A stretch of 64,000 nucleotides of DNA from Variovorax paradoxus (GTDB taxonomy: Bacteria; Pseudomonadota; Gammaproteobacteria; Burkholderiales; Burkholderiaceae_C): contig NZ_CP123990.1 of NCBI RefSeq assembly GCF_029919115.1, positions 3,038,001 to 3,102,000 on the forward strand. Reading direction: 5' to 3'. The position numbers and the translations under genes were made by a program. The notes beneath the pieces are model-generated. The model saw only the letters and a list, made by a program, of their open reading frames with translations. It was not told where the DNA came from and did no database searches. Shown piece by piece: positions 1 to 64,000 of the stretch (position 1 is its first letter; each line of letters starts with the position of its first letter).

Positions 1-921
1 GCGCTCTTCACCATGTCGTACCTGTGGAACGCCAGCACCTACCTGATCGACAAGAGCAAGATGGACTGGCAGCCCGGCGCGGCCATCAGCGTGGCGCTGG
101 CCTTCTTCGTGGTGTTCTGGATGGTCTACGACGGCATCTGCCAGGTCTTCGGGCGCCGCAAGCACGGCGACACCATCGTGGGCGTGTTGGTCGCGGTGTT
201 CATTGCCTTTGCGACCTGGCTGGCTTGCCAGTGGTTCGCGGGCCGCGCGGCCTTTTTGCTGGTGGGCGCGATGATGGCCACCACGATGAGCGGCAACGTG
301 TTCTTCTGGATCATTCCGGGCCAGCGCAAGAATGTGCAGGCACTGCGCGAAGGCCGGCCGGTCGATCCGGTGCACGGTCAGCGCGGCAAGCAGCGCAGCG
401 TGCACAACACCTACTTCACGCTGCCGGTGTTGTTTGCCATGCTGAGCAACCACTACAGCTTTACCTACACACACAAGTACAACTGGATCGTGCTGCTGCT
501 CATCATGCTGGGCGGTGCGGCCATCCGGCAGTTCTTCGTGGTGCGGCATCGCTTCAAGCTTGGCAACGCGGGCAACCCGCTGCCCTATGCGCTGATCGGC
601 ATCGTGGTGCTGGGCCTGACCATCGTGTGGATGAAGCCCGAGCCGGCTGCGGCGCCCGCGGCTGCAGCAGCGGCCCCGGCCGTCGCATTCAAGGACGTGC
701 AGAAGGTGCTCGAGCAGCGCTGCTTCATGTGCCACGGCGCCGCCGTGCAGATGAAGAACGTGCGCGTCGACACGCCCGACCAGGTGGCGGCGCATGCGCA
801 GGCTATCTATCAGCAGGTGGTGGTCACCAAGATCATGCCGATGAACAACGCAACAGGCATCACCGATGAAGAGCGGGCGTTGATCGGCCGCTGGTTCCAG
901 GCCGGCGCCAAGACGAACTAG
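1..921 (+). CDS. puuD: Urate hydroxylase PuuD, C-terminal part (5' cut by window edge)
   Basis: The reading frame is open from base 1, so the N-terminus lies outside the window; 306 residues are visible where the family has roughly 400. Several hydrophobic helices are followed by an Ala/Pro-rich linker and a small cytochrome c domain whose haem site CFMCH is encoded at 721-735; a Met-rich KIMPMNN stretch near 832-852 could supply the distal ligand. PuuD-type enzymes are membrane proteins that oxidise urate to 5-hydroxyisourate and pass electrons to the respiratory chain through this haem domain. The sequence just before the first Met (ALFTMSYLWNAS) fits the interior of the membrane domain, not a start. 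The glycerate kinase that follows would fit the far end of purine-to-glycerate catabolism, which is an inference. Confidence 0.9.
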   Translation, partial: ALFTMSYLWNASTYLIDKSKMDWQPGAAISVALAFFVVFWMVYDGICQVFGRRKHGDTIVGVLVAVFIAFATWLACQWFAGRAAFLLVGAMMATTMSGNVFFWIIPGQRKNVQALREGRPVDPVHGQRGKQRSVHNTYFTLPVLFAMLSNHYSFTYTHKYNWIVLLLIMLGGAAIRQFFVVRHRFKLGNAGNPLPYALIGIVVLGLTIVWMKPEPAAAPAAAAAAPAVAFKDVQKVLEQRCFMCHGAAVQMKNVRVDTPDQVAAHAQAIYQQVVVTKIMPMNNATGITDEERALIGRWFQAGAKTN

Positions 922-996
922 ACGCGGGGATAGACCGCGGTCAAGAGAGCGGCGCGCCTTTCGCCGCACAATCGCCGGATGGAGACAACGCAAGCC

Positions 997-2337
997 ATGA
1001 CCGCATCGATCCAGTCACTCGGGCCCGCGCCTGATCCGCGCGAAGCACCGCGCGCCTTCCTCGAACATCTGTACCGCGTGGCGGTGGACCGCGCATTGCC
1101 CCTTTCCACGCTGGGCGCCCATCTGCCGAAGCCGCCCAAGGGCCGCACGCTGGTGCTCGGCGCAGGCAAGGCGGGCGGCTCGATGGTGCAGGCGCTCGAA
1201 GCCCTGTGGCCAGCCGATGCGCCGCTGTCGGGCCTCGTCGTCACGCGCTACGACCACATTCCGCCGCGGCCCGAGGGCGTACCCCAGCGCATCGAGCTCG
1301 TCGAAGCCGCGCACCCGGTGCCCGATGCGGCCGGGCAGCAGGCCGCAGAGCGCATCCTCGCGCTGACGCAGGGCCTCACGGCCGACGACCTCGTGCTGTG
1401 CCTGATCTCGGGCGGCGGCTCGTCGCTGCTGGTGCTGCCCGCCGAGGGCCTCACGCTGGAAGACAAGCAGCGCATCAACAAGCAACTGCTCGACAGCGGC
1501 GCGCACATCGGCGAGATGAATTGCGTGCGCAAGCACCTTTCGCGCATCAAGGGAGGCCGGCTGGCCGCGGCCTGCGCCCCGGCGCGGGTGGTCACGCTCA
1601 CCATCAGCGATGTGCCGGGCGACGATGCGGCAGTCATCGCGAGCGGCCCCACGGTTCCCGACGCCACCACTTGCGCCGACGCGCTGGCCATCCTCGACCG
1701 CTACGGCATCGAGGTGCCGGCGCCCGTGCGCGCCCAACTCGAGAGCGGCGAGCTCGAAACGCCGAAGCCGGGCGACGCGGTTTTCAACGGCCATGAAGTC
1801 CACATGATCGCCACGCCGCAGCAGTCGCTCGAAGCCGCGGCCAAGGCGGCGCGCGAGGCCGGCATCGAGGCGCACATCCTCAGCGACGAAATCGAAGGCG
1901 AATCGCGCGAGGTCGGCAAGATGCACGCCGCGCTCGCACGCGCCGTGGCAAATCGCGGCCAGCCCTTTGCGCGGCCGTGCGTCATTCTTTCGGGCGGGGA
2001 AACCACGGTCACCATCCGCCCGCGGCAGCCCGGGCAGGCCAAGGGCCGGGGCGGGCGGGCTGGCGAACTCTGCATGGGCCTGGCCGGCGCGCTCATGGGG
2101 CAGCCGCAGGTGTGGGCATTGGCCGCGGACACCGACGGCATCGACGGCGTGGAAGACAACGCGGGTGCCTTCGTGACGCCCGATACGCTGGCGCGTGCCA
2201 CCGCGGCCGGCCGAAAGCTGTCGGACCACCTCGACCGCAACGATGCGTACGGCTATTTCGATGCCATTGGCGACCTTTTCGTGACCGGGCCGACGAACAC
2301 CAACGTCAACGACTTTCGCGCGCTCCTGATCCTGTAG
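997..2337 (+). CDS. Glycerate 2-kinase, MOFRL family (TtuD/GckA type)
   Basis: About 446 residues. The N-terminal DUF4147 domain carries the glycine-rich LISGGGSSLL stretch, and the C-terminal MOFRL domain ends in DLFVTGPTNTNVNDFRALL, the motif that names the family. These enzymes phosphorylate D-glycerate to 2-phosphoglycerate; older annotations call them hydroxypyruvate reductase TtuD. An in-frame ATG lies six codons upstream at 979 without a ribosome binding site, whereas GGAGA at 981-985 precedes the ATG at 997, so I prefer the shorter form, though the spacing is a little long. It sits 75 bases after puuD on the same strand and could drain glyoxylate-derived glycerate made from urate breakdown (inference). 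Confidence 0.87.
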   Translation: MTASIQSLGPAPDPREAPRAFLEHLYRVAVDRALPLSTLGAHLPKPPKGRTLVLGAGKAGGSMVQALEALWPADAPLSGLVVTRYDHIPPRPEGVPQRIELVEAAHPVPDAAGQQAAERILALTQGLTADDLVLCLISGGGSSLLVLPAEGLTLEDKQRINKQLLDSGAHIGEMNCVRKHLSRIKGGRLAAACAPARVVTLTISDVPGDDAAVIASGPTVPDATTCADALAILDRYGIEVPAPVRAQLESGELETPKPGDAVFNGHEVHMIATPQQSLEAAAKAAREAGIEAHILSDEIEGESREVGKMHAALARAVANRGQPFARPCVILSGGETTVTIRPRQPGQAKGRGGRAGELCMGLAGALMGQPQVWALAADTDGIDGVEDNAGAFVTPDTLARATAAGRKLSDHLDRNDAYGYFDAIGDLFVTGPTNTNVNDFRALLIL

Positions 2338-2514
2338 CGGCCGCAATGGCAAAAGGGGCCGGTTTCCCGGCTCCGGCGGGCTTCGCGAACTCGGGTTAAT
2401 CTATGCACCCGGCGGCAAATTGCCGCCGCTGTCGCAAGCGCACCTTCCGGGTGCCGCACCGCGCATCCAGATTTCCCCTTTTTCACCATCCAGTCCTCGA
2501 AGGAAAAGTTCGCC

Positions 2515-3957
2515 ATGACCGCCAGCTACACCGACACCCGCCTGCTGATCGACAACGAATGGGTCGACGCCACCGGCGGCAAGACCCTGGACGTCGTGAA
2601 CCCGGCCACCGGCAAGGCCATCGGCAAGGTGGCGCATGCCAGCATCGCCGACCTCGACCGTGCCCTGGCTGCCGCCCAGCGCGGCTTTGAAAAGTGGCGC
2701 AACACGCCCGCCAACGAGCGCGCCGCCATCATGCGCCGCGCCGCCGGCCTCATCCGCGAACGCGCCCCTGAAATCGCCAAGCTGCTCACCCAGGAACAGG
2801 GCAAGCCGCTGGCCGAAGCCAAGGGCGAAACGCTGGCCGCCGCCGACATCATCGAATGGTTTGCCGACGAAGGCCGCCGCGTCTACGGCCGCATCGTGCC
2901 CTCGCGCAACCTGGCTGCGCAGCAACTGGTGATCAAGGAGCCGCTCGGCCCCGTCGCCGCCTTCACGCCGTGGAACTTCCCCATCAACCAGATCGTGCGC
3001 AAGCTCGGCGCCGCGCTGGCCACTGGCTGCTCGTTTTTGGTGAAGGCGCCTGAGGAAACCCCGGCATCGCCCGCCGCGCTGCTGCAGGCTTTCGTCGATG
3101 CCGGCATTCCGCCCGGCACCGTGGGCCTGGTGTTCGGCAACCCGGCCGAAATCTCGAACTACCTGATCTCGCACCCGATCATCCGCAAGGTCACCTTCAC
3201 TGGCTCCACGCCGGTCGGCAAGCAGCTGGCCGCGCTGGCCGGCGCGCACATGAAGCGCGTGACCATGGAGCTGGGCGGCCACGCACCCGTCATCGTGGCT
3301 GAAGACGCCGACGTCGCCCTGGCCGTCAAGGCCGCAGGCGCCGCCAAGTTCCGCAATGCGGGCCAAGTCTGCATTTCGCCCACCCGCTTCCTGGTGCACA
3401 ACAGCCTGCGCGAAGAATTCGCCCGCACGCTGGTCAAGTACACCGAAGGCCTGAAGCTCGGCGACGGCCTGGCCGAAGGCACGACCCTCGGCCCGCTCGC
3501 CAACGCACGCCGCCTCACGGCCATGGCCCATGTGCTGGACGATGCGCGCAAGAAGGGCGCGACCATTGCGGCCGGCGGCGAACGTGTCGGCGACACGGGC
3601 AACTTCTTCGCACCCACCGTGCTGACCGACGTGCCGCTCGATGCCGACGTGTTCAACAACGAACCCTTCGGCCCCATTGCAGCGATCCGCGGTTTCGACA
3701 CGCTCGAAGAAGCCATTGCCGAAGCCAACCGCCTGCCGTTCGGCCTGGCAGGCTACGCGTTCACCAAGTCGATCAAGAACGCGCATCTGCTGAGCCAGCG
3801 GCTCGAGCTCGGCATGCTGTGGATCAACCAGCCTGCCGCGCCGTCGCCGGAAATGCCGTTCGGCGGCGTGAAGGATTCGGGCTATGGCTCGGAAGGCGGC
3901 CCGGAGGCGCTCGAGGCTTACCTGAACACCAAGGCTGTTTCGATCATGAGCGTGTAA
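2515..3957 (+). CDS. NAD(P)-dependent aldehyde dehydrogenase, succinate-semialdehyde dehydrogenase-like
   Basis: 480 residues, the usual length for the ALDH superfamily. The cofactor-binding FTPWNFP segment is near residues 150-156, the general-base Glu252 is in MELGGHAP and the catalytic Cys286 is in [10 protein letters not shown]. Overall sequence resembles GabD-type succinate-semialdehyde dehydrogenases, but substrate choice within this family (succinate semialdehyde, alpha-ketoglutarate semialdehyde, glycolaldehyde) cannot be read reliably from motifs. AAGGAAAA lies eight bases before the ATG. A hairpin terminator follows at 3994-4026, so this appears to be the last gene of its transcript. 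Confidence 0.88.
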
Positions 3958-3993
3958 GCGGTTCGTTCAGATCGCTTAGGTTCTCTGGGAAAG

Positions 3994-4026
3994 GCGGCAT
4001 CGCTTCGCGGCGGTGCCGCTTTTTTT
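3994..4026 (+). terminator. Rho-independent terminator after the aldehyde dehydrogenase gene
   Basis: GCGGCA at 3994-3999 pairs with TGCCGC at 4014-4019 and is followed directly by seven T (4020-4026). It begins 36 bases after the aldehyde dehydrogenase stop. Confidence 0.75.
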
Positions 4027-4076
4027 ATGCCGTCGTTCGGGGCGGCGCTCCCGCCGACGGGGTACCTTGCTCCGCG

Positions 4077-4156
4077 AATGTCCCCCGGCCTGCGGCCTCC
4101 TCCTTTATTTCGCTGCAATGTCCCCCGGCCTGCGGCCTCCTCCTTTATTTCGCTGC
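4077..4156. repeat. Perfect tandem duplication of a 40-bp intergenic unit
   Basis: Two identical 40-base copies (4077-4116 and 4117-4156) begin AATGTCCCCCGGCC and end TTTATTTCGCTGC. They form the left arm of a larger inverted arrangement whose partner lies at 4254-4288. The 446-base gap 3958-4403 holds this element, a terminator and the ribosome binding site of the next gene. I saw no convincing coding frame in it. Confidence 0.85.
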
Positions 4157-4253
4157 GCAAGGCACCCCATCGACGGGAGCGTTATGCACGCCGGTCGTTG
4201 ATCAGCGTTGCACCAGCAGCGTGCCCCAGTGCACAGGGCATCGGGTGCTCCCC

Positions 4254-4288
4254 GCAGCGAAATAAAGGAGGAGCCGACGGGGGACATT
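4254..4288. repeat. Inverted partner of the 40-bp intergenic repeat
   Basis: This stretch is the reverse complement of the 40-base unit with a 5-base deletion and small changes in its middle. Homology extends outward: CATTCGCGGAG and GTACCC at 4285-4305 mirror GGGTACC and CTCCGCGAATG at 4059-4080. The whole block 4056-4310 can therefore fold as a long imperfect hairpin, in the style of REP or MITE-like elements. Confidence 0.75.
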
Positions 4289-4403
4289 CGCGGAGGGGAG
4301 TACCCGGTGGCCTTTGCACACGCCCTGAACAAGAGTCCCAGCCCGTGCAAACGCCCCGAATCCTTGGCTAAATGCAGCCTTCGCACGAACCAAGGAACCT
4401 CGC

Positions 4404-5117
4404 ATGTCTTCCGAAGCACCCAAAAAAGTAGCCATAGTCACCGCCGGCGGCAGCGGCATGGGCGCCGCAGCAGCACGCAAACTTGCGGACGACGGCTTTC
4501 GCGTAGCCATCCTCTCGTCATCCGGAAAGGGCGAAGCGCTCGCCGCCGAACTCGGTGGCATTGGCGTGACCGGCTCCAACCAGTCGAACGACGACCTGAG
4601 GCGATTGGTCGACAAGGTCACTGAAGAATGGGGGCGCGTCGATGTGCTGGTCAACAGCGCGGGCCACGGTCCCCGCGCACCCATTCTCGAGATTACCGAT
4701 GAAGACTGGCATCGCGGCATGGATGTCTACCTGCTGAGCGCGGTGCGCCCGAGCCGCCTTGTGGCGCCGCTCATGGTGAAGCAGGGCGGCGGCACCATCA
4801 TCAACATTTCGACCTTTGCCGCCTTCGAGCCTGACCCGGTGTTTCCGACCTCGGGCGTTTTCCGCGCGGGGCTCGCGGCCTTTACCAAGCTCTTTGCCGA
4901 CAAATACGCCGCACAGAACGTGCGCATGAACAACGTGCTGCCGGGCTTCATCGACAGCTTGCCCGAGAAGCCCGAGTTTCGTTCGCGCATTCCGATGGGC
5001 CGCTACGGCAAGAGCAGCGAGATTGCGGCCGTCATCGGTTTTCTCGCATCGGAAGGCGCGGGCTATATCACCGGCCAGAACCTGCGCGTGGACGGCGGCA
5101 TCACGCGCTCGGTGTGA
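4404..5117 (+). CDS. SDR-family protein with a non-canonical active site
   Basis: 237 residues with a Rossmann fold: TAGGSGMG at residues 13-20 replaces the usual TGxxxGxG, NSAG at 84-87 corresponds to NNAG, and the C-terminal GYITGQNLRVDGG is typical of classical short-chain dehydrogenases. Ser136 (in NISTFAA) fits the catalytic serine, but where YxxxK is expected the sequence reads SGVFR (150-154), so the catalytic Tyr and Lys are Ser and Arg. It may use a different mechanism, or bind nucleotide without being a normal dehydrogenase. AAGGAA precedes the ATG. It stands alone downstream of the repeat block, and no substrate can be inferred. Confidence 0.85.
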   Translation: MSSEAPKKVAIVTAGGSGMGAAAARKLADDGFRVAILSSSGKGEALAAELGGIGVTGSNQSNDDLRRLVDKVTEEWGRVDVLVNSAGHGPRAPILEITDEDWHRGMDVYLLSAVRPSRLVAPLMVKQGGGTIINISTFAAFEPDPVFPTSGVFRAGLAAFTKLFADKYAAQNVRMNNVLPGFIDSLPEKPEFRSRIPMGRYGKSSEIAAVIGFLASEGAGYITGQNLRVDGGITRSV

Positions 5118-5219
5118 CGGCCCGAGGTCGGGCGGCTGAGGCCCTACCTACAATCGAGAGCATCTGCCCGTGAGGCGTGGCGGCCTTTCTTGTCGCCGCG
5201 CGCGGGCCGCTCTCCACTC

Positions 5220-6680
5220 ATGTCTTCTCCACACAGCCGCTTGCGAGCCGAATGGTTCCCGAGCATTCCGCGCGAACTGATGGCCGGCGCCGTCGCCACC
5301 TTCGCCCTCATTCCCGAAGTCATTGCCTTCTCTTTCGTGGCCGGTGTCGATCCGGCCGTCGGGCTGTTTGCTTCGTTCGTCATCAGCATCGTCATTGCCT
5401 TTACCGGAGGCCGGCCAGCCATGGTCTCGGCCGCAGCGGGGTCGGTGGCGCTCGTGGCCGCACCGCTGGTGCATGCGCACGGCCTGCCGTACCTGCTGGC
5501 AGCCGGCGTGCTGGCCGGGGCCATGCAGATCCTGTTCGGCCTGCTGCGGCTCGGCGTGCTGATGCGCTTCGTTTCCACATCGGTGCGCACGGGCTTCGTC
5601 AACGCGCTGGCCATCCTGATCTTCGCGGCGCAGATGCCGCACTTCATCGGCGCCAACACGGCCACATGGGCCATGGTGGCGTTGGGGCTTGCCATCATCT
5701 ACCTGCTGCCGCGCATCACCACAGCCGTGCCATCTCCGCTGGTGTGCATCGTGGTGGTCACGCTCGCGGGCCATTGGCTGGACCTGCCGCTCAAGACTGT
5801 GGCCGACCTGGGCCACCTTCCCGACGCGCTGCCGACCTTCGCCTGGCTGTCGGTCCCCATGTCGCTCGAAACGCTGCGAATCATTGCGCTGCCGGCCTTC
5901 GCCATCGCGATGGTCGGGCTGCTCGAATCGATGATGACCGCCAGCGTGGTGGACGACCTCACCGACACGCCGAGCTCCAAGAACCGCGAATGCAGCGGCC
6001 TGGGCGTGGCCAATGTCGCCGCGAGTTTCTTCGGCGGCATTGCGGGCTGCGGAATGATCGGCCAGACCGTGAGCAACGTGCGCTACGGTGGGCGCGGCCG
6101 GTTGTCCACGCTGTTCGCGGGCGTCTTCCTGCTGATTCTCATGGTGCTGCTCAAGCCCTGGGTGTCGCAAGTGCCGGTGGCGGCGCTGGTGGCCATCATG
6201 GTCATGGTGTCGGCCTCCACCTTCGACTGGGGTTCTCTGCGCACGCTGGTGCGCCACCCGCGCATGTCCAGCGCCGTCATGCTCGCGACGGTGGCGGTCA
6301 CTGTCGCTACCGACAACCTGGCTGCGGGCGTGGCCACCGGAGTGATGCTGAGCGGTGTGTTCTTCACATTCAAGGTCGCGCGCCTGCTGCATGTGCATGC
6401 AGAAGCCGTCGATGAAAGCGGCACGCGCGTCTATCGCGTGAGCGGGCAGGTGTTCTTTGCGTCGGCCGACATGCTGGTCGATGCCTTCGACGTGCGCGAG
6501 ATCGACGGCGCACCCGTGCACATCGATGTGTCGCAAGCGCACTTCTGGGACGTGACCGCTGTGGCCGCGCTCAACAAGGTGGTCGAGCGACTGCGTAAGC
6601 ATGGCAGCGTGGTGGAGGTCACCGGGCTCAACCAGGCCAGCCGAGACCTTATCCTGAGGCTCGACGCGGCGCCCGAGTAG
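5220..6680 (+). CDS. SulP-family inorganic anion transporter with STAS domain
   Basis: 486 residues. About ten to twelve hydrophobic segments span residues 20-400, including the family-typical AGAVATFALIPEVIAFSFVAGV near the start and a conserved NRECSGLGVANV stretch. The last roughly 100 residues form a soluble STAS domain (VSGQVFFASADML through HIDVSQAHFWD). SulP proteins move sulfate, bicarbonate or dicarboxylates across the inner membrane; the substrate here is not determinable. A TTG at 5190 would add ten residues, but the ATG at 5220 gives a natural start. Neither has a strong ribosome binding site. Confidence 0.87.
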   Translation: MSSPHSRLRAEWFPSIPRELMAGAVATFALIPEVIAFSFVAGVDPAVGLFASFVISIVIAFTGGRPAMVSAAAGSVALVAAPLVHAHGLPYLLAAGVLAGAMQILFGLLRLGVLMRFVSTSVRTGFVNALAILIFAAQMPHFIGANTATWAMVALGLAIIYLLPRITTAVPSPLVCIVVVTLAGHWLDLPLKTVADLGHLPDALPTFAWLSVPMSLETLRIIALPAFAIAMVGLLESMMTASVVDDLTDTPSSKNRECSGLGVANVAASFFGGIAGCGMIGQTVSNVRYGGRGRLSTLFAGVFLLILMVLLKPWVSQVPVAALVAIMVMVSASTFDWGSLRTLVRHPRMSSAVMLATVAVTVATDNLAAGVATGVMLSGVFFTFKVARLLHVHAEAVDESGTRVYRVSGQVFFASADMLVDAFDVREIDGAPVHIDVSQAHFWDVTAVAALNKVVERLRKHGSVVEVTGLNQASRDLILRLDAAPE

Positions 6681-6734
6681 GCCGCCGACGCGGCACTTGG
6701 CGCCGGCCGGGTGCGCCGCACCGAACGAGCCGAG

Positions 6735-7454
6735 CTACACGCCCAGGTAGCGCGTCCAGAGCGAGCGGTCGGCGTCGAGTGCGGCCGAGTCGCCCTGCCA
6801 CACCACGCGTCCGCGCTCCAGGATCACATGCCGGTCGGCCAGCGGCAGCAGCCGCTGCACATACTTGTCGACCACCAGGATCGCTTCGCCTTCGGCCTTG
6901 AGCGTGGCGATGCAGTGCCAGATCTCCTCGCGGATCACCGGGGCCAGGCCCTCGGTGGCTTCGTCGAGGATCAACAGGCGCGGGTGCGTGGAGAGCGCAC
7001 GGGCAATCGCCAGCATCTGCTGCTCGCCGCCCGAAAGCTGGTTGCCTGCATTGGCCTTGCGCTCGGCAAGGCGAGGAAACAGGCCGTACAGCGCCTCGAC
7101 CGTCCAGCGCGGCGCGCTGCCGGGGCGTGGCCGTGCGAAGGCGCGCAGGTGCTCGTCGACGCTGAGGTTGGGAAACACGTGCCGCCCCTCGGGAACGATG
7201 GCCACGCCGCGCCGCGCAATGGCGTCCGGCTTGTGGCCGCCGATGGCATCGCCGCCGAAATGCACGCTGCCGCGCATCGGCGCGAGCGTGCCCGTCAGCA
7301 CCTTCAGCAGCGTGCTCTTGCCCATGCCGTTGCGGCCTAACAGCGCGAGCACTTCGCCCGCGCCGATCTTCAAATCGATGCCGAACAGCACCTGGCTGGC
7401 GCCATAGCCGGCCTCGACGGATTTCGCGTCGAGCAATGTGGTGGCGGCGTTCAT
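6735..7454 (-). CDS. livF: Branched-chain amino acid-type ABC transporter ATPase LivF
   Basis: 239 residues with a Walker A (GRNGMGKSTL), the signature LSGGEQQML and Walker B LLILDEATEGL. Length and motif set fit the second ATPase of the hydrophobic amino acid uptake (HAAT) family. It is the last gene of a five-gene minus-strand operon (11307 down to 6735) and overlaps livG by four bases (ATGA), implying translational coupling. It powers uptake of an amino acid or amide-like substrate together with LivG. Confidence 0.93.
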   Translation of the reverse strand: MNAATTLLDAKSVEAGYGASQVLFGIDLKIGAGEVLALLGRNGMGKSTLLKVLTGTLAPMRGSVHFGGDAIGGHKPDAIARRGVAIVPEGRHVFPNLSVDEHLRAFARPRPGSAPRWTVEALYGLFPRLAERKANAGNQLSGGEQQMLAIARALSTHPRLLILDEATEGLAPVIREEIWHCIATLKAEGEAILVVDKYVQRLLPLADRHVILERGRVVWQGDSAALDADRSLWTRYLGV

Positions 7455-8206
7455 GCGTGCCCCTCTGCTTCCGTCCCGAGATACACCGCCTGCACGTCGG
7501 GGTGTCCGCGCACTTCGTCGGCCGTGCCGCTCATCAGCACGCGCCCTTGCACCAGCACCGTGAGCCGGTCGGCCAGGCGGAACACCGCGTCCATGTCGTG
7601 CTCGATCAAGAGGATGGCCATCGACTCGCGCAGCGATTCGATCAGCTCCACCATGCGTGCCGATTCGTCGGGGCCCATGCCGGCCATCGGCTCGTCGAGC
7701 AGCAGCAGCTTGGGCTCGGCCGCGAGCGCCAGCGCCACGTCGAGCGCGCGCTGCGCGCCGTGCGGCAAGGTGCCCGCAATGCGGTGGCGTTCGCTGCCAA
7801 GGCCTACGCGTTCGGCCAGCGCCACGGCGCGATCCACCAGGCCACGCTCGGTTGCACGCGGCGCCATGAAGCGCAGGCTGCTGCCCGCATGGGCCTGCGC
7901 CGCGAGCATGAGGTTGTCGTGCACGGTTTCCTTGGCAAACACGCGCGTCACCTGGAAGCAGCGCGACATGCCGGCCGCCACGCGCTGGTGGTCCTTGAAG
8001 CCGGTGATGTCCTTCTCATCGAGCAGGATGCGCCCGGCATCGGCCTTGAGCAGCCCGGTGATCAGGTTGACCAGCGTGGTCTTGCCGGCGCCGTTGGGCC
8101 CGATGAGCGCATGCACTTCGCCGCGCTCCACGGTCAGGTTCACATGGTCGGTTGCGAGCAAGCCGCCAAAGCGCTTGACCAACCCTTCGATTCTGAAAAG
8201 GCTCAT
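7451..8206 (-). CDS. livG: Branched-chain amino acid-type ABC transporter ATPase LivG
   Basis: 251 residues. Walker A GPNGAGKTTL lies near residue 36 and Walker B LLLLDEP in the second half. The family signature appears as LPHGAQRAL rather than LSxGQ, so the first serine of the signature is proline. The extended C-terminal tail ending in YLG is typical of LivG. It overlaps livM upstream and livF downstream by four bases each, so the products are probably made in fixed proportion. Confidence 0.92.
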   Translation of the reverse strand: MSLFRIEGLVKRFGGLLATDHVNLTVERGEVHALIGPNGAGKTTLVNLITGLLKADAGRILLDEKDITGFKDHQRVAAGMSRCFQVTRVFAKETVHDNLMLAAQAHAGSSLRFMAPRATERGLVDRAVALAERVGLGSERHRIAGTLPHGAQRALDVALALAAEPKLLLLDEPMAGMGPDESARMVELIESLRESMAILLIEHDMDAVFRLADRLTVLVQGRVLMSGTADEVRGHPDVQAVYLGTEAEGHA

Positions 8207-9183
8207 GCTTTACTCCCTCGCCCCTCTGGGGAGAGGGCCGGGGTGAGGGGCAAGCGGCGCTTATAGAGTGCAGCAAGCCCTTTAGGCGCCCACAACGCAA
8301 CGGCAATCAACAACAACCCGAGCGGCATGTGCCAATGCTCCGTGTGCTGCTTCAAGAACTCTTCAAGCAGCAGCCACACGATGGCACCCACCGGCCCGCC
8401 CCAGCTGCGCCCCAGCCCGCCGATCACCACCATCACGAGCAGCGTGGCCGATTGCGTCCAGTGCATCGTCGCCGGGCTCACGAAGCCATTGCCGCCTGCA
8501 AGCAGTGCACCCGCCAGCCCCGCAATGGCGCCGGCAATGGTGAAGGCCACCAGCTGCAGCCGGAACACCGGGTAGCCCAGCGCCCGCATGCGCGTCTCGT
8601 TGTCGCGAATGCCCATGAGCGCGTGGCCGAAGCGCGACCGCGTTGCGCGCTGCAGCCACCAGAGCGCCAGCGCAACGATGACCAGCACCACCCAATAGAA
8701 GTTCGACTCGTTGCCCAAGTCGAGCCCGGGCAGCAGCGTGGGCCGGCTCATGAGCGTGTAGCCGTCGTCGCCGCCATAGCGTCGCAGCGACACCACCACG
8801 AAGTAGAGCATCTGCGCAAACGCCAGCGTGGTCATGATGAAGTACACGCCGCGCGTGCGCAGCGCCACCGTGCCGATGAGCGCCGCAACCGCGCCGGCGA
8901 CCACCGCGGCCAGGGGCCACATGACCCACGCCGACATCACGCCCGCGTCGCTGAGCGCCACCACCGTGTACGCGCCCATGCCGATGAAGCCCGCATGCCC
9001 GAGCGCCACCATGCCGCCGAAGCCCAGGATGAAGTTGAGGCTAGCGGCGGCCAGCGCCACCACGAGCACGCGCCGCACGAAGCCGATGTAGAAGTCGAGC
9101 CCGAGCAGCGGTGCGACCAGCGGAAACGCCGCGAGCAGCACAAAGAGCAGCCCGAGTCCGATATAGCGTGAGGAAGACTTCAT
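8203..9183 (-). CDS. livM: Branched-chain amino acid-type ABC transporter permease LivM
   Basis: 326 residues, with about eight to ten membrane segments and the family motif GFGGMVALGHAGFIGMGAY. A longer frame opens upstream at 9234, but the ATG at 9183 begins one base after the livH stop and gives a normal N-terminus (MKSSSRY). The last roughly 15 codons (PLTPALSPEGRG) are encoded by a CCCTC-rich palindromic repeat at 8212-8250, so the C-terminus appears to have been extended by a repeat insertion. It pairs with LivH to form the membrane channel. Confidence 0.91.
   Translation of the reverse strand: MKSSSRYIGLGLLFVLLAAFPLVAPLLGLDFYIGFVRRVLVVALAAASLNFILGFGGMVALGHAGFIGMGAYTVVALSDAGVMSAWVMWPLAAVVAGAVAALIGTVALRTRGVYFIMTTLAFAQMLYFVVVSLRRYGGDDGYTLMSRPTLLPGLDLGNESNFYWVVLVIVALALWWLQRATRSRFGHALMGIRDNETRMRALGYPVFRLQLVAFTIAGAIAGLAGALLAGGNGFVSPATMHWTQSATLLVMVVIGGLGRSWGGPVGAIVWLLLEEFLKQHTEHWHMPLGLLLIAVALWAPKGLAALYKRRLPLTPALSPEGRGSKA
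8212..8250. repeat. CCCTC/GAGGG palindromic repeat inside the 3' end of livM
   Basis: CTCCCTCGCCCCTCTGGGGAG, then AGGGCCGGGGTGAGGGG, is the kind of short dispersed repeat that gives LTPALSPEGRG-like peptides when translated. Here it is read in frame as the tail of LivM, just before the livG start codon. Confidence 0.65.
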
Positions 9184-9184
9184 T

Positions 9185-10105
9185 TCACGACCGTGCCGAG
9201 AAAAGGCCGGAGGGCCGGAAGATGAGGACGACAACCATCAGCGCGTACATCGCGACTTCGGCGAACAGCGGGCCGAGGTCGGCCGCCGTGGCAGGCGGCA
9301 GCGTGGCGCGCAGCAGCATCGGCACGAAGGCGCGGCCGATGGTGTCGACCACGCCCACCAGCAGTGCGGCCACGAAGGCGCCGCGCACCGAGCCGATGCC
9401 GCCGATCACCAGCACCACCAGCGCCGGGATCAGGATGGCTTCGCCCATGCCCACCTGCACCGCGACGATGGGCCCCATCAGCGCGCCGGCCAGTGCAGCC
9501 AGCGCCGCGCCGAGCAGGAACACGCCATTGAAGATGCGGCCCACGCGCACGCCCATCAGCTCGGCCATCGGTCGGTCCGAAGCGCCCGCGCGCACCCGCA
9601 TCCCGATGCGCGTGTGGTTGACCAGGAGGTAGAGCGCGAGCGCCACCAGCAGACCACCGGCAAGGATCACGAGGCGGTACGCCGGGTAGGGCAGGCCGTC
9701 CACCAGCTCGATCGGCCCCGACAGGGCGGCCGGAGTGGGCGCCATTACCGGCGAAGGCCCCCATGCCATCTTGACGATGTCGTCCGCCACCAGGATCACG
9801 CCGAAGGTGGCGAGCACTTGCGCGAGGTGGTCGCGCGTGTAGAGGCGCCGCATCAGCAGCACTTCGAGCAGCAGCGCCACCACGACCGTCACGGCCACCG
9901 CAATGACGATGGCCGCGGTGAACGAACCGGTTCGCGTGTGCGCCTCGGCCGCCACATAGGCCCCCGACATGAAGAGCGAGCCGTGCGCCAGGTTCAGCAC
10001 GTCCATGATGCCGAACACCAGCGTGAGCCCCGCCGCCAGCAGGAACAGCATCAGCCCATAGCCGAGGCCATTGAGCAGCTGCTCGAGAACGAGGATGCCG
10101 CTCAC
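9185..10105 (-). CDS. livH: Branched-chain amino acid-type ABC transporter permease LivH
   Basis: 306 residues, nearly all hydrophobic, with the LivH hallmark GLTLVFGIMDVLNLAHGSLFM close to the N-terminus. The GTG at 10105 overlaps the stop of the binding-protein gene as GTGA and gives MSGILVLEQLL. Another GTG at 10117 would add four residues and cannot be excluded. It is the second gene of the liv operon and forms the inner-membrane pore with LivM. Confidence 0.91.
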   Translation of the reverse strand: MSGILVLEQLLNGLGYGLMLFLLAAGLTLVFGIMDVLNLAHGSLFMSGAYVAAEAHTRTGSFTAAIVIAVAVTVVVALLLEVLLMRRLYTRDHLAQVLATFGVILVADDIVKMAWGPSPVMAPTPAALSGPIELVDGLPYPAYRLVILAGGLLVALALYLLVNHTRIGMRVRAGASDRPMAELMGVRVGRIFNGVFLLGAALAALAGALMGPIVAVQVGMGEAILIPALVVLVIGGIGSVRGAFVAALLVGVVDTIGRAFVPMLLRATLPPATAADLGPLFAEVAMYALMVVVLIFRPSGLFSARS

Positions 10106-11307
10106 TTGAGGGGGCACTTTGCGGCGTACGAGTCGCCGTAGTTCGTGAGAACGGTGTTGATCAGCTTGTTCGTGACCTTGCCCTGTGCATCCTTGCCGAT
10201 CACGCGCAGGTAGAAGTTCTCGATCGGAAAGTGATTGTTCGCATACTTGAAGTTGCCGCGCGTCGAGGCGTAGTTGGCCTTCTTGAGAGCGGCCACCACG
10301 GCTTCGCGGTTCTGCGCGTTGCCGCCGGCCTGCTTCACGGCGGCGTCCATCGCAAGAATGGCGTCATACGCCTGCGCTGCATACACAGACGGATAGCGGC
10401 CGTTGTATTCCTTGCGGAAGGCGGCCACGAACGCCTTGTTGGCGGCGTTGTCCAGGTCGTGCGCCCAGTGCGAGGTGTTGAACAGGCCGAGCATCGGCTC
10501 GCCCACGGCGCCGATCACGTCTTCGTCGGCCGAGAAGCCGCTGGTCACGAGCGTGATGTCCTTCGAGAGACCCGCGCCCACGAACTGCTTGATGAAGTTG
10601 ATGCCCATCGCGCCGGGCAGGAAGAAGTAGATCGAGTCGGGCTTGGCCGCGCGCAATTGCGCGAGCTCGGCCGCGTAGTCGATCTGGCCGAGCTTGGTAT
10701 AGAGCTCGTCGGCCACCTGGCCCTTGAACTGGCGCTTGAAGCCGCCCAGCGCGTCTTTGCCGGCGGGATAGTTCGGCGCGATGAGCACGGTCTTCTTGAA
10801 GCCGCGGTCCTGCGCGAACTTGCCGGCGGCCTCATGGAACTGGTCGTTCTGGTATGCGGTGCCGAAGAAGAATGCATTGCACTGGGCGCCCGCAAACTGG
10901 CTGGGGCCTGCGTTGGCCGAAAGGTACGGCACCTTGGCGTTGAACAGCGTCGGGCCGACGGCCAGTGCCACGTTCGAGCCGATGGGGCCGCTGAAAATAT
11001 CGATCTTGTCGCGCTGGATCATGCGGTCGACCAGCTGCTTGGCCTGGTCGGGGCTGCCGGCCATGTCGGCCTGTACAAACTCCACGTCTTGCCCGCCGAG
11101 CTTGCCGCCCAGCTGCTTGATGCCGAGCGCAAAGCCGTCGCGTGCCTCGGCACCCAATGCCGCAAAGGGCCCAGAGATGTCGAGCGCCAGGCCCACCTTG
11201 ACGGGCGCGGCCGTGGCGGATGCCGCACCGCCAAGGGCTGCACCGCAGAGCAGCAGCGAGAGCAAGGTGCGCGGCAGCGCGGGCAACTTCGGGGACGGGT
11301 GGCTCAT
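10102..11307 (-). CDS. livJ: Periplasmic substrate-binding protein of the Liv-type ABC transporter
   Basis: 401 residues. A signal peptide (basic start, hydrophobic LLSLLLCGAALGG, likely cleavage after SATA) precedes a type I periplasmic binding fold starting VKVGLALDISGPFAALG, the usual opening of Peripla_BP_6 proteins. A GGAG lies close upstream of the ATG at 11307; the frame continues upstream to 11433 but the added residues do not look like a signal peptide. It heads the livJHMGF operon. The ligand could be a branched-chain amino acid, amide, urea or aromatic compound, since Liv-type proteins in these bacteria vary widely. Confidence 0.9.
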   Translation of the reverse strand: MSHPSPKLPALPRTLLSLLLCGAALGGAASATAAPVKVGLALDISGPFAALGAEARDGFALGIKQLGGKLGGQDVEFVQADMAGSPDQAKQLVDRMIQRDKIDIFSGPIGSNVALAVGPTLFNAKVPYLSANAGPSQFAGAQCNAFFFGTAYQNDQFHEAAGKFAQDRGFKKTVLIAPNYPAGKDALGGFKRQFKGQVADELYTKLGQIDYAAELAQLRAAKPDSIYFFLPGAMGINFIKQFVGAGLSKDITLVTSGFSADEDVIGAVGEPMLGLFNTSHWAHDLDNAANKAFVAAFRKEYNGRYPSVYAAQAYDAILAMDAAVKQAGGNAQNREAVVAALKKANYASTRGNFKYANNHFPIENFYLRVIGKDAQGKVTNKLINTVLTNYGDSYAAKCPLK

Positions 11308-11391
11308 GGGTTCTCCGGGCAAAGGAAGGGTGAAACGATGCACCGGCACCGCGCCATGCGGTGCCAGGAACATCGAACCGTTGATAGCTAA

Positions 11392-11421
11392 ATACTTTAA
11401 CCATAAACAATTCGGTGTCAA
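11392..11421 (-). promoter_or_regulatory. Candidate promoter for the liv operon
   Basis: On the minus strand a perfect TTGACA (11421-11416) is followed after 18 bases by AAGTAT (11397-11392), about 85 bases before the livJ start codon. The surrounding stretch is noticeably AT-rich. The -10 match is only fair. Confidence 0.4.
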
Positions 11422-11478
11422 CGGTGCTAGCACGAATGGTGCCAGTGAATCGTGTCACTTCCTGGTGCGCGGCCCGCC

Positions 11479-11718
11479 TCAGCCGAACGGGCTGGCGGTG
11501 GCAAACCAGAGGCCGATGCCGGTGGCGATGATGAAGGCGCCGTCGGTCACGCCGGCCACCAGGAAGAACTTGGTCTGCAGCGCGTCGATCATTTCGGGCT
11601 GGCGTGCGCTGCTCTCGAGAAACTTCTGGCCGACCAGCGCAATGCCCAGGCAGGAGCCGAGCGCCGCGATGCCGATCAGCAGGGCCACTGCGAGCGGAAG
11701 AATGTTGAAGCCGGTCAT
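11479..11718 (-). CDS. Orphan F0F1-type ATP synthase c subunit-like proteolipid
   Basis: 79 residues forming two hydrophobic helices (about 7-28 and 50-72) joined by the polar loop SARQPE, with the ion-binding carboxylate present as Asp59 in GVTDGAF. This is the standard architecture of the rotor c subunit. CAAGGAG lies close before the ATG. No other atp gene is nearby: the gene lies alone, 171 bases upstream of livJ on the same strand. It could be a second c subunit for the main ATP synthase or part of a dispersed set. I cannot tell whether the normal operon copy exists elsewhere. Confidence 0.8.
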   Translation of the reverse strand: MTGFNILPLAVALLIGIAALGSCLGIALVGQKFLESSARQPEMIDALQTKFFLVAGVTDGAFIIATGIGLWFATASPFG

Positions 11719-11973
11719 GGTGTTTTCTCCTTGTGGTTGATCGATGGAGGTACTTTCTCAAAGCGGGTGCGCGCGGTCCATGACGCGGGAGGTCATGCTT
11801 ATGGCGCCCCCTAACCGTGAAGAATGAGGCGCTTCGTGTGGTTTGCTGGCCGGCCACGCCCTGGCGGCCTGCCGGACCGGGGGTAGGCTCGATCCCGGAC
11901 CGGGGACCTCGACCGGCACAGACCATCTGTCGCCGGCAACCGCGTCCAATAAATAAAACACCAGGGATCAACA

Positions 11974-12498
11974 ATGAAGAAATGCAATGCCTGGCGGGCG
12001 GTAGCCATGTTGGCGGCGAGCGCTTGTGCCAGTGTTTGTGCAACCGCATACGCGAGCGTGGGAGCCGGTTCAGCCAACTCTCCCGAGCCGGTTGCCGCAG
12101 CGAAGTGGGAGCTTGTGGTTGCGCCCTTCACGCATCACTGGCACAAGGACGCGGAGCACCGCCGTGTCGTTCTGCTCGGGCTGGAGCGCATTGCACCTGA
12201 CGGTTCGACAGTGGGAGGCGCACTCTTCAGCAATTCCTTCGGCCAAGCCTCCGCCTATGTCTACTACGGCCACGAGTGGAATGCGCTGCCGGGCACCGAT
12301 TCCCTGTATTTCAAGTTGTCCGGCGGCATCATCTATGGCTACCGCGGGCGCTTCAAGGACAAGGTGCCATTCAACGTTGGCGGCTTCTCACCGGCCATCA
12401 TTCCGGCGATCGGCTGGCGCCTGACCCCTCGGGATGCGATACAGGCCGCCGTTCTCGGCAGCGCGGGAGTGACCTTCTCCTACAACCGCCGCTTCTGA
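11974..12498 (+). CDS. Small exported protein, possible outer-membrane beta-barrel
   Basis: 174 residues with a signal peptide (MKKCNAWRAVAML, cleavage probably near AYA|S). The mature part alternates polar and aromatic residues, with FTHHWHKDAEHRR early and a C-terminal TFSYNRRF ending in Phe, as outer-membrane barrels usually do. The early histidine-rich motif and size recall PagP-like barrels, but I cannot establish homology. AGGGA precedes the ATG. The gene is convergent with the large secreted cytochrome gene and shares a bidirectional terminator with it. Function unknown. Confidence 0.72.
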   Translation: MKKCNAWRAVAMLAASACASVCATAYASVGAGSANSPEPVAAAKWELVVAPFTHHWHKDAEHRRVVLLGLERIAPDGSTVGGALFSNSFGQASAYVYYGHEWNALPGTDSLYFKLSGGIIYGYRGRFKDKVPFNVGGFSPAIIPAIGWRLTPRDAIQAAVLGSAGVTFSYNRRF

Positions 12499-12530
12499 CG
12501 GATCGGGCCGCGTTCGCCCGAGGGCAATTG

Positions 12531-12561
12531 AAAAAGCCGGCCGTCGAAACGGCCAGCTTTT
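12531..12561. terminator. Bidirectional hairpin terminator between convergent genes
   Basis: AAAAGC (12532-12537) and GGCCGT (12539-12544) pair with ACGGCC (12549-12554) and GCTTTT (12556-12561) around a CGAA loop. A-runs and T-runs flank both sides, so it can act for the plus-strand gene ending at 12498 and the minus-strand gene ending at 12580. Confidence 0.8.
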
Positions 12562-12579
12562 CATGAAGCTTCGCGGCGC

Positions 12580-15500
12580 CTACGGAAGCTGCGTCCAGTT
12601 CTGGTTCGTGCCGCCGTTGCAGGTCCAGGTGATGAGCGCGGTGTCCTGCGCCGTCGCACTGCCCGGCACGTCGAGGCACGAACCCGATGCGCGGTTGCGG
12701 ATGCTTCCGCCCACCAGGCTCCACTGCGCCGTGTTGCCGGCCGAGCAGGCCACCTGCACCACCGGGGCGTTGGTGGTTGCGGTGCCGTTCTGCGCCAGGC
12801 ACAGCCCGCTGTGTTCGGCCACGAACTGCACGTAGCCGCCGGTGATGCTGTTCACCGTGAACTTCTCGTTGGCCGCATTGCCGCAGGGCCACTGCACCGC
12901 CGTTGTGCCGCTGGTGGTGAGCGCGCCCTTGATGTTCACGCACATCGTGGGGTTCAGGTCCGAGCGCAGGCGCGTGACCACCGCCGGGGCCGTGTCCAGC
13001 GAGCGCACGTACTCGCGCAGCGCCACCACGTCGGTCGCCGGCAAGCTCGACGCGTTGCCGTGGCCGCCGCTCAGCACATCCTGCAAGGTGGCCGCCTGCC
13101 CGTTGTGGAAGAAGGCCGTGGTGTTCCAGGTGCCCGAGAGCGTGGGCGTGTCGAAGCCCAGGCCCGCCAGCGGCTGGTTGATGCCCTTGCCGGATGAGAG
13201 CTGGATCGTGCCCACATCGTGCCGCAGGCCGTCGCGGAAGGTGCCGCCGGTGTGGCAGGTGGCGCACTGCGCCGTGTTGAACACGGTCTGGCCCCGCGCC
13301 GCCTCCACGCTCAGGCTGCCGTCCGCCGCACGCGCCGGGCTGCGCATGTACTTGTTCAGCGAACCCAGGTAGGCCGCAAGGTCGTCGAGCTGCGCGTTCT
13401 TGCCGGCCTTGGGCGCACCCAGCGGGTCGGCCGTGGCCGCGAAGTCGGCGTTGCTCAGGAAGCCCGTTCCGCCGAACTCGTTGCGGATGTCGTTCTCGAA
13501 GTCCTGCACCTCGTCGAAGTTGGCGGTCCAGTGCATCTTGCCGTGGCCCGCGCCGCGCTTGCCCATGAGGCTGATGGTGCGTCGGAGGCCCTCGCCGCGC
13601 TGCGTGAAGTCCCACACCATGCCGTCGTCGCCGCCATCGGCATGGCAGCTCGCGCACGAGATGTAGTTGTCCTTGCTCATGCGCCGGTCGGAGGCGTTGT
13701 AGAACACCTGCTTGCCGCGCAGGGCTGCGGCCGCCATGGGCTCCTGCGCCACCGTCGAAACGTTCTGCAGGAAGGTCGCGGCATTGGTCTCCGAGCTCAG
13801 CACCAGGGCCACGTCGTGCACCGACACCGAGCGTGCCAGGAAGTTGTTGACGAACAGCCGCTTGCGCACCGAGTCCAGGTAAAGGCCGTGCGGCGCGCTG
13901 CTGGCGTTGATCTCGCCGCGCACCGTGCGGCTGTAAGGGTCGACGATGGCCACGCGGTTGCCTTCCATCTGCGCCACGAACAGGTAATCGCCCGATGAAG
14001 AGAACAGCGCCGCGCGCGCGGGTGCGCGGTCGTCGAAGTCGATCTGCTCGTCGAACACTTCCGCGGCGGTCTGCAGGTTGACCTGCGAGAGGATGGAGCG
14101 CACCGTCTGGTCGTGCAGCAGGTTGTTGCCGTCCCTGAACTTGCCGCGAACGATGTTGTCCTTCTTCGAAGGCAGCACCGCGCGCCGGCCGTCGGGCGAG
14201 ATCACCACTTGGCTCAGGTAGTTGGCAACGCCGCGAGCGCGGCTCTCGGTGTCCACGGTGGTGGTGTCCACCGGCAGTGCGATGGCGGTCATGGCGCTCA
14301 TGCTCTGCAGGTTCACCTTGTGCAGCTGCCCACCGGTCATCTTCGACTTGAAGCGCGTGACATAGGCCAGCTGCGAGTCGGCGCTCACCGCAATGCCGCG
14401 CAGGTTGCCTTCGAGCGCAACCGCGCCGGTGGTGGCGCCGTTGCTCGGTTCGAAGCTCATCAGCACCGACTTGCTCTCCAGCGTCAGCAGGCCCTTTGCG
14501 CCGTCGGGGGTGAAGGCCACGCCGTAGGGGCCGCTCCCATAGGCGAGCGGCACGGTGGCCGAGAGGCTGCCGTCGGCCGCGCTGAGCGCCACCAGCTTGT
14601 CCTCGCCCTGCACCGTGACCCAGATGCGCCCATCGGGGCCCACGGCCAGCGTCTTCGGCTCGTCGCCCACGCGCACTTCCCAGCGCTTGGCCAGGGTCTG
14701 CGCGTCGATGGCGGCGACCGTGCCGCTGTCGGGGTTGACGGCGTACACCGCGTTCGCATCGCCCGTGATGTTGGTGGTGTGCGTGGGCGGCCTTGCGGTG
14801 ACCGGTGCGATCACCGTCACGTTGTAGGTGTAGAAGCTTTCTCGCCCGCTCGCATCGCGCACCGTGAGCGTCACGGTGTAGTGGCCCGGGCGCGTGTAGG
14901 TGTAGGTGTAGCGCGGCTGGGTGGAGTAGGCCGTCTGCGTGCCGTCGCCAAAGTTCCAGCGGAACTGCGCACCGCTGCTGCCGAGCGTGGCGGGATCGAA
15001 CACCAGTTGCCCGTTGACGATCTTCGGCCCGCCGCCGATGCCGGGGTCGCCGATGATGGCCTGCCCGCGCAGCGTGGCCACCTCGCTGTCGGTGAGCACA
15101 CGGCTGTACACGCGCACCTCTGCGAGCGTGCCCTTGAACAGGTCGGTGTTGCCCTGGATCTGGCCCATGACCTGGAACTTGTTTGCCAACCCCTTGGTGC
15201 CGGTGAGGCCGGTAGAGCTTGTCTTCACGCCGTCCACGTACATGGCCTGCGCGCCCGAGGCTGCGTCGCGGGTCATCACCACGTGGTGCCAGTTGCCGTC
15301 GTTCACGGCAGTTTGCGAGCGGGTGCCCGGGTTGTTGGTGGCCTTGTTGGCGACCGAGAGGTTCATGAAGCCGCTGTTGTCGATCCAGCCCCAGAACACA
15401 TCGTCCGCGCCGTTGGCCTGGTCGCGGCCGAAGATGCCGGGCGCGGTCCATGGGTTGGCGCTGCCTGCCTGCGTGGTCTTCATGTAGAAGCTCAGCGAGG

Positions 15501-17301
15501 CGGTGCCGCCGAGCGTCGTGGCGACGGTGTCGTTCTTCAGCGGCACGCCCGCGGTGCGCGCCGCAAAGCTCATGCCGATGCTCTCGAACGCATCGCCCGA
15601 CGCCGGAGTGCCGTTGTTGCTGCCGATCTGGTCGGAGAGGTTGCCCGCCAACGTCCAGTAGTGCTGCAGGTTGATGTCGGTTGCATTGCCGGTGTTGAAG
15701 ACCGACTTGAAGTCGGCCCCGATGGCATTGCCCGCATAGTCCTTCACGCCGTTGGCCGGCAGGAACACTTCATAGCTGGTGCCCGGCTGCAGAGGCTGCT
15801 CGGGATGGAAGTTGATGATGCCCAGCTGCACGCTGTACGTGCCCGCGAGCGTGTTGCCGCCCACCGCACGAACGACGAAGGTGTTGGCGTTCACGCTCTC
15901 GGGGCGAATGTTGTCGGTCATGCCGATGCCGATGCGCGAGGTGAGCGCCTGCTGCTTCGCGCCGTTGGCCGGCGAGACCTGTTTCACTTCAGGCTTGGTG
16001 GCGTCCGGGTCCACAGCATGCACGATGAAGCCGCTGCCCGAGCCGTGGTCGTTGCCCACGAAGACGAGGTTCCCGAACATCGCGACCTGGCCGTTGTCCG
16101 AATGCGAGAAGTTCGGGTCGTCCTCGCGCAGGATGCTGCCGCGGCCCACCTCGAGGTGGTTCAGCGGATTGCTCACGTCGACCTTGTGGATGCGTGTCTG
16201 CGCGCCCTGGATCACATAGTTGTCCTGCGTGGCGCAGTACAGCTGTTCGTCGATGACCAACCGGTTGTCCTCGGCCACGAAGCGCGAGCGGTCGCTCAGG
16301 TCGTAGCTGTACATCTTGGCGCCGCCGCCGCGCGTGGAAGCGTGCAGGTTCCGGCCGTCGAAGCAGGTGGCGTAGTAGAACGGCGTTGTGCCCACGATCG
16401 AGTCGAGCACCTTGGGGTTGAGCGGATCCGAAATGTCCAGGCTCGCGAAACCGCCGTTGCTCTCCATCGCGGTCAGCACCATGTGGTTGCCCATGGTGAA
16501 GATCGGGCCGATCCGGAAGTTGCCGAGCTCGCCCGTGGGCACCGGGTTGGGCTTGCCGGCACCGCGGTTCGCAACCACCGCGTTCGCGGGGTCCCTGGCA
16601 TCGACGATGAACATGCCGCGGCCCGCCGAGGCCACGTACAGGTAGGGCGCCTGCCACCAGAGCTGCCAGCTCACGTCTTCGTAGTCGCCGGCGTTGACGC
16701 CGGGCAGGGCCAGTTTCTTTACCTGTTTGATGTCGTTGATGTCGGTGAAGTCCCAGAACTCCACCCCGTAGATGCTAGGCAGCACCACGTAGGTCTTGCC
16801 GCCGATCTTTGCAGTGCCGAAGGAGTGCGTTTCGCGGAACTCCTTGGTGCGGGCTTCGGGTTCGTAGATCTTTTTCACCAGCTTGATCTGCCGCGGATTC
16901 GACACGTCGTACAGAAGAAAGCCGCCCGGGCCCAGTCCGCTGTCCGGCGCGAAGGAGGTGAGAAAGTAGCCGTTGATCATGATGCCCGCGTTCATGCCGT
17001 AGTCTTTGCGGCCCGGGTATGTGGCAGGCACCTCGCGCGACTCGTAGGCACTGCTGTGCGCAGGATCGAGCGGGTGCGCGAGGCTGGTGATCATCGACAC
17101 CGGCTTGAACAGCTCGGCCGACGTGTAGCTAAGGTTGCCGAGGCCCGGCCCCTGCAGCGGGAGCGGATCGGCCATGGCATCGGCTACAGCCGTTGCCATG
17201 TTGTCGAGGGTGGTCATCGGGCTGACCCCGGTGATGGCCGCATGCGTCAGCAATGTGACGAGCGGGGCCAGGAACGCCATCAAGAAATACCGGATCTTCA
17301 T
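12580..17301 (-). CDS. Large secreted multidomain di-haem c protein with propeller and ricin-type lectin domain
   Basis: 1573 residues, starting at an ATG with GGAGG close upstream and a clear signal peptide. Approximate order: LVIVD-like repeats (85-430), an SbsA-type Ig-like domain (about 430-530), a LamG/concanavalin-like domain (about 555-720), a PKD domain with WNFGDG (about 755-830), a YVTN-type beta-propeller (about 840-1140), a cytochrome peroxidase-like part with CASCH (1216-1220) and CATCH (1346-1350), and a C-terminal ricin B-type lectin domain (about 1440-1573). Two haem c sites in a MauG-like arrangement suggest extracytoplasmic redox chemistry; the lectin modules suggest carbohydrate binding. 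It lies 149 bases downstream of the sugar-transport operon on the same strand. The substrate is unknown. Confidence 0.82.
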   Translation of the reverse strand: MKIRYFLMAFLAPLVTLLTHAAITGVSPMTTLDNMATAVADAMADPLPLQGPGLGNLSYTSAELFKPVSMITSLAHPLDPAHSSAYESREVPATYPGRKDYGMNAGIMINGYFLTSFAPDSGLGPGGFLLYDVSNPRQIKLVKKIYEPEARTKEFRETHSFGTAKIGGKTYVVLPSIYGVEFWDFTDINDIKQVKKLALPGVNAGDYEDVSWQLWWQAPYLYVASAGRGMFIVDARDPANAVVANRGAGKPNPVPTGELGNFRIGPIFTMGNHMVLTAMESNGGFASLDISDPLNPKVLDSIVGTTPFYYATCFDGRNLHASTRGGGAKMYSYDLSDRSRFVAEDNRLVIDEQLYCATQDNYVIQGAQTRIHKVDVSNPLNHLEVGRGSILREDDPNFSHSDNGQVAMFGNLVFVGNDHGSGSGFIVHAVDPDATKPEVKQVSPANGAKQQALTSRIGIGMTDNIRPESVNANTFVVRAVGGNTLAGTYSVQLGIINFHPEQPLQPGTSYEVFLPANGVKDYAGNAIGADFKSVFNTGNATDINLQHYWTLAGNLSDQIGSNNGTPASGDAFESIGMSFAARTAGVPLKNDTVATTLGGTASLSFYMKTTQAGSANPWTAPGIFGRDQANGADDVFWGWIDNSGFMNLSVANKATNNPGTRSQTAVNDGNWHHVVMTRDAASGAQAMYVDGVKTSSTGLTGTKGLANKFQVMGQIQGNTDLFKGTLAEVRVYSRVLTDSEVATLRGQAIIGDPGIGGGPKIVNGQLVFDPATLGSSGAQFRWNFGDGTQTAYSTQPRYTYTYTRPGHYTVTLTVRDASGRESFYTYNVTVIAPVTARPPTHTTNITGDANAVYAVNPDSGTVAAIDAQTLAKRWEVRVGDEPKTLAVGPDGRIWVTVQGEDKLVALSAADGSLSATVPLAYGSGPYGVAFTPDGAKGLLTLESKSVLMSFEPSNGATTGAVALEGNLRGIAVSADSQLAYVTRFKSKMTGGQLHKVNLQSMSAMTAIALPVDTTTVDTESRARGVANYLSQVVISPDGRRAVLPSKKDNIVRGKFRDGNNLLHDQTVRSILSQVNLQTAAEVFDEQIDFDDRAPARAALFSSSGDYLFVAQMEGNRVAIVDPYSRTVRGEINASSAPHGLYLDSVRKRLFVNNFLARSVSVHDVALVLSSETNAATFLQNVSTVAQEPMAAAALRGKQVFYNASDRRMSKDNYISCASCHADGGDDGMVWDFTQRGEGLRRTISLMGKRGAGHGKMHWTANFDEVQDFENDIRNEFGGTGFLSNADFAATADPLGAPKAGKNAQLDDLAAYLGSLNKYMRSPARAADGSLSVEAARGQTVFNTAQCATCHTGGTFRDGLRHDVGTIQLSSGKGINQPLAGLGFDTPTLSGTWNTTAFFHNGQAATLQDVLSGGHGNASSLPATDVVALREYVRSLDTAPAVVTRLRSDLNPTMCVNIKGALTTSGTTAVQWPCGNAANEKFTVNSITGGYVQFVAEHSGLCLAQNGTATTNAPVVQVACSAGNTAQWSLVGGSIRNRASGSCLDVPGSATAQDTALITWTCNGGTNQNWTQLP

Positions 17302-17450
17302 CGTCGCCTCCAGATTGTTAGAAGTTCGCAGGGCAACCCGTTGCTCGACCTCTCTCCAGTGCGCGCGCAGGACGCACCCCGGCAGGCGACGGGTGCATCG
17401 CCTGCCGTGCTGATTTCTTCTTGGTTCTTGCGCCGGCGCTTTTTCGTTGC

Positions 17451-18302
17451 CTAGGCGGCGCCGCCCGATTCGTAGAGCGCCCAGGCTTCCTGCGCGCTCG
17501 CACCGCGGTGGATCATGGCCATCAGCGCGCTCACCACCGACGAAGGGTTGGCGTGCTGGTACACATTGCGTCCGTACACCATGCCGACGGCGCCCTGGTC
17601 CAGCAGCGTGCGCGAGCGTGCGAACACTTGCTGCAGGTCTTCGCGCCCGCCGCCGCGCACGAGCACGGGGCAACGCGCCGCCTGCACCACGCGGTGGAAG
17701 TCGGCGGGGTCGCTGGTCGGGTCGGCCTTGACGATATCGGCGCCCATTTCGCGCGCAAGGCGCACCAGCGTGACGATCTTTTCGGCGTCGCCATCGACCT
17801 GGTAGCGGCTGCCGGGCGTGGGCGACTGCATCACCAGCGGCTCGATCATCAGCGGCATGCCGTAGCGGTCGCAGTCGGCGCGCACGCGCGCAATGTTCTG
17901 CACGCACTGGCGAAACAGGTCGGGTTCGTTCGGCAGCATGAAGAGGTTGACCACCACGCAGGCCGCGTCGCGCTGCACGGCTGGCAGCACCGGGTCGTGC
18001 TCGTTCTGCAGCTGGGCCCACATCACGCGGTGCAGCGTGGCGTTGTAGGGGTTGCCCATATCGATGCGCATCACCAGCGCGGGCTTGTCGCGGCCCGGCC
18101 GGTCCTGCAGCAGGTCGGACTGCCCGTAGTTGAGCTGGATCGCGTCAGGCCCTGCGGCCAGGAGTTTGTCCATGACCTGAGGCATGTCTTCCAGGCCGTC
18201 GAGGAACGAGGGCTCGTTGCACACGCCGTGGTCCAGGGCAATGTCCAGGCAGCGGCCATTGGTCAGCAGCCGGTTGAGCCGCGCTGTCTTGTCTTTCGAC
18301 AT
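17451..18302 (-). CDS. Class I (DhnA/LsrF-type) aldolase
   Basis: 283 residues, a TIM-barrel aldolase of the DhnA/FbaB/LsrF family. Lys192 in DIVKADPTSDP fits the Schiff-base lysine, and the phosphate-binding segments RGGGR (216-220) and GMVYGRNV (240-247) are present. AAGGAG precedes the ATG at 18302; the frame runs further upstream but without a good start. It is the last metabolic gene of the minus-strand transporter operon, 44 bases after the aldo/keto reductase gene. By analogy with family members it would cleave or form a phosphorylated ketose, giving dihydroxyacetone phosphate or a related triose. Confidence 0.85.
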   Translation of the reverse strand: MSKDKTARLNRLLTNGRCLDIALDHGVCNEPSFLDGLEDMPQVMDKLLAAGPDAIQLNYGQSDLLQDRPGRDKPALVMRIDMGNPYNATLHRVMWAQLQNEHDPVLPAVQRDAACVVVNLFMLPNEPDLFRQCVQNIARVRADCDRYGMPLMIEPLVMQSPTPGSRYQVDGDAEKIVTLVRLAREMGADIVKADPTSDPADFHRVVQAARCPVLVRGGGREDLQQVFARSRTLLDQGAVGMVYGRNVYQHANPSSVVSALMAMIHRGASAQEAWALYESGGAA

Positions 18303-18346
18303 GGAAAGAACTCCTTGTTGGGGTCGAGAAAAAAAAAGGGGGGAGG

Positions 18347-19339
18347 TCAGGCGAGTGCGCCCAGGTGTCGCTTGGCCGCGGCATCGATCTGCCGCAGGGC
18401 GTCGTCGCCCAGGTCGACCGCGCCGGCCCCGGCGTTCTCGATGGCCTGCTGGCGCACGCGTGCGCCGCACAGCGCGACGGAGACCGTGCCTCGTGCAATG
18501 GTCCAGGCGATCATCAATTGGCCGAACGAACAGCCCAGTTGCGTGCGCAGCGGGTCGAGTTCTTCGAAGAAGGCCTTGAGCCTGGAGCGGTTGGCTTCGC
18601 TGAAGCGCGGATTGCTCGCACGCTGGTCGTCACCCTTGAACTCGCGTGCCGGATCGATCGGGCCGGCTAGCAGGCCGAGCGCGAGCGACGAGTAGCCCAG
18701 CACCGCCACGTTGTACTCGCTGCACAAGGGCGCGAGCGTGGTTTCGATCTCGCGGTCGATCAGGCTGTAGCGCTCCTGCGCCGCATCGACCGGGCCGTGG
18801 CGCAGGTACTCCGCGAGTGTCTCGGGGCTCACGTTGCTCACGCCGATGGCGCGGATCTTTCCCTGCTTCTTCAGGTCGAGCAGCGCGTCCATGGTCTCGG
18901 CAACGGGCGTGGTGCTGTCCTGCCAGTGCGTGATGTAGAGGTCGATGTAGTCGGTCTGCAGGCGCTTCAGGCTCTCTTCGCATTCATGGAAGATCGAATC
19001 GCGGCCGAGGTAGCGGTACACCGGGTGCCCGTCTTCCTCGAAGAAATGCGTTCCCTGTTGCGTGTGCCACACCAAGCCGCACTTGGTGGCGATGACGGCC
19101 TCGTGGCGGCGCCCCTTGAGCGCGGTACCCACGATGCTTTCGGAGCGCCCCAGGCCGTAGGCCGGCGCGGTGTCGATCAGGTTCACGCCCGCGTCCAGCG
19201 AAGCCTGGATGGCGACGACGGCCGCCGCGTTGTCCCCGCCGCCCCACATCCATCCGCCCATGGCCCAGGTGCCCAGGCCGATGGCCGAGCATTCGATGCC
19301 CGACGGGCCCAGCGTGGTCTGCTTCATCTCGCTCTTCAT
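18347..19339 (-). CDS. Aldo/keto reductase (IolS-like)
   Basis: 330 residues. The AKR tetrad is visible: Asp and Tyr in LIDTAPAYGLGRSE, Lys in VIATKCGL and His in DLYITHWQD. The N-terminal GLGTWAMGGWMWGG is typical of the IolS/AKR11 branch. The start codon overlaps the permease stop as ATGA, so it is translated with the ABC transporter. Such enzymes reduce sugar-derived aldehydes or oxidise inositols and polyols with NADP(H). In this operon it may act on the imported polyol or on the aldehyde released by the aldolase (inference). Confidence 0.88.
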   Translation of the reverse strand: MKSEMKQTTLGPSGIECSAIGLGTWAMGGWMWGGGDNAAAVVAIQASLDAGVNLIDTAPAYGLGRSESIVGTALKGRRHEAVIATKCGLVWHTQQGTHFFEEDGHPVYRYLGRDSIFHECEESLKRLQTDYIDLYITHWQDSTTPVAETMDALLDLKKQGKIRAIGVSNVSPETLAEYLRHGPVDAAQERYSLIDREIETTLAPLCSEYNVAVLGYSSLALGLLAGPIDPAREFKGDDQRASNPRFSEANRSRLKAFFEELDPLRTQLGCSFGQLMIAWTIARGTVSVALCGARVRQQAIENAGAGAVDLGDDALRQIDAAAKRHLGALA

Positions 19340-20352
19340 CTGGTCTTCTTCCTCGTGTTCAACAGGTGGTCGATGGTCACGGCCGCGAGCAGGATCAGGC
19401 CCTTGATCACGTCCTGCCAGTAAGGCGAAACGTCCAGCAGGATCAGCGAGCTGGTCACCACCGACAGCAGCGCCAGGCCGAGCACCGCGCCCAGCACCGT
19501 GCCGGAGCCGCCCTTGAGGCTGGCCCCGCCGATCACCGCGGCGGCAATCACGTTGAGTTCCATGCCCACGCCGAAGGTGGGCGTGGCGGCGCCGAAGCGC
19601 GCCGTGTAGATCACACCGGCAAGGCCCGCCGACGCGGCGCACAGCACCGTGACCCAGAATTTCACGCGGCCCACGCGAATGCCCGAATAAAGCGCCGCCT
19701 TCTCGTTGCTGCCGGTGTAGAACACGCGCCGCAGCAAGGTCGAGCGGCGCAGCACGAAGTCGCTCACGACGACGATGGCAATGAAGATCAGGATGACGGC
19801 GGGAACGCCGAACAGCGTGCCCTGCCCGATGAACTTGAACTCGGGCGGTAGCGAGAACAGCGACTGCGGGGTGCCCTGCGTGAGCGCAAGGCACAGCCCG
19901 CGCACGATCACCATGAAGGCGAGCGATGCGATGAAGTGGTTCAGCCCGATGCGCGTGACGCAGCCACCGATCATCGCCCCGATAAGCCCGCTCGCGCCAA
20001 TGGCCACCAGGCTCGCGATCCACGGGTCCACGCCCATCAGAAACAGCTTGCCCGTGACCACCATCGCAAAGCAGACCACGGAGCCCACCGAAAGATCGAT
20101 GCCCCCGACGATTAGCAGAATGGTCATGCCGACCACCACGATGCCTTCGATGGAGAACGACAGCAGCATCGCGCGCACGTTCTCCCAGGTAAGGAAGTAG
20201 GGCGACGCAAAGCTCATTGCCACGCACAGCACCGCAATGATCAGCAGCAGGCCCATCTCGCGCATGCTCGTGAGCTTGTTGGTGGGTTTTGCGGGCCCGC
20301 CTCCTGACTGCCTGGGTGCGATGCCCGCATCGAGTTGTGCCGGATAGTTCAT
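19336..20352 (-). CDS. Ribose-type sugar ABC transporter permease (RbsC-like)
   Basis: 338 residues with about eight to ten membrane helices and the RbsC-family stretch VGGIDLSVGSVVCFA, plus GASLKGGSGTVLGAVLG near the C-terminus. The ATG at 20352 overlaps the ATPase stop as ATGA, although the frame stays open upstream to 21198. The first roughly 30 residues are a cytoplasmic Pro/Gly-rich leader. It forms a homodimeric sugar channel with the adjacent ATPase and binding protein. Confidence 0.9.
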   Translation of the reverse strand: MNYPAQLDAGIAPRQSGGGPAKPTNKLTSMREMGLLLIIAVLCVAMSFASPYFLTWENVRAMLLSFSIEGIVVVGMTILLIVGGIDLSVGSVVCFAMVVTGKLFLMGVDPWIASLVAIGASGLIGAMIGGCVTRIGLNHFIASLAFMVIVRGLCLALTQGTPQSLFSLPPEFKFIGQGTLFGVPAVILIFIAIVVVSDFVLRRSTLLRRVFYTGSNEKAALYSGIRVGRVKFWVTVLCAASAGLAGVIYTARFGAATPTFGVGMELNVIAAAVIGGASLKGGSGTVLGAVLGLALLSVVTSSLILLDVSPYWQDVIKGLILLAAVTIDHLLNTRKKTR

Positions 20353-21860
20353 GCCATCTCCTGTTCGCAGAGTCCGGAGGCGAGCCGCAGCAGGGCTTCC
20401 TCCGTCATTTCGTTGGAATTCAATTCGCCGGCCAATCGCCCGTCGCGGATCACCAGCGCCCGGTCGCACAGGCCGATGATCTCGGGCAGCTCCGAAGAGA
20501 TCACGATCACGCCCACCCCCTGGTTCGCAAGCTCGCGCAGGATGTGGTGGATCTCGGACTTCGCGCCCACGTCCACACCGCGCGTGGGCTCGTCCATCAG
20601 CAGCACCGACGGGTTGGTGGCCAGCAGCTTGGCAATGGCCACCTTCTGCTGGTTGCCACCCGACAGGCTCGACACCTCGATGGCCACCCCGTCCGACTTG
20701 AGGTTGAGCTTGGCGCCCAGCTCGCGTGCCAGGCGGTGTTCGGCCGAACGCTGCAGCAGGCCCCAGGCGGAGCTCACGCGCCCCAGCGCCATCGAAGAGA
20801 TGTTCTGCGCAATCGGCAGGTCGAGGTACACGCCCGCGGCCTTGCGGTCTTCGCTGAGATAGGCAATGCCTTCGCGCAGCGCGTCGCTGTACTTGCGGAT
20901 GGCAAGCGCCTTGCCGTTCAGGCGCACCGTGCCTTGCGTGGCGGCACGCAGGCCGCATAGCGTTTCGGCCAGTTCGCTGCGGCCGGCGCCCATCAGGCCG
21001 GCAACGCCAAGGATCTCGCCGCGCTTGAGCTCGAACGAAATGCCGTGCACGCGCTCGCCGTCGCCGATGTCGGCCACCTCCAGCACGGGGCCTGAAGGAT
21101 CGGCGCCGGCTTGCTTGGGCGGGTAGTAGTTGCCGAGCTCGCGGCCGACCATGCGGCGCACCAGCTCGTCGGCCGTCAGCCCGGCCAGCGGGCCGCAATG
21201 CACGTTGCGCCCATCGCGCAACACCGTGACGCGGTCGCAGTGGGTGAATATTTCAGCCATGCGGTGGCTGATGTAGATGATGCCGATGCCCTGCGCCTTC
21301 AGGTCGTGCAGCACGCGGAAGAGCGCGGCCGATTCGTTGTCGGTGAGCGCGGCCGTGGGCTCGTCGAGGATCAGCACCTTGCAGTCCAGCGTGAGCGCCT
21401 TGGCAATCTCGACCAGCTGCTGGCTCGAAATGCTGAGTTCGCTCACGGGCGTGGCGGTATCAATGTCTTGCCCGAGCCGCGCCAGCACTTCGGCGGCGCG
21501 CGCGTTCAGGCTGGCGTAGTTCATCCACGCCTGCTTGCCCGCGTTGATTTCCGGCATGAAGATGTTCTCGGCCACGGTGGCGTCGCCGCACAGGGCGATC
21601 TCCTGGTGCACCAGGCCGATGCCCAGGCGCATGGCATGCGCCGGGCCGTCGATGGCCGCCTTCTCGCCGTTGAGAACGATGTCGCCTTCGTCGGGCCGGT
21701 GGATGCCGTCGATGATGTTCATCAGCGTCGACTTGCCCGCGCCGTTCTCGCCGCACAGGGCGTGGATCTCGCCCGCATGCAGCGAGAAGTCCACGCCCGA
21801 GAGCGCGCGCGAAGCGCCAAAGCGCTTGCTGATGCCGCGCAGTTCGAGCAAGGTGGTCAC
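20349..21860 (-). CDS. Ribose-type sugar ABC transporter ATPase (RbsA-like, two ABC domains)
   Basis: 503 residues. The first ABC domain has GENGAGKSTL and a signature region LSISSQQLVEIA. The second has the degenerate Walker A GLMGAGRSE and a full LSGGNQQKVAIAK, the usual asymmetry of RbsA proteins. The gene starts with GTG, eight bases after a good GGAGG. It follows the binding-protein gene by 61 bases and overlaps the permease gene by four. Confidence 0.92.
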   Translation of the reverse strand: MTTLLELRGISKRFGASRALSGVDFSLHAGEIHALCGENGAGKSTLMNIIDGIHRPDEGDIVLNGEKAAIDGPAHAMRLGIGLVHQEIALCGDATVAENIFMPEINAGKQAWMNYASLNARAAEVLARLGQDIDTATPVSELSISSQQLVEIAKALTLDCKVLILDEPTAALTDNESAALFRVLHDLKAQGIGIIYISHRMAEIFTHCDRVTVLRDGRNVHCGPLAGLTADELVRRMVGRELGNYYPPKQAGADPSGPVLEVADIGDGERVHGISFELKRGEILGVAGLMGAGRSELAETLCGLRAATQGTVRLNGKALAIRKYSDALREGIAYLSEDRKAAGVYLDLPIAQNISSMALGRVSSAWGLLQRSAEHRLARELGAKLNLKSDGVAIEVSSLSGGNQQKVAIAKLLATNPSVLLMDEPTRGVDVGAKSEIHHILRELANQGVGVIVISSELPEIIGLCDRALVIRDGRLAGELNSNEMTEEALLRLASGLCEQEMA

Positions 21861-21921
21861 TCGGCAACCTCCGCGCCATGCGCTGCGGTGCGAGCTTGCT
21901 TGGGGCGGCCCGGCGCTGCGC

Positions 21922-22962
21922 TCATTCGCCGATTCCCTTGGTGCCGCGGCGAGCGAGGTATTTGTCCCAGTAGAAGTCGTCGGCGTTGGCTTTGCTCACC
22001 ACCGACAGCCCGTTGTCCAGGAACGGCACCGACATGGGATTGGTGCCGTTGCGCTTGGCGTCGTTCATCGGGTCGATGAGCGAAGGGTTCTTGGCCAGGA
22101 ACAGCATCATCATGCCCATGTAGCCCTGCATGCCCTGGTTGGGGTTGATGGCGCCGAACACGTCGCCGGCCTTGATCATGTCGAGGATCTTGGCGTTCAC
22201 GTCGCAGCACATCACGCGGATGTTCTTCTTCGATTCGATCTTGGCCTGCGCTGCACCCAACGCCGAGTTGGCTTCGGGCATGAACAGCGCACCCAGGTTC
22301 GGGTTGGCCTGCGCCAGGCTCAGCACCGCCTGGTAGGCCTTGCTCGGGTCCTGGTTGCTGGCAGCGCGGCCCACCAGCTTCATGCCCGCGTGCTTGGCCT
22401 TCATGCGGTTGATGAAGGCCGCGATGCGGCGGTCGTGGTTGTCCTGGCCCGGGTTCTCGAGCACCGCATATTCGCCCTTGCCGCCCAGTGCCGCCGCAAT
22501 CGCGTCGGCCGCCTGCGTGCCTTCGCGGTCGTTGTCCGACGTGACGAAGGAGGCGCGCTTGGAGTTGGGCGAGTCGGCCGCGAAGGTCACGACCGGGATG
22601 CCCATGGCCACCGCCCGGTTGATCGGCTCGATGAACGGATCGGGGTTCATCGGGTGCAGCAGGATGCCCGCGGGCTTGCGCGCCAGTTCCTGCTCGAACG
22701 AGGCCAGCTGTTTGTTCACGTCGTACTCGGGCGTGCCGGTGTAGCGCGTGCGCACGCCCAGCGTGCGGCCGAGCTGCTTCATCATTTCGTAGACCGGAAA
22801 CCAGTATTCGACGCCCGACACCATCACGTTCATCACGTACACGTCGCTGGCATTGCCGCGCAATCCGGTGGCGGCGGCCGTGGGGGTGGACTGCGCAAAT
22901 GCGCTGGTGCCGGCCAGGCCGATACCGGCGGCCGCAGCGGACTTCAGGAAATTTCGCCTCAT
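21922..22962 (-). CDS. Sugar ABC transporter substrate-binding protein (RbsB-like)
   Basis: 346 residues. The N-terminus MRRNFLKSAAAAGIGLAGTSAFA reads as a signal peptide with a Tat-like RRNFLK motif. The mature part is a type I periplasmic sugar-binding fold (Peripla_BP_4) with GILLHPMNPDPFIEPINRA in the first lobe. GAGGAGA precedes the ATG. It is the first gene of the minus-strand arm (binding protein, ATPase, permease, reductase, aldolase) and diverges from the FGGY kinase gene, with the operator region between them. The ligand is unknown; a pentitol, tetritol or similar is suggested by the neighbouring enzymes. Confidence 0.9.
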   Translation of the reverse strand: MRRNFLKSAAAAGIGLAGTSAFAQSTPTAAATGLRGNASDVYVMNVMVSGVEYWFPVYEMMKQLGRTLGVRTRYTGTPEYDVNKQLASFEQELARKPAGILLHPMNPDPFIEPINRAVAMGIPVVTFAADSPNSKRASFVTSDNDREGTQAADAIAAALGGKGEYAVLENPGQDNHDRRIAAFINRMKAKHAGMKLVGRAASNQDPSKAYQAVLSLAQANPNLGALFMPEANSALGAAQAKIESKKNIRVMCCDVNAKILDMIKAGDVFGAINPNQGMQGYMGMMMLFLAKNPSLIDPMNDAKRNGTNPMSVPFLDNGLSVVSKANADDFYWDKYLARRGTKGIGE

Positions 22963-23031
22963 CTTGTGTCTCCTCGCGTTGACTGGCAGAGCTTGCGACC
23001 TGCCTTTGGGGAGCAGATCTTTGGGACCTTG

Positions 23032-23054
23032 TTGTCACGACAGTTGTTATGACA
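23032..23054. promoter_or_regulatory. Two adjacent copies of a TGTYAYGACA operator-like motif
   Basis: TGTCACGACA (23033-23042) and TGTTATGACA (23045-23054) lie 13 bases apart start to start in the 180-base divergent region. A third copy is at 23134-23143. The inner GTYAYGAC resembles the GTNTANAC-like sites bound by HutC-type GntR regulators, and such a regulator is encoded at 26411-27148. Confidence 0.6.
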
Positions 23055-23133
23055 GGTAGAATGTAATCGCGGGTTGTTTGCCGCGATAACTAGGGGAAAC
23101 GCTACTGGCGACCCGCTTTCAAGTCGCAGAAGC

Positions 23134-23143
23134 TGTTATGACA
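23134..23143. promoter_or_regulatory. Third TGTTATGACA motif, touching the kinase start codon
   Basis: An exact copy of the motif at 23045-23054. Its last A is the first base of the FGGY kinase ATG, so a bound repressor would cover the translation start region. Confidence 0.55.
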
Positions 23144-24630
23144 TGAAGCCAAACATATTGATCGGCGTCGACATGGGCTCGAGCAGCCTGAAGGCGCTGG
23201 CCCTCGAAGCTGCGAGCGGCCGCACCGTTGCGTTGTCCCGCATGCCCTTGCCGCACGACCGGCTGGCCGGTGGCGGCTGCGAGGTGGGCGCTGCGGCGAT
23301 ACGCGCGGCACTGACGCACGTGCTGCGAGATGTCGCCCGGCAGCTCGGCGCGCGCACGGCCGAGGTTCGCGCCATGGCTTGCACCGGTCACGGCGCCGGC
23401 CTCTATGCGCTCGATGCCGACAACCAGCTCGCGGGCGGCCGTGCCGTCGCATCGACCGACCAGCGTGCCGATGCCCGGGCGCGCGCCTTGGCGTCGAGCC
23501 ACGGTGCGCAACTGTTCGAGGACGTGGGCTGCAGCCCCTGGCCAGGGCAGCCCACGGTGATCGCCGCCGAGTTGCTGGGCACGGACGCGGTGCAGCGCGG
23601 CGAACTGCGCCGCCTGCTGTTCGCCAAGGACTACCTCGGCTTTCTGCTGACCGGCGAAATTGCCACCGACGCGAGCGATGCGAGCACCGCCGGCCTGGTG
23701 TCGCTCGCCACCGGCACCTGGTCGCAGGCGGCCTTTGATGCCTCGGGCCTTGCGGACCTGAGTCCGCGTGCCTTCGGTCCCATCGTGCCCAGCGGCAGCG
23801 TGATCGGAAAGCTCTTGCCCTCCGAGGCCGCGCTGTGCGGATTGCCCGCGGGCATTCCGGTGGCCATGGGCGCCATCGACCTGCTCGCCTCGATGACGGC
23901 GATTGGCGCAGAAGAGCGCGGCCGCGCGGTGTCGGTGTTCGGCACCTGGTGCGTGAACGCGGTCATCGGGCCGGTGATGGCGCCCAAGCCCGCCGTCGCA
24001 GCCGTCGTGAACTTCGGCCGTAGCAACCAGCGGCTCTACATGGAGAACAGCCCGTCGTCGATGGCCAACATCGCCTGGCTGGCCGGCGTGCTCGCACTGC
24101 CCGATGCACGCGCGGTGGTCGACCTGGCCATGACGGTGCCGCTGGGCGCTGGCGGCCTGCGCTTTCTGCCCTTCGTCAACGGAGGCGGTGGCGTGACCGC
24201 CGGCTTCGTGGGCCTCAAGAGCCATCACACGCGCTCGGACATGGCACGTGCCGTGGTCGATTCCGTGGCGGCGTTGCACGCGCGGCATACGGCGCGCCTG
24301 GCCGCAGGCGGCCTCGCGGTGAGCCAGATGACGGTGCTCGGCGGCGGCGCGAGCGATGCACGCCTCGTGCGCCTGCTCGCCGCTTTTCTTGGGCGCCCGG
24401 TCGAGCGCTGCGCCGACGACGAGACCGGTGCGCGCGGCGCCGCAATCTATGCGGCCATGTCGCAAGGCCTCGACGACGCGGCCCAGGGCAGCCCATTGCT
24501 CGCGCCCTGCGAAGTGGTCGAACCCGATGCACGGGACGCCAGCGCCCATGCGGATTTCAACGCCGGTTTCAACGAACTGATCGACAGCATGTCACCTGTA
24601 TTCACCCCCATCTCGGGAAGTGCGAGATGA
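23143..24630 (+). CDS. FGGY-family carbohydrate kinase
   Basis: 495 residues. The phosphate-binding loop DMGSSSLKAL begins at Asp10, the second conserved region TDASDAS lies at 175-181, and Asp246 in MGAIDLLAS matches the catalytic base of the family. A glycine-rich LGGGASDARLV closes the C-terminal ATPase lobe. Such kinases phosphorylate pentuloses, pentitols, erythritol, glycerol or autoinducer-2. The ATG at 23143 is chosen over a TTG at 23074 because the upstream residues lack family similarity. It overlaps the next gene as ATGA, so a sugar-phosphate made here is probably the substrate of the FAD dehydrogenase. Confidence 0.9.
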   Translation: MKPNILIGVDMGSSSLKALALEAASGRTVALSRMPLPHDRLAGGGCEVGAAAIRAALTHVLRDVARQLGARTAEVRAMACTGHGAGLYALDADNQLAGGRAVASTDQRADARARALASSHGAQLFEDVGCSPWPGQPTVIAAELLGTDAVQRGELRRLLFAKDYLGFLLTGEIATDASDASTAGLVSLATGTWSQAAFDASGLADLSPRAFGPIVPSGSVIGKLLPSEAALCGLPAGIPVAMGAIDLLASMTAIGAEERGRAVSVFGTWCVNAVIGPVMAPKPAVAAVVNFGRSNQRLYMENSPSSMANIAWLAGVLALPDARAVVDLAMTVPLGAGGLRFLPFVNGGGGVTAGFVGLKSHHTRSDMARAVVDSVAALHARHTARLAAGGLAVSQMTVLGGGASDARLVRLLAAFLGRPVERCADDETGARGAAIYAAMSQGLDDAAQGSPLLAPCEVVEPDARDASAHADFNAGFNELIDSMSPVFTPISGSAR

Positions 24631-26390
24631 GCGCCTGGCAACTTCCTTTCGTGCGTCCCGCCTCGCTGGCGGGTCGCCATTTTTCCACCGTGATCGTGGG
24701 CGCCGGCATCAACGGCGTCGGCGTGTTTCGCGACCTGTCGCTGCAGCGCGTCGATTGCCTCATCGTCGACAAGGGCGACTTTGGCGCAGGCGCCAGCAGC
24801 GCGCCCTCGCGCATGATCCACGGCGGCCTGCGCTACCTGGAGAGCGGCAGCTTCTCGCTGGTGGCCGAAGCCACGCGCGAGCGCAACCTGCTGCTGCGCA
24901 ATGCGCCGCACCTGGTGCGGCCGCTCAAGACGGTGGTGCCGCTTGCCAACTTCTTCGGCGGACTGATGAGCAGCGCGCTCAAGTTCTTCGGCCGTACGCC
25001 GCCGCAGCGCACACGCGGCCTGCTGGCGGTGGCGCTGGGCCTGCGGCTCTATGACCTGCTGGGGCGCCGCCAGCGCGTGATGCCGGGGCACCGCATCAGC
25101 CGCGTGCCTTCGGCCGACCGTGGTTTGTTCCGCGCGGCCATCCGCTGGACCGCCACCTTCTTCGATGCGTGGATCAGCCATCCCGAATGGCTCATCCTTG
25201 AGCTCATCGGCGATGCCTGCCGCGACCAGCCGCGCTCCGCGGCCTCGAACTACTGCCGCGTGATGGGCTGCGCGGGCAACATCCTCACCTTGCGCGACGA
25301 GATCACCGGCGCACTGGTGCGCGTGACGGCCGACACCGTGGTGAATGCCACGGGCGCATGGCTCGACCGCAGCGCGGCCGTGCTCGGCGGCGGCGGTCCG
25401 CGCGTGATGGGCACCAAGGGCTCGCACCTGGTGCTCGACCACCCGGCGCTGCGCGACGCGCTCGATGGCCGCATGGCCTACTTCGAGGCGGTGGACGGGC
25501 GCGTGTGCATCGTCTACCCGTTCCTGGACCGCGTGCTGGTGGGCTCCACCGACATCCCGGTGGAAGACCCGGACCAGATCGTCACCGAACCGGCGGAGGT
25601 CGACTACCTGATCGACGTGCTGCGCGAGGTTTTCCCCAACATGGCCTTCGGCCGCGGCGACGTGGTCTACACCTACGTTGGCGTGCGGCCGCTTGCGCGC
25701 TCCGATGCGGACAAGCCGGGCCAGATTTCGCGCGACCATTCTGTGGTGGTCGATCCGCCGAATGCGACGCGCGACATTGCGATCGTCGGCCTGGTCGGCG
25801 GCAAGTGGACCACCTTTCGCTCGCTGGCCGAAGAAGCCACCAACGAAGTGATGCAGCTGCTGGGCCGCTCGCGCACCGCATCGACCGAGTTGCTGCCCAT
25901 TGGCGGTGGCGCGGAGCTGCCGGCCGATGCAGCGGCGGCCGACCGCTTCATCGAGAAGATGATGGCGGCCTCCGGCATGGGCCGCACGCGCGCGCTGAAC
26001 CTGCTGGCGCGCTACGGCTCGAAGGCGCTGCCGCTTGCGCAGCGCCTTGCGGCGTCGGGTGACGTGCCGCTCGAGCATGCGCCGGATTATTCGGCCGTCG
26101 AGCTGTCGTACCTGTGCCTTGAAACCGGCGTGGTGCACCTGGACGACCTCGTGATTCGCCGCACGCTGCTGGCCATTCGCGGCCTGGTGACCGACGCAGC
26201 CCTGGCCGAGATCGCGGGCGTTGCGGCCGAGGCGCTGGGCTGGGACGCCGTGCATGCCCACAACGAGCTGTGCGCCTGCACCACGGCGCTGCGCGAGCGG
26301 CACAACGTACGCCTTCATGCCGTGCCGGCAGGCGAACAACCTTCTTTCGATGCATCATTGATGGCCAACCCAGTGCTTGGCCAAGCCTAA
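24627..26390 (+). CDS. GlpD/EryB-like FAD-dependent polyol-phosphate dehydrogenase
   Basis: 587 residues. An N-terminal FAD-binding motif VIVGAGINGVG (GAGING at 25-30) is followed by SSAPSRMIHGGLRYLE (57-72), the hallmark of the glycerol-3-phosphate dehydrogenase family, and a C-terminal helical domain is present. These enzymes oxidise polyol phosphates and deliver electrons to quinone at the membrane. Its translational coupling to an FGGY kinase recalls the erythritol pathway, in which EryA phosphorylates and the GlpD-like EryB oxidises. Here it would turn the kinase product into a ketose phosphate for the aldolase (inference). Plain glycerol catabolism is the main alternative, but glpF and a glycerol-type kinase are absent. 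Confidence 0.88.
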   Translation: MSAWQLPFVRPASLAGRHFSTVIVGAGINGVGVFRDLSLQRVDCLIVDKGDFGAGASSAPSRMIHGGLRYLESGSFSLVAEATRERNLLLRNAPHLVRPLKTVVPLANFFGGLMSSALKFFGRTPPQRTRGLLAVALGLRLYDLLGRRQRVMPGHRISRVPSADRGLFRAAIRWTATFFDAWISHPEWLILELIGDACRDQPRSAASNYCRVMGCAGNILTLRDEITGALVRVTADTVVNATGAWLDRSAAVLGGGGPRVMGTKGSHLVLDHPALRDALDGRMAYFEAVDGRVCIVYPFLDRVLVGSTDIPVEDPDQIVTEPAEVDYLIDVLREVFPNMAFGRGDVVYTYVGVRPLARSDADKPGQISRDHSVVVDPPNATRDIAIVGLVGGKWTTFRSLAEEATNEVMQLLGRSRTASTELLPIGGGAELPADAAAADRFIEKMMAASGMGRTRALNLLARYGSKALPLAQRLAASGDVPLEHAPDYSAVELSYLCLETGVVHLDDLVIRRTLLAIRGLVTDAALAEIAGVAAEALGWDAVHAHNELCACTTALRERHNVRLHAVPAGEQPSFDASLMANPVLGQA

Positions 26391-26410
26391 AAGTGAACAG
26401 TCCCAACGAC

Positions 26411-27148
26411 ATGTCGACCGTGCTCGACCGCAACTCCGAATCGCCGCTGTGGGCGCAGTTTCGCGACGCCATTCGCCTGCAGATCCTGCAAGGCGTGCTG
26501 CCCATCGGCGCCAAGCTGCCCTCCGAAGCGGAGCTGGGCGAGCAGTTCGGCATTTCGCGCATCGTGGTGCGCGAGGCACTGGCCGACCTGGTGCGCAACA
26601 ACCTCATCTACAAGATCAAGGGTCGCGGCGCCTTCGTGTCGGCACGCGAGCGCGACGAAGATTTTGTTTCGACCGTGCTGGGCTTCTCCGACGAGATGGA
26701 GCGCAAGGGCCGCTCGGTGCGCACGCAGATCCTCACGCAGGAACTGCGCGCGCCCACCGCGCAAGAGGCCTCGTCACTGGGGCTGGCCGACGATACGCAA
26801 GTCGTCGCGCTCAAGCGCCTTCGCAGCGTCGATGGCGAGTTGCGCCTGCTGGTCGAGACCGTGGTGCCGGCGGATCTTGCACCCGGGCTGCACCGAGCAC
26901 GCCTGGAAGACCGCTCGCTGTACGACGTGCTGCGCCGGCAATACGGGCTGCGGCTGGTGCGCGCCGAGCGCTGGATCGATGCCGTGCTGCCCGATGCCGA
27001 AACCTGCAAGCTGCTCGACCTGCCGCAGCCCGAGCCGCTGCTGCGCATCGATTCGATTGCCTACGGTGCCAACGGACGGCCGCTGGAGCACTACCGCGCG
27101 CTGCACCGCTGCAAGACCAGCCGGCTGCACGTGCAGACGACGACCTGA
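26411..27148 (+). CDS. GntR-family transcriptional regulator with UTRA domain (HutC subfamily)
   Basis: 245 residues. The winged-helix domain (about 10-80) contains LPSEAELGEQFGISRIVVREALADL, the usual GntR recognition helix region. Residues about 95-240 form a UTRA ligand-binding domain. A GTG six codons upstream (26393), three bases after the dehydrogenase stop, is an equally possible start; neither has a strong ribosome binding site. It is the last gene of the kinase-dehydrogenase arm and probably represses both arms through the TGTYAYGACA sites, released by a phosphorylated sugar (inference). Confidence 0.9.
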   Translation: MSTVLDRNSESPLWAQFRDAIRLQILQGVLPIGAKLPSEAELGEQFGISRIVVREALADLVRNNLIYKIKGRGAFVSARERDEDFVSTVLGFSDEMERKGRSVRTQILTQELRAPTAQEASSLGLADDTQVVALKRLRSVDGELRLLVETVVPADLAPGLHRARLEDRSLYDVLRRQYGLRLVRAERWIDAVLPDAETCKLLDLPQPEPLLRIDSIAYGANGRPLEHYRALHRCKTSRLHVQTTT

Positions 27149-27158
27149 GCCGTCTTCG

Positions 27159-28052
27159 TCAGGCCTTGGCGGCGGCGCTGCGCGAGGGCCAGAGCACCGA
27201 GGCGATCGCCACCATCATCAGCGCGACGGCGACCCAGTCCTGCCAGTGCACGACCTCGCCGAGCCACACCGCGCCGCTGAACACACCGAGCACGGGGATG
27301 AACATCACGCTGAGCGTCGATGCCACCGGCGGAAGGCCGCGCGCCAGGTAGAACCACGCTGCGTGCGCAAAGCCGAAGATCAGCACCGCGTTGTAGAGAA
27401 TCGAACCCCAGGTCACCTGGCCCGGCCAACGCCATTGGTCGCGCTCAAAGAGCAGCGTGAGCACCGTCATCACGACAGCCGTCATTGCGGTCATCCAGAA
27501 CGAGAGCGTGAGCGTGGGAAGCCCGATGCGCGTGTGCCGCAGCAGCTGCGTGCCCAACGCCCATGTTGCGGCAGCCGCCAGTGCGAGCGCCACGTAGCCG
27601 GGCCGTCCTGCAAGGTCGGTGAGTTCGTGCCACAGCAAGAGCCCCACGCCCACCGCGCATGCACCCACGCCGATCCATGCGCGCCGCGTGAGCACGGCAG
27701 AGAACAGCACGGCGCCGATCACCGCCGAGAACACCGGCATCGTGTAGCCCAGGATTGCCGCGCGCCCGCCAGAGAGCGCCTTCACCGCAAGGATGATTGA
27801 GGCATGCCAGACGAACATGTTGGTGGCGCCCAGCCACACCAGTTCGGGCCACGCGCTTCGCGGCACGCGAAAGGGCACCTTCATCCACACCAGCGCGAGG
27901 CCCAGCACCGGCAGGCCCAGCCAGATGGAAATAGCGCGGAAGGCGAGCGGCGGATAGTCCGCCACGCCGAGCTTCATCACAGGCCAGTTGAGGCCCCATG
28001 CAAGGGTCAGGAGAACGAGCAGGACGAACTGGCGCGGCGTGAAGGAAGGCAT
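27159..28052 (-). CDS. EamA/DMT-family exporter
   Basis: 297 residues with about ten hydrophobic helices arranged as two EamA repeats, beginning FVLLVLLTLAWGLNWPVMK, a typical start for this family. These inner-membrane proteins export amino acids, metabolites or drugs. The gene is convergent with the GntR gene (ten bases between stops) and lies downstream of uvrA on the same strand. No substrate can be deduced. Confidence 0.87.
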   Translation of the reverse strand: MPSFTPRQFVLLVLLTLAWGLNWPVMKLGVADYPPLAFRAISIWLGLPVLGLALVWMKVPFRVPRSAWPELVWLGATNMFVWHASIILAVKALSGGRAAILGYTMPVFSAVIGAVLFSAVLTRRAWIGVGACAVGVGLLLWHELTDLAGRPGYVALALAAAATWALGTQLLRHTRIGLPTLTLSFWMTAMTAVVMTVLTLLFERDQWRWPGQVTWGSILYNAVLIFGFAHAAWFYLARGLPPVASTLSVMFIPVLGVFSGAVWLGEVVHWQDWVAVALMMVAIASVLWPSRSAAAKA

Positions 28053-28106
28053 GGGCCGCGATTGTGGCGCGGCTTGCGCATTCGTGCAGGAAGCCGGCGC
28101 CGGCTA

Positions 28107-31187
<3,081 letters not shown>

Positions 31188-31205
31188 GATAGTCCGCCCT
31201 GCATT

Positions 31206-32588
31206 TCATGGCGAGGGGGCGGGTTGAGAAGGTTTTTCTGCGGGGGCTTCGGGCCCCGGCCGGTGCACCGGCGCGGTGCTGCCGATGGCCCGGCCCACCA
31301 TGTGCTCGGCCAGCGTCTCGTAGAGCGGCCGGCTGATCATGCGGGAGACGAGGCTGGCCAGCATGGCCGAAGCCATGAGGCTCAGCACCATCGAGTGGCC
31401 GTCGACCATTTCCATCACGATGATGAAGGCGGTGAGCGGCGCCTGCGTGACGGCGGCCAGGAAGCCGGCCATGCCCATCGCGATGAGGGCGGGCCCGAGG
31501 TCATTGCCCGCCAGTCCGGCCACCGCATCGCCGATGCCCGCGCCGATGGAAAGCGAAGGCGCGAAGATGCCGCCGGGCACGCCGCACCAGGCGGTGAGCC
31601 AGGTGGCAATGAACTTGAGCGCGGTGTAGAGCGGCGTCAGTTCGTCATGGCCCAGCAGCATCTGCTTGACCGCTTCGGACCCGGCACCGAAGGTGACCCC
31701 GCCCGTCACCAGCCCAATGACTGCCACCGCCAGCCCGCCGCAGGCCGCGAACCGCACCGGAAAGCGCGCCCGCCAGCGATTGAGGCGCCCGGCCGTGCCG
31801 GTCAGCGAGGCAATCAGCAGCCGCGCGAACAGACCTCCCGCAGCGCCGCTCAGCAGCGCGACCAGCAGCCCGGGCCCGAGCGCGTCCCAGCCCAGCCGCG
31901 GCACGCGGATCACGCCGAAGTAGCTGGTATTGCCGAAAGCCGACACCGCCACCAGGCCCGCCAGCACAATGGCCGTGATGATGAGGCCGCTGGAACGCGC
32001 CTCCAGGCGGCCCGACAGTTCTTCGATGGCAAACACCACGCCCGCCAGCGGCGCATTGAAGGCCGCCGCAATGCCGGCCGCGCCGCCCGCCACTAGCAGT
32101 GCGCGGGAATCGATGGTGGTGTTGGGCGACAGCCAGCGCCGCGCATGCTGCATCACGCCCGCCGCAACCTGCACCGACGGGCCTTCGCGCCCGATCGACA
32201 GTCCGGCCGCGAAGCCCGCAACGCCAAGCCCGATTTTCGCGACCGTGAGCCGGAGCGACGCGAAGACGAAGCGCCGCTCCTCCGGCAGCGCCGGATGCAG
32301 CGCGGCCTTGATCTGCGGAATGCCCGAACCGCCCGCACCGGGGAAAAACCGCAGCGTGAACCACACGATGGCCGCTGTGATGAGCGGCGTGGTCAGCAGC
32401 ACCGCCCAGGGCCAGGCCTGGTAGAAGCGATGGAACTGGCCGAAGACCCAGTCGCTGGCAACCGTGAAGCCCACCACGAAGAGCCCGGCCGCAATGGCGT
32501 AGCCGAGCACGATGGCGCGGTCGAGCCAGATGCGGCCACCGCGCAATTCGGCGCGCAGGTGCTCGAGGAAGTCGGGTTCTCTGTTCAT
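31206..32588 (-). CDS. ClC-family chloride channel/antiporter
   Basis: 460 residues with the three ClC selectivity motifs: GSGIPQ (about residue 87), GREGPSVQ with the gating glutamate, and [14 protein letters not shown]. The internal proton-pathway glutamate is also kept in [15 protein letters not shown], suggesting a H+/Cl- antiporter rather than a passive channel. There are about 16-18 membrane helices and no CBS domain, so it resembles the shorter bacterial forms. It lies between uvrA and the divergent ssb gene. Confidence 0.9.
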
Positions 32589-32695
32589 GCGGAACGCTCA
32601 TTCTGGCATCCGGCGGGGATGCCGGCGGCTGCCTGGGGCACAATCGAGGGTTCCTTTCAACCTCCTCCTCCATCTACTTATCAGGGGCAGTGCAT

Positions 32696-33250
32696 ATGGC
32701 ATCGGTCAATAAAGTCATCGTCGTCGGCAACCTGGGGCGCGACCCCGAAATGCGTACCTTCCCGAGCGGCGACCAGGTCGCGAACGTCACCGTGGCAACC
32801 ACCGATCGCTGGAAAGACAAGCAAAGCGGCGAAATGCGCGAAGCCACCGAGTGGCACCGCATCGTTTTCAACGGCCGCCTGGCCGAAATTGCCGGCCAAT
32901 ACCTGCGCAAGGGCTCGCAGGTGTATGTCGAAGGTAGCCTGCGCACGCGCAAGTGGACCGACAAGGACGGCATCGAAAAATACACCACCGAAATCCGCGC
33001 CGACCAGATGCAGATGCTGGGCAGCCGCCAAGGCCAGGGCGGCCCGTCGGGCGGCCCGGAGGACGATGGCGGCTATTCGCAGGGCGGCGGCGGTGGCGGC
33101 TACTCGCAAGGTGGCGGTGGCGGCGGCGGCGGCGGTTATGCCCCCCGTGCGCCCGCCGCAGCACCGCGCGCTCCGGCAGCGGCACCGCGCCAGGCACCGG
33201 CCAAGTCGTCGTCGGGCTTCGACGACATGGACGACGATATTCCGTTCTGA
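32696..33250 (+). CDS. ssb: Single-stranded DNA-binding protein
   Basis: 184 residues. The OB fold occupies residues 1-110, starting [17 protein letters not shown], followed by a long Gly/Ser/Tyr-rich and then Ala/Pro-rich linker and the acidic tip DDMDDDIPF that recruits repair and replication proteins. A GTG lies two codons upstream; the ATG at 32696 gives the conserved MASVNKV start and has CAGGGG upstream. The glycine run in the linker is encoded by a nearly pure GGC/GGT tract (33082-33138). A strong terminator follows. Confidence 0.95.
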
Positions 33251-33280
33251 GATCGTTTCGCCGGAATTTGCCGATCGAAA

Positions 33281-33310
33281 GCCTGCAGTCCATCGCTGCA
33301 GGCTTTTTTT
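33281..33310 (+). terminator. Rho-independent terminator of ssb
   Basis: A perfect 8-bp stem, GCCTGCAG (33281-33288) with CTGCAGGC (33296-33303), is followed by seven T. Confidence 0.88.
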
Positions 33311-33321
33311 ATGGAGTGGGG

Positions 33322-33792
33322 TCAGTAGGTCACCGTCACCCGCATCGCATTGCTTCCGTCCCCTGCCGGGGCGGTGGCTTGCGACGGAGCGGAGCCCGAA
33401 GTCGCCGCCATCGCACCGACGACGCCTTGCCAGGCGGACGCGAGGCTGTCGCGGCCATCGGCCTCGTTCCCGGCCACCATGAGCCTTGTTTCGCCGATCT
33501 TGTCGAACCGGTACTCGCGGCCCTTGATGACCACCGACTTCATGTTGGTCCAGACGCGGTATTCATGGCCACCCTTGACGGGCGTGACCTCGAGCACCTT
33601 GAAGGTCGGCAGGACGACCATCGTCACGCTGAAGCGGGCCGTCGAACTGTTCATGCCATGCGTCGTCTCCGCCGAACTGAGCCGCAGCGGCAGCGGCAGC
33701 AACAGCAGCAGCATGCCGACGGCGGCCAATGGCGGCGCCACTCGCGTCGGGCGCAGGGCAGTTGCACCTGCAGCGGACATGTTTCCGGACAT
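33322..33792 (-). CDS. Exported protein of unknown function at the end of the pilus operon
   Basis: 156 residues. A hydrophobic signal segment (VGMLLLLLPLPLRLSSA) precedes a mature part rich in beta-type sequence (ARFSVTMVVLPTFKVLEV) that ends MRVTVTY. The final VTVTY closely resembles the VTVSVTY and TVTVNY ends of the two neighbouring spore-coat-U pilins. GGAGGAGCTCC precedes the ATG. It follows the tip-protein gene by 167 bases on the same strand, so it may be an extra subunit or a separately expressed accessory protein. No established family was recognised. Confidence 0.7.
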   Translation of the reverse strand: MSGNMSAAGATALRPTRVAPPLAAVGMLLLLLPLPLRLSSAETTHGMNSSTARFSVTMVVLPTFKVLEVTPVKGGHEYRVWTNMKSVVIKGREYRFDKIGETRLMVAGNEADGRDSLASAWQGVVGAMAATSGSAPSQATAPAGDGSNAMRVTVTY

Positions 33793-33959
33793 TGGAGCTC
33801 CTCCTCTCGTCGCAACCTGGTGGAGGGCGTCGCATTGACGCCCTGTCCAGGTTTATCGGCAGAGTCTCGGGAAAATGAAGGCCGTGCGCGCCATTCTTTA
33901 CCCATAACCTGCCAATGGCTAGCAGGTTTTTTCCGGACCGGAGCGCCCGCAGGCGCCGC

Positions 33960-34964
33960 TCAGTAGGTGACGCTGACCGTCACGACGTCGCGGTAGCTGT
34001 CGGGCCGTACGTTGGTGCTTGCACCCAGAACGCGGCCGTACAAGGTGAGCACTTGTGCGAAGCCGTTGCCTGTGCCTGCAACGGTATTGGCCGCAATGCT
34101 GCCCCAGGCGTTGGTACGGCCCGTGTTGCGATAGAGACGGTATGGCACCGTGTCCGTGTTGCCGGGTACGCCGCCTGTCGGCGCCATGGCCCCGACACCC
34201 GCCGTCGAGCCGCTCGACGGGGTCAGAGCTACCGTGTATGCGGTAGGCGTCGTGCAGATAACGCTGATCGTGCTGGTCTGGTCCTGGTCGGCTTGGCCCG
34301 GCAGGCCATTGACGGTGCCGAAGTTCAGCGGATCGGCCGTCACCAGGCAGCTCTTGGAAACGGTTGCGGTGACCAGGAACGCGAAGTTGTCCGCCATCGA
34401 GGTGTTGCACGTCGCCGGCGTGGCATTTGTGCTCGACGAGAGCGTGATCGAGGTGTGGATGCCGCCGAAGTTGTCCTGGTAGGCGCCCGGAGGCACTGTG
34501 CTTTGCAAGGCAAGCAGTTCCCCGCGCATGGTGGCGCTTCCCCCCCTGCTCGACCGGGCCGGAATGTTCAGCGTGACGACGAAGGGGTTCGGCACCGCTG
34601 CGTTGCCGTTCGAACCCCAGATGGTGCTGCTCGCTGCCTGGTAGAGCTGGAACTTCAAGCTGTTCGTACCGCTCTTCATGATGCGCGGATTGAAGTTGGT
34701 CAAGCCTTCGTCGCCATCGCCGATGTTGAAGCAGACCCTGGCGAACTCGGCGTTGTTGCCGGTGTTGTTGCAGGTGTAGGTCAGCGTTGCGTTGGCCGAA
34801 GGCGGCGCGGTCCCGTCGACCAGGTCGACCGTGCCGAAAGCCACGTTGGACATGTTCGCGGTGCAAGTGACCGCCGCCTGCGCGCTGCCCGCGGGCAGCC
34901 ACCACAGGAATGCGCAGAGCAGCGGCAGGCCGAGGGCCTTCAAGGAGCGGTTCAGAAAGCTCAT
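33960..34964 (-). CDS. Two-domain spore coat U pilin, probable tip adhesin (CsuE-like)
   Basis: 334 residues. A signal peptide ends near GSAQA|AVTC. Two spore-coat-U domains follow, roughly residues 32-195 and 200-334, each opening with a conserved cysteine and FGTV motif (MSNVAFGTVDL; ADPLNFGTVNG), and the protein ends in VTVSVTY. Two-domain proteins of this kind cap archaic chaperone-usher pili as CsuE does in Acinetobacter. The start codon overlaps the usher stop as ATGA. Confidence 0.86.
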   Translation of the reverse strand: MSFLNRSLKALGLPLLCAFLWWLPAGSAQAAVTCTANMSNVAFGTVDLVDGTAPPSANATLTYTCNNTGNNAEFARVCFNIGDGDEGLTNFNPRIMKSGTNSLKFQLYQAASSTIWGSNGNAAVPNPFVVTLNIPARSSRGGSATMRGELLALQSTVPPGAYQDNFGGIHTSITLSSSTNATPATCNTSMADNFAFLVTATVSKSCLVTADPLNFGTVNGLPGQADQDQTSTISVICTTPTAYTVALTPSSGSTAGVGAMAPTGGVPGNTDTVPYRLYRNTGRTNAWGSIAANTVAGTGNGFAQVLTLYGRVLGASTNVRPDSYRDVVTVSVTY

Positions 34965-37369
34965 GGCGTCTTGGTTTCCTTGGCACAGCGCAGCGGCCCG
35001 ATCTGCGGAATCCCGGCGCCGTCCTTGCGATAGTCGAAGCTCGCGCGGCAGCGGCCGGCGGGCGTCTGTACCTCGAGGGTGTTGCGGGGCTGGAGCGTTT
35101 CGAGGTACACCGCGCCGTCGAAGCCGACCAGCGCGGGATCGCTGCCTTGCGAGTTGGCGCGCACACGGCTGCCCAGCGGCAGGGGCTTGCCTTCCTCATC
35201 CACCAGGATGAGCGCGGCCGCGCTGATGGGCGTGATGCCGAATCGCACCAGCGTGCCGGCGCGGTCGCTCGGCGTGGCAACCGTCTTGACGCGCTCGATC
35301 CTCACGTCGGCCGGCAATTGCATCGGGTCGATGGACAGCTGGTTGTTCTGGTAGGCGCTGAGCGGTGCCACCAGCAGCATGCCGTTGGGGTCAGTGGTGC
35401 CGATGTCCCGGTTCTCCAGCCTCACCGGCACGCCGGCGATCCCGTCGGTGGAGACCAGCGCGAAGGCGTCGTCGATGCGGCGCGCCGCAAAAGTCTGGCC
35501 GCCCATGAACACGACCGAGCCCGTAGCGCCGGCATAGGCGTAGCGGCTGTCGCCAAGCACGCTGATGCCGGCCATGGCGCGGCCGTAGCGGCCCAGGTAT
35601 TCGATCTCGGCCTGGCCGCCGTTCTGGCCACCGCCCTGGCGCAGGCCGGCGCGCCAGCCGATGCCGCCCTCGCCCGGCGTGGAGCTCTGCGCATCGGCGG
35701 TGTAGATATTGCGGTCGCGCTCGCGCTGGAGGCCGGCGCTGGCCGTGACGTTGCCATCCAGCGCCCAAGTGAACCCGACGAACAGGCTGCGCTCGCGGCG
35801 GTCGTCCAGGTTCTGGTTCAGGCTGACGTTCACCGAGGCGTTGCGGCCCACGGCCCTGAACCAGTAGACGCTTGCCAGGCGCGTTGCCTGCTGCGCGGGA
35901 TAGCGTAGGTAAAGGTAGCTGAGGCCGAAGCTGCCGAAGTTGCCGGTGGTGTAGCCGATCGAGGCCCGGCCCGAGCCGCGCGGCGGCGGGCCGCCGTACA
36001 GCGATGCCACATCGCGGTACTCGCCGCGCGTGCGGGTGCCTTCGACGGCAAAGTTGAATTGGTTGTCGCGCCAGCTGTAGCCCAGGTTGGCCAGCGAGCC
36101 CTGCTCGCCGCCGTAGCTGCTGTGCGCCACGGCGCCCGAGACCACGCCGCTTTGGCCGAGCAGCCATGCACCGCCGACGCCGCCCTTCACCAGGCCGCGA
36201 GTCGCCTCGCCATGCGCCTCCAGAGTGAAGCTGTTGCTCACACCGTAGCGCCACGTGCCGGATGCAGCGGCGTCGTTGCCGTAGTCGAAGGAGCGCAGGC
36301 CGTAGCTCTTGCGCACCATGCCCAGGTCTACGGACCAGTCGGACAGGCCCTCCTGCAGCAGCCGCTGGGTGTCGTAGAGCGAAAAATCCAGCGTGGTGGC
36401 GCGGCCGAAGGCGTCGGTCAGCACCACCTGCGCGTTGCCGGCGCCATTGATGCTCGGCACCGTCTTGAGCTGGAAAGGCCCGGCCGGCACCTGGCCCGAG
36501 TATTGGCGCAGGCCGTTGATGTAGAGCTCCACCTGCGAGGGCAGCGTGGCCGAGCCCAAAAACGCCGGAAGGGGGGTGGTGGTGCGATACGGCTGCAGCG
36601 CAAAGTTGCGCGAAAGCTGGATGCCGCCGATGCGGGTGGAGCGCGACCACGGCAGCGACGCCGTGGTGGTGTCGCCCACGCGAAGCGTGAGCATGTCATC
36701 GGGGAACGACCGGCTCCAGGTGGTGTCGAGCCGAACCGAGTCATGCTTCCAGCCTTCCCCGCCGATGCGGGAGGCGCGCGACATCATCGTGTTGCTGAGC
36801 ACCGCGCTGCCGCTGAAGGCGCGCAGCTCCGTCAGCGCATTGAAGCTGGACGTATTGCCGCGGCCTTGCGTGCCGTAGAGGTCGTAGTTGAGCAGCAGGC
36901 CGCGCGACGAGCTGGCGCTTTGCGCGGTGATCATCGAGGTGTCGACCACGGTCGTGGGCAGGCGCAGCACATCGGGGGTGGCCATGATGGAGACGCGCTG
37001 GGTTGCCGCGTCGTATTCGACCTGCACGCCCGGAAGGCTCTTGATCTGAACGGGGTCGGCCACGCCGGCCGGCAGAATGAAGCCCAGTTGCCGCAGGGTG
37101 TCGGCGCCGGCCCAGAGATCTTTGCCGCGCAGGCCGAAGTGCACCAGGCCCTGGGGGTTGCCGTTGAGACTGAGCTCCAGGTAAAGGTCGGTGCCGCCGG
37201 TGCCGGCGAGGTTTTCTTCCGCAGACGCGGCCACCAGCGCGCTGGACACGGCTGCAACGTTCTGCGCCTGGGCGGCCAAGGACGCCAGACCGGAAAGAAG
37301 CAACAGTGGCAGCAGGCGCTTAGCGGACGCGTTGGAGCGGCGGGATGTTTTCCTGCGTCGCGTTGCCAT
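34961..37369 (-). CDS. Outer-membrane usher protein (archaic chaperone-usher pathway, CsuD-like)
   Basis: 802 residues. A signal peptide (LLPLLLLSGLASLAAQA) leads into an N-terminal domain with LYLELSLNGNPQGLVHF, then the large beta-barrel with the conserved SRNFALQPYRTTTPLPAFLG region, and C-terminal domains ending with the CRASF-type motif. Ushers thread pilin subunits through the outer membrane. The start overlaps the chaperone gene by 50 bases, with GGAAACGAAG upstream. The short length and pairing with spore-coat-U pilins mark the archaic (sigma) clade. Confidence 0.9.
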   Translation of the reverse strand: MATRRRKTSRRSNASAKRLLPLLLLSGLASLAAQAQNVAAVSSALVAASAEENLAGTGGTDLYLELSLNGNPQGLVHFGLRGKDLWAGADTLRQLGFILPAGVADPVQIKSLPGVQVEYDAATQRVSIMATPDVLRLPTTVVDTSMITAQSASSSRGLLLNYDLYGTQGRGNTSSFNALTELRAFSGSAVLSNTMMSRASRIGGEGWKHDSVRLDTTWSRSFPDDMLTLRVGDTTTASLPWSRSTRIGGIQLSRNFALQPYRTTTPLPAFLGSATLPSQVELYINGLRQYSGQVPAGPFQLKTVPSINGAGNAQVVLTDAFGRATTLDFSLYDTQRLLQEGLSDWSVDLGMVRKSYGLRSFDYGNDAAASGTWRYGVSNSFTLEAHGEATRGLVKGGVGGAWLLGQSGVVSGAVAHSSYGGEQGSLANLGYSWRDNQFNFAVEGTRTRGEYRDVASLYGGPPPRGSGRASIGYTTGNFGSFGLSYLYLRYPAQQATRLASVYWFRAVGRNASVNVSLNQNLDDRRERSLFVGFTWALDGNVTASAGLQRERDRNIYTADAQSSTPGEGGIGWRAGLRQGGGQNGGQAEIEYLGRYGRAMAGISVLGDSRYAYAGATGSVVFMGGQTFAARRIDDAFALVSTDGIAGVPVRLENRDIGTTDPNGMLLVAPLSAYQNNQLSIDPMQLPADVRIERVKTVATPSDRAGTLVRFGITPISAAALILVDEEGKPLPLGSRVRANSQGSDPALVGFDGAVYLETLQPRNTLEVQTPAGRCRASFDYRKDGAGIPQIGPLRCAKETKTP

Positions 37370-38048
37370 TGATCTTCGTTTCCAGAACGCCCCCGAGGGC
37401 GAATGTTTCTGTGGATGTCTTCAGTGGCCAGCGCATGCGCGCGCCGGGCAAGACATAGCCCATCAGTCCGGCATGCACGGGAGTGCGGCGGCCGACGGTG
37501 TCGACAAAATCCAGGTCGGCCAGTTGCGCGTGCATGCCGCCGTTGTTGGCGACTTCGAGCACTGCCTGGCCGTCTTCCCTGCGAAGCGACCATGTGAGCT
37601 GGGGTGCGGGCGACTGCGCGCCCGCGGCCGCGATGAAGATGGGCACCGAATAGCGCAGCACCAGCTGCAGGCCCTTCTTTTCCTTCATCTCGACCGGCAG
37701 CTCATCGATGATGACCCGGTACGAGCCCTCGACCGTCCCGGCGGGAACGCCGGTGCGGATGACGCGGATCAGTTGCCGCGCGGACGGGTCAAGCTGCACC
37801 ATCGGCGGACTTACGAGAAGTTCGCGCGAGGGCGTCAGCTTTTCGGCGCCGTTTTCCTGCGTCCACTGATAGACACGGACCTGGGCGTGCACCACCGTCT
37901 CGCCGGTGTTGCTGAGCCAAAGGCCATCCGCGTTCTGGGTGGCCTGGAGCGTCAGCGTGACCGGGGAAACCTGCAGCCCGCTCGCCGCGGCGAACGCGTG
38001 CGCCAAGGCGAGCGCGAGGGCGGCGGTGTAACGGAGCAAGTGGTGCAC
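37320..38048 (-). CDS. Periplasmic pilus chaperone (PapD fold, CsuC-like)
   Basis: 242 residues starting at GTG. A signal peptide is followed by two Ig-like domains: LQVSPVTLTLQATQNADGLWLSNTGE opens the first, and PSARQLIRVIRTG with YRVIIDELP carries the edge strand that donates to subunits. It stabilises pilins by donor-strand complementation and delivers them to the usher. It lies ten bases after the pilin gene and overlaps the usher gene. Confidence 0.88.
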   Translation of the reverse strand: MHHLLRYTAALALALAHAFAAASGLQVSPVTLTLQATQNADGLWLSNTGETVVHAQVRVYQWTQENGAEKLTPSRELLVSPPMVQLDPSARQLIRVIRTGVPAGTVEGSYRVIIDELPVEMKEKKGLQLVLRYSVPIFIAAAGAQSPAPQLTWSLRREDGQAVLEVANNGGMHAQLADLDFVDTVGRRTPVHAGLMGYVLPGARMRWPLKTSTETFALGGVLETKINGNATQENIPPLQRVR

Positions 38049-38058
38049 GGGGAGTCGA

Positions 38059-38571
38059 TCAGTAGTTGACCGTGACGGTCACGGTGTCGGAGTAGGAGTC
38101 AGGCGTCACGTTGGCGTTGGCGACCGTGGCAAACACCGGGATCGACTGCGCCGCGCCAGTGCCGGTGCCGGCCACGCCGTTGCCCACTGCGGTGGGGGTG
38201 GCGGTGCTGCCCCAGATCGGGCCCGTGCCGCTCACCGAGCGGAGTTGGTAGGCAACCGTGTCCGTATTGGTGGCCGGCACGGACGACTTCATCACACCGG
38301 CGCCCGAGGTGTTGGTGTTCGAAGGCATCAGGCCCACGTTGTAGGGCGTCGTCTTGGAACATGTAACGCTGATGTTGCTGGAAGCAACCAGGCCGGTGGC
38401 CGACGAGTTGACCGTGCCGAAGTCGATGTTGGAGGCGTTGCCTGCCGTGACCGAGCAGGCCTTGGCGACCGTGATCAGAACTTGGAAGGTGGAAGTGCTC
38501 TGGGCGGCCATCACAGCGCTGGTGGCCGTGATTGCGAGGACGGAGGCGAGGAGGAGGGAAGGTTTTTTCAT
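38059..38571 (-). CDS. Major pilin, spore coat U domain protein (CsuA/B-like)
   Basis: 170 residues. A signal peptide (MKKPSLLLASVLAITATSAVMA) is followed by a donor-strand-like STSTFQVLITV, a cysteine pair (AKACSV...SVTCSK) and the C-terminal TVTVNY. It is the first gene of the operon pilin-chaperone-usher-tip, so probably the abundant shaft subunit. An in-frame TTG at 38583 would add four residues, but the ATG at 38571 is preferred. No strong ribosome binding site is visible, which is odd for a major subunit. Confidence 0.87.
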   Translation of the reverse strand: MKKPSLLLASVLAITATSAVMAAQSTSTFQVLITVAKACSVTAGNASNIDFGTVNSSATGLVASSNISVTCSKTTPYNVGLMPSNTNTSGAGVMKSSVPATNTDTVAYQLRSVSGTGPIWGSTATPTAVGNGVAGTGTGAAQSIPVFATVANANVTPDSYSDTVTVTVNY

Positions 38572-38664
38572 GGTAGATGCCAACAGTTGTGAAGAAAACG
38601 ACGGGAGAACGGGTGCGGATGGTGCCGTCTATTGTCGTGGATGAATAGTAGAATAGTTCACAGA

Positions 38665-38710
38665 ATTGCACATTTAGTTGCAATGCGTCGGAAGTATTTA
38701 ACAACTTCCG
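38665..38710. promoter_or_regulatory. Two inverted repeats in the divergent pilus/histidine kinase promoter region
   Basis: ATTGCA (38665-38670) pairs with TGCAAT (38679-38684), and CGGAAGT (38689-38695) pairs with ACTTCCG (38704-38710). The 250-base divergent region is clearly more AT-rich than its surroundings. These could be operator sites; no regulator is identified. Confidence 0.45.
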
Positions 38711-38821
38711 TTACATCTCGGACGTCCCGAAAAGACGCGCGTGGTGCCGAAAACGTAAACAACAGTCCGGAACGCGGACAAAATGTTGCCAATTCGACTT
38801 TGAGGACACGTCGGTGCGTCA

Positions 38822-40843
38822 ATGAGCTCCGCATTTCCGCGCCGGCTGCGTGCGCGCTTCCTCGAAAGCTTTTCCAGATACCGTTTCGCTTCGTTCTGGG
38901 CGAACGCGGTGCTGGTCGTCTCCCTGGCGCTGCTGGTGATCATGGCGGCGTACTTCAGCGCGGCCGGTATCGAGCACGAATCGGCCGTCCTGCACATGGC
39001 GCGCGCCGAGTGGCAGGAAGAGGACGCGGCTGCGCCGGGCTTTCGCCCGATGCCCTTCGCCGTGGACAGCAGGGCGCTGCCGGCCGCCTGGCAGCCCGTC
39101 GAACTGCCCCTGGCGCTGCCTGTTGCCTTGCTGCGCCAGGCCGATGGCAGCGCTTCGGCAGCCGCAACCCGCACGACATGGCTGCGGCTTTCCGCGCGCG
39201 ACGTGCCCGCCACCTCGGCGCCGCTTGCGCTGTACGGTGCGCGCATCAAGACGGACGGCCCGATCGCGGTGTACGCCAACGGCCGGCTGGCGTACCGGGC
39301 GCAAGTGCAGGGCCTGTTGTGGAACAGCACGCGCACGCCGCTGTGGGTATTGCTGGGCAAGACGCCCGATGGCGCGCCGCTGGACGAGATCCTGCTTCGG
39401 ATCGAGCACAAACGAAGCGTGCAGGTGGCGGTGTCGTCGCTGTGGCTGGGCCCCGTCGAGGCGCTGGAAGTCCGATACCGGATGCGCCAGTGGCTCCAGC
39501 AAGACCTGCCGGCCATGCTCAGCGCAGCGTTCATGGCCGTGGGCGTGTTTGCCCTTTTCGTGTGGTTCAAGCGCAGCCATGAAACCGGCTACCTGCTTTT
39601 CTTCAACCTGGCGACCACGTCTTTCCTGCGCGGCCTCCACTTCTATGTGAGCGTTCCGGTTGCCAACGACTGGTTTGCCTGGCTGACGGTCAACTCCCTG
39701 TTCTGGCTGGTCGCGGTGGTGCACTTTGCGCTGCGCCAGCTGCATGGCCGGCCGCTCAGGTGGCTGACCTTCGGGGTGGTGGCCTGGACTGTGCTGATCG
39801 GCATGCTGACGCTGCCGGGGCCGGCCATATTGAGAAACACCCCGCAGGTCACGCCGTTGATCTACATCGGCGCGGCACTGATGGGCGTGGCCGTTGCACT
39901 GGTGGGCGGCGTCAGCGCATGGCGCCGCTCCAGCGAAGGGCGGCTGGTGGCGGTGGGCATCGGCATGTGCGTGCTGCTGGGGGTGTCAGACTGGCTGCTG
40001 CAGAACAACTTCGTCAGCCCCGAGGGCTGGTACCTCGGGGCGTACACCAACGCAGTCACCTTCAGCGTCTTCGGGGTGCTGATGTACCGGCGCTACGTCA
40101 GCGCCATTGCCGAGGTGGAGCGGGTCAACGCCGGCCTGGCCGAGCGCCTGCGCGCGCGAGAAGCCGAGCTCGAGCTCAGCCACCAGCGGCTGCGGGAGGT
40201 CGAGAAGCTGCAGACCATCAGCGACGAGCGACAGCGCCTGATGCAGGACATGCATGACGGCCTGGGTTCGTCGCTCATCAGCGCCATCCACTCGGTGGAA
40301 AGCGGCGGCATGAGCGACGACAAGGTGTCGCAGCTGCTGAAGAGCTGCCTGGACGACCTGAAGCTGACCATCGACTCGATGGAGCCGCTCGAAGACGACT
40401 TGCTGCTGCTGCTGGCCACGCTGCGCTATCGGCTGGGTCCCCGGCTCGAGAGTTCGGGCGTTGCCCTGCAGTGGAACGTGCAGGAGCTTCCCGCGCTGGA
40501 CTGGCTCGACCCGACCAGCGCCCTGCACATCCTGCGCATCGTCCAGGAGAGCATCGCCAACATATTGCGCCACACCCGCGCAAGCGAGATACGCGTGGCC
40601 ACCGCGGCCGACGCTGCAGGCGTGCAAGTGACCATCGAAGACAACGGCCAGGGCTTTCAGGTGGAAAAGACAATGACTGAAGCCAAGGGGCGCGGCATGC
40701 AGAACCAGCAGCGCCGGGCGCAATTGGTGGGAGGCAGGGTCTCGTGGCGCTCCGGGCCGGAGGGCACGCTCTTCACGCTGTGGCTGCCGCTCAAGCGCGG
40801 TGGGCCGGCTGGCCCGGCAAATCCAGACCCGGCCGTGGCTTAG
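38822..40843 (+). CDS. Orphan membrane sensor histidine kinase (HisKA_3/NarL type)
   Basis: 673 residues. An N-terminal membrane helix (27-47) and a periplasmic domain of about 180 residues precede a block of about seven helices (232-425), a 7TM-DISM-like layout. A short coiled coil (430-470) leads to the HisKA_3 motif DMHDGLGSS with His478, then a HATPase with [13 protein letters not shown] (N-box) and EDNGQGF (G-box). It would sense an extracellular or membrane signal and phosphorylate a LuxR/NarL-type regulator, but none is adjacent. It diverges from the pilus operon, so control of pili is a reasonable guess. The 3' end overlaps the convergent yebC-like gene by four bases. Confidence 0.88.
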
Positions 40844-41553
40844 CCCGCCAGACCCACAAAAACGTTCTGCACGTCGTCGTTCGCGTCGATGGCCGCCAGG
40901 AATACTTCGACCTCTTCCAGGTGCTCGGCGCTCAGGCTGGCGGGATCGACGGGGTTCTTGGGCTTGTAGCCCAGCTTGGCCGACAGCACGGCAAAGCCCT
41001 GCGCCGGCAGCGCGCGGCTCACCAGGTCGAGGTCGGTCGGGTCCGTCAGAAACACCGTGGCGCCGTTTTCGCCGGCCGGCTCGAAGTCTTGCGCGCCTGC
41101 TTCGATGGCGGCCGTTTCGGCGTCGGCATCCGGCCGCGAAGGCTCGGCTTCGATCATGCCCACGTGGTCGAAGTCCCACGACACCGAGCCCGAAGTGCCC
41201 AGCTGGCCCTTGCGGAACAGCACGCGCATTTCAGGCGCGGTGCGGTTCACGTTGTCCGTGAGGCACTCGACCATCACGGGCACCTGGTGCGGCGCAAAGC
41301 CTTCGTAGATCACGTGTTCGAAATGCACCGCCTCGCCCGTGAGCCCGGCGCCCTTCTTGATGGCGCGGTCCAGCGTGTCCTTGGGCATCGAGACCTTGCG
41401 GGCCTGCTCCACCACCAGCCGCAGCCGCGCATTCGAGGCTGGATCGGCGCCGCTGCGTGCGGCGATCATGATTTCCTTGGCCAGCTTTCCGAACAGGCGG
41501 CCCTTGGCATTGGCGGCCAGATCCTTGTGCTTTGCTTTCCACTGTGCGCCCAT
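40840..41553 (-). CDS. YebC/PmpR-family protein
   Basis: 237 residues. The start [20 protein letters not shown] and the stretch [25 protein letters not shown] match the YebC family, whose members have been described as DNA-binding regulators and, more recently, as translation factors that relieve stalled ribosomes. The middle contains GPGG-type [19 protein letters not shown] typical of the family. It stands alone on the minus strand, convergent with the histidine kinase. Many proteobacteria have two paralogues, so this need not be the main YebC. Confidence 0.88.
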
Positions 41554-41892
41554 GCTGATGTTCCTGTGTGTTGTGTGTACGGCGTTGCTGGACAGCCGGT
41601 TGGGGCGACTACTTTAGCCGGAGCCCGCAGGCAGCGATTTTCTTCCAGGCAGCTCAGGTCTTGTGCCTCCTGGCGCCGCCATTGTTTCCGTTCTGTGAAC
41701 GCCGAGGTTCCTTTTGATGAGGGTTTTTACTTAGAGAACGGCGCACAATTCATCTCACAGACCGGCCACCAAGCCGATCTGGGTGAACAGGGCCCCGAGC
41801 GAGGTGGCCGCCCCCCGAAGGGACGGTGACCCACCCAAGACCGGTTCGAAATCATCCAAAGTCAAAACTGAACTGAATTGAAGGAAATCAAA
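41554..41892. other. 339-base intergenic region between the yebC-like gene and a small exported-protein gene
   Basis: It holds the presumed divergent promoters of both neighbours. A TTGATGAGGG...TTTTTACTTAG stretch near 41710-41735 is AT-rich, but no convincing promoter pair could be fixed. I saw no coding frame with a start signal and no strong hairpin. Confidence 0.4.
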
Positions 41893-42273
41893 ATGAACGC
41901 CTCGAAGATCCTCTCCGCCGTCGCTGTTGCCCTCATGGCCGTTGCCGGTGCCGCCCACGCCGAAACCTATGAAGGCGTGCATCAACTGACCTCGGCCGCC
42001 AGCCGCGCCGAAGTCGCCAACCAGGCCGTGGTTGCCGCGCACAGCGCCAACCCCTATGCCACCGGCGCCAATGCAGGCCCGGCCCAAGTGTTCGTTTCGT
42101 CGACCAGCCGTGATGCAGTCCGTGCCGACGCCGTTGCAGCCGCCCGCAGCGCCGATCCGTACGCCGAAGGCGCTTCCGCCGGCGTGGCACCCATCGTGGC
42201 CAGCACGGTGGACCGCGCCACGGTGCGTGCCGCAGCCCGCGCCGCCGCTCGCGGCGACTCGCTGCCGCTGTAA
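41893..42273 (+). CDS. Small exported repeat protein, unknown function
   Basis: 126 residues. A signal peptide (MNASKILSAVAVALMAVAGAAHA) is followed by an internal repeat of about 35 residues: SRAEVANQAVVAAHSANPYATGANAGPAQVFVSST is echoed by SRDAVRADAVAAARSADPYAEG with ASAGVAPIVAST, then by a partial third copy DRATVRAAARAAARG. AAGGAAATC lies before the ATG. Composition is alanine-rich (helical segments) with NPYA/DPYA turns. A terminator follows at 42298, so it is a stand-alone gene. Small periplasmic proteins of this style are common in Burkholderiales; no function is known to me. Confidence 0.75.
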   Translation: MNASKILSAVAVALMAVAGAAHAETYEGVHQLTSAASRAEVANQAVVAAHSANPYATGANAGPAQVFVSSTSRDAVRADAVAAARSADPYAEGASAGVAPIVASTVDRATVRAAARAAARGDSLPL

Positions 42274-42297
42274 TCCTCGGCGAGCGCTCGCTCCAGA

Positions 42298-42330
42298 AGC
42301 CGGCCATGCGAAAGCATGGGCCGGCTTTTT
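42298..42330 (+). terminator. Rho-independent terminator after the small repeat-protein gene
   Basis: AGCCGGCCATGC (42298-42309) pairs with GCATGGGCCGGCT (42313-42325, one bulged G) around GAAA, followed by a T-rich run. Confidence 0.82.
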
Positions 42331-42427
42331 CTTTTCTGCCTTGGCGTACTTGGCCGTCTGATAAGCTGCCTGCGCTCCTCTCTTCCCTGACCGTTTCCTT
42401 CCACCTGTCCTTGCGAATGCATTGCGC

Positions 42428-43555
42428 ATGTCGTCCGAAGAAACCCTGCGCCGCTGGCGCCTGATCCTCGGCCGCTATGCGGCGCAACCCCTGTCGCAGA
42501 CGCAGTTCTCGGCGGGCGACTGGAAGCTCGACCAGGCCCTCGAATACCTCTACGGCCGCGAATACGAAGGCCGCGGCCTGGCCAGGCCGAGCGGCGGGCC
42601 GGGTTCGCTCGACCCGAGCCAGTTACGCGCCGTCGACTGGCTCAACCGCTCGCGAAGTCTCTTTCCCCAAGAGGTGTTCGAGCGCATGCAGACGCAGGCG
42701 ATCGACCGCTACCAGCTGACCGACCTGCTCTCCGACCCGGCGGTGCTGCGCTCGCTCGACGCCACGCCCGGCCTCGCCAAGGCGCTGCTCGGCATGCGCG
42801 GGCGGCTCTCGGGCCAGATGCGCGACGCGGTCCGCGAGGTAATCCAGAAAACCGTCGACGAGATCACGCGCAAGCTCAGGAACGACTTTGTCAACGCGCT
42901 CGTCGGGCGGCGCAACCGCATGCGGCGCTCGCACATCAAGAGCGCGCAGAACTTCGATGCGCGCGCCACCATCGCGGCCAACCTGAAGCACTACGACGTG
43001 GAGCGCAAGCAGCTCGTCATCGAGCATCCGCGCTTCAACGCGCGCGTGAAGCGCAACCTGCCCTGGGACGTGGTGCTTTGCGTCGACCAGAGCGGCTCGA
43101 TGATGGATTCGGTGATCTACAGCGCCGTTATTGCCGGCATCATGAGCTCGCTGCCCGCGGTGCGTGTGAAGCTGGTGGTGTTCGACACCAGCGTGGTCGA
43201 TCTCACGCACCTGGCGCACGATCCGGTCGAGGTGCTGCTCACGGTGCAGCTCGGCGGCGGCACCGACATCGGCCGTGCGGTGGCGTATTGCGAGTCGCTG
43301 GTGGGCAACCCGCAGCGCACCGTGTTCGCTCTCATCAGCGACTTCATGGAAGGCGCCGCGCCCGGGCCGCTCCTGGCCGCGGTGCAACGCATGGCGCAGG
43401 CGCGCGTCAAGCAGCTCGGGCTGGCCGCGCTCGACGAATCGGCCAACCCCATGTACGACCGCCAAATGGCGCAGCGCCTGGCCGACAAGGGCATGCATGT
43501 GGCTGCCCTCACGCCCACGCATTTCGCGCAGTGGCTCGCGGAAGTGATGAACTGA
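42428..43555 (+). CDS. VWA-domain protein, YehP-like
   Basis: 375 residues, almost exactly the length I recall for E. coli YehP. A helical N-terminal part (1-210) precedes a von Willebrand A domain with an intact metal site: DQSGS at 220-224, Thr279 and Asp280 in GGGTDIG, and Asp305 in LISDFME. Such proteins commonly partner MoxR ATPases, binding a substrate or adaptor through the metal site. It is the first gene of a six-gene operon; its stop overlaps the next start as TGATG. A TTG at 42422 is an alternative start. Confidence 0.87.
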   Translation: MSSEETLRRWRLILGRYAAQPLSQTQFSAGDWKLDQALEYLYGREYEGRGLARPSGGPGSLDPSQLRAVDWLNRSRSLFPQEVFERMQTQAIDRYQLTDLLSDPAVLRSLDATPGLAKALLGMRGRLSGQMRDAVREVIQKTVDEITRKLRNDFVNALVGRRNRMRRSHIKSAQNFDARATIAANLKHYDVERKQLVIEHPRFNARVKRNLPWDVVLCVDQSGSMMDSVIYSAVIAGIMSSLPAVRVKLVVFDTSVVDLTHLAHDPVEVLLTVQLGGGTDIGRAVAYCESLVGNPQRTVFALISDFMEGAAPGPLLAAVQRMAQARVKQLGLAALDESANPMYDRQMAQRLADKGMHVAALTPTHFAQWLAEVMN

Positions 43556-45624
43556 TGGCCTGGTACGACGGCTACCGCGCCCACGACGACGACACCCTGG
43601 CCACGCTCGCCAACCCCGGCCTGCTCCGGCGCGCCGCAAAGGATGTGGAGGCGGGCAAGGTCGCATGGGCGGAGCAGGGCGCCGAGGGAGGCGTGGTGGC
43701 GGCCGACGGCCAGCGCGTGCAACTCGATGCGCGTGGCCCGCAGCAGGCGCGCTGCGACTGTCCGGCTCCGGGCATCTGCAAGCACATACTCGGCGCGGCG
43801 CTGTGGCTGCGGGCGTTGGAGCCGGCGGCTTCGGGCATCGCAGCCGGAGCGCCCTCGCCCGAGCAGGAAGACAGACAGGCGCCGCCCTTTGCCGACCCGC
43901 TCGCGGAAATCCTCGCGCTCGATGCCGCGGCACTTTTCAAGGCCGCGGGTGCGGCGGCCGTGCGGCGTGCCGCGGCAGCTGCCAGCAGCGTCGTCGAATG
44001 GCGGGTGCAGGGCGGCACCCTCGTCGTGGACTTGCCCGAGCTCGGCGCCTCCTGTCGCTGGGTGGCGGGCGCGGGCTATACGGGCATGGTGTCCGAGGTA
44101 CCTGCCGCGGAGCGCAAGGCGGTCCACCTGATTGCCGTTGCCGCGCTGCGCAGCGCGCACGGGCAGCCCCTCGCATGGCCCGAGGGCGCGCGGCCCGCAC
44201 CGGTCGCAGACATCGCGCGCCTCGGCGAGCGGGAGCGCGCGTTCCTGCTGCAGGTCGAATCGATGCTGGAAGAACTGCTGACGGGCGGCCTCTCGCATGT
44301 GAGCGAGCTGACGTCGGCGCGCCTCCTGGCACTCAACATGTCCGCGCGCGGCGAGGGCTTGCCGCGCCTGGCGGCCTTGCTGCGAAACCTCGGCGGCACG
44401 GTCGACCTGCTGGTGCGGCGCGACCACCGCGCCGAGGAGCGCGACGCCTTCGCGCTCATGGCGCGCATCCATGCGCTGTGCGCGGCGCTCGCGCGGGCCG
44501 AGGGCGAGCTCGCCGTGGCATTGCGCGGCCGGCTCAAGCGCGACTTCGACGAATCGGCCGCCCTCGACCTGCTGCCGCTCGGTGCCCACTGGTGGCAGAC
44601 GCGCGGCGGCGCGCGGGGGCTCACCGTCGCGTTCTGGGACCTGGCCGGTGCGCGCGTGCTGCAGGCCTCGCTGGCCCGCCCCGACGGCAGCGACACGGCC
44701 TTCACTTGCAGCGGCGCATGGTCCGCGAACGCGTTGTGGTCCGGCGCGGGTGCCGCGCAAAGCGTGTGCGAAGCCGCCCTGCGCCTCGAGCAACCCCGCC
44801 TCGCCGAAGACGGCCGCCTGGCGGTCGGCGGCGCCACCCGTGCCCAGCCCCTGCCTGCGTGGGCGGCCGACGATCCGCGACTGAAGTCGATCGGCTGCGG
44901 CAACTGGTCCGAACTCGGCGAGCGCCTGCGCGGCGCCACCGGCCTTGCGGCCGAGCCTTTCGATGCGGTGCTGCTGCGGCCCGCGGACACGCGCCCTCCG
45001 GTGCTTGACGAAGCACAGCAGCGCCTCGACTGGCTGGTGCAGGACGACGAGGGCCAATGGCTGCGGCTTGGCATCCCCATCGGTCCGGAGCACCGGCAGC
45101 GCGTCGACAACCTCGACCGCCTCACCGCGCGCCGCGCGCCGGTGCATGCGGTGCTGGTGCGCATCGAGCGCGCCGCCGCCAGCACCGAACTCATGCCCAT
45201 CGCTGTGCTGAGCAGCAATGCGAAGAAGGCGCTGCAGGCGGTGTCGCTCGACTTTGCCGGCGAGGCCGCGCGCACCACGTCGCTGGCCAACCGCATCCTG
45301 CGCATGTTCGAGGCGCGGCAGCAACAACGGCAGGCGGCGCCCGTGGGTGCGCCCACGCTCGCGGCGCGCCTGCTCGCGCCCGTGACCGAGGTGGCCGAGA
45401 CGCAGGCCGCCACAGGGCGCATGGCATTGACCGTGGCGCAGCGGCAGCGCCTGCACGAGGCACTCGACCGCGCGAGCTCGGTCGGCCTGGAGGTGCTGTC
45501 GAGTGCGCTGCGCATGCACCTTGCCGCGCCGGCCGCGGTGCCGTTGCTGAAGCTGGGTTTTCTGTGCCAGTTGCTTGGCGAACTCGACGGCTTGCCGGAG
45601 CAAAGGAAAGCACAGCCGGCTTAG
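43555..45624 (+). CDS. SWIM zinc-finger protein, YehQ-like
   Basis: 689 residues. Near the N-terminus lies the SWIM motif CxCx5CxH as CDCPAPGICKH (Cys67, Cys69, Cys75, His77), preceded by the short strand-rich region typical of these fingers. The rest is Ala/Arg/Leu-rich, mostly helical, without a recognised catalytic motif. SWIM fingers bind DNA or proteins. Its position between a VWA protein and a DUF4132 protein matches the E. coli yeh locus, where YehQ is the SWIM member. Translation is probably coupled to the VWA gene by the one-base overlap. Confidence 0.83.
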   Translation: MAWYDGYRAHDDDTLATLANPGLLRRAAKDVEAGKVAWAEQGAEGGVVAADGQRVQLDARGPQQARCDCPAPGICKHILGAALWLRALEPAASGIAAGAPSPEQEDRQAPPFADPLAEILALDAAALFKAAGAAAVRRAAAAASSVVEWRVQGGTLVVDLPELGASCRWVAGAGYTGMVSEVPAAERKAVHLIAVAALRSAHGQPLAWPEGARPAPVADIARLGERERAFLLQVESMLEELLTGGLSHVSELTSARLLALNMSARGEGLPRLAALLRNLGGTVDLLVRRDHRAEERDAFALMARIHALCAALARAEGELAVALRGRLKRDFDESAALDLLPLGAHWWQTRGGARGLTVAFWDLAGARVLQASLARPDGSDTAFTCSGAWSANALWSGAGAAQSVCEAALRLEQPRLAEDGRLAVGGATRAQPLPAWAADDPRLKSIGCGNWSELGERLRGATGLAAEPFDAVLLRPADTRPPVLDEAQQRLDWLVQDDEGQWLRLGIPIGPEHRQRVDNLDRLTARRAPVHAVLVRIERAAASTELMPIAVLSSNAKKALQAVSLDFAGEAARTTSLANRILRMFEARQQQRQAAPVGAPTLAARLLAPVTEVAETQAATGRMALTVAQRQRLHEALDRASSVGLEVLSSALRMHLAAPAAVPLLKLGFLCQLLGELDGLPEQRKAQPA

Positions 45625-45718
45625 AACCTTTGGCTTCGGTTGCCTCTGCAGGCCGCGAGTTGGCCGAAGCGTCACGTCCAACTGCCAAAATCAGTGCCCA
45701 GGAGAACGAGGAGAACGC

Positions 45719-48700
45719 ATGGGATTTCTGGACAAGATCTTGGGCGCCGTCACGGGCGGCGCCGGCACCGCAGCCGCCAACGGCTTGACGCGCGAGCAGG
45801 CGCAGCTGTTGAAGCAGGCCTTCGAGCCGCTCGAAAAAGCAGGCAAGGAACTGCCCGACAAGGCGGCCGCGTTCCTGGTCGACGGCACGCAGGAAACCGT
45901 GCTGCTCGACCTGCAGGCGGCCAGGTCCTTCGAGCCCGGGCAACTGCTCGGAGCGCCCGGCCGCCTGCGCTGGGGTTACAGCAACTACCAGAACAAGCCG
46001 CTGGAGAAAATCGGCAACCAGAGCCTCGAGCAGCGCGGCCGCTTCTACGCCAGCGTGGATGCCGGTGCGCCTCCGCTCGATGTGCTGGTGCGGCTGGGCA
46101 AGGTGCTCGCGGCGGCCGACGGCGGACAGTCGCTCGAGCACCCCGGCGCGCCGGTGCCGGAGTGGCTTCAGTACCTCGTCAACGACGCGGTGTTCGCGAG
46201 CTTCAACAAGAGCAGCTCCAGCAATGCCGCCGAACGCGATCTCGCCAAGCACCGGCCCGCGTGGAACGTGCATCTCATTGCAGCCCTGCTTGCGCACGAA
46301 GGGCTCGATCCGCATATCGCCCTGCAAGAGGTCTTCGAGCGCAAGGGACTGGACAGCTGGTACCACGACCGGCTCGACGGCCTGGTCGAGGCCCCTGCGG
46401 TGGCCGACTACATGCGAAGCCAGCGCGACGCGACCGAGGCGCTGCCTGCGAAGCTGTCGGCCGCGGGCCGCGTTCTGCTGGCCAGGCGCATCGGCAAGGA
46501 CAAGGCGCTCTTGAACGACTTTGCGCCGCTGTTCGTGCGCCTGGCGATCGACGGCAGCAAGACGGTGCGCGCCGAGGCGACACCGCACCTCGAAGGCATT
46601 GCCGAGGCGCAGCGGCTCGAACTCCTGGGGCAGCTGCTGAAGGACGGCGACACCACCCAGCGCACGCAGGCCGCCGAGCTGCTTGCGCGCCTGCCGGGCG
46701 ACGCGGCGCGCGCGCTGCTTGCCACGGCCGCAGAAACCGAGACCAGCAAGGCCGTGCAGCAGGCCATCCGCTCGGCCATGTCGCGGCTCGACGCCGCGGG
46801 CGACGCGGGCGAGCTCGAATTGCCCGAGCCGCCGGCCTGGCAGCCCTTCGAGGACATTCCGCTCGGCGAAGAGGCGGTGCAACTGCTCATCGCCAACCGC
46901 ATCGAGCTGCTCGAGAAAAACCGCATCGCCGCCGAGGCCGAGATCGAGGAGAACAAGGCCTCCATGCAGACCTACAGGTACAAGTGGCGCCAGGACAACT
47001 ACGCCGCCCACAAGAAGCTCACCGACGAGGACATGCGCGTGGCCGTGCGCGTGCTCAACGGACAGGGCAGCAAGCACGACCAGAATCGCGTGAAGAACGG
47101 CCAACTGCACCAGGTGGTGGGCTTCGGCAATCGCCTGCAGTCGATGCCCGGGTTCGGTATGCCGCACCTGATCCGCTGGCTGGCCGTGTCGCGCCACTGG
47201 ACCAGCTTCTGGTTCGACGACGGCTTTCACAAGTGGCTCGGGCGCCAGCCCGTGGGCTCGGTCGACCTGCGCGCGCTGGCCGAGTTGCTCCAGCGCTCCG
47301 GCATGTCGATCGACGATGTGGCCCACACCGCGCTCTACCAGTACTGGAACCAGCCTACGGCGGTCGAGGTGTTGCCCGCCGACCGCGTGTGGCCCTTCTT
47401 CGCGGAGCACCCCGAGTACATCGACGAAGGCCTGGGCCTCATTGCGCCGCCAAAGCGCGAAGGCCGCCAGACCCAGCTCGACCTGAACGCCACGCTGCGC
47501 ACGCTGGCCGTCTTTCCGACCGTGCAGGCGCGCTGGCTGCCGCGGGTGATGGAACTGGCGCTCGGCGAAGGCAAGACGCACCGCGCAGCCGCTCAGAAGG
47601 CGCTGTCGATGCTGCCCGACATCGGCCGGCGCGTGGTCGAGTCGCTCGGCTCCACCAAGAGCGAGGTGCGCATCGAGGCCGCCAACTGGCTGGCCGAGCT
47701 CAAGTACGCCGATGCCGTGCCCGCCATCACCAAGGCGCTCGAGAAGGAAACCCGCGAGACCGTGCGCGCGGCCTATCTCACGGCGCTCGAAGCGCTGGGC
47801 GACGACATCTCCGCGCGGCTTGCGCCCGCCATTCTTCTGGCCGAAGCGAAGAAGGGCCTGAAGGCCAAGCCCCCTGCGGGCCTTGCGTGGTTCTCCCTCG
47901 ATGCACTGCCCGCCTGCAAATGGCTGGACGGCAGCGCGGTAGAACCCGAGATCGTGCGCTGGTGGGTGGTGCTCGCCTGCAAGCTCAAGGAGCCGGGCGG
48001 CAACGCGCTGCTCACGCGCTACCTCGGCCTGCTCGACGCAGCCAGCCGCCAGGCCGTCGGCAGCCTGGTGCTGCGCCAGTTCATTGCGCAGGACACGCGC
48101 CACCCCACGCTCGATGAAGGCATTGCGCATGCCAACGCTCATGCGCCGCAGCGCTACCAGGGCAACCAGCAGCGCTACCAGAACGCGAAGGCCGAGCACA
48201 AGCAGTACTACGAAGCCGACTTCCAGAAGACGCAGGATCAGGTCTTCGAAGAGTGCAAGCGCGAGAAGATGAGCGAATACCTCGGCAGCGCGATCGGCGA
48301 AAAAGGCATTCTTGCCCTGACGGCCCACACGCCGGGGCACGAGGTCGTCACGCTGCTGCAGCAGTACATGCGCGACCACTACCAGCGCCGCTCGCAGATC
48401 GAAGCCATGCTCGAAGGCGTGGCGCCGGGCAACGACCCAGTGGTGATCCAGCTGCTGCTGGGCATCTCGCGCCGCTACCGCACCGCCTCGGTCCAGGAGA
48501 AGGCGCGCGCGCTGGTGCAGCAGATTGCCGACCGCAACAGCTGGACGCAGGACCAACTGGCCGACCGCACCATTCCCACCGCGGGCCTGGACGACACCGG
48601 CAAGCTCGAACTCGCATACGGCGACCGCATCTTCACCATGGTGCTCGACGCCGCGATGAAGCCCGAGCTGCGCAACCCCGAGGGCAAGATCGTCAAGGCG

Positions 48701-49546
48701 CTGCCCGAGCCGCGCCAGAACGACGACCCCGCGCTCATCAAGGACGCGAAGGCCCAGTTCTCGACCAGCAAGAAAGAGCTCAAGCAGGTCATCGACCTGC
48801 AGACCGCGCGGCTGTTCGAGGCCATGTGCACGGGCCGTGTCTGGCCGCAGAGCGAGTGGCGCGAATACCTGCACCGGCACCCGATTGCCGGACGGCTGAT
48901 ACAGCGGCTCGTGTGGCTCGAGCTCGACGCGGAAGGCGCGGTGCGCGGCAGCTTCCGCCCCACCGAGGACGGCAGCCTGATCGACACGGAGGACGACGAG
49001 GTCGACCTTGCGGCCGACAGCCAACTGCGCCTGGGCCATGCCTCTCTGGTGGACGAGGCCACGGCCGCCGCGTGGAACAAGCACTTCAAGGACTACAAGC
49101 TGGTGCCGCTCTTCGCGCAGATGACGCGCAAGCCGCCGGCCGTGGCGTTCACCGACGGCAAGGGACAGCCGGTGAGCGAGATCAACGACCGGCTGGGCTG
49201 GATCAGCGACACCTTCACGCTGCGCGGCAGCTTTGCCAAGCTCGGCTACCAGCGCGCGCAGGCCGAGGACGGCGGCTTCTTCTACCAGTACACCAAGGAG
49301 TTCTCGTCGGCCGGCGTACGGGTGGCCATCGAGTTCTCGGGCAACACCCTGCCGGAGGAGAACGTGCCCGCGGCGCTCAAGACACTGGGCTTCGAGGACA
49401 TGAAGACCCGCGGCTACGGCGACCGTGCGCTGCCGCTGTCGAGCGTGCCGCCGGTGCTGCTGGCCGAGGCCTATGCCGACTACCTGGCCATTGCCCAGGC
49501 CTGCGCCGGGTTCGACGCGGGCTGGGAAAAGAAGATGCCGTGGTAA
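45719..49546 (+). CDS. DUF4132 protein with HEAT-like repeats, YehI-like
   Basis: 1275 residues. After a short N-terminal segment, long helical stretches contain HEAT-like repeats (for example VRIEAANWLAELKYADAVPAI near residues 650-670 and RAEATPHLEGIAEAQRLELL near 280-300). The C-terminal about 250 residues (KHFKDYKLVPLFAQM, LRGSFAKLGYQRAQ, VAIEFSGNTLPEENV) match the DUF4132 family to which E. coli YehI (MolR) belongs. I see no WGR domain. GAGGAGAACGC precedes the ATG. Its size and repeats suggest a scaffold, and the mechanism is not known. Confidence 0.82.
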   Translation: MGFLDKILGAVTGGAGTAAANGLTREQAQLLKQAFEPLEKAGKELPDKAAAFLVDGTQETVLLDLQAARSFEPGQLLGAPGRLRWGYSNYQNKPLEKIGNQSLEQRGRFYASVDAGAPPLDVLVRLGKVLAAADGGQSLEHPGAPVPEWLQYLVNDAVFASFNKSSSSNAAERDLAKHRPAWNVHLIAALLAHEGLDPHIALQEVFERKGLDSWYHDRLDGLVEAPAVADYMRSQRDATEALPAKLSAAGRVLLARRIGKDKALLNDFAPLFVRLAIDGSKTVRAEATPHLEGIAEAQRLELLGQLLKDGDTTQRTQAAELLARLPGDAARALLATAAETETSKAVQQAIRSAMSRLDAAGDAGELELPEPPAWQPFEDIPLGEEAVQLLIANRIELLEKNRIAAEAEIEENKASMQTYRYKWRQDNYAAHKKLTDEDMRVAVRVLNGQGSKHDQNRVKNGQLHQVVGFGNRLQSMPGFGMPHLIRWLAVSRHWTSFWFDDGFHKWLGRQPVGSVDLRALAELLQRSGMSIDDVAHTALYQYWNQPTAVEVLPADRVWPFFAEHPEYIDEGLGLIAPPKREGRQTQLDLNATLRTLAVFPTVQARWLPRVMELALGEGKTHRAAAQKALSMLPDIGRRVVESLGSTKSEVRIEAANWLAELKYADAVPAITKALEKETRETVRAAYLTALEALGDDISARLAPAILLAEAKKGLKAKPPAGLAWFSLDALPACKWLDGSAVEPEIVRWWVVLACKLKEPGGNALLTRYLGLLDAASRQAVGSLVLRQFIAQDTRHPTLDEGIAHANAHAPQRYQGNQQRYQNAKAEHKQYYEADFQKTQDQVFEECKREKMSEYLGSAIGEKGILALTAHTPGHEVVTLLQQYMRDHYQRRSQIEAMLEGVAPGNDPVVIQLLLGISRRYRTASVQEKARALVQQIADRNSWTQDQLADRTIPTAGLDDTGKLELAYGDRIFTMVLDAAMKPELRNPEGKIVKALPEPRQNDDPALIKDAKAQFSTSKKELKQVIDLQTARLFEAMCTGRVWPQSEWREYLHRHPIAGRLIQRLVWLELDAEGAVRGSFRPTEDGSLIDTEDDEVDLAADSQLRLGHASLVDEATAAAWNKHFKDYKLVPLFAQMTRKPPAVAFTDGKGQPVSEINDRLGWISDTFTLRGSFAKLGYQRAQAEDGGFFYQYTKEFSSAGVRVAIEFSGNTLPEENVPAALKTLGFEDMKTRGYGDRALPLSSVPPVLLAEAYADYLAIAQACAGFDAGWEKKMPW

Positions 49547-49589
49547 GCCCGCCGCGCCGACACACAGAAGAACCAGCAGCAACACCATC

Positions 49590-50711
49590 ATGAGCACCGG
49601 CACATCACCGTCTTCTTCCCCCGCGACCCAGGCCGTGCGCCTCGCCCCCGAGGCGCGCTATGCGGACGAGCTTGCGCGCCTGCATGCGGCCGACACCGAT
49701 GCGCGGCCCACCGGATGGAAGCTCTCGCCGCGCGCGGTGCGGCGCTTCATCCTCGGCGACGAGAAGCTGCAGGTGAGCCGCAAGTTCTACGGCGACGATC
49801 CGCTGGTGGACCGCGCCATCGTCACGCTCATGGGCCACCAGGGCCTGATGCTGGTGGGCGAGCCGGGCACCGCGAAGTCGCTGCTCTCGGAACTGCTCGC
49901 GGCCGCCATCAGCGGCGATTCGGGGCTCACCGTACAGGGCACGGCGGGCACCACGGAAGACCACATCAAGTACAGCTGGAATTACGCGCTGCTGCTGGCC
50001 GAGGGGCCGAGCCAGCGCGCGCTGGTGCCTTCTCCGCTCTACCAGGCCATGCGCGCGGGCAAGCTGGTGCGCTTCGAGGAAATCACGCGCTGCCCGCCCG
50101 AGATCCAGGACGTGCTGATTTCGTTGATGAGCGACAAGCAGCTCATGATTCCGGAGCTGGGCGACGATGCCCGGCTCTATGCACAGCGCGGCTTCAACAT
50201 CATTGCCACGGCCAACCTGCGCGACCGCGGCGTGCACGAGATGTCGTCCGCGCTCAAGCGCCGCTTCAACTTCGAAACGGTAAAGCCCATCCGCGACCAT
50301 TCGTTCGAGGTCGAGCTGGTGATGGCCCAGTTGAAGCGCGAACTCGACGGCGGCGGCGAATCGCCGGTCGAGGTGCCGCGCGACGTGGTGGCGCTGCTGG
50401 TCACCACCTTCCAGGAACTCCGCGCGGGCCAGACGCAGGACGGCACCGCCATCAAGGGTCTCGATGCCGTGATGTCCACCGCCGAGGCCGTGAACGTGGC
50501 TTATGCGGCGGCCCTGCAGGCGCGCCATTTCAACGGCGGCCAGCTCACAGCGCGCGAGATCGCAGGCCAGCTGCAAGGCGTGGTTCTGAAGGACAGCACC
50601 GACGATGTCAAGCGCGTGCGCCATTACTTCGACACGGTGGTGCGCGAACGCGGCAAGCGCGACGCGCAATGGAAGACCTTTCACGACGCGGCGCGCGCGC
50701 TGTGGCAGTAG
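49590..50711 (+). CDS. MoxR-family AAA+ ATPase, YehL-like
   Basis: 373 residues. Walker A is GEPGTAKS (90-97). The Walker B position reads LVRFEEI (159-165), with Glu in place of the usual Asp before the catalytic Glu. Sensor 1 appears as IIATANLRDRG and the arginine finger region as SSALKRRF. MoxR ATPases act as chaperones or remodellers together with VWA proteins, for example during cofactor or metal insertion, and the VWA protein here is encoded in the same operon. It starts 43 bases after the DUF4132 gene and overlaps the following gene. Confidence 0.88.
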   Translation: MSTGTSPSSSPATQAVRLAPEARYADELARLHAADTDARPTGWKLSPRAVRRFILGDEKLQVSRKFYGDDPLVDRAIVTLMGHQGLMLVGEPGTAKSLLSELLAAAISGDSGLTVQGTAGTTEDHIKYSWNYALLLAEGPSQRALVPSPLYQAMRAGKLVRFEEITRCPPEIQDVLISLMSDKQLMIPELGDDARLYAQRGFNIIATANLRDRGVHEMSSALKRRFNFETVKPIRDHSFEVELVMAQLKRELDGGGESPVEVPRDVVALLVTTFQELRAGQTQDGTAIKGLDAVMSTAEAVNVAYAAALQARHFNGGQLTAREIAGQLQGVVLKDSTDDVKRVRHYFDTVVRERGKRDAQWKTFHDAARALWQ

Positions 50712-53287
50712 CTGCGGAAGCCGGCAGCGTTCTGCCTGCGGCGCTGGAGGCCGCGCGCGGCCGGCTGTTCGGCGAGGATGGCGAGGGCCTGTTCTTCGTG
50801 CCCGTGAGGCACCACAGCCCGGCCTGCGCATTCGCATTGAGGGCGCTGCTGCGCGAGATCAGGCCGGCGGCTGTGCTGGTCGAAGGACCGGACGACCTGA
50901 ACGCCCTGCTGCCGCTGCTGCAGCACGCACGGACCACGGCTCCCGTTGCATGGCTGTGCCAGAGCACCCGGCAGGTGCCGGTCGACGACCCCGACTCGGA
51001 AGAGAAGACGCGCACGGAATCGCGCGCGTCGTTCTTTCCGTTTTGCGACTACAGCCCCGAGTGGATTGCCGTGCGCGAAGGCGCGGCGCTCGGCGCACGC
51101 CTGGGGCTGATCGATCTTCCCTGGAGCGACAAGGCCTGGCATCGCCGCGAAAGCGATCAGGGTGAGGGCGACCCGAGTGACGGCGATGCACGCGACGCAG
51201 CGCGCAGCCTGATGGAAGAGCGCCATTTCGCACACAGCCGCTACCTGAACGCCATGGCCGCCCAGCTCGGCTGCGTCGACCACCAGGAGCTGTGGGACCG
51301 GCTGTTCGAACTGCGCACGTCGGCCGCTCTCGGCGACTGGCGCGCCTTCTTCTCCGACGTGTTCAGCTGGTGCGCGATGGCGCGGCTCGACTACGAGCCC
51401 GAGGTGCTCGAGGCCGAGCTGAGCCTGCCGCGGGAGCGCCACATGGCGGCGCACATCCGCCGCTGGCGCAACGAGGTCGAGGGGCCGATCGTGGTCGTCA
51501 CCGGCGGCTTCCACACGCTCGAACTGGTCAACCGGTGGCAGAAGGCCAAGCCTTCGAAGGCGCCCGCCGGCAAGGACGCACCGGACAACGCATGGCTGAT
51601 CCGCTACAGCTTCGAGCGGCTCGACGCGCTCAACGGCTATGCCTCGGGCATGCCATCGCCCGGCTACTACCAGCAGGTGTGGGAGCGCCTTGAAGCCGGC
51701 GATGCCGACCCGTTTACCGCGGTGGCGCTCGACAGCCTCACCCGCTTTGCGCGCCAGACGCGCGCGCAGGACCATGCCGATGCGGTGTCCACCGCGCTCG
51801 TGCAGGCCGCCGCCGCGCAGGCCATGCGGCTTGCGGCGCTGCGCGGCAATGCCGGTCCCGGCCGGCAGGACCTGCTCGATGCGATCCGCTCCTGCTTCAT
51901 CAAGGGCGCCATCGACGAAGGCACACGCGGCTTTATCGCCGACCTGCGCAACTTCTTGAGCGGCACGCGCATCGGCGACGTGCCGCCTTCGGCAGGCTCG
52001 CCGCCGCTGATCGAGGATGCGCGCAGGCTCGCCCGCCAGGCCGGCGTGCGGCTGGACGACAGCACCGCGCGCGTGGCGCGGCTGGACCTTTATCGCAAGC
52101 CTTCGCACCGCGAGCGCAGCCGTTTCTTCCATGCCATGGCGTACCTCGACACGGGGCTGGGCACCTGGCTCGCGGGGCCGGATTTTCTTGGCAACAGCCG
52201 ATTGCACCTGCTGTTCGAAGAGTGGCGCGCCGCCTGGTCGCCGCTGGTGGAGGCCCGGCTCATCGAGCTGGCGGCCGAAGGCGCAAGCGTGGAGGCCGTC
52301 TGCATGGCCAAGCTGCGCAAGGAAGAGGCTGCGCTGTCCGACCAGGGCCGCGGGCGCAGCGCCAGTGCCGCCGTGGCGCTGTTGATGCGCGCCTGCCTGG
52401 TCGGTCTGCAGTCGCGCCTTCCCCAGCTGCTCTCGATGCTGTCCACGCACCTCGACGAAGATGCCTCGCTCGGCTCGGTGGTCGAGTGCGGGCACCGGCT
52501 CGTCACGCTCTGGCGTGCGCGGGAGCCGCTGGGCGTGCAGCAGCATCCGCAGCTGCGAAGCCTGCTGGAGCGGGTGTGGCCCGCGGCGCTGTTCCTGCTG
52601 CCCGATGTGGGCGGTTGCCCTGAAGAGGGCGAGGCGGGCGCGGTGAAGCAGCTGCTTTCGCTGCGCGAGCTCGGGCGCCTGCTGGCCTCGCTGCAAGCCG
52701 AACTGGAGGAAGCCGGCGACGGTGCCGTCGACCTCGACCTGCTGCGGACGCAGCTCGAACGATTCGCGACCGGTGCATCGGCCGCGCCCGCCGTGGCCGG
52801 CGCTGCTTCGGCCCTGCTGTACCTTGACGGGCACTGGGACGAGAACGCGCTCGACACCGTGGTGCGCCAGCGCTTCGGCGCGGGCGCAGAGCCGCGCGAA
52901 GCGGTGCGTTTTCTGAACGGGGTGATGGCCGCGGCGCCTGAACTGCTGCTGCGCCTGCCCGCGCTGCTCGAGGGCCTCGACGGCCTGGTGCAGGGTTGGG
53001 ACGCCGAAGCCTTCGTGGCGCATCTGCCCGATCTGCGGCAGGCCTTCACGCGCCTGAAGCCGCAAGAGACGTCGGACCTGGCCGGCCGCGTTGCCGCGCT
53101 GCACGGCATGGGCGAAGCAGAGGGCCAGGCGCTCTACCAGATGCACTACGAAACCACCGAACAAGACCTGCACGAAGGCGCACAGCTGCAGCTCGCGCTG
53201 GCCGAGTGCATGCGCCGCGACGGCCTTGCCGCGTGGCTGGCCGCCCCAGAGCACAAGAAGAACAACAACGTCGAAAGCGGGTCATGA
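50702..53287 (+). CDS. DUF5682-family protein, YehM-like
   Basis: About 861 residues, longer than the roughly 760 I recall for E. coli YehM. The N-terminus carries FFVPVRHHSPACAFALRALL (31-50) and VLVEGPDDLN (58-67), a His-rich loop and acidic motif reminiscent of the TraB/ChaN/EreA-type fold. GPIVVVTGGFHTLELVNRW lies further in, and the remainder is helical. The GTG at 50702 overlaps the MoxR stop by ten bases. An ATG at 50669 in the same frame is an alternative, and neither has a good ribosome binding site. The last codons overlap the next gene as ATGA. Activity is unknown. Confidence 0.8.
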   Translation: MAVAAEAGSVLPAALEAARGRLFGEDGEGLFFVPVRHHSPACAFALRALLREIRPAAVLVEGPDDLNALLPLLQHARTTAPVAWLCQSTRQVPVDDPDSEEKTRTESRASFFPFCDYSPEWIAVREGAALGARLGLIDLPWSDKAWHRRESDQGEGDPSDGDARDAARSLMEERHFAHSRYLNAMAAQLGCVDHQELWDRLFELRTSAALGDWRAFFSDVFSWCAMARLDYEPEVLEAELSLPRERHMAAHIRRWRNEVEGPIVVVTGGFHTLELVNRWQKAKPSKAPAGKDAPDNAWLIRYSFERLDALNGYASGMPSPGYYQQVWERLEAGDADPFTAVALDSLTRFARQTRAQDHADAVSTALVQAAAAQAMRLAALRGNAGPGRQDLLDAIRSCFIKGAIDEGTRGFIADLRNFLSGTRIGDVPPSAGSPPLIEDARRLARQAGVRLDDSTARVARLDLYRKPSHRERSRFFHAMAYLDTGLGTWLAGPDFLGNSRLHLLFEEWRAAWSPLVEARLIELAAEGASVEAVCMAKLRKEEAALSDQGRGRSASAAVALLMRACLVGLQSRLPQLLSMLSTHLDEDASLGSVVECGHRLVTLWRAREPLGVQQHPQLRSLLERVWPAALFLLPDVGGCPEEGEAGAVKQLLSLRELGRLLASLQAELEEAGDGAVDLDLLRTQLERFATGASAAPAVAGAASALLYLDGHWDENALDTVVRQRFGAGAEPREAVRFLNGVMAAAPELLLRLPALLEGLDGLVQGWDAEAFVAHLPDLRQAFTRLKPQETSDLAGRVAALHGMGEAEGQALYQMHYETTEQDLHEGAQLQLALAECMRRDGLAAWLAAPEHKKNNNVESGS

Positions 53288-54966
53288 CCATCGATCTCCA
53301 GACGCTCAAGTGCGGCGAATGCGGCAGCAGCGCGCTCAAGCGCACCGGCCTGAACCAGTACGCCTGCCAGCATTGCGGCTCGGTAACGCTGGTGGAGGAC
53401 AACGTTTCCGACCGGCTCGACCGTGTGCTCGAACAGGTCAAGAACGAGGCCGGGCGCCGGCTCGCGGCCGACGAGGCGCAGCGGCGCAAGGCCATGCTGC
53501 GCAATGCCGGCATCGGCATGGCCGTCGTGGCGGTTGTGCTGCTGGTGAGCGCGGTGATCGGAATGCTGTCCGGCCCACGGCCATCGACAAACGCCCCCGC
53601 GGCGCGGCCCGTGGTTGCGCCGCCTGTCGACCGGACCATTCCGACGGAAGGCCTGAAGCTCGGCGAGCCGCGTCAGGTGCTGGTGGGCGGCGGCAGCTCG
53701 GCCGTGCCCAAGCTGCTGGTAGTGGCGCGCAACGAAACCGGCAAGCCGCTCGCACGCGCCGGCATCAAGGCCGTGTACTACGACGGCGACAACCGCGTAG
53801 AAGAGCGCACCGAGACGCTGCCGATCTCCGTGCTGGAGCCGGGCGAGACTGCGCCAGTCCTGATCGACATGCCGAATGGCAAGAACGTCACGCGCCAGGA
53901 ATTGAGCGTGCAGAAGCTGGCAGAACCGTACAAGGCCGCGCAGGGCGAGCGCATGACCTTTGCGCGCGTGCGGCTGGTGCAGCAGGCCGATCGGGTGCGG
54001 CTGGTGGGCCGCATCGTCAACGCACGCAAGGATGCGGCCATGCTCTCCGGCATCGACGTGCTGGCCACGCTGTACGACGATGCGGGGCAGGTAATCGGCT
54101 TGGGCCGCGGCTATGCGCAAGCCAACGAGCTCAAGCCCGGCGCGCCGACCTCGGTGGACCTGAGCATTGCCCGCTTCGGCCGTGCGGCGGCCATTGCGGC
54201 CTGGGACTACCGCATCGGCTACAACACCGTCGATGCCGGCGGCTCGCGCACCGCGGTGCTCAACGCCGAGCGGGTGGTGCGCGCCGTGGGGGCGCCGGAA
54301 AGCTTCAACCCCGACCTGCGCCTGAGCACCGAAGACCTGCTGGCCGAGGACAGCGAGCGCTTCGATGCGAATCAGCTGGAGTTGCTGCCGCTGGTGGCGG
54401 GGCGCAGCAACATCCAGCGGCCGCTGTTCCTGACCGAGCTGGTGAACCGAAGCGCCGACGCGGTGGTGGTGGCGCCGGGCGGCGTGATCTCGCGCTTCGG
54501 CGGCAGCAAGGCCGACGGCACCACCGCCATTGCGGGGCTGGCCTACCTGTACCCGGGCGATCGGTTTCCCATAGTGCTGGAGCCGAACGCCGTGGAGCGC
54601 ATCACCCAGACCCGTGTCGAATGGAAGCCGATGCGCCGTGCCGCGCTGCCGGGCCCGCGCGCACCGCTGGAGGTGCGGGTCACGGGCACCAAGGCCGAGA
54701 CCGGCAGCGTGCTGCTCAACTTCAGCCAGCGCTTCACTTACAAGAGCGTGGAGGTCACGGGCACGGTGAAGAACCCGGGCAACAACGTGGTCGGCAAGGT
54801 GCGCCTGTGGGTGAGCCTGCGCGACCGCAACGGGCAGCTCACCGGCTTCAAGCAGGTGCAGAACCTGCCGGCCATTGCGCCGGGCGAGAGCGTGCCGTTC
54901 CAGGTAGACGTGGAGCAGAACGGGCGGGATTTTGCGAGCGTTTCGACGCTATACCAAACCGAATAG
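53284..54966 (+). CDS. Zinc-ribbon membrane-anchored protein of the yeh-type operon
   Basis: 560 residues. An N-terminal zinc ribbon has Cys10/Cys13 and Cys28/Cys31 (CGEC, CQHC), followed by a charged helix, one membrane segment (about 74-96) and a Pro-rich linker. The large C-terminal part contains beta-sandwich-like repeats with phrases such as [20 protein letters not shown] and [18 protein letters not shown], recalling FxLYD-type domains. The ribbon would face the cytoplasm and the beta domains the periplasm. It overlaps the DUF5682 gene as ATGA and closes the operon. I do not recall this partner in the E. coli locus, so it may be a lineage-specific membrane link. Confidence 0.78.
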
Positions 54967-54998
54967 CCCCGCCGAGGCGGCGTTGAGCGGTTCGCGCC

Positions 54999-55997
54999 AT
55001 GATGGCGCCCATGATTCCGTTCTCGATCCTCGACCTCTCCCCGATCACCGAGGGCAGCGACGCCGCGCAGTCGTTCCGCAACTCGCTCTCGCTTGCGCAG
55101 CACGGCGAAAAGCTGGGCTACACGCGCTACTGGCTGGCGGAGCACCACGGCATGCCGGGCATTGCGAGCGCCGCGACCGCGGTGCTGCTGTCGTACATCG
55201 GCGCGGGCACCTCCACCATCCGCATCGGCGCCGGCGGCGTGATGCTGCCCAACCATTCGCCGCTGGTGATTGCCGAGCAGTTCGGCACGCTGGAGTCGCT
55301 GTACCCGGGGCGCATCGATCTTGGCCTGGGCCGCGCGCCCGGCTCCGACCAGCGCACCGCGCGTGCGCTGCGCCGCAATCTCGAGTCGGACGCCGACCGG
55401 TTTCCGCAGGACGTGGTCGAGCTGATGGATTTCATGTCCAAGGAGCCGCAGCAGCCGGTGCGCGCGGTGCCCGGCGCGGGGCTCGAAGTGCCGGTGTGGA
55501 TTCTGGGCTCGAGCACCTTCGGCGCCCAGCTGGCTGCACACCTGGGCCTGCCCTATGCGTTTGCCTCGCACTTTGCCCCGCAGCAGCTCATGCAGGCAAT
55601 CCAGATCTACCGCGAGACCTTCAAGCCCTCGGCCCAGTTGCAGAAGCCGTACGTGATGCTGGGCTTCAACGTGTTCGTGGCCGACACCGACCAAGAGGCC
55701 GAATTCCGCGCCACCTCATGGCAGCAGGCCTTCGTGAACCTGCGCAGCGGCCGGCCGGGGCGCCTGCCGCCACCTGTCGAGAACTATCGGCAGAAAGTGG
55801 GCCCGGCGGAGAACGCGCTGCTCGATTCGGTGCTGTCGTGCTCGGCCGTGGGTTCGCCCGCCAGGGTGCGCGAAGGCGTACAGGCCTTCATCGAGCGCAC
55901 CGGTGCCGACGAGCTGATGATCACCTCGCAGGTGTTCGACCACGTGGCGCGGCTGCGCTCGTACGAGCTGCTGGCCGGCCTGCGCAGCCAGGGCTGA
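54999..55997 (+). CDS. LLM-class flavin-dependent oxidoreductase (luciferase-like)
   Basis: 332 residues, a TIM-barrel protein of the bacterial luciferase-like family. Typical features are [14 protein letters not shown] at the start, [17 protein letters not shown] near residue 50, [25 protein letters not shown] and [13 protein letters not shown]. Such enzymes use reduced FMN; the substrate is not evident. Three ATG codons (54999, 55002, 55011) are possible starts, and the last gives the family-typical [11 protein letters not shown]. It follows the yeh-type operon by 32 bases, but I see no functional link. Confidence 0.87.
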
Positions 55998-56047
55998 TTT
56001 CCCCCACGCCGCCGCCCCGGGCGCGGGGCTGGGACAATGGCGGGCTT

Positions 56048-57160
56048 ATGGAAAAGCAACGGATCGTGGTGGGACTGAGCGGCGGAGTCGATTCCGCGGT
56101 GACGGCGCACCTGCTCAAGAAGCAGGGGCACGAGGTGGTCGGCATCTTCATGAAGAACTGGGAAGACGACGACGACAGCGAATACTGCTCGTCGAACATC
56201 GACTTCGTGGATGCCGCCAGCGTGGCCGACGTGCTGGGCATCGAGATCGAGCACGTCAATTTCGCGGCCGACTACAAGGACCGCGTGTTCGCCGAGTTCC
56301 TGCGCGAATACAAGGCCGGCCGCACGCCCAACCCCGACGTGCTGTGCAATGCCGAAATCAAGTTCAAGGCCTTTCTCGATCATGCGATGCGTCTGGGCGC
56401 CGAGAAGATCGCCACCGGCCACTACGCGCGCGTGCGGCTGAACGAGGCCACGGGCAAGCACGAACTGCTCAAGGGGCTCGACCCGTCCAAGGACCAGAGC
56501 TACTTTTTGCACCGGCTCAATCAGGCGCAGCTGTCGAAAACGCTGTTCCCGGTGGGCGAACTGCACAAGACCGAAGTGCGCCGCATTGCGGAAGAGATCG
56601 GCCTGCCCAACGCGAAGAAGAAGGATTCGACCGGCATCTGCTTCATCGGCGAGCGGCCGTTCCGCGAGTTCCTGAACCGGTACATCTCCAAGGAGCCGGG
56701 CCCGATCAAGGATGACCGCGGCCGCAAGCTCGGCGAGCACCAGGGCCTGAGCTTCTACACGCTCGGCCAGCGGCAGGGGCTCGGCATCGGCGGCGTCAAG
56801 GAGAAGGGCGCGCAGCGCGGGTCGGGTGACCACTCGCCGTGGTTCGTGGCGCGCAAGGACGTCGAGAAGAACACGCTCTGGGTGGTGCAGGGGCACGACC
56901 ATCCCTGGCTGCTGTCTTCTGCGCTCAAGGCCGGCGATGCGAGCTGGGTTTCCGGCGAGGCGCCCGCGCCGGGCAGCTACGGTTCCAAGGCGCGCTACCG
57001 CCAAGCCGATGCGGCCTGCGACATGGCCAGCGTGGAGGATGCCGGTAGTGAAGCGGCCTTCAGCCTGCGCTTCGGCGAACCGCAGTGGGCCGTCACGCCC
57101 GGCCAATCGGCCGTGCTCTACGACGGCGAGCGCTGCCTCGGGGGCGGCGTCATCGTCTGA
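56048..57160 (+). CDS. mnmA: tRNA-specific 2-thiouridylase MnmA
   Basis: 370 residues. The ATP pyrophosphatase loop [10 protein letters not shown] lies at residues 9-18, the first catalytic cysteine is in [12 protein letters not shown], and the persulfide-forming cysteine is in [11 protein letters not shown]. MnmA thiolates U34 of tRNA for Glu, Gln and Lys using sulfur relayed from IscS. A long frame extends upstream but the ATG at 56048 gives the conserved start. A Nudix gene is convergent immediately downstream; E. coli mnmA also neighbours nudJ. Confidence 0.95.
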
Positions 57161-57190
57161 CTCGCCTGCCGCCGCAGTGCGCAGCGCCTG

Positions 57191-57670
57191 TCAGCGCACC
57201 GATTCGTCGACGCGGATCAGGTCGAGCGGATACCGCTTGCCCGCCAGATAGTCTTCGACGCACTGCAAGAGCAGCGGGCTGCGGTGGCGCGGCACGCTGG
57301 CGCGGATTTCATCGGCGCTCATCCACACGGTGCGCACAATGCCTTCGTCGAGCGGCCGGCCGGCTTCTTCCGCGCCAAGCGTTCCGGCAAAGGCGAAGCG
57401 CATGTAGGTCACGTCTTCCTTGCTGCCCGTGCGATGGCTGGAGCGCGCCATGTAGATGCCGATCAGCGCGGTGGGCGTGAAGGCGTGGGCGGTTTCCTCG
57501 AGCGTTTCGCGGGCGCAGCCCTCGATGGGGGATTCGCCGGGGTCGAGGTGCCCCGCCGGCGTATTGAGCCGGAGCCCCTGGGCTGTGTGCTCCTCGACCA
57601 GCAGGAAGCGGCCGTTCTGCTCGATCACCGCGGCCACGGTGACATTGGGTTTCCAGCGCGGAGTTGTCAT
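57191..57670 (-). CDS. Nudix hydrolase, NudJ-like
   Basis: 159 residues. The Nudix box is clear: GHLDPGESPIEGCARETLEE follows GX5EX7REUXEE. The start VTVAAVIEQNGRFLLVEE and neighbourhood with mnmA match NudJ, which hydrolyses nucleoside di- and triphosphates and HMP-pyrophosphate. The specific substrate here is inferred from context only. Confidence 0.88.
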   Translation of the reverse strand: MTTPRWKPNVTVAAVIEQNGRFLLVEEHTAQGLRLNTPAGHLDPGESPIEGCARETLEETAHAFTPTALIGIYMARSSHRTGSKEDVTYMRFAFAGTLGAEEAGRPLDEGIVRTVWMSADEIRASVPRHRSPLLLQCVEDYLAGKRYPLDLIRVDESVR

Positions 57671-57715
57671 CTGTCTACGGTTTTCTGGCGCAGCGCATAG
57701 CCGCTGAAGCGCAGT

Positions 57716-58429
57716 CTACTGGGCAAAGGCGCTGGGACGCGTATTTGGCTCGACGGTTTCCAGCCTGTAGCCCATGCCGTAGATAGCCAGCAGAAGGAAC
57801 CCGCTCGAAGGACGCAAGGCGAGCTTGGTTCGCAGCCGCGAGATATGGGTGTCGAGCGACCGCGAGAGCGCTTCGACGCCCAAGCCCCAGACCGCCTCGT
57901 GAAGATACTCGCGCGAAAGCAGGCGCCCCAGGTTCTGGAACAGGAAGAGGGCCAGTTCGTACTCGCGGTTTTTCAGGTCGACCTGCACGCCCCTGACCTT
58001 GAGGACGCGTGAAGGCGGAAAGAAGTGGTAGTCGCCGAACACCAGCTCTGCTTCGTGCTGGGCGGGGTAGGACCGGCGGAGCAGTGCGTTGACGCGGGCT
58101 TCCAGTTCCTTGGCATGGTCCGGATTCGCCATGAAGTCGTCGGCGCCGGCATTGAGCCCTTAGACCACTTCGGGATCGTCGCGTTGCGCGTTGACGAAGA
58201 GGATGGGCAGGCGGCTCTTGAGGTCGTTGCGAACGGTCTTCACCACGTCGATGCCGCGGATGTCGGGCAGCCCCCAATCGAGGATCAGGAGATCGAAGGT
58301 TTGCCGGCGCAACGCCTGCAGCAACGTTCGCCCCTCGGTGTAGGGGTGGCATTCGTGCCCGAACCCCGCCATGGCCTGGTTGATCAGTTGAAGCTGATCA
58401 GGCTCGTGATCAAGTACCGCAATACGCAT
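57716..58429 (-). pseudogene. OmpR-type response regulator gene interrupted by an in-frame stop
   Basis: Read from the ATG at 58429, the receiver domain runs MRIAVLDHEPDQ, LLILDWGLPDIRG (phospho-acceptor Asp) and ILFVNAQRDDPEVV, then meets TAA at 58162-58160. The same frame continues at once with GLNAGADDFMANPDHAKELEARVNALLRR and a complete winged-helix domain (YELALFLFQNLGRLLSREYL, LDTHISRLRTKL) to 57716. One base change would restore about 237 residues. The receiver is also degenerate: the conserved Thr/Ser is Asn (FVN) and the conserved Lys before Pro is Asn (ANP). A separate protein could start at the ATG at 58132, giving the DNA-binding half alone. A sequencing error cannot be excluded. 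Confidence 0.8.
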
Positions 58430-58866
58430 TCCATCCCCTTCTTCCGACGTGCCAGCCTCTGAGTGCCGTCGAAGAAGTGTATCTATCTGCGTCTGGGGTA
58501 ATAAATGTTGCCCGTAATTAATGCACGGTATGGAGCCCGATTGCTGCAAACTGGAAGCAGTTGAGAACAATTGAAAACAGATTCGCTCTTTGCCCAGAGT
58601 AGCCAGCGCCGCGCGGTGAGCTGCGAGGTTTGTCGATACGCGCCGGAACGCGCAAGGAAAGCAACCCGCCTTCACTTCTGTGAGTGAGGCAAACCGGGAT
58701 GCGTGCCTCCAATCCCATGTAGCCGCTAGCATTTATGTAGCTACAAACGCAATGATCACGGTCATCAAGAGGCAAATAGATGCTGCCTTCAGGCGACAGT
58801 GATGCCCGTAATCTTGCTGTAAGCTCTGCCCGCGTTCCGTGTTGCCCTTGCCCTGAGGAGATCTCT
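58430..58866. other. 437-base intergenic region upstream of pntAA
   Basis: It separates the broken regulator gene from the divergent pntAA gene. It contains ATGTAGC twice, 18 bases apart (58717 and 58735), the second being part of the palindrome GTAGCTAC (58737-58744), and an AT-rich stretch near 58485-58525. These may belong to the pnt promoter. No convincing gene or RNA was seen in it. Confidence 0.4.
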
Positions 58867-59997
58867 ATGCTGATTGGCGTGCCCGCCGAAACGACGGCCG
58901 GCGAAACCCGTGTGGCCGTTACACCCGAAACGGTGAAGAAACTTGTCACTGCGGGGCACACCATTCGCGTGCAGTCCGGAGCCGGCGTTGCAGCCAGCGT
59001 CACCGACGCGGCCTACATTGCAGCCGGTGCCGAAATCACCGACGTTGCAGGCGCCTTCGGGGCCGGCATGGTGCTCAAGGTGCGCTCGCCCAGCGACGCC
59101 GAAGCCGCGCTGATGAAGCCGGGCACCGTTGTCATCGGCATGCTGAACCCCTTCGACGCCGCGGGGCTGCAGCGCCTGGCCACGGCGGGTCTCACGGCTT
59201 TTGCGCTCGAAGCCGCGCCGCGCACCACCCGGGCCCAGAGCATGGACGTGCTCAGCTCGCAGGCCAACATTGCGGGCTACAAGGCCGTGATCATGGCGGC
59301 CGACAAATATCAGCGCTTCTTCCCCATGCTGATGACCGCCGCCGGCACCGTGAAGGCGGCACGCGTGGTCATCCTGGGCGTGGGCGTGGCGGGCCTGCAG
59401 GCCATCGCCACGGCCAAGCGCCTGGGCGCGGTCATCGAAGCTTCGGACGTGCGCCCGAGCGTGAAGGAGCAGATCGAATCGCTCGGCGGCAAGTTCATCG
59501 AAGTGTCCTACGACACCGACGAGGAGAAAGAAGCCGCCGTGGGCGTCGGCGGCTACGCCAAGCCCATGCCCGCGAGCTGGCTCGCGCGCCAGCAGGTCGA
59601 GGTGGCCAAGCGCGTGGCACTGGCCGACATCGTCATCAGCACCGCGCTCATTCCCGGCCGCGCGGCACCTACGCTCATCACCGAGGACATGGTCAAGTCC
59701 ATGAAGCCCGGCTCGGTGATCGTCGACATTGCCGCCGGCAAGGGTCCGGACGGCGTGGGCGGCAACTGCCCGCTGTCGGAGGCCGACCGCACGGTGGTGA
59801 AGCACGGCGTGACCATCGTGGGCGAAACCAATCTTCCCGCGCTGGTGGCGGCCGATGCGTCGGCGCTCTATGCGCGCAACGTGCTGGACTTCCTCAAGCT
59901 CATCGTCACCAAGGAGGGCGCGCTCAAGATCGACCTCGAGGACGACATCGTCGCCGCCTGCCGCGTTGCGCACGACGGCCAGGTCACGAAGAAGTAA
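58867..59997 (+). CDS. pntAA: Proton-translocating NAD(P) transhydrogenase, subunit alpha part 1
   Basis: 376 residues, domain I (NAD(H)-binding) of the transhydrogenase. It starts MLIGVPAETTAGETRVAV with GAGGAG upstream. QSMDVLSSQANIAGYKA and a Rossmann-type GVGVAGLQAIATAKRLGA followed by EASDVRP bind NAD(H). The alpha subunit is split into two genes here, as in Rhodospirillum and many beta-proteobacteria. The enzyme uses the proton gradient to make NADPH from NADH. Confidence 0.94.
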   Translation: MLIGVPAETTAGETRVAVTPETVKKLVTAGHTIRVQSGAGVAASVTDAAYIAAGAEITDVAGAFGAGMVLKVRSPSDAEAALMKPGTVVIGMLNPFDAAGLQRLATAGLTAFALEAAPRTTRAQSMDVLSSQANIAGYKAVIMAADKYQRFFPMLMTAAGTVKAARVVILGVGVAGLQAIATAKRLGAVIEASDVRPSVKEQIESLGGKFIEVSYDTDEEKEAAVGVGGYAKPMPASWLARQQVEVAKRVALADIVISTALIPGRAAPTLITEDMVKSMKPGSVIVDIAAGKGPDGVGGNCPLSEADRTVVKHGVTIVGETNLPALVAADASALYARNVLDFLKLIVTKEGALKIDLEDDIVAACRVAHDGQVTKK

Positions 59998-60033
59998 GCG
60001 GCCCCCCCAGCGTTCGAACGAGGAGAAGAACCC

Positions 60034-60363
60034 ATGGACATCGTTTCCCACACAGTCATCAACCTGATCATCTTCGTGCTGGCCATCTACGTGGGCTACC
60101 ACGTGGTCTGGACGGTGACGCCCGCGCTGCACACGCCGCTGATGGCGGTGACCAACGCGATCTCGGCCATCGTGATCGTGGGCGCCATGCTCGCGGCGGC
60201 GCTCACCGAAACCGGTTTGGGCAAGACGATGGGCGTGCTGGCGGTGGCGCTGGCCGCGGTGAACGTCTTCGGCGGCTTCCTCGTCACGCGGCGCATGCTC
60301 GAGATGTTCAAGAAGAAAGAAAAGAAGGCCGCACCCAAGGCTGAAGAGGGAGTCGCCAAGTGA
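60034..60363 (+). CDS. pntAB: Proton-translocating NAD(P) transhydrogenase, subunit alpha part 2
   Basis: 109 residues with three or four membrane helices (ILFVLAIY-like first helix, then HTPLMAVTNAISAIVIVGAM) and a lysine-rich tail KKKEKKAAPK. This is the small membrane piece of domain II. It lies 36 bases after pntAA with GAGGAG upstream and overlaps pntB as GTGA. Confidence 0.94.
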   Translation: MDIVSHTVINLIIFVLAIYVGYHVVWTVTPALHTPLMAVTNAISAIVIVGAMLAAALTETGLGKTMGVLAVALAAVNVFGGFLVTRRMLEMFKKKEKKAAPKAEEGVAK

Positions 60364-61784
60364 GCATGAATCTCGTCACGCTGCTGTACCTCGTTGCCAG
60401 CATCTGCTTCATCCAGGCCCTGAAAGGCCTCTCCCATCCCACCACCTCCATCCGGGGCAACGTCTTCGGCATGACCGGCATGGCCATTGCCGTGCTGACG
60501 ACCGGTGCGCTCATCTACAAGCTGGCAGGCGGCAGCCTCACCGGCCTGGGCTACGTGCTGGTTGCGCTGGTGCTGGGCGGCGGCCTGGGCGCCTACATGG
60601 CCAACAAGGTCGAGATGACCAAGATGCCCGAGCTGGTCGCCTTCATGCACAGCATGATCGGCCTGGCCGCGGTGTTCATCGCGGTGGCGGCCGTGGCCGA
60701 GCCGTACGCCTTCAACATCACGCCCAAGGGCGAGATGATTCCCGCGGGCAACCGGCTGGAGCTGTTCCTGGGTGCGGCCATCGGCGCCATCACCTTCAGC
60801 GGCTCTGTCATCGCCTTCGGCAAGCTGTCGGGCAAGTACAAGTTCCGCCTGTTCCAGGGCGCGCCTGTTCAGTTTGCCGGCCAGCACATGCTGAACCTGG
60901 TGCTCGGCGTGGCCACCATCGGGCTGGGCCTGGTGTTCATGTTCACCGAAAGCTGGCCCGCCTTCTTCGCGATGCTGGCGCTGGCCTTCGTGATGGGCGT
61001 GCTCATCATCATTCCGATCGGCGGCGCCGACATGCCGGTGGTGGTGTCGATGCTCAACAGCTACTCGGGCTGGGCGGCGGCGGGCATCGGTTTCAGCCTG
61101 AACAACGCGATGCTGATCGTGGCCGGTTCGCTGGTGGGCTCTTCGGGCGCAATCCTGAGCTATATCATGTGCAAGGCCATGAACCGCTCGTTCTTCAACG
61201 TGATCCTGGGCGGCTTCGGCGGCGACGCAGCCGCAGCCACAGGCGGCGCGAAGGAGCAGCGTCCGGTCAAGAGCGGCAGCGCCGACGACGCAGCCTTTGT
61301 GCTCGGCAATGCCGAGACGGTGGTCATCGTGCCGGGCTACGGCCTGGCGGTGGCACGTGCGCAGCATGCGGTGAAGGAGCTGGCGCAAAAGCTCACCGAC
61401 AAGGGCATTACCGTGAAGTACGCCATTCACCCGGTGGCGGGCCGCATGCCGGGCCACATGAACGTGCTGCTGGCCGAGGCCGAAGTGCCGTACGACCAGG
61501 TGTTCGAAATGGAAGACATCAACGGCGAATTCGGCCAGGCCGACGTTGCCATCATCCTGGGCGCCAACGACGTGGTGAACCCCGCCGCGCACACCAAGGG
61601 CAGCCCGATCTACGGCATGCCGATTCTCGAAGCCTACAAGGCCAAGACGGTGATCGTGAACAAGCGCTCCATGGCGGCGGGCTATGCCGGCCTGGACAAC
61701 GAGCTCTTCTACATGGACAAGACGATGATGGTCTTTGGCGATGCGAAAAAAGTAGTGGAAGATATGGGCAAGGCCATCGAATAG
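60360..61784 (+). CDS. pntB: Proton-translocating NAD(P) transhydrogenase, subunit beta
   Basis: 474 residues. Eight or nine membrane helices (1-270) form the rest of the proton channel, and a soluble NADP(H)-binding domain III follows with VIVPGYGLAVARAQHAV, HPVAGRMPGHMNVLLAEA and ILGANDVVNPAA. The GTG at 60360 overlaps the pntAB stop; an ATG two codons later (60366) is the alternative. It completes the three-gene pnt operon. Confidence 0.94.
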   Translation: MSMNLVTLLYLVASICFIQALKGLSHPTTSIRGNVFGMTGMAIAVLTTGALIYKLAGGSLTGLGYVLVALVLGGGLGAYMANKVEMTKMPELVAFMHSMIGLAAVFIAVAAVAEPYAFNITPKGEMIPAGNRLELFLGAAIGAITFSGSVIAFGKLSGKYKFRLFQGAPVQFAGQHMLNLVLGVATIGLGLVFMFTESWPAFFAMLALAFVMGVLIIIPIGGADMPVVVSMLNSYSGWAAAGIGFSLNNAMLIVAGSLVGSSGAILSYIMCKAMNRSFFNVILGGFGGDAAAATGGAKEQRPVKSGSADDAAFVLGNAETVVIVPGYGLAVARAQHAVKELAQKLTDKGITVKYAIHPVAGRMPGHMNVLLAEAEVPYDQVFEMEDINGEFGQADVAIILGANDVVNPAAHTKGSPIYGMPILEAYKAKTVIVNKRSMAAGYAGLDNELFYMDKTMMVFGDAKKVVEDMGKAIE

Positions 61785-61825
61785 GCCAAAGGTTCCGCGC
61801 CCGCGCAGCGCGGGCCAGATCATCG

Positions 61826-61856
61826 CGGCGCCATCAAGTGCGCCGTTTTCGTTTTT
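61826..61856 (+). terminator. Weak hairpin terminator candidate after pntB
   Basis: CGGCGC (61826-61831) pairs with GCGCCG (61840-61845), followed by TTTTCGTTTTT. The stem is short and the fadD ribosome binding site follows soon after. Confidence 0.45.
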
Positions 61857-61887
61857 CAAATACCCGATTTTTGGAGGAGACACATCC

Positions 61888-63567
61888 ATGACCGATCGTC
61901 CCTGGCTCGGCAGCTACCCGCAAGGCGTGCCTGCCGATATCGATCCTTCCCAGTACCAGTCGCTGGTGGCGCTCATGGAAGAGAGCTTCGCCAAGTACGC
62001 CGACCGCACGGCCTACAGCTTCATGGGCAAGGACGTGAGCTACCGGGAGACCGACAGGCTCAGCAGGGCGTTCGCGGCTTACCTTCAAGGCCTGGCACTG
62101 GCCAAGGGCGACCGGGTCGCGGTCATGATGCCCAATTGCCCGCAGTACCCGATTGCGGTGGCGGCCATCCTGCGCGCCGGCCTCATCCTGGTGAACGTGA
62201 ACCCGCTGTACACGCCGCGCGAACTCGAGCACCAGCTCAAGGATTCGGGCGCCAAGGCCATCATCATCATGGAGAACTTCGGCACCACGCTGCAGCAATG
62301 CATCGCGGCCACGCCCATCAAGCACATCGTGCTGGCGGCCATGGGCGACCGGCTCGGTTTTCTGAAAGGTGCGCTGGTCAACTACGTGGTGCGCAACGTC
62401 AAGAAGCTGGTGCCGCACTTCAGCCTGCCCGGCGCGGTGCGCTTCAACGATGCGCTCGACCAGGGCGCGGGCCGCACGCTGCAGCTGCCGGTGATCGGGC
62501 CCGACGACGTGGCCGTGCTGCAGTACACCGGCGGCACCACGGGCGTTTCGAAGGGGGCGGTGCTGCTGCACCGCAACGTGATTGCCAACGTGCTGCAGTC
62601 CGAAGCCTGGAACGAGCCCGCCATGGCGCAGGTGCCGGCGGGCGAGCAACCCACGGGCGTTTGCGCGCTGCCGCTGTATCACATCTTCGCTTTCACGGTG
62701 GGCATGATGCTGAGCATGCGCACGGGCGGCAAGCTCATCCTCATTCCCAATCCGCGCGACCTGGCGGGCGTGCTCAAGGAACTCTCCAAGCACACGATCC
62801 ACACCTTCCCGGCCGTCAACACGCTGTTCAACGGGCTGGCCAACCACCCTGATTTCAACACCGTCAACTGGAAGAACCTCAAGGTCTCGGTGGGCGGCGG
62901 CATGGCCGTGCAGGCCGCGGTGGCAAAGCTCTGGCTCGAAAAGACGGGTTGCCCCATCTGCGAGGGCTACGGCCTCTCGGAAACCTCTCCGTCGGCCACC
63001 TGCAATCCGACCGACAGCAAGGCCTACACCGGCACCATCGGCCTGCCGCTGCCGAGCACCTCGCTCAAGCTGCTCGATGACGAAGGGCGCGAAGTGCCGC
63101 CGGGCCAGCCCGGCGAAATCGCAATCAAGGGCCCGCAGGTGATGGCGGGCTACTGGCAGCGGCCCGACGAAACCGCAAAGGTCATGACGCCGGACGGCTA
63201 TTTCAAGACCGGCGACATCGGCATGGTCGACGAGCGCGGCTACTTCAAGGTGGTCGACCGCAAGAAGGACATGATCCTGGTCTCGGGCTTCAACGTGTAC
63301 CCGAACGAGATCGAAGACGTGGTGGCGCAGATTCCGGGCGTGCTCGAATGCGCCGCGGTCGGCATCGTCGACGAGAAGACCGGCGAGGCCGTCAAGCTCG
63401 TGATCGTCAAGAAGGACGATTCGCTGACCGAAGCGCAGGTTCGCGAATACTGCAAAGCAAACCTAACGGGTTACAAGCAGCCGAGGATCGTGGAGTTCCG
63501 CACCGACATGCCGAAGACGCCGGTCGGAAAGATCCTGCGGCGCGAGTTGCGCGACGCCAAAAAGTAA
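61888..63567 (+). CDS. fadD: Long-chain fatty acid-CoA ligase FadD
   Basis: 559 residues. The AMP-binding P-loop reads YTGGTTGVSKGA, the second core motif CEGYGLSETSP, then the TGDIGMVDERGYFKVVDRKKD hinge and a C-terminal lysine in TPVGKILRREL. Overall length and the N-terminal stretch starting WLGSYPQGVPADID fit FadD rather than short-chain ligases. It activates fatty acids with ATP and CoA for beta-oxidation. GGAGGAGAC lies upstream of the ATG. Confidence 0.92.
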   Translation: MTDRPWLGSYPQGVPADIDPSQYQSLVALMEESFAKYADRTAYSFMGKDVSYRETDRLSRAFAAYLQGLALAKGDRVAVMMPNCPQYPIAVAAILRAGLILVNVNPLYTPRELEHQLKDSGAKAIIIMENFGTTLQQCIAATPIKHIVLAAMGDRLGFLKGALVNYVVRNVKKLVPHFSLPGAVRFNDALDQGAGRTLQLPVIGPDDVAVLQYTGGTTGVSKGAVLLHRNVIANVLQSEAWNEPAMAQVPAGEQPTGVCALPLYHIFAFTVGMMLSMRTGGKLILIPNPRDLAGVLKELSKHTIHTFPAVNTLFNGLANHPDFNTVNWKNLKVSVGGGMAVQAAVAKLWLEKTGCPICEGYGLSETSPSATCNPTDSKAYTGTIGLPLPSTSLKLLDDEGREVPPGQPGEIAIKGPQVMAGYWQRPDETAKVMTPDGYFKTGDIGMVDERGYFKVVDRKKDMILVSGFNVYPNEIEDVVAQIPGVLECAAVGIVDEKTGEAVKLVIVKKDDSLTEAQVREYCKANLTGYKQPRIVEFRTDMPKTPVGKILRRELRDAKK

Positions 63568-63617
63568 GGGTTCGGCCCGGGTGGGTCGGCGGCATCGATC
63601 TTGCATATTGCGGGGCG

Positions 63618-64000
63618 ATGCTTCGCTTCCTACTCACGCGTGTGAGCTTGCTGGTGCCGACCTTCATCGGCATGACGCTGCTTGCCTTCTTTCTCATCCG
63701 GCTGGTGCCGGGCGACCCTATTGAAACCATGGCTGGGGAGCGCGGGATCGACCCTGCGCGCCACGCCCAGCTGCGCACGGCCTACGGCTTCGACAAGCCG
63801 GTGATCGTGCAATACGGCATCTACATTGGCCGCGTACTGCACGGCGACCTTGGCAAGTCGCTCATCACGCAGGATTCGGTGATGGGCGAGTTCCTGGCGC
63901 TGTTCCCGGCCACGATGGAGCTGGGCGTGTGCGCAATTGCCTTTGCGCTGCTGCTGGGGCTTCCGGCCGGCATTCTTGCGGCGGTGCGGCGCAATTCCAT
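63618..64000 (+). CDS. dppB: Dipeptide/oligopeptide-type ABC transporter permease DppB, N-terminal part (3' cut by window edge)
   Basis: The first 127 residues are present, beginning MLRFLLTRVSLLVPTFIGMT and continuing FFLIRLVPGDPIETMAG, the standard opening of DppB/OppB/NikB permeases. A conserved YGFDKPVIVQYGIY and HGDLGKSL follow, then a second hydrophobic helix. GGGG lies just before the ATG. The substrate-binding protein gene is not immediately upstream (fadD is), so the remaining transporter genes should lie beyond the window. Confidence 0.88.
   Translation, partial: MLRFLLTRVSLLVPTFIGMTLLAFFLIRLVPGDPIETMAGERGIDPARHAQLRTAYGFDKPVIVQYGIYIGRVLHGDLGKSLITQDSVMGEFLALFPATMELGVCAIAFALLLGLPAGILAAVRRNS

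Follow-up and report, generated by a model that had tools for sequence, protein, structure and literature searches.

A run of six genes on the + strand of a 64,000-nucleotide stretch of Variovorax paradoxus DNA (hereafter, the window) raises the question of whether all six products work together, and what they might do. The initial annotation had taken them for a six-part system, five members of which resembled E. coli YehP, YehQ, YehI, YehL and YehM. All six genes proved to be present on this strand. The first (42428..43555) encodes a 375-residue CoxE-type VWA protein, a YehP homologue (Pfam VWA_CoxE, E = 3.6e-51), with the MIDAS elements DxSxS at residue 220, GGGTD at residue 276 and an aspartate at residue 305. 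It is followed by the gene for a 689-residue YehQ-like SWIM zinc-finger protein (43555..45624), which has CxC(5)CxH at residue 67 and matches Pfam SWIM with E = 0.0011 and 18.9 bits, just below the cut-off of 19.6. The third product (45719..49546) is a 1275-residue DUF4132 protein with HEAT-like repeats, a YehI homologue (DUF4132, 1.4e-33; HEAT_2, 1.5e-12), and the fourth (49590..50711) a 373-residue MoxR AAA+ ATPase of the YehL type (AAA_5, 1.2e-36), with GEPGTAKS as Walker A and RFEE as Walker B. The fifth gene (50702..53287, GTG start; alternatively ATG at 50669) encodes an 861-residue DUF5682 protein, a YehM homologue (DUF5682, 1.9e-100), and the sixth (53284..54966) a 560-residue zinc-ribbon protein. 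The third-position GC content of the four scored open reading frames, 0.82-0.90, is consistent with coding. The genes had been described as mostly overlapping by 1-10 bases. Three of the five junctions are indeed overlaps (1 base; 10 or 43 bases, depending on the DUF5682 start; 4 bases), but the remaining two are gaps of 94 and 43 bases.

Comparison with E. coli MG1655 by blastp, together with the Pfam assignments, bore out the relation of five of the proteins to the Yeh proteins. The VWA protein matched YehP at 44%, the MoxR protein YehL at 53% over 360 residues, and the DUF5682 protein YehM at 28%; the DUF4132 protein matched YehI at 29% over 237 residues only (E = 3e-28), and the SWIM protein YehQ at 32% over the 65-residue SWIM region (E = 3e-7). 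For the zinc-ribbon protein, no MG1655 match was better than E = 0.6. In both organisms all five components are encoded on a single strand, but the order yehI, yehK, yehL, yehM, yehP, yehQ of MG1655 is rotated in the window, where the 43-base gap between the DUF4132 and MoxR genes is too small for a yehK-sized gene. Since the MoxR protein is far from RavA (24% over 110 residues), it falls to the YehL type that the literature distinguishes (PMC3893208). Judged by its sequence, which is nearer to YehL than to RavA and retains intact Walker motifs, and by the VWA gene nearby, it belongs, of the two subfamilies compared, to that of YehL. The RavA-ViaA operon likewise yields a MoxR ATPase and a VWA protein; the window differs from it in this distance to RavA, in a VWA protein matching ViaA at only 26% over 156 residues, and in three further partners.

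To follow the five families in other bacteria, we used profiles built from the window and E. coli proteins on 80 loci. These are the best 80 of 551 matches to the window's own DUF5682 in a scan with the DUF5682 alignment, so that the E. coli branch is under-sampled. All five families occurred together in 69 of these best 80 loci, spanning Pseudomonadota, Actinomycetota, Cyanobacteriota, Planctomycetota, Verrucomicrobiota and Bacillota; in the window, the five homologues are contiguous and on the same strand. In seven of the 11 incomplete loci (L069, L082, L091, L103, L108, L113 and L116), the contig stops at the place expected for the missing gene; in L077, L089, L096 and L105 a contig end explains the incompleteness not at all, or not for every missing gene. 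DUF5682 stood without the other four families nearby in L077 (9923-12373; Blastocatellia), the sole Acidobacteriota locus among the 80, and in L105 (5604-8177; Planctomycetaceae). The MoxR Walker motifs, the VWA MIDAS set and the SWIM CxC/CxH residues were kept in at least 95% of the 79-83 sequences counted, with L027, L032 and L033 left out. Among seven plasmid regions, three (Deinococcus, L126:4774-12820; Rhizobium, L131:5116-12442; Hymenobacter, L132:4294-12533) had a DUF5691 gene in place of DUF4132; no SWIM gene was annotated in the Hymenobacter region.

Gene order and phylogeny placed the window in a distinct group. Within the best 80 loci, 50 of the 69 complete ones had the E. coli order, or 51 if L078, sorted apart by its open-frame start only, is included; DUF4132 came last in nine, and last and reversed in two. 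The window does not have the E. coli order; its own, VWA-SWIM-DUF4132-MoxR-DUF5682, was found in seven of the 80 loci, from two Variovorax, Rhodanobacter, a Rhodanobacteraceae bacterium, Giesbergeria, Trinickia and Rudaea. In a quick, midpoint-rooted DUF5682 tree of 84 rows, many of which differ in composition, these seven loci and the window formed one group with support 100, spanning three families. Four other Variovorax copies clustered with E. coli YehM in a deep group of their own (support 100, stem 2.28), while the window grouped with the other 79 rows; the YehM and window DUF5682 proteins thus belong to separate deep clades, and the genus holds two distantly related versions. The tree, which includes the window and E. 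coli, leaves out L027, L032, L033 and the loci whose DUF5682 match spans 650 profile positions or fewer.

We then considered the sixth gene. Its product has four cysteines (C10/C13/C28/C31), a hydrophobic stretch at residues 75-97 that is predicted to form a single transmembrane segment, and, beyond what had been annotated, three stretches matching the NCBIfam FxLYD domain NF038353 (4e-22); no Pfam family scored above its cut-off. It had been proposed as a possible inner-membrane tether of the five cytosolic proteins in a six-part machine. The arrangement in the window speaks for this, since the ATG of the zinc-ribbon gene overlaps the DUF5682 stop codon as ATGA on the same strand. The two genes also adjoin in G004, where the zinc-ribbon frame is 96% identical over its full length and without a stop; co-translation with DUF5682 is therefore likely in these strains. 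The wider survey argues against it. The zinc-ribbon gene was matched in 15 of 25 same-genus genomes, including all eight with DUF5682 (in G011, G018 and G020 the match covers residues 1-357 only, at 54-56%), but the two genes adjoin in only two of these eight, the window's own genome (G000) and G004. They lie on separate contigs in G007, G009, G016 and G017, about 104 kb apart in G020 and 943 kb apart in G014. Seven same-genus genomes, three of them less than 90% complete, have the zinc-ribbon gene without a DUF5682 match. In the family sample of 250 genomes, scored on each genome's best 3-5 candidates, the gene was found in four (three of this genus and one weak match), and it adjoined DUF5682 in one of the 28 DUF5682-bearing genomes, again G000. 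The co-occurrence that had been suggested as a check was not seen: except for a stub in L047, no zinc-ribbon profile match at E <= 1e-5 appeared in the 80 loci (best 80 of 551), and more distant homologues (L039-L043 and L045; 52-61%) sit among different neighbours. The gene is thus distributed independently of DUF5682, and its lack in related operons is the very outcome named beforehand as refuting a six-part system; this reading, tether included, is largely refuted already, and we regard it as very improbable. The zinc-ribbon gene is a local neighbour beside which the module landed.

A search for any other hidden sixth component among 681 flanking open reading frames (at least 110 residues) of 85 loci gave no widely recurrent family. 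The largest clusters span four loci and are, by eye, common families such as transporters and LysR-type regulators; three-locus clusters mostly reflect same-genus synteny.

The borders of the five-gene segment are consistent with this separate history. Five genomes (L034-L038) have the window's site free of the cassette, with the 126-aa gene (41893-42273) upstream, and the zinc-ribbon gene followed by a luciferase-like gene (54999) downstream. The match to the window stops at 42330 in L035 and at 42282 in L036, and resumes in both from exactly 53283; a cassette of about 10.9 kb therefore ends at the zinc-ribbon start codon (right border, 53283..53284). We place the left border at 42331..42353, since sister cassettes match the window from 42353. 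Just before it, after the 126-aa gene, an inverted repeat with a T-run (42300-42336) was seen by eye and is absent from the list of the terminator scan. The stretch between the flanks in L034-L038 matches, at 77-79%, DUF6891 and VanW-like genes of G004; L035 also carries a weakly SMI1-like gene at this site. Relatives have these two genes natively at the insertion site; in G004 itself (L033:7330-9365) they sit within the cassette, with DUF4132 on one side and MoxR on the other, and the DUF5682 frame of that cassette shifts near residue 150. In G007 (L032:12306-15830) the DUF5682 and VWA frames are both broken, by decay or assembly error.

Two sister cassettes, in V. paradoxus NBRC 15149 (L046) and V. 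beijingensis (L047), carry the window's cassette at 94% DNA identity and lie at another site with none of the window's flanks. On their 3′ side, they retain only the first ~25 (L046) and ~63 (L047) bases of the zinc-ribbon gene before other DNA begins. This 5′ stub also counts against a six-part machine, as does the lack of a recurrent sixth family in the flanks. Most simply, the cassette would have departed from an arrangement like that of the window without taking the zinc-ribbon gene along; because the two cassettes have about 0.3 kb of upstream DNA in common, a single transfer may account for both. Directly upstream of the L046 cassette is a gene for a phage-type integrase (L046:175-1047, - strand).

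What, then, might the five proteins do? A TraB/ChaN-like fold had been suggested for the DUF5682 protein, and structure models with fold comparison supported it. The N-terminal domain, within the first ~335 residues, was modelled with an EreA/ChaN/TraB-type fold, and the C-terminal part was helical. The N-terminal domain is thus predicted to share the fold of the EreA/ChaN/TraB (Tiki) superfamily. H37, H38, E61 and H271 were invariant in 43 aligned sequences, drawn from 40 of the 80 loci together with L028, L030 and the window after L058 had been excluded for a stop codon, which is a further point of likeness in the His/Glu/His residues. Sequence similarity to the superfamily is near nil: profile matches were weak, with ChaN matched in five of the 43 sequences (best E = 0.033) and TraB in two (best E = 0.071). 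DUF5682 further differs in its long helical C-terminal part and in its association with VWA, in operons and by fusion. The fusions come from some Actinobacteria: in Nocardioides albus, DUF5682 and VWA form one open frame (L067:9848-13573; residues 45-839 and 875-1241), and a Micrococcales MAG (L116) and a plasmid gene of Streptomyces atratus (L130:8944-12711) show the like. The fold and the fusion are useful new leads.

These results lead us to a reading to which we give a probability of about one half: the window carries a complete mobile yeh-type module, inserted directly before an unrelated membrane-protein gene of this genus, in which the MoxR-VWA pair would remodel, mature or gate a hydrolase, DUF5682. 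The most likely mechanism, drawn from anatomy, linkage, fusion and predicted fold, would run as follows. The YehL-type MoxR ring and the YehP-type VWA protein would be an ATP-driven remodelling pair, and their client or gated output would be DUF5682, predicted to be a hydrolase of the EreA/ChaN/TraB type that ends in a helical tail. The VWA protein may hold DUF5682 while the MoxR ATPase switches or loads it; the SWIM and HEAT-like DUF4132 proteins would serve as recognition and scaffold parts. That the proteins form a complex, that DUF5682 is an active hydrolase, the sequence of steps and any substrate are all inferred. We also put forward, more tentatively and as somewhat doubtful, a general form of this idea: that DUF5682/YehM is an AAA+-gated EreA/ChaN/TraB-type hydrolase, bound by VWA, with a dedicated MoxR that activates it or loads it with metal; the module, present in at least six phyla, would have DUF4132 or DUF5691 as exchangeable scaffold. 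To our knowledge, there is no MoxR system that gates a hydrolase of this type.

Two other explanations share the MoxR-VWA pair and assign it another task. The module might act as a chaperone for metal-centre maturation, as CoxD/CoxE or NorQ/NorD do, with another metalloenzyme encoded elsewhere as its client. The gene molR presumably lies in the E. coli yeh region. The VWA protein of the window belongs to the CoxE family in Pfam, MoxR proteins are described as required for methanol dehydrogenase and other enzymes (PMC3893208), and a DUF4132 protein and MolR have been tied tentatively to molybdenum metabolism (PMC8533742). The 681 flanking frames of the 85 loci, however, contained no recurrent metalloenzyme or other family, and the constant, VWA-fused partner is DUF5682 itself; we consider this explanation unlikely.

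Alternatively, in keeping with the conflict machine that the initial annotation had considered, the module could be an anti-phage or other conflict system in which the MoxR-VWA pair is a threshold switch for a DUF5682 effector. DUF5682 is sporadic, as such a role would have it, occurring in eight of 25 same-genus and none of 16 other genomes of the order, in 28 of 250 family genomes and in 12 of 299 phylum genomes (in the latter two surveys, scoring was confined to each genome's 3-5 best candidates). The sister cassettes found elsewhere at 94% identity, one with the integrase gene nearby, and an Iodobacter plasmid copy adjoining type I restriction-modification genes (L128:1330-18734) point in the same direction. 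Yet yehLMPQ is near-core in E. coli, with at least 80% of the query covered in 5162 of 5426 genomes, and such a near-core distribution is unlike that of most defence systems. Nor did PADLOC 2.0 of 2023 give a system match for the six proteins (best E = 0.0011, SWIM versus PDC-S62); DUF5682 was found in one of 50,697 phage records, none of its relatives was confirmed in viral contigs, and the same five components in 69 of the best 80 of 551 loci indicate no effector swapping. In the plasmid collection DUF5682 was rare (36 of 72,556 records, some chromosome-sized; seven with at least 80% of the protein). MoxR-vWA ternary conflict systems do exist and, like the window, combine this pair with further components (Kaur et al. 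2020, PMC7159879), but the four third components that this paper lists are VMAP, iSTAND, FtsH and beta-propeller, where the window has SWIM, DUF4132 and DUF5682. None of the four appeared when the six proteins were scanned against Pfam at E <= 0.1, a scan that included no query by name for VMAP or iSTAND models, and the bpMoxR match was below its cut-off (22.1 versus 27 bits). We consider a conflict role unlikely as well, and gating of a DUF5682 hydrolase by the MoxR-VWA pair remains our preferred reading.

A clue of another kind comes from Deinococcus radiodurans, in which an operon for a DUF4132 protein rises upon depletion of the DNA-damage repressor DdrO (PMC8533742); by analogy, this would be an indirect hint that the module may have a role in stress. 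In E. coli, yehLMPQ is near-universal, and we found no paper in the openly licensed literature that assigns a function to the yeh module. The window locus is a real and complete example of this five-gene module, which is known already though not explained, and beside it stands a neighbouring gene that was captured. With the zinc-ribbon gene out of the hypothesis, no effort need go into a membrane tether, and the predicted active site, the likely VWA partner and the five-part set found across phyla make direct tests of the module feasible in a laboratory strain.
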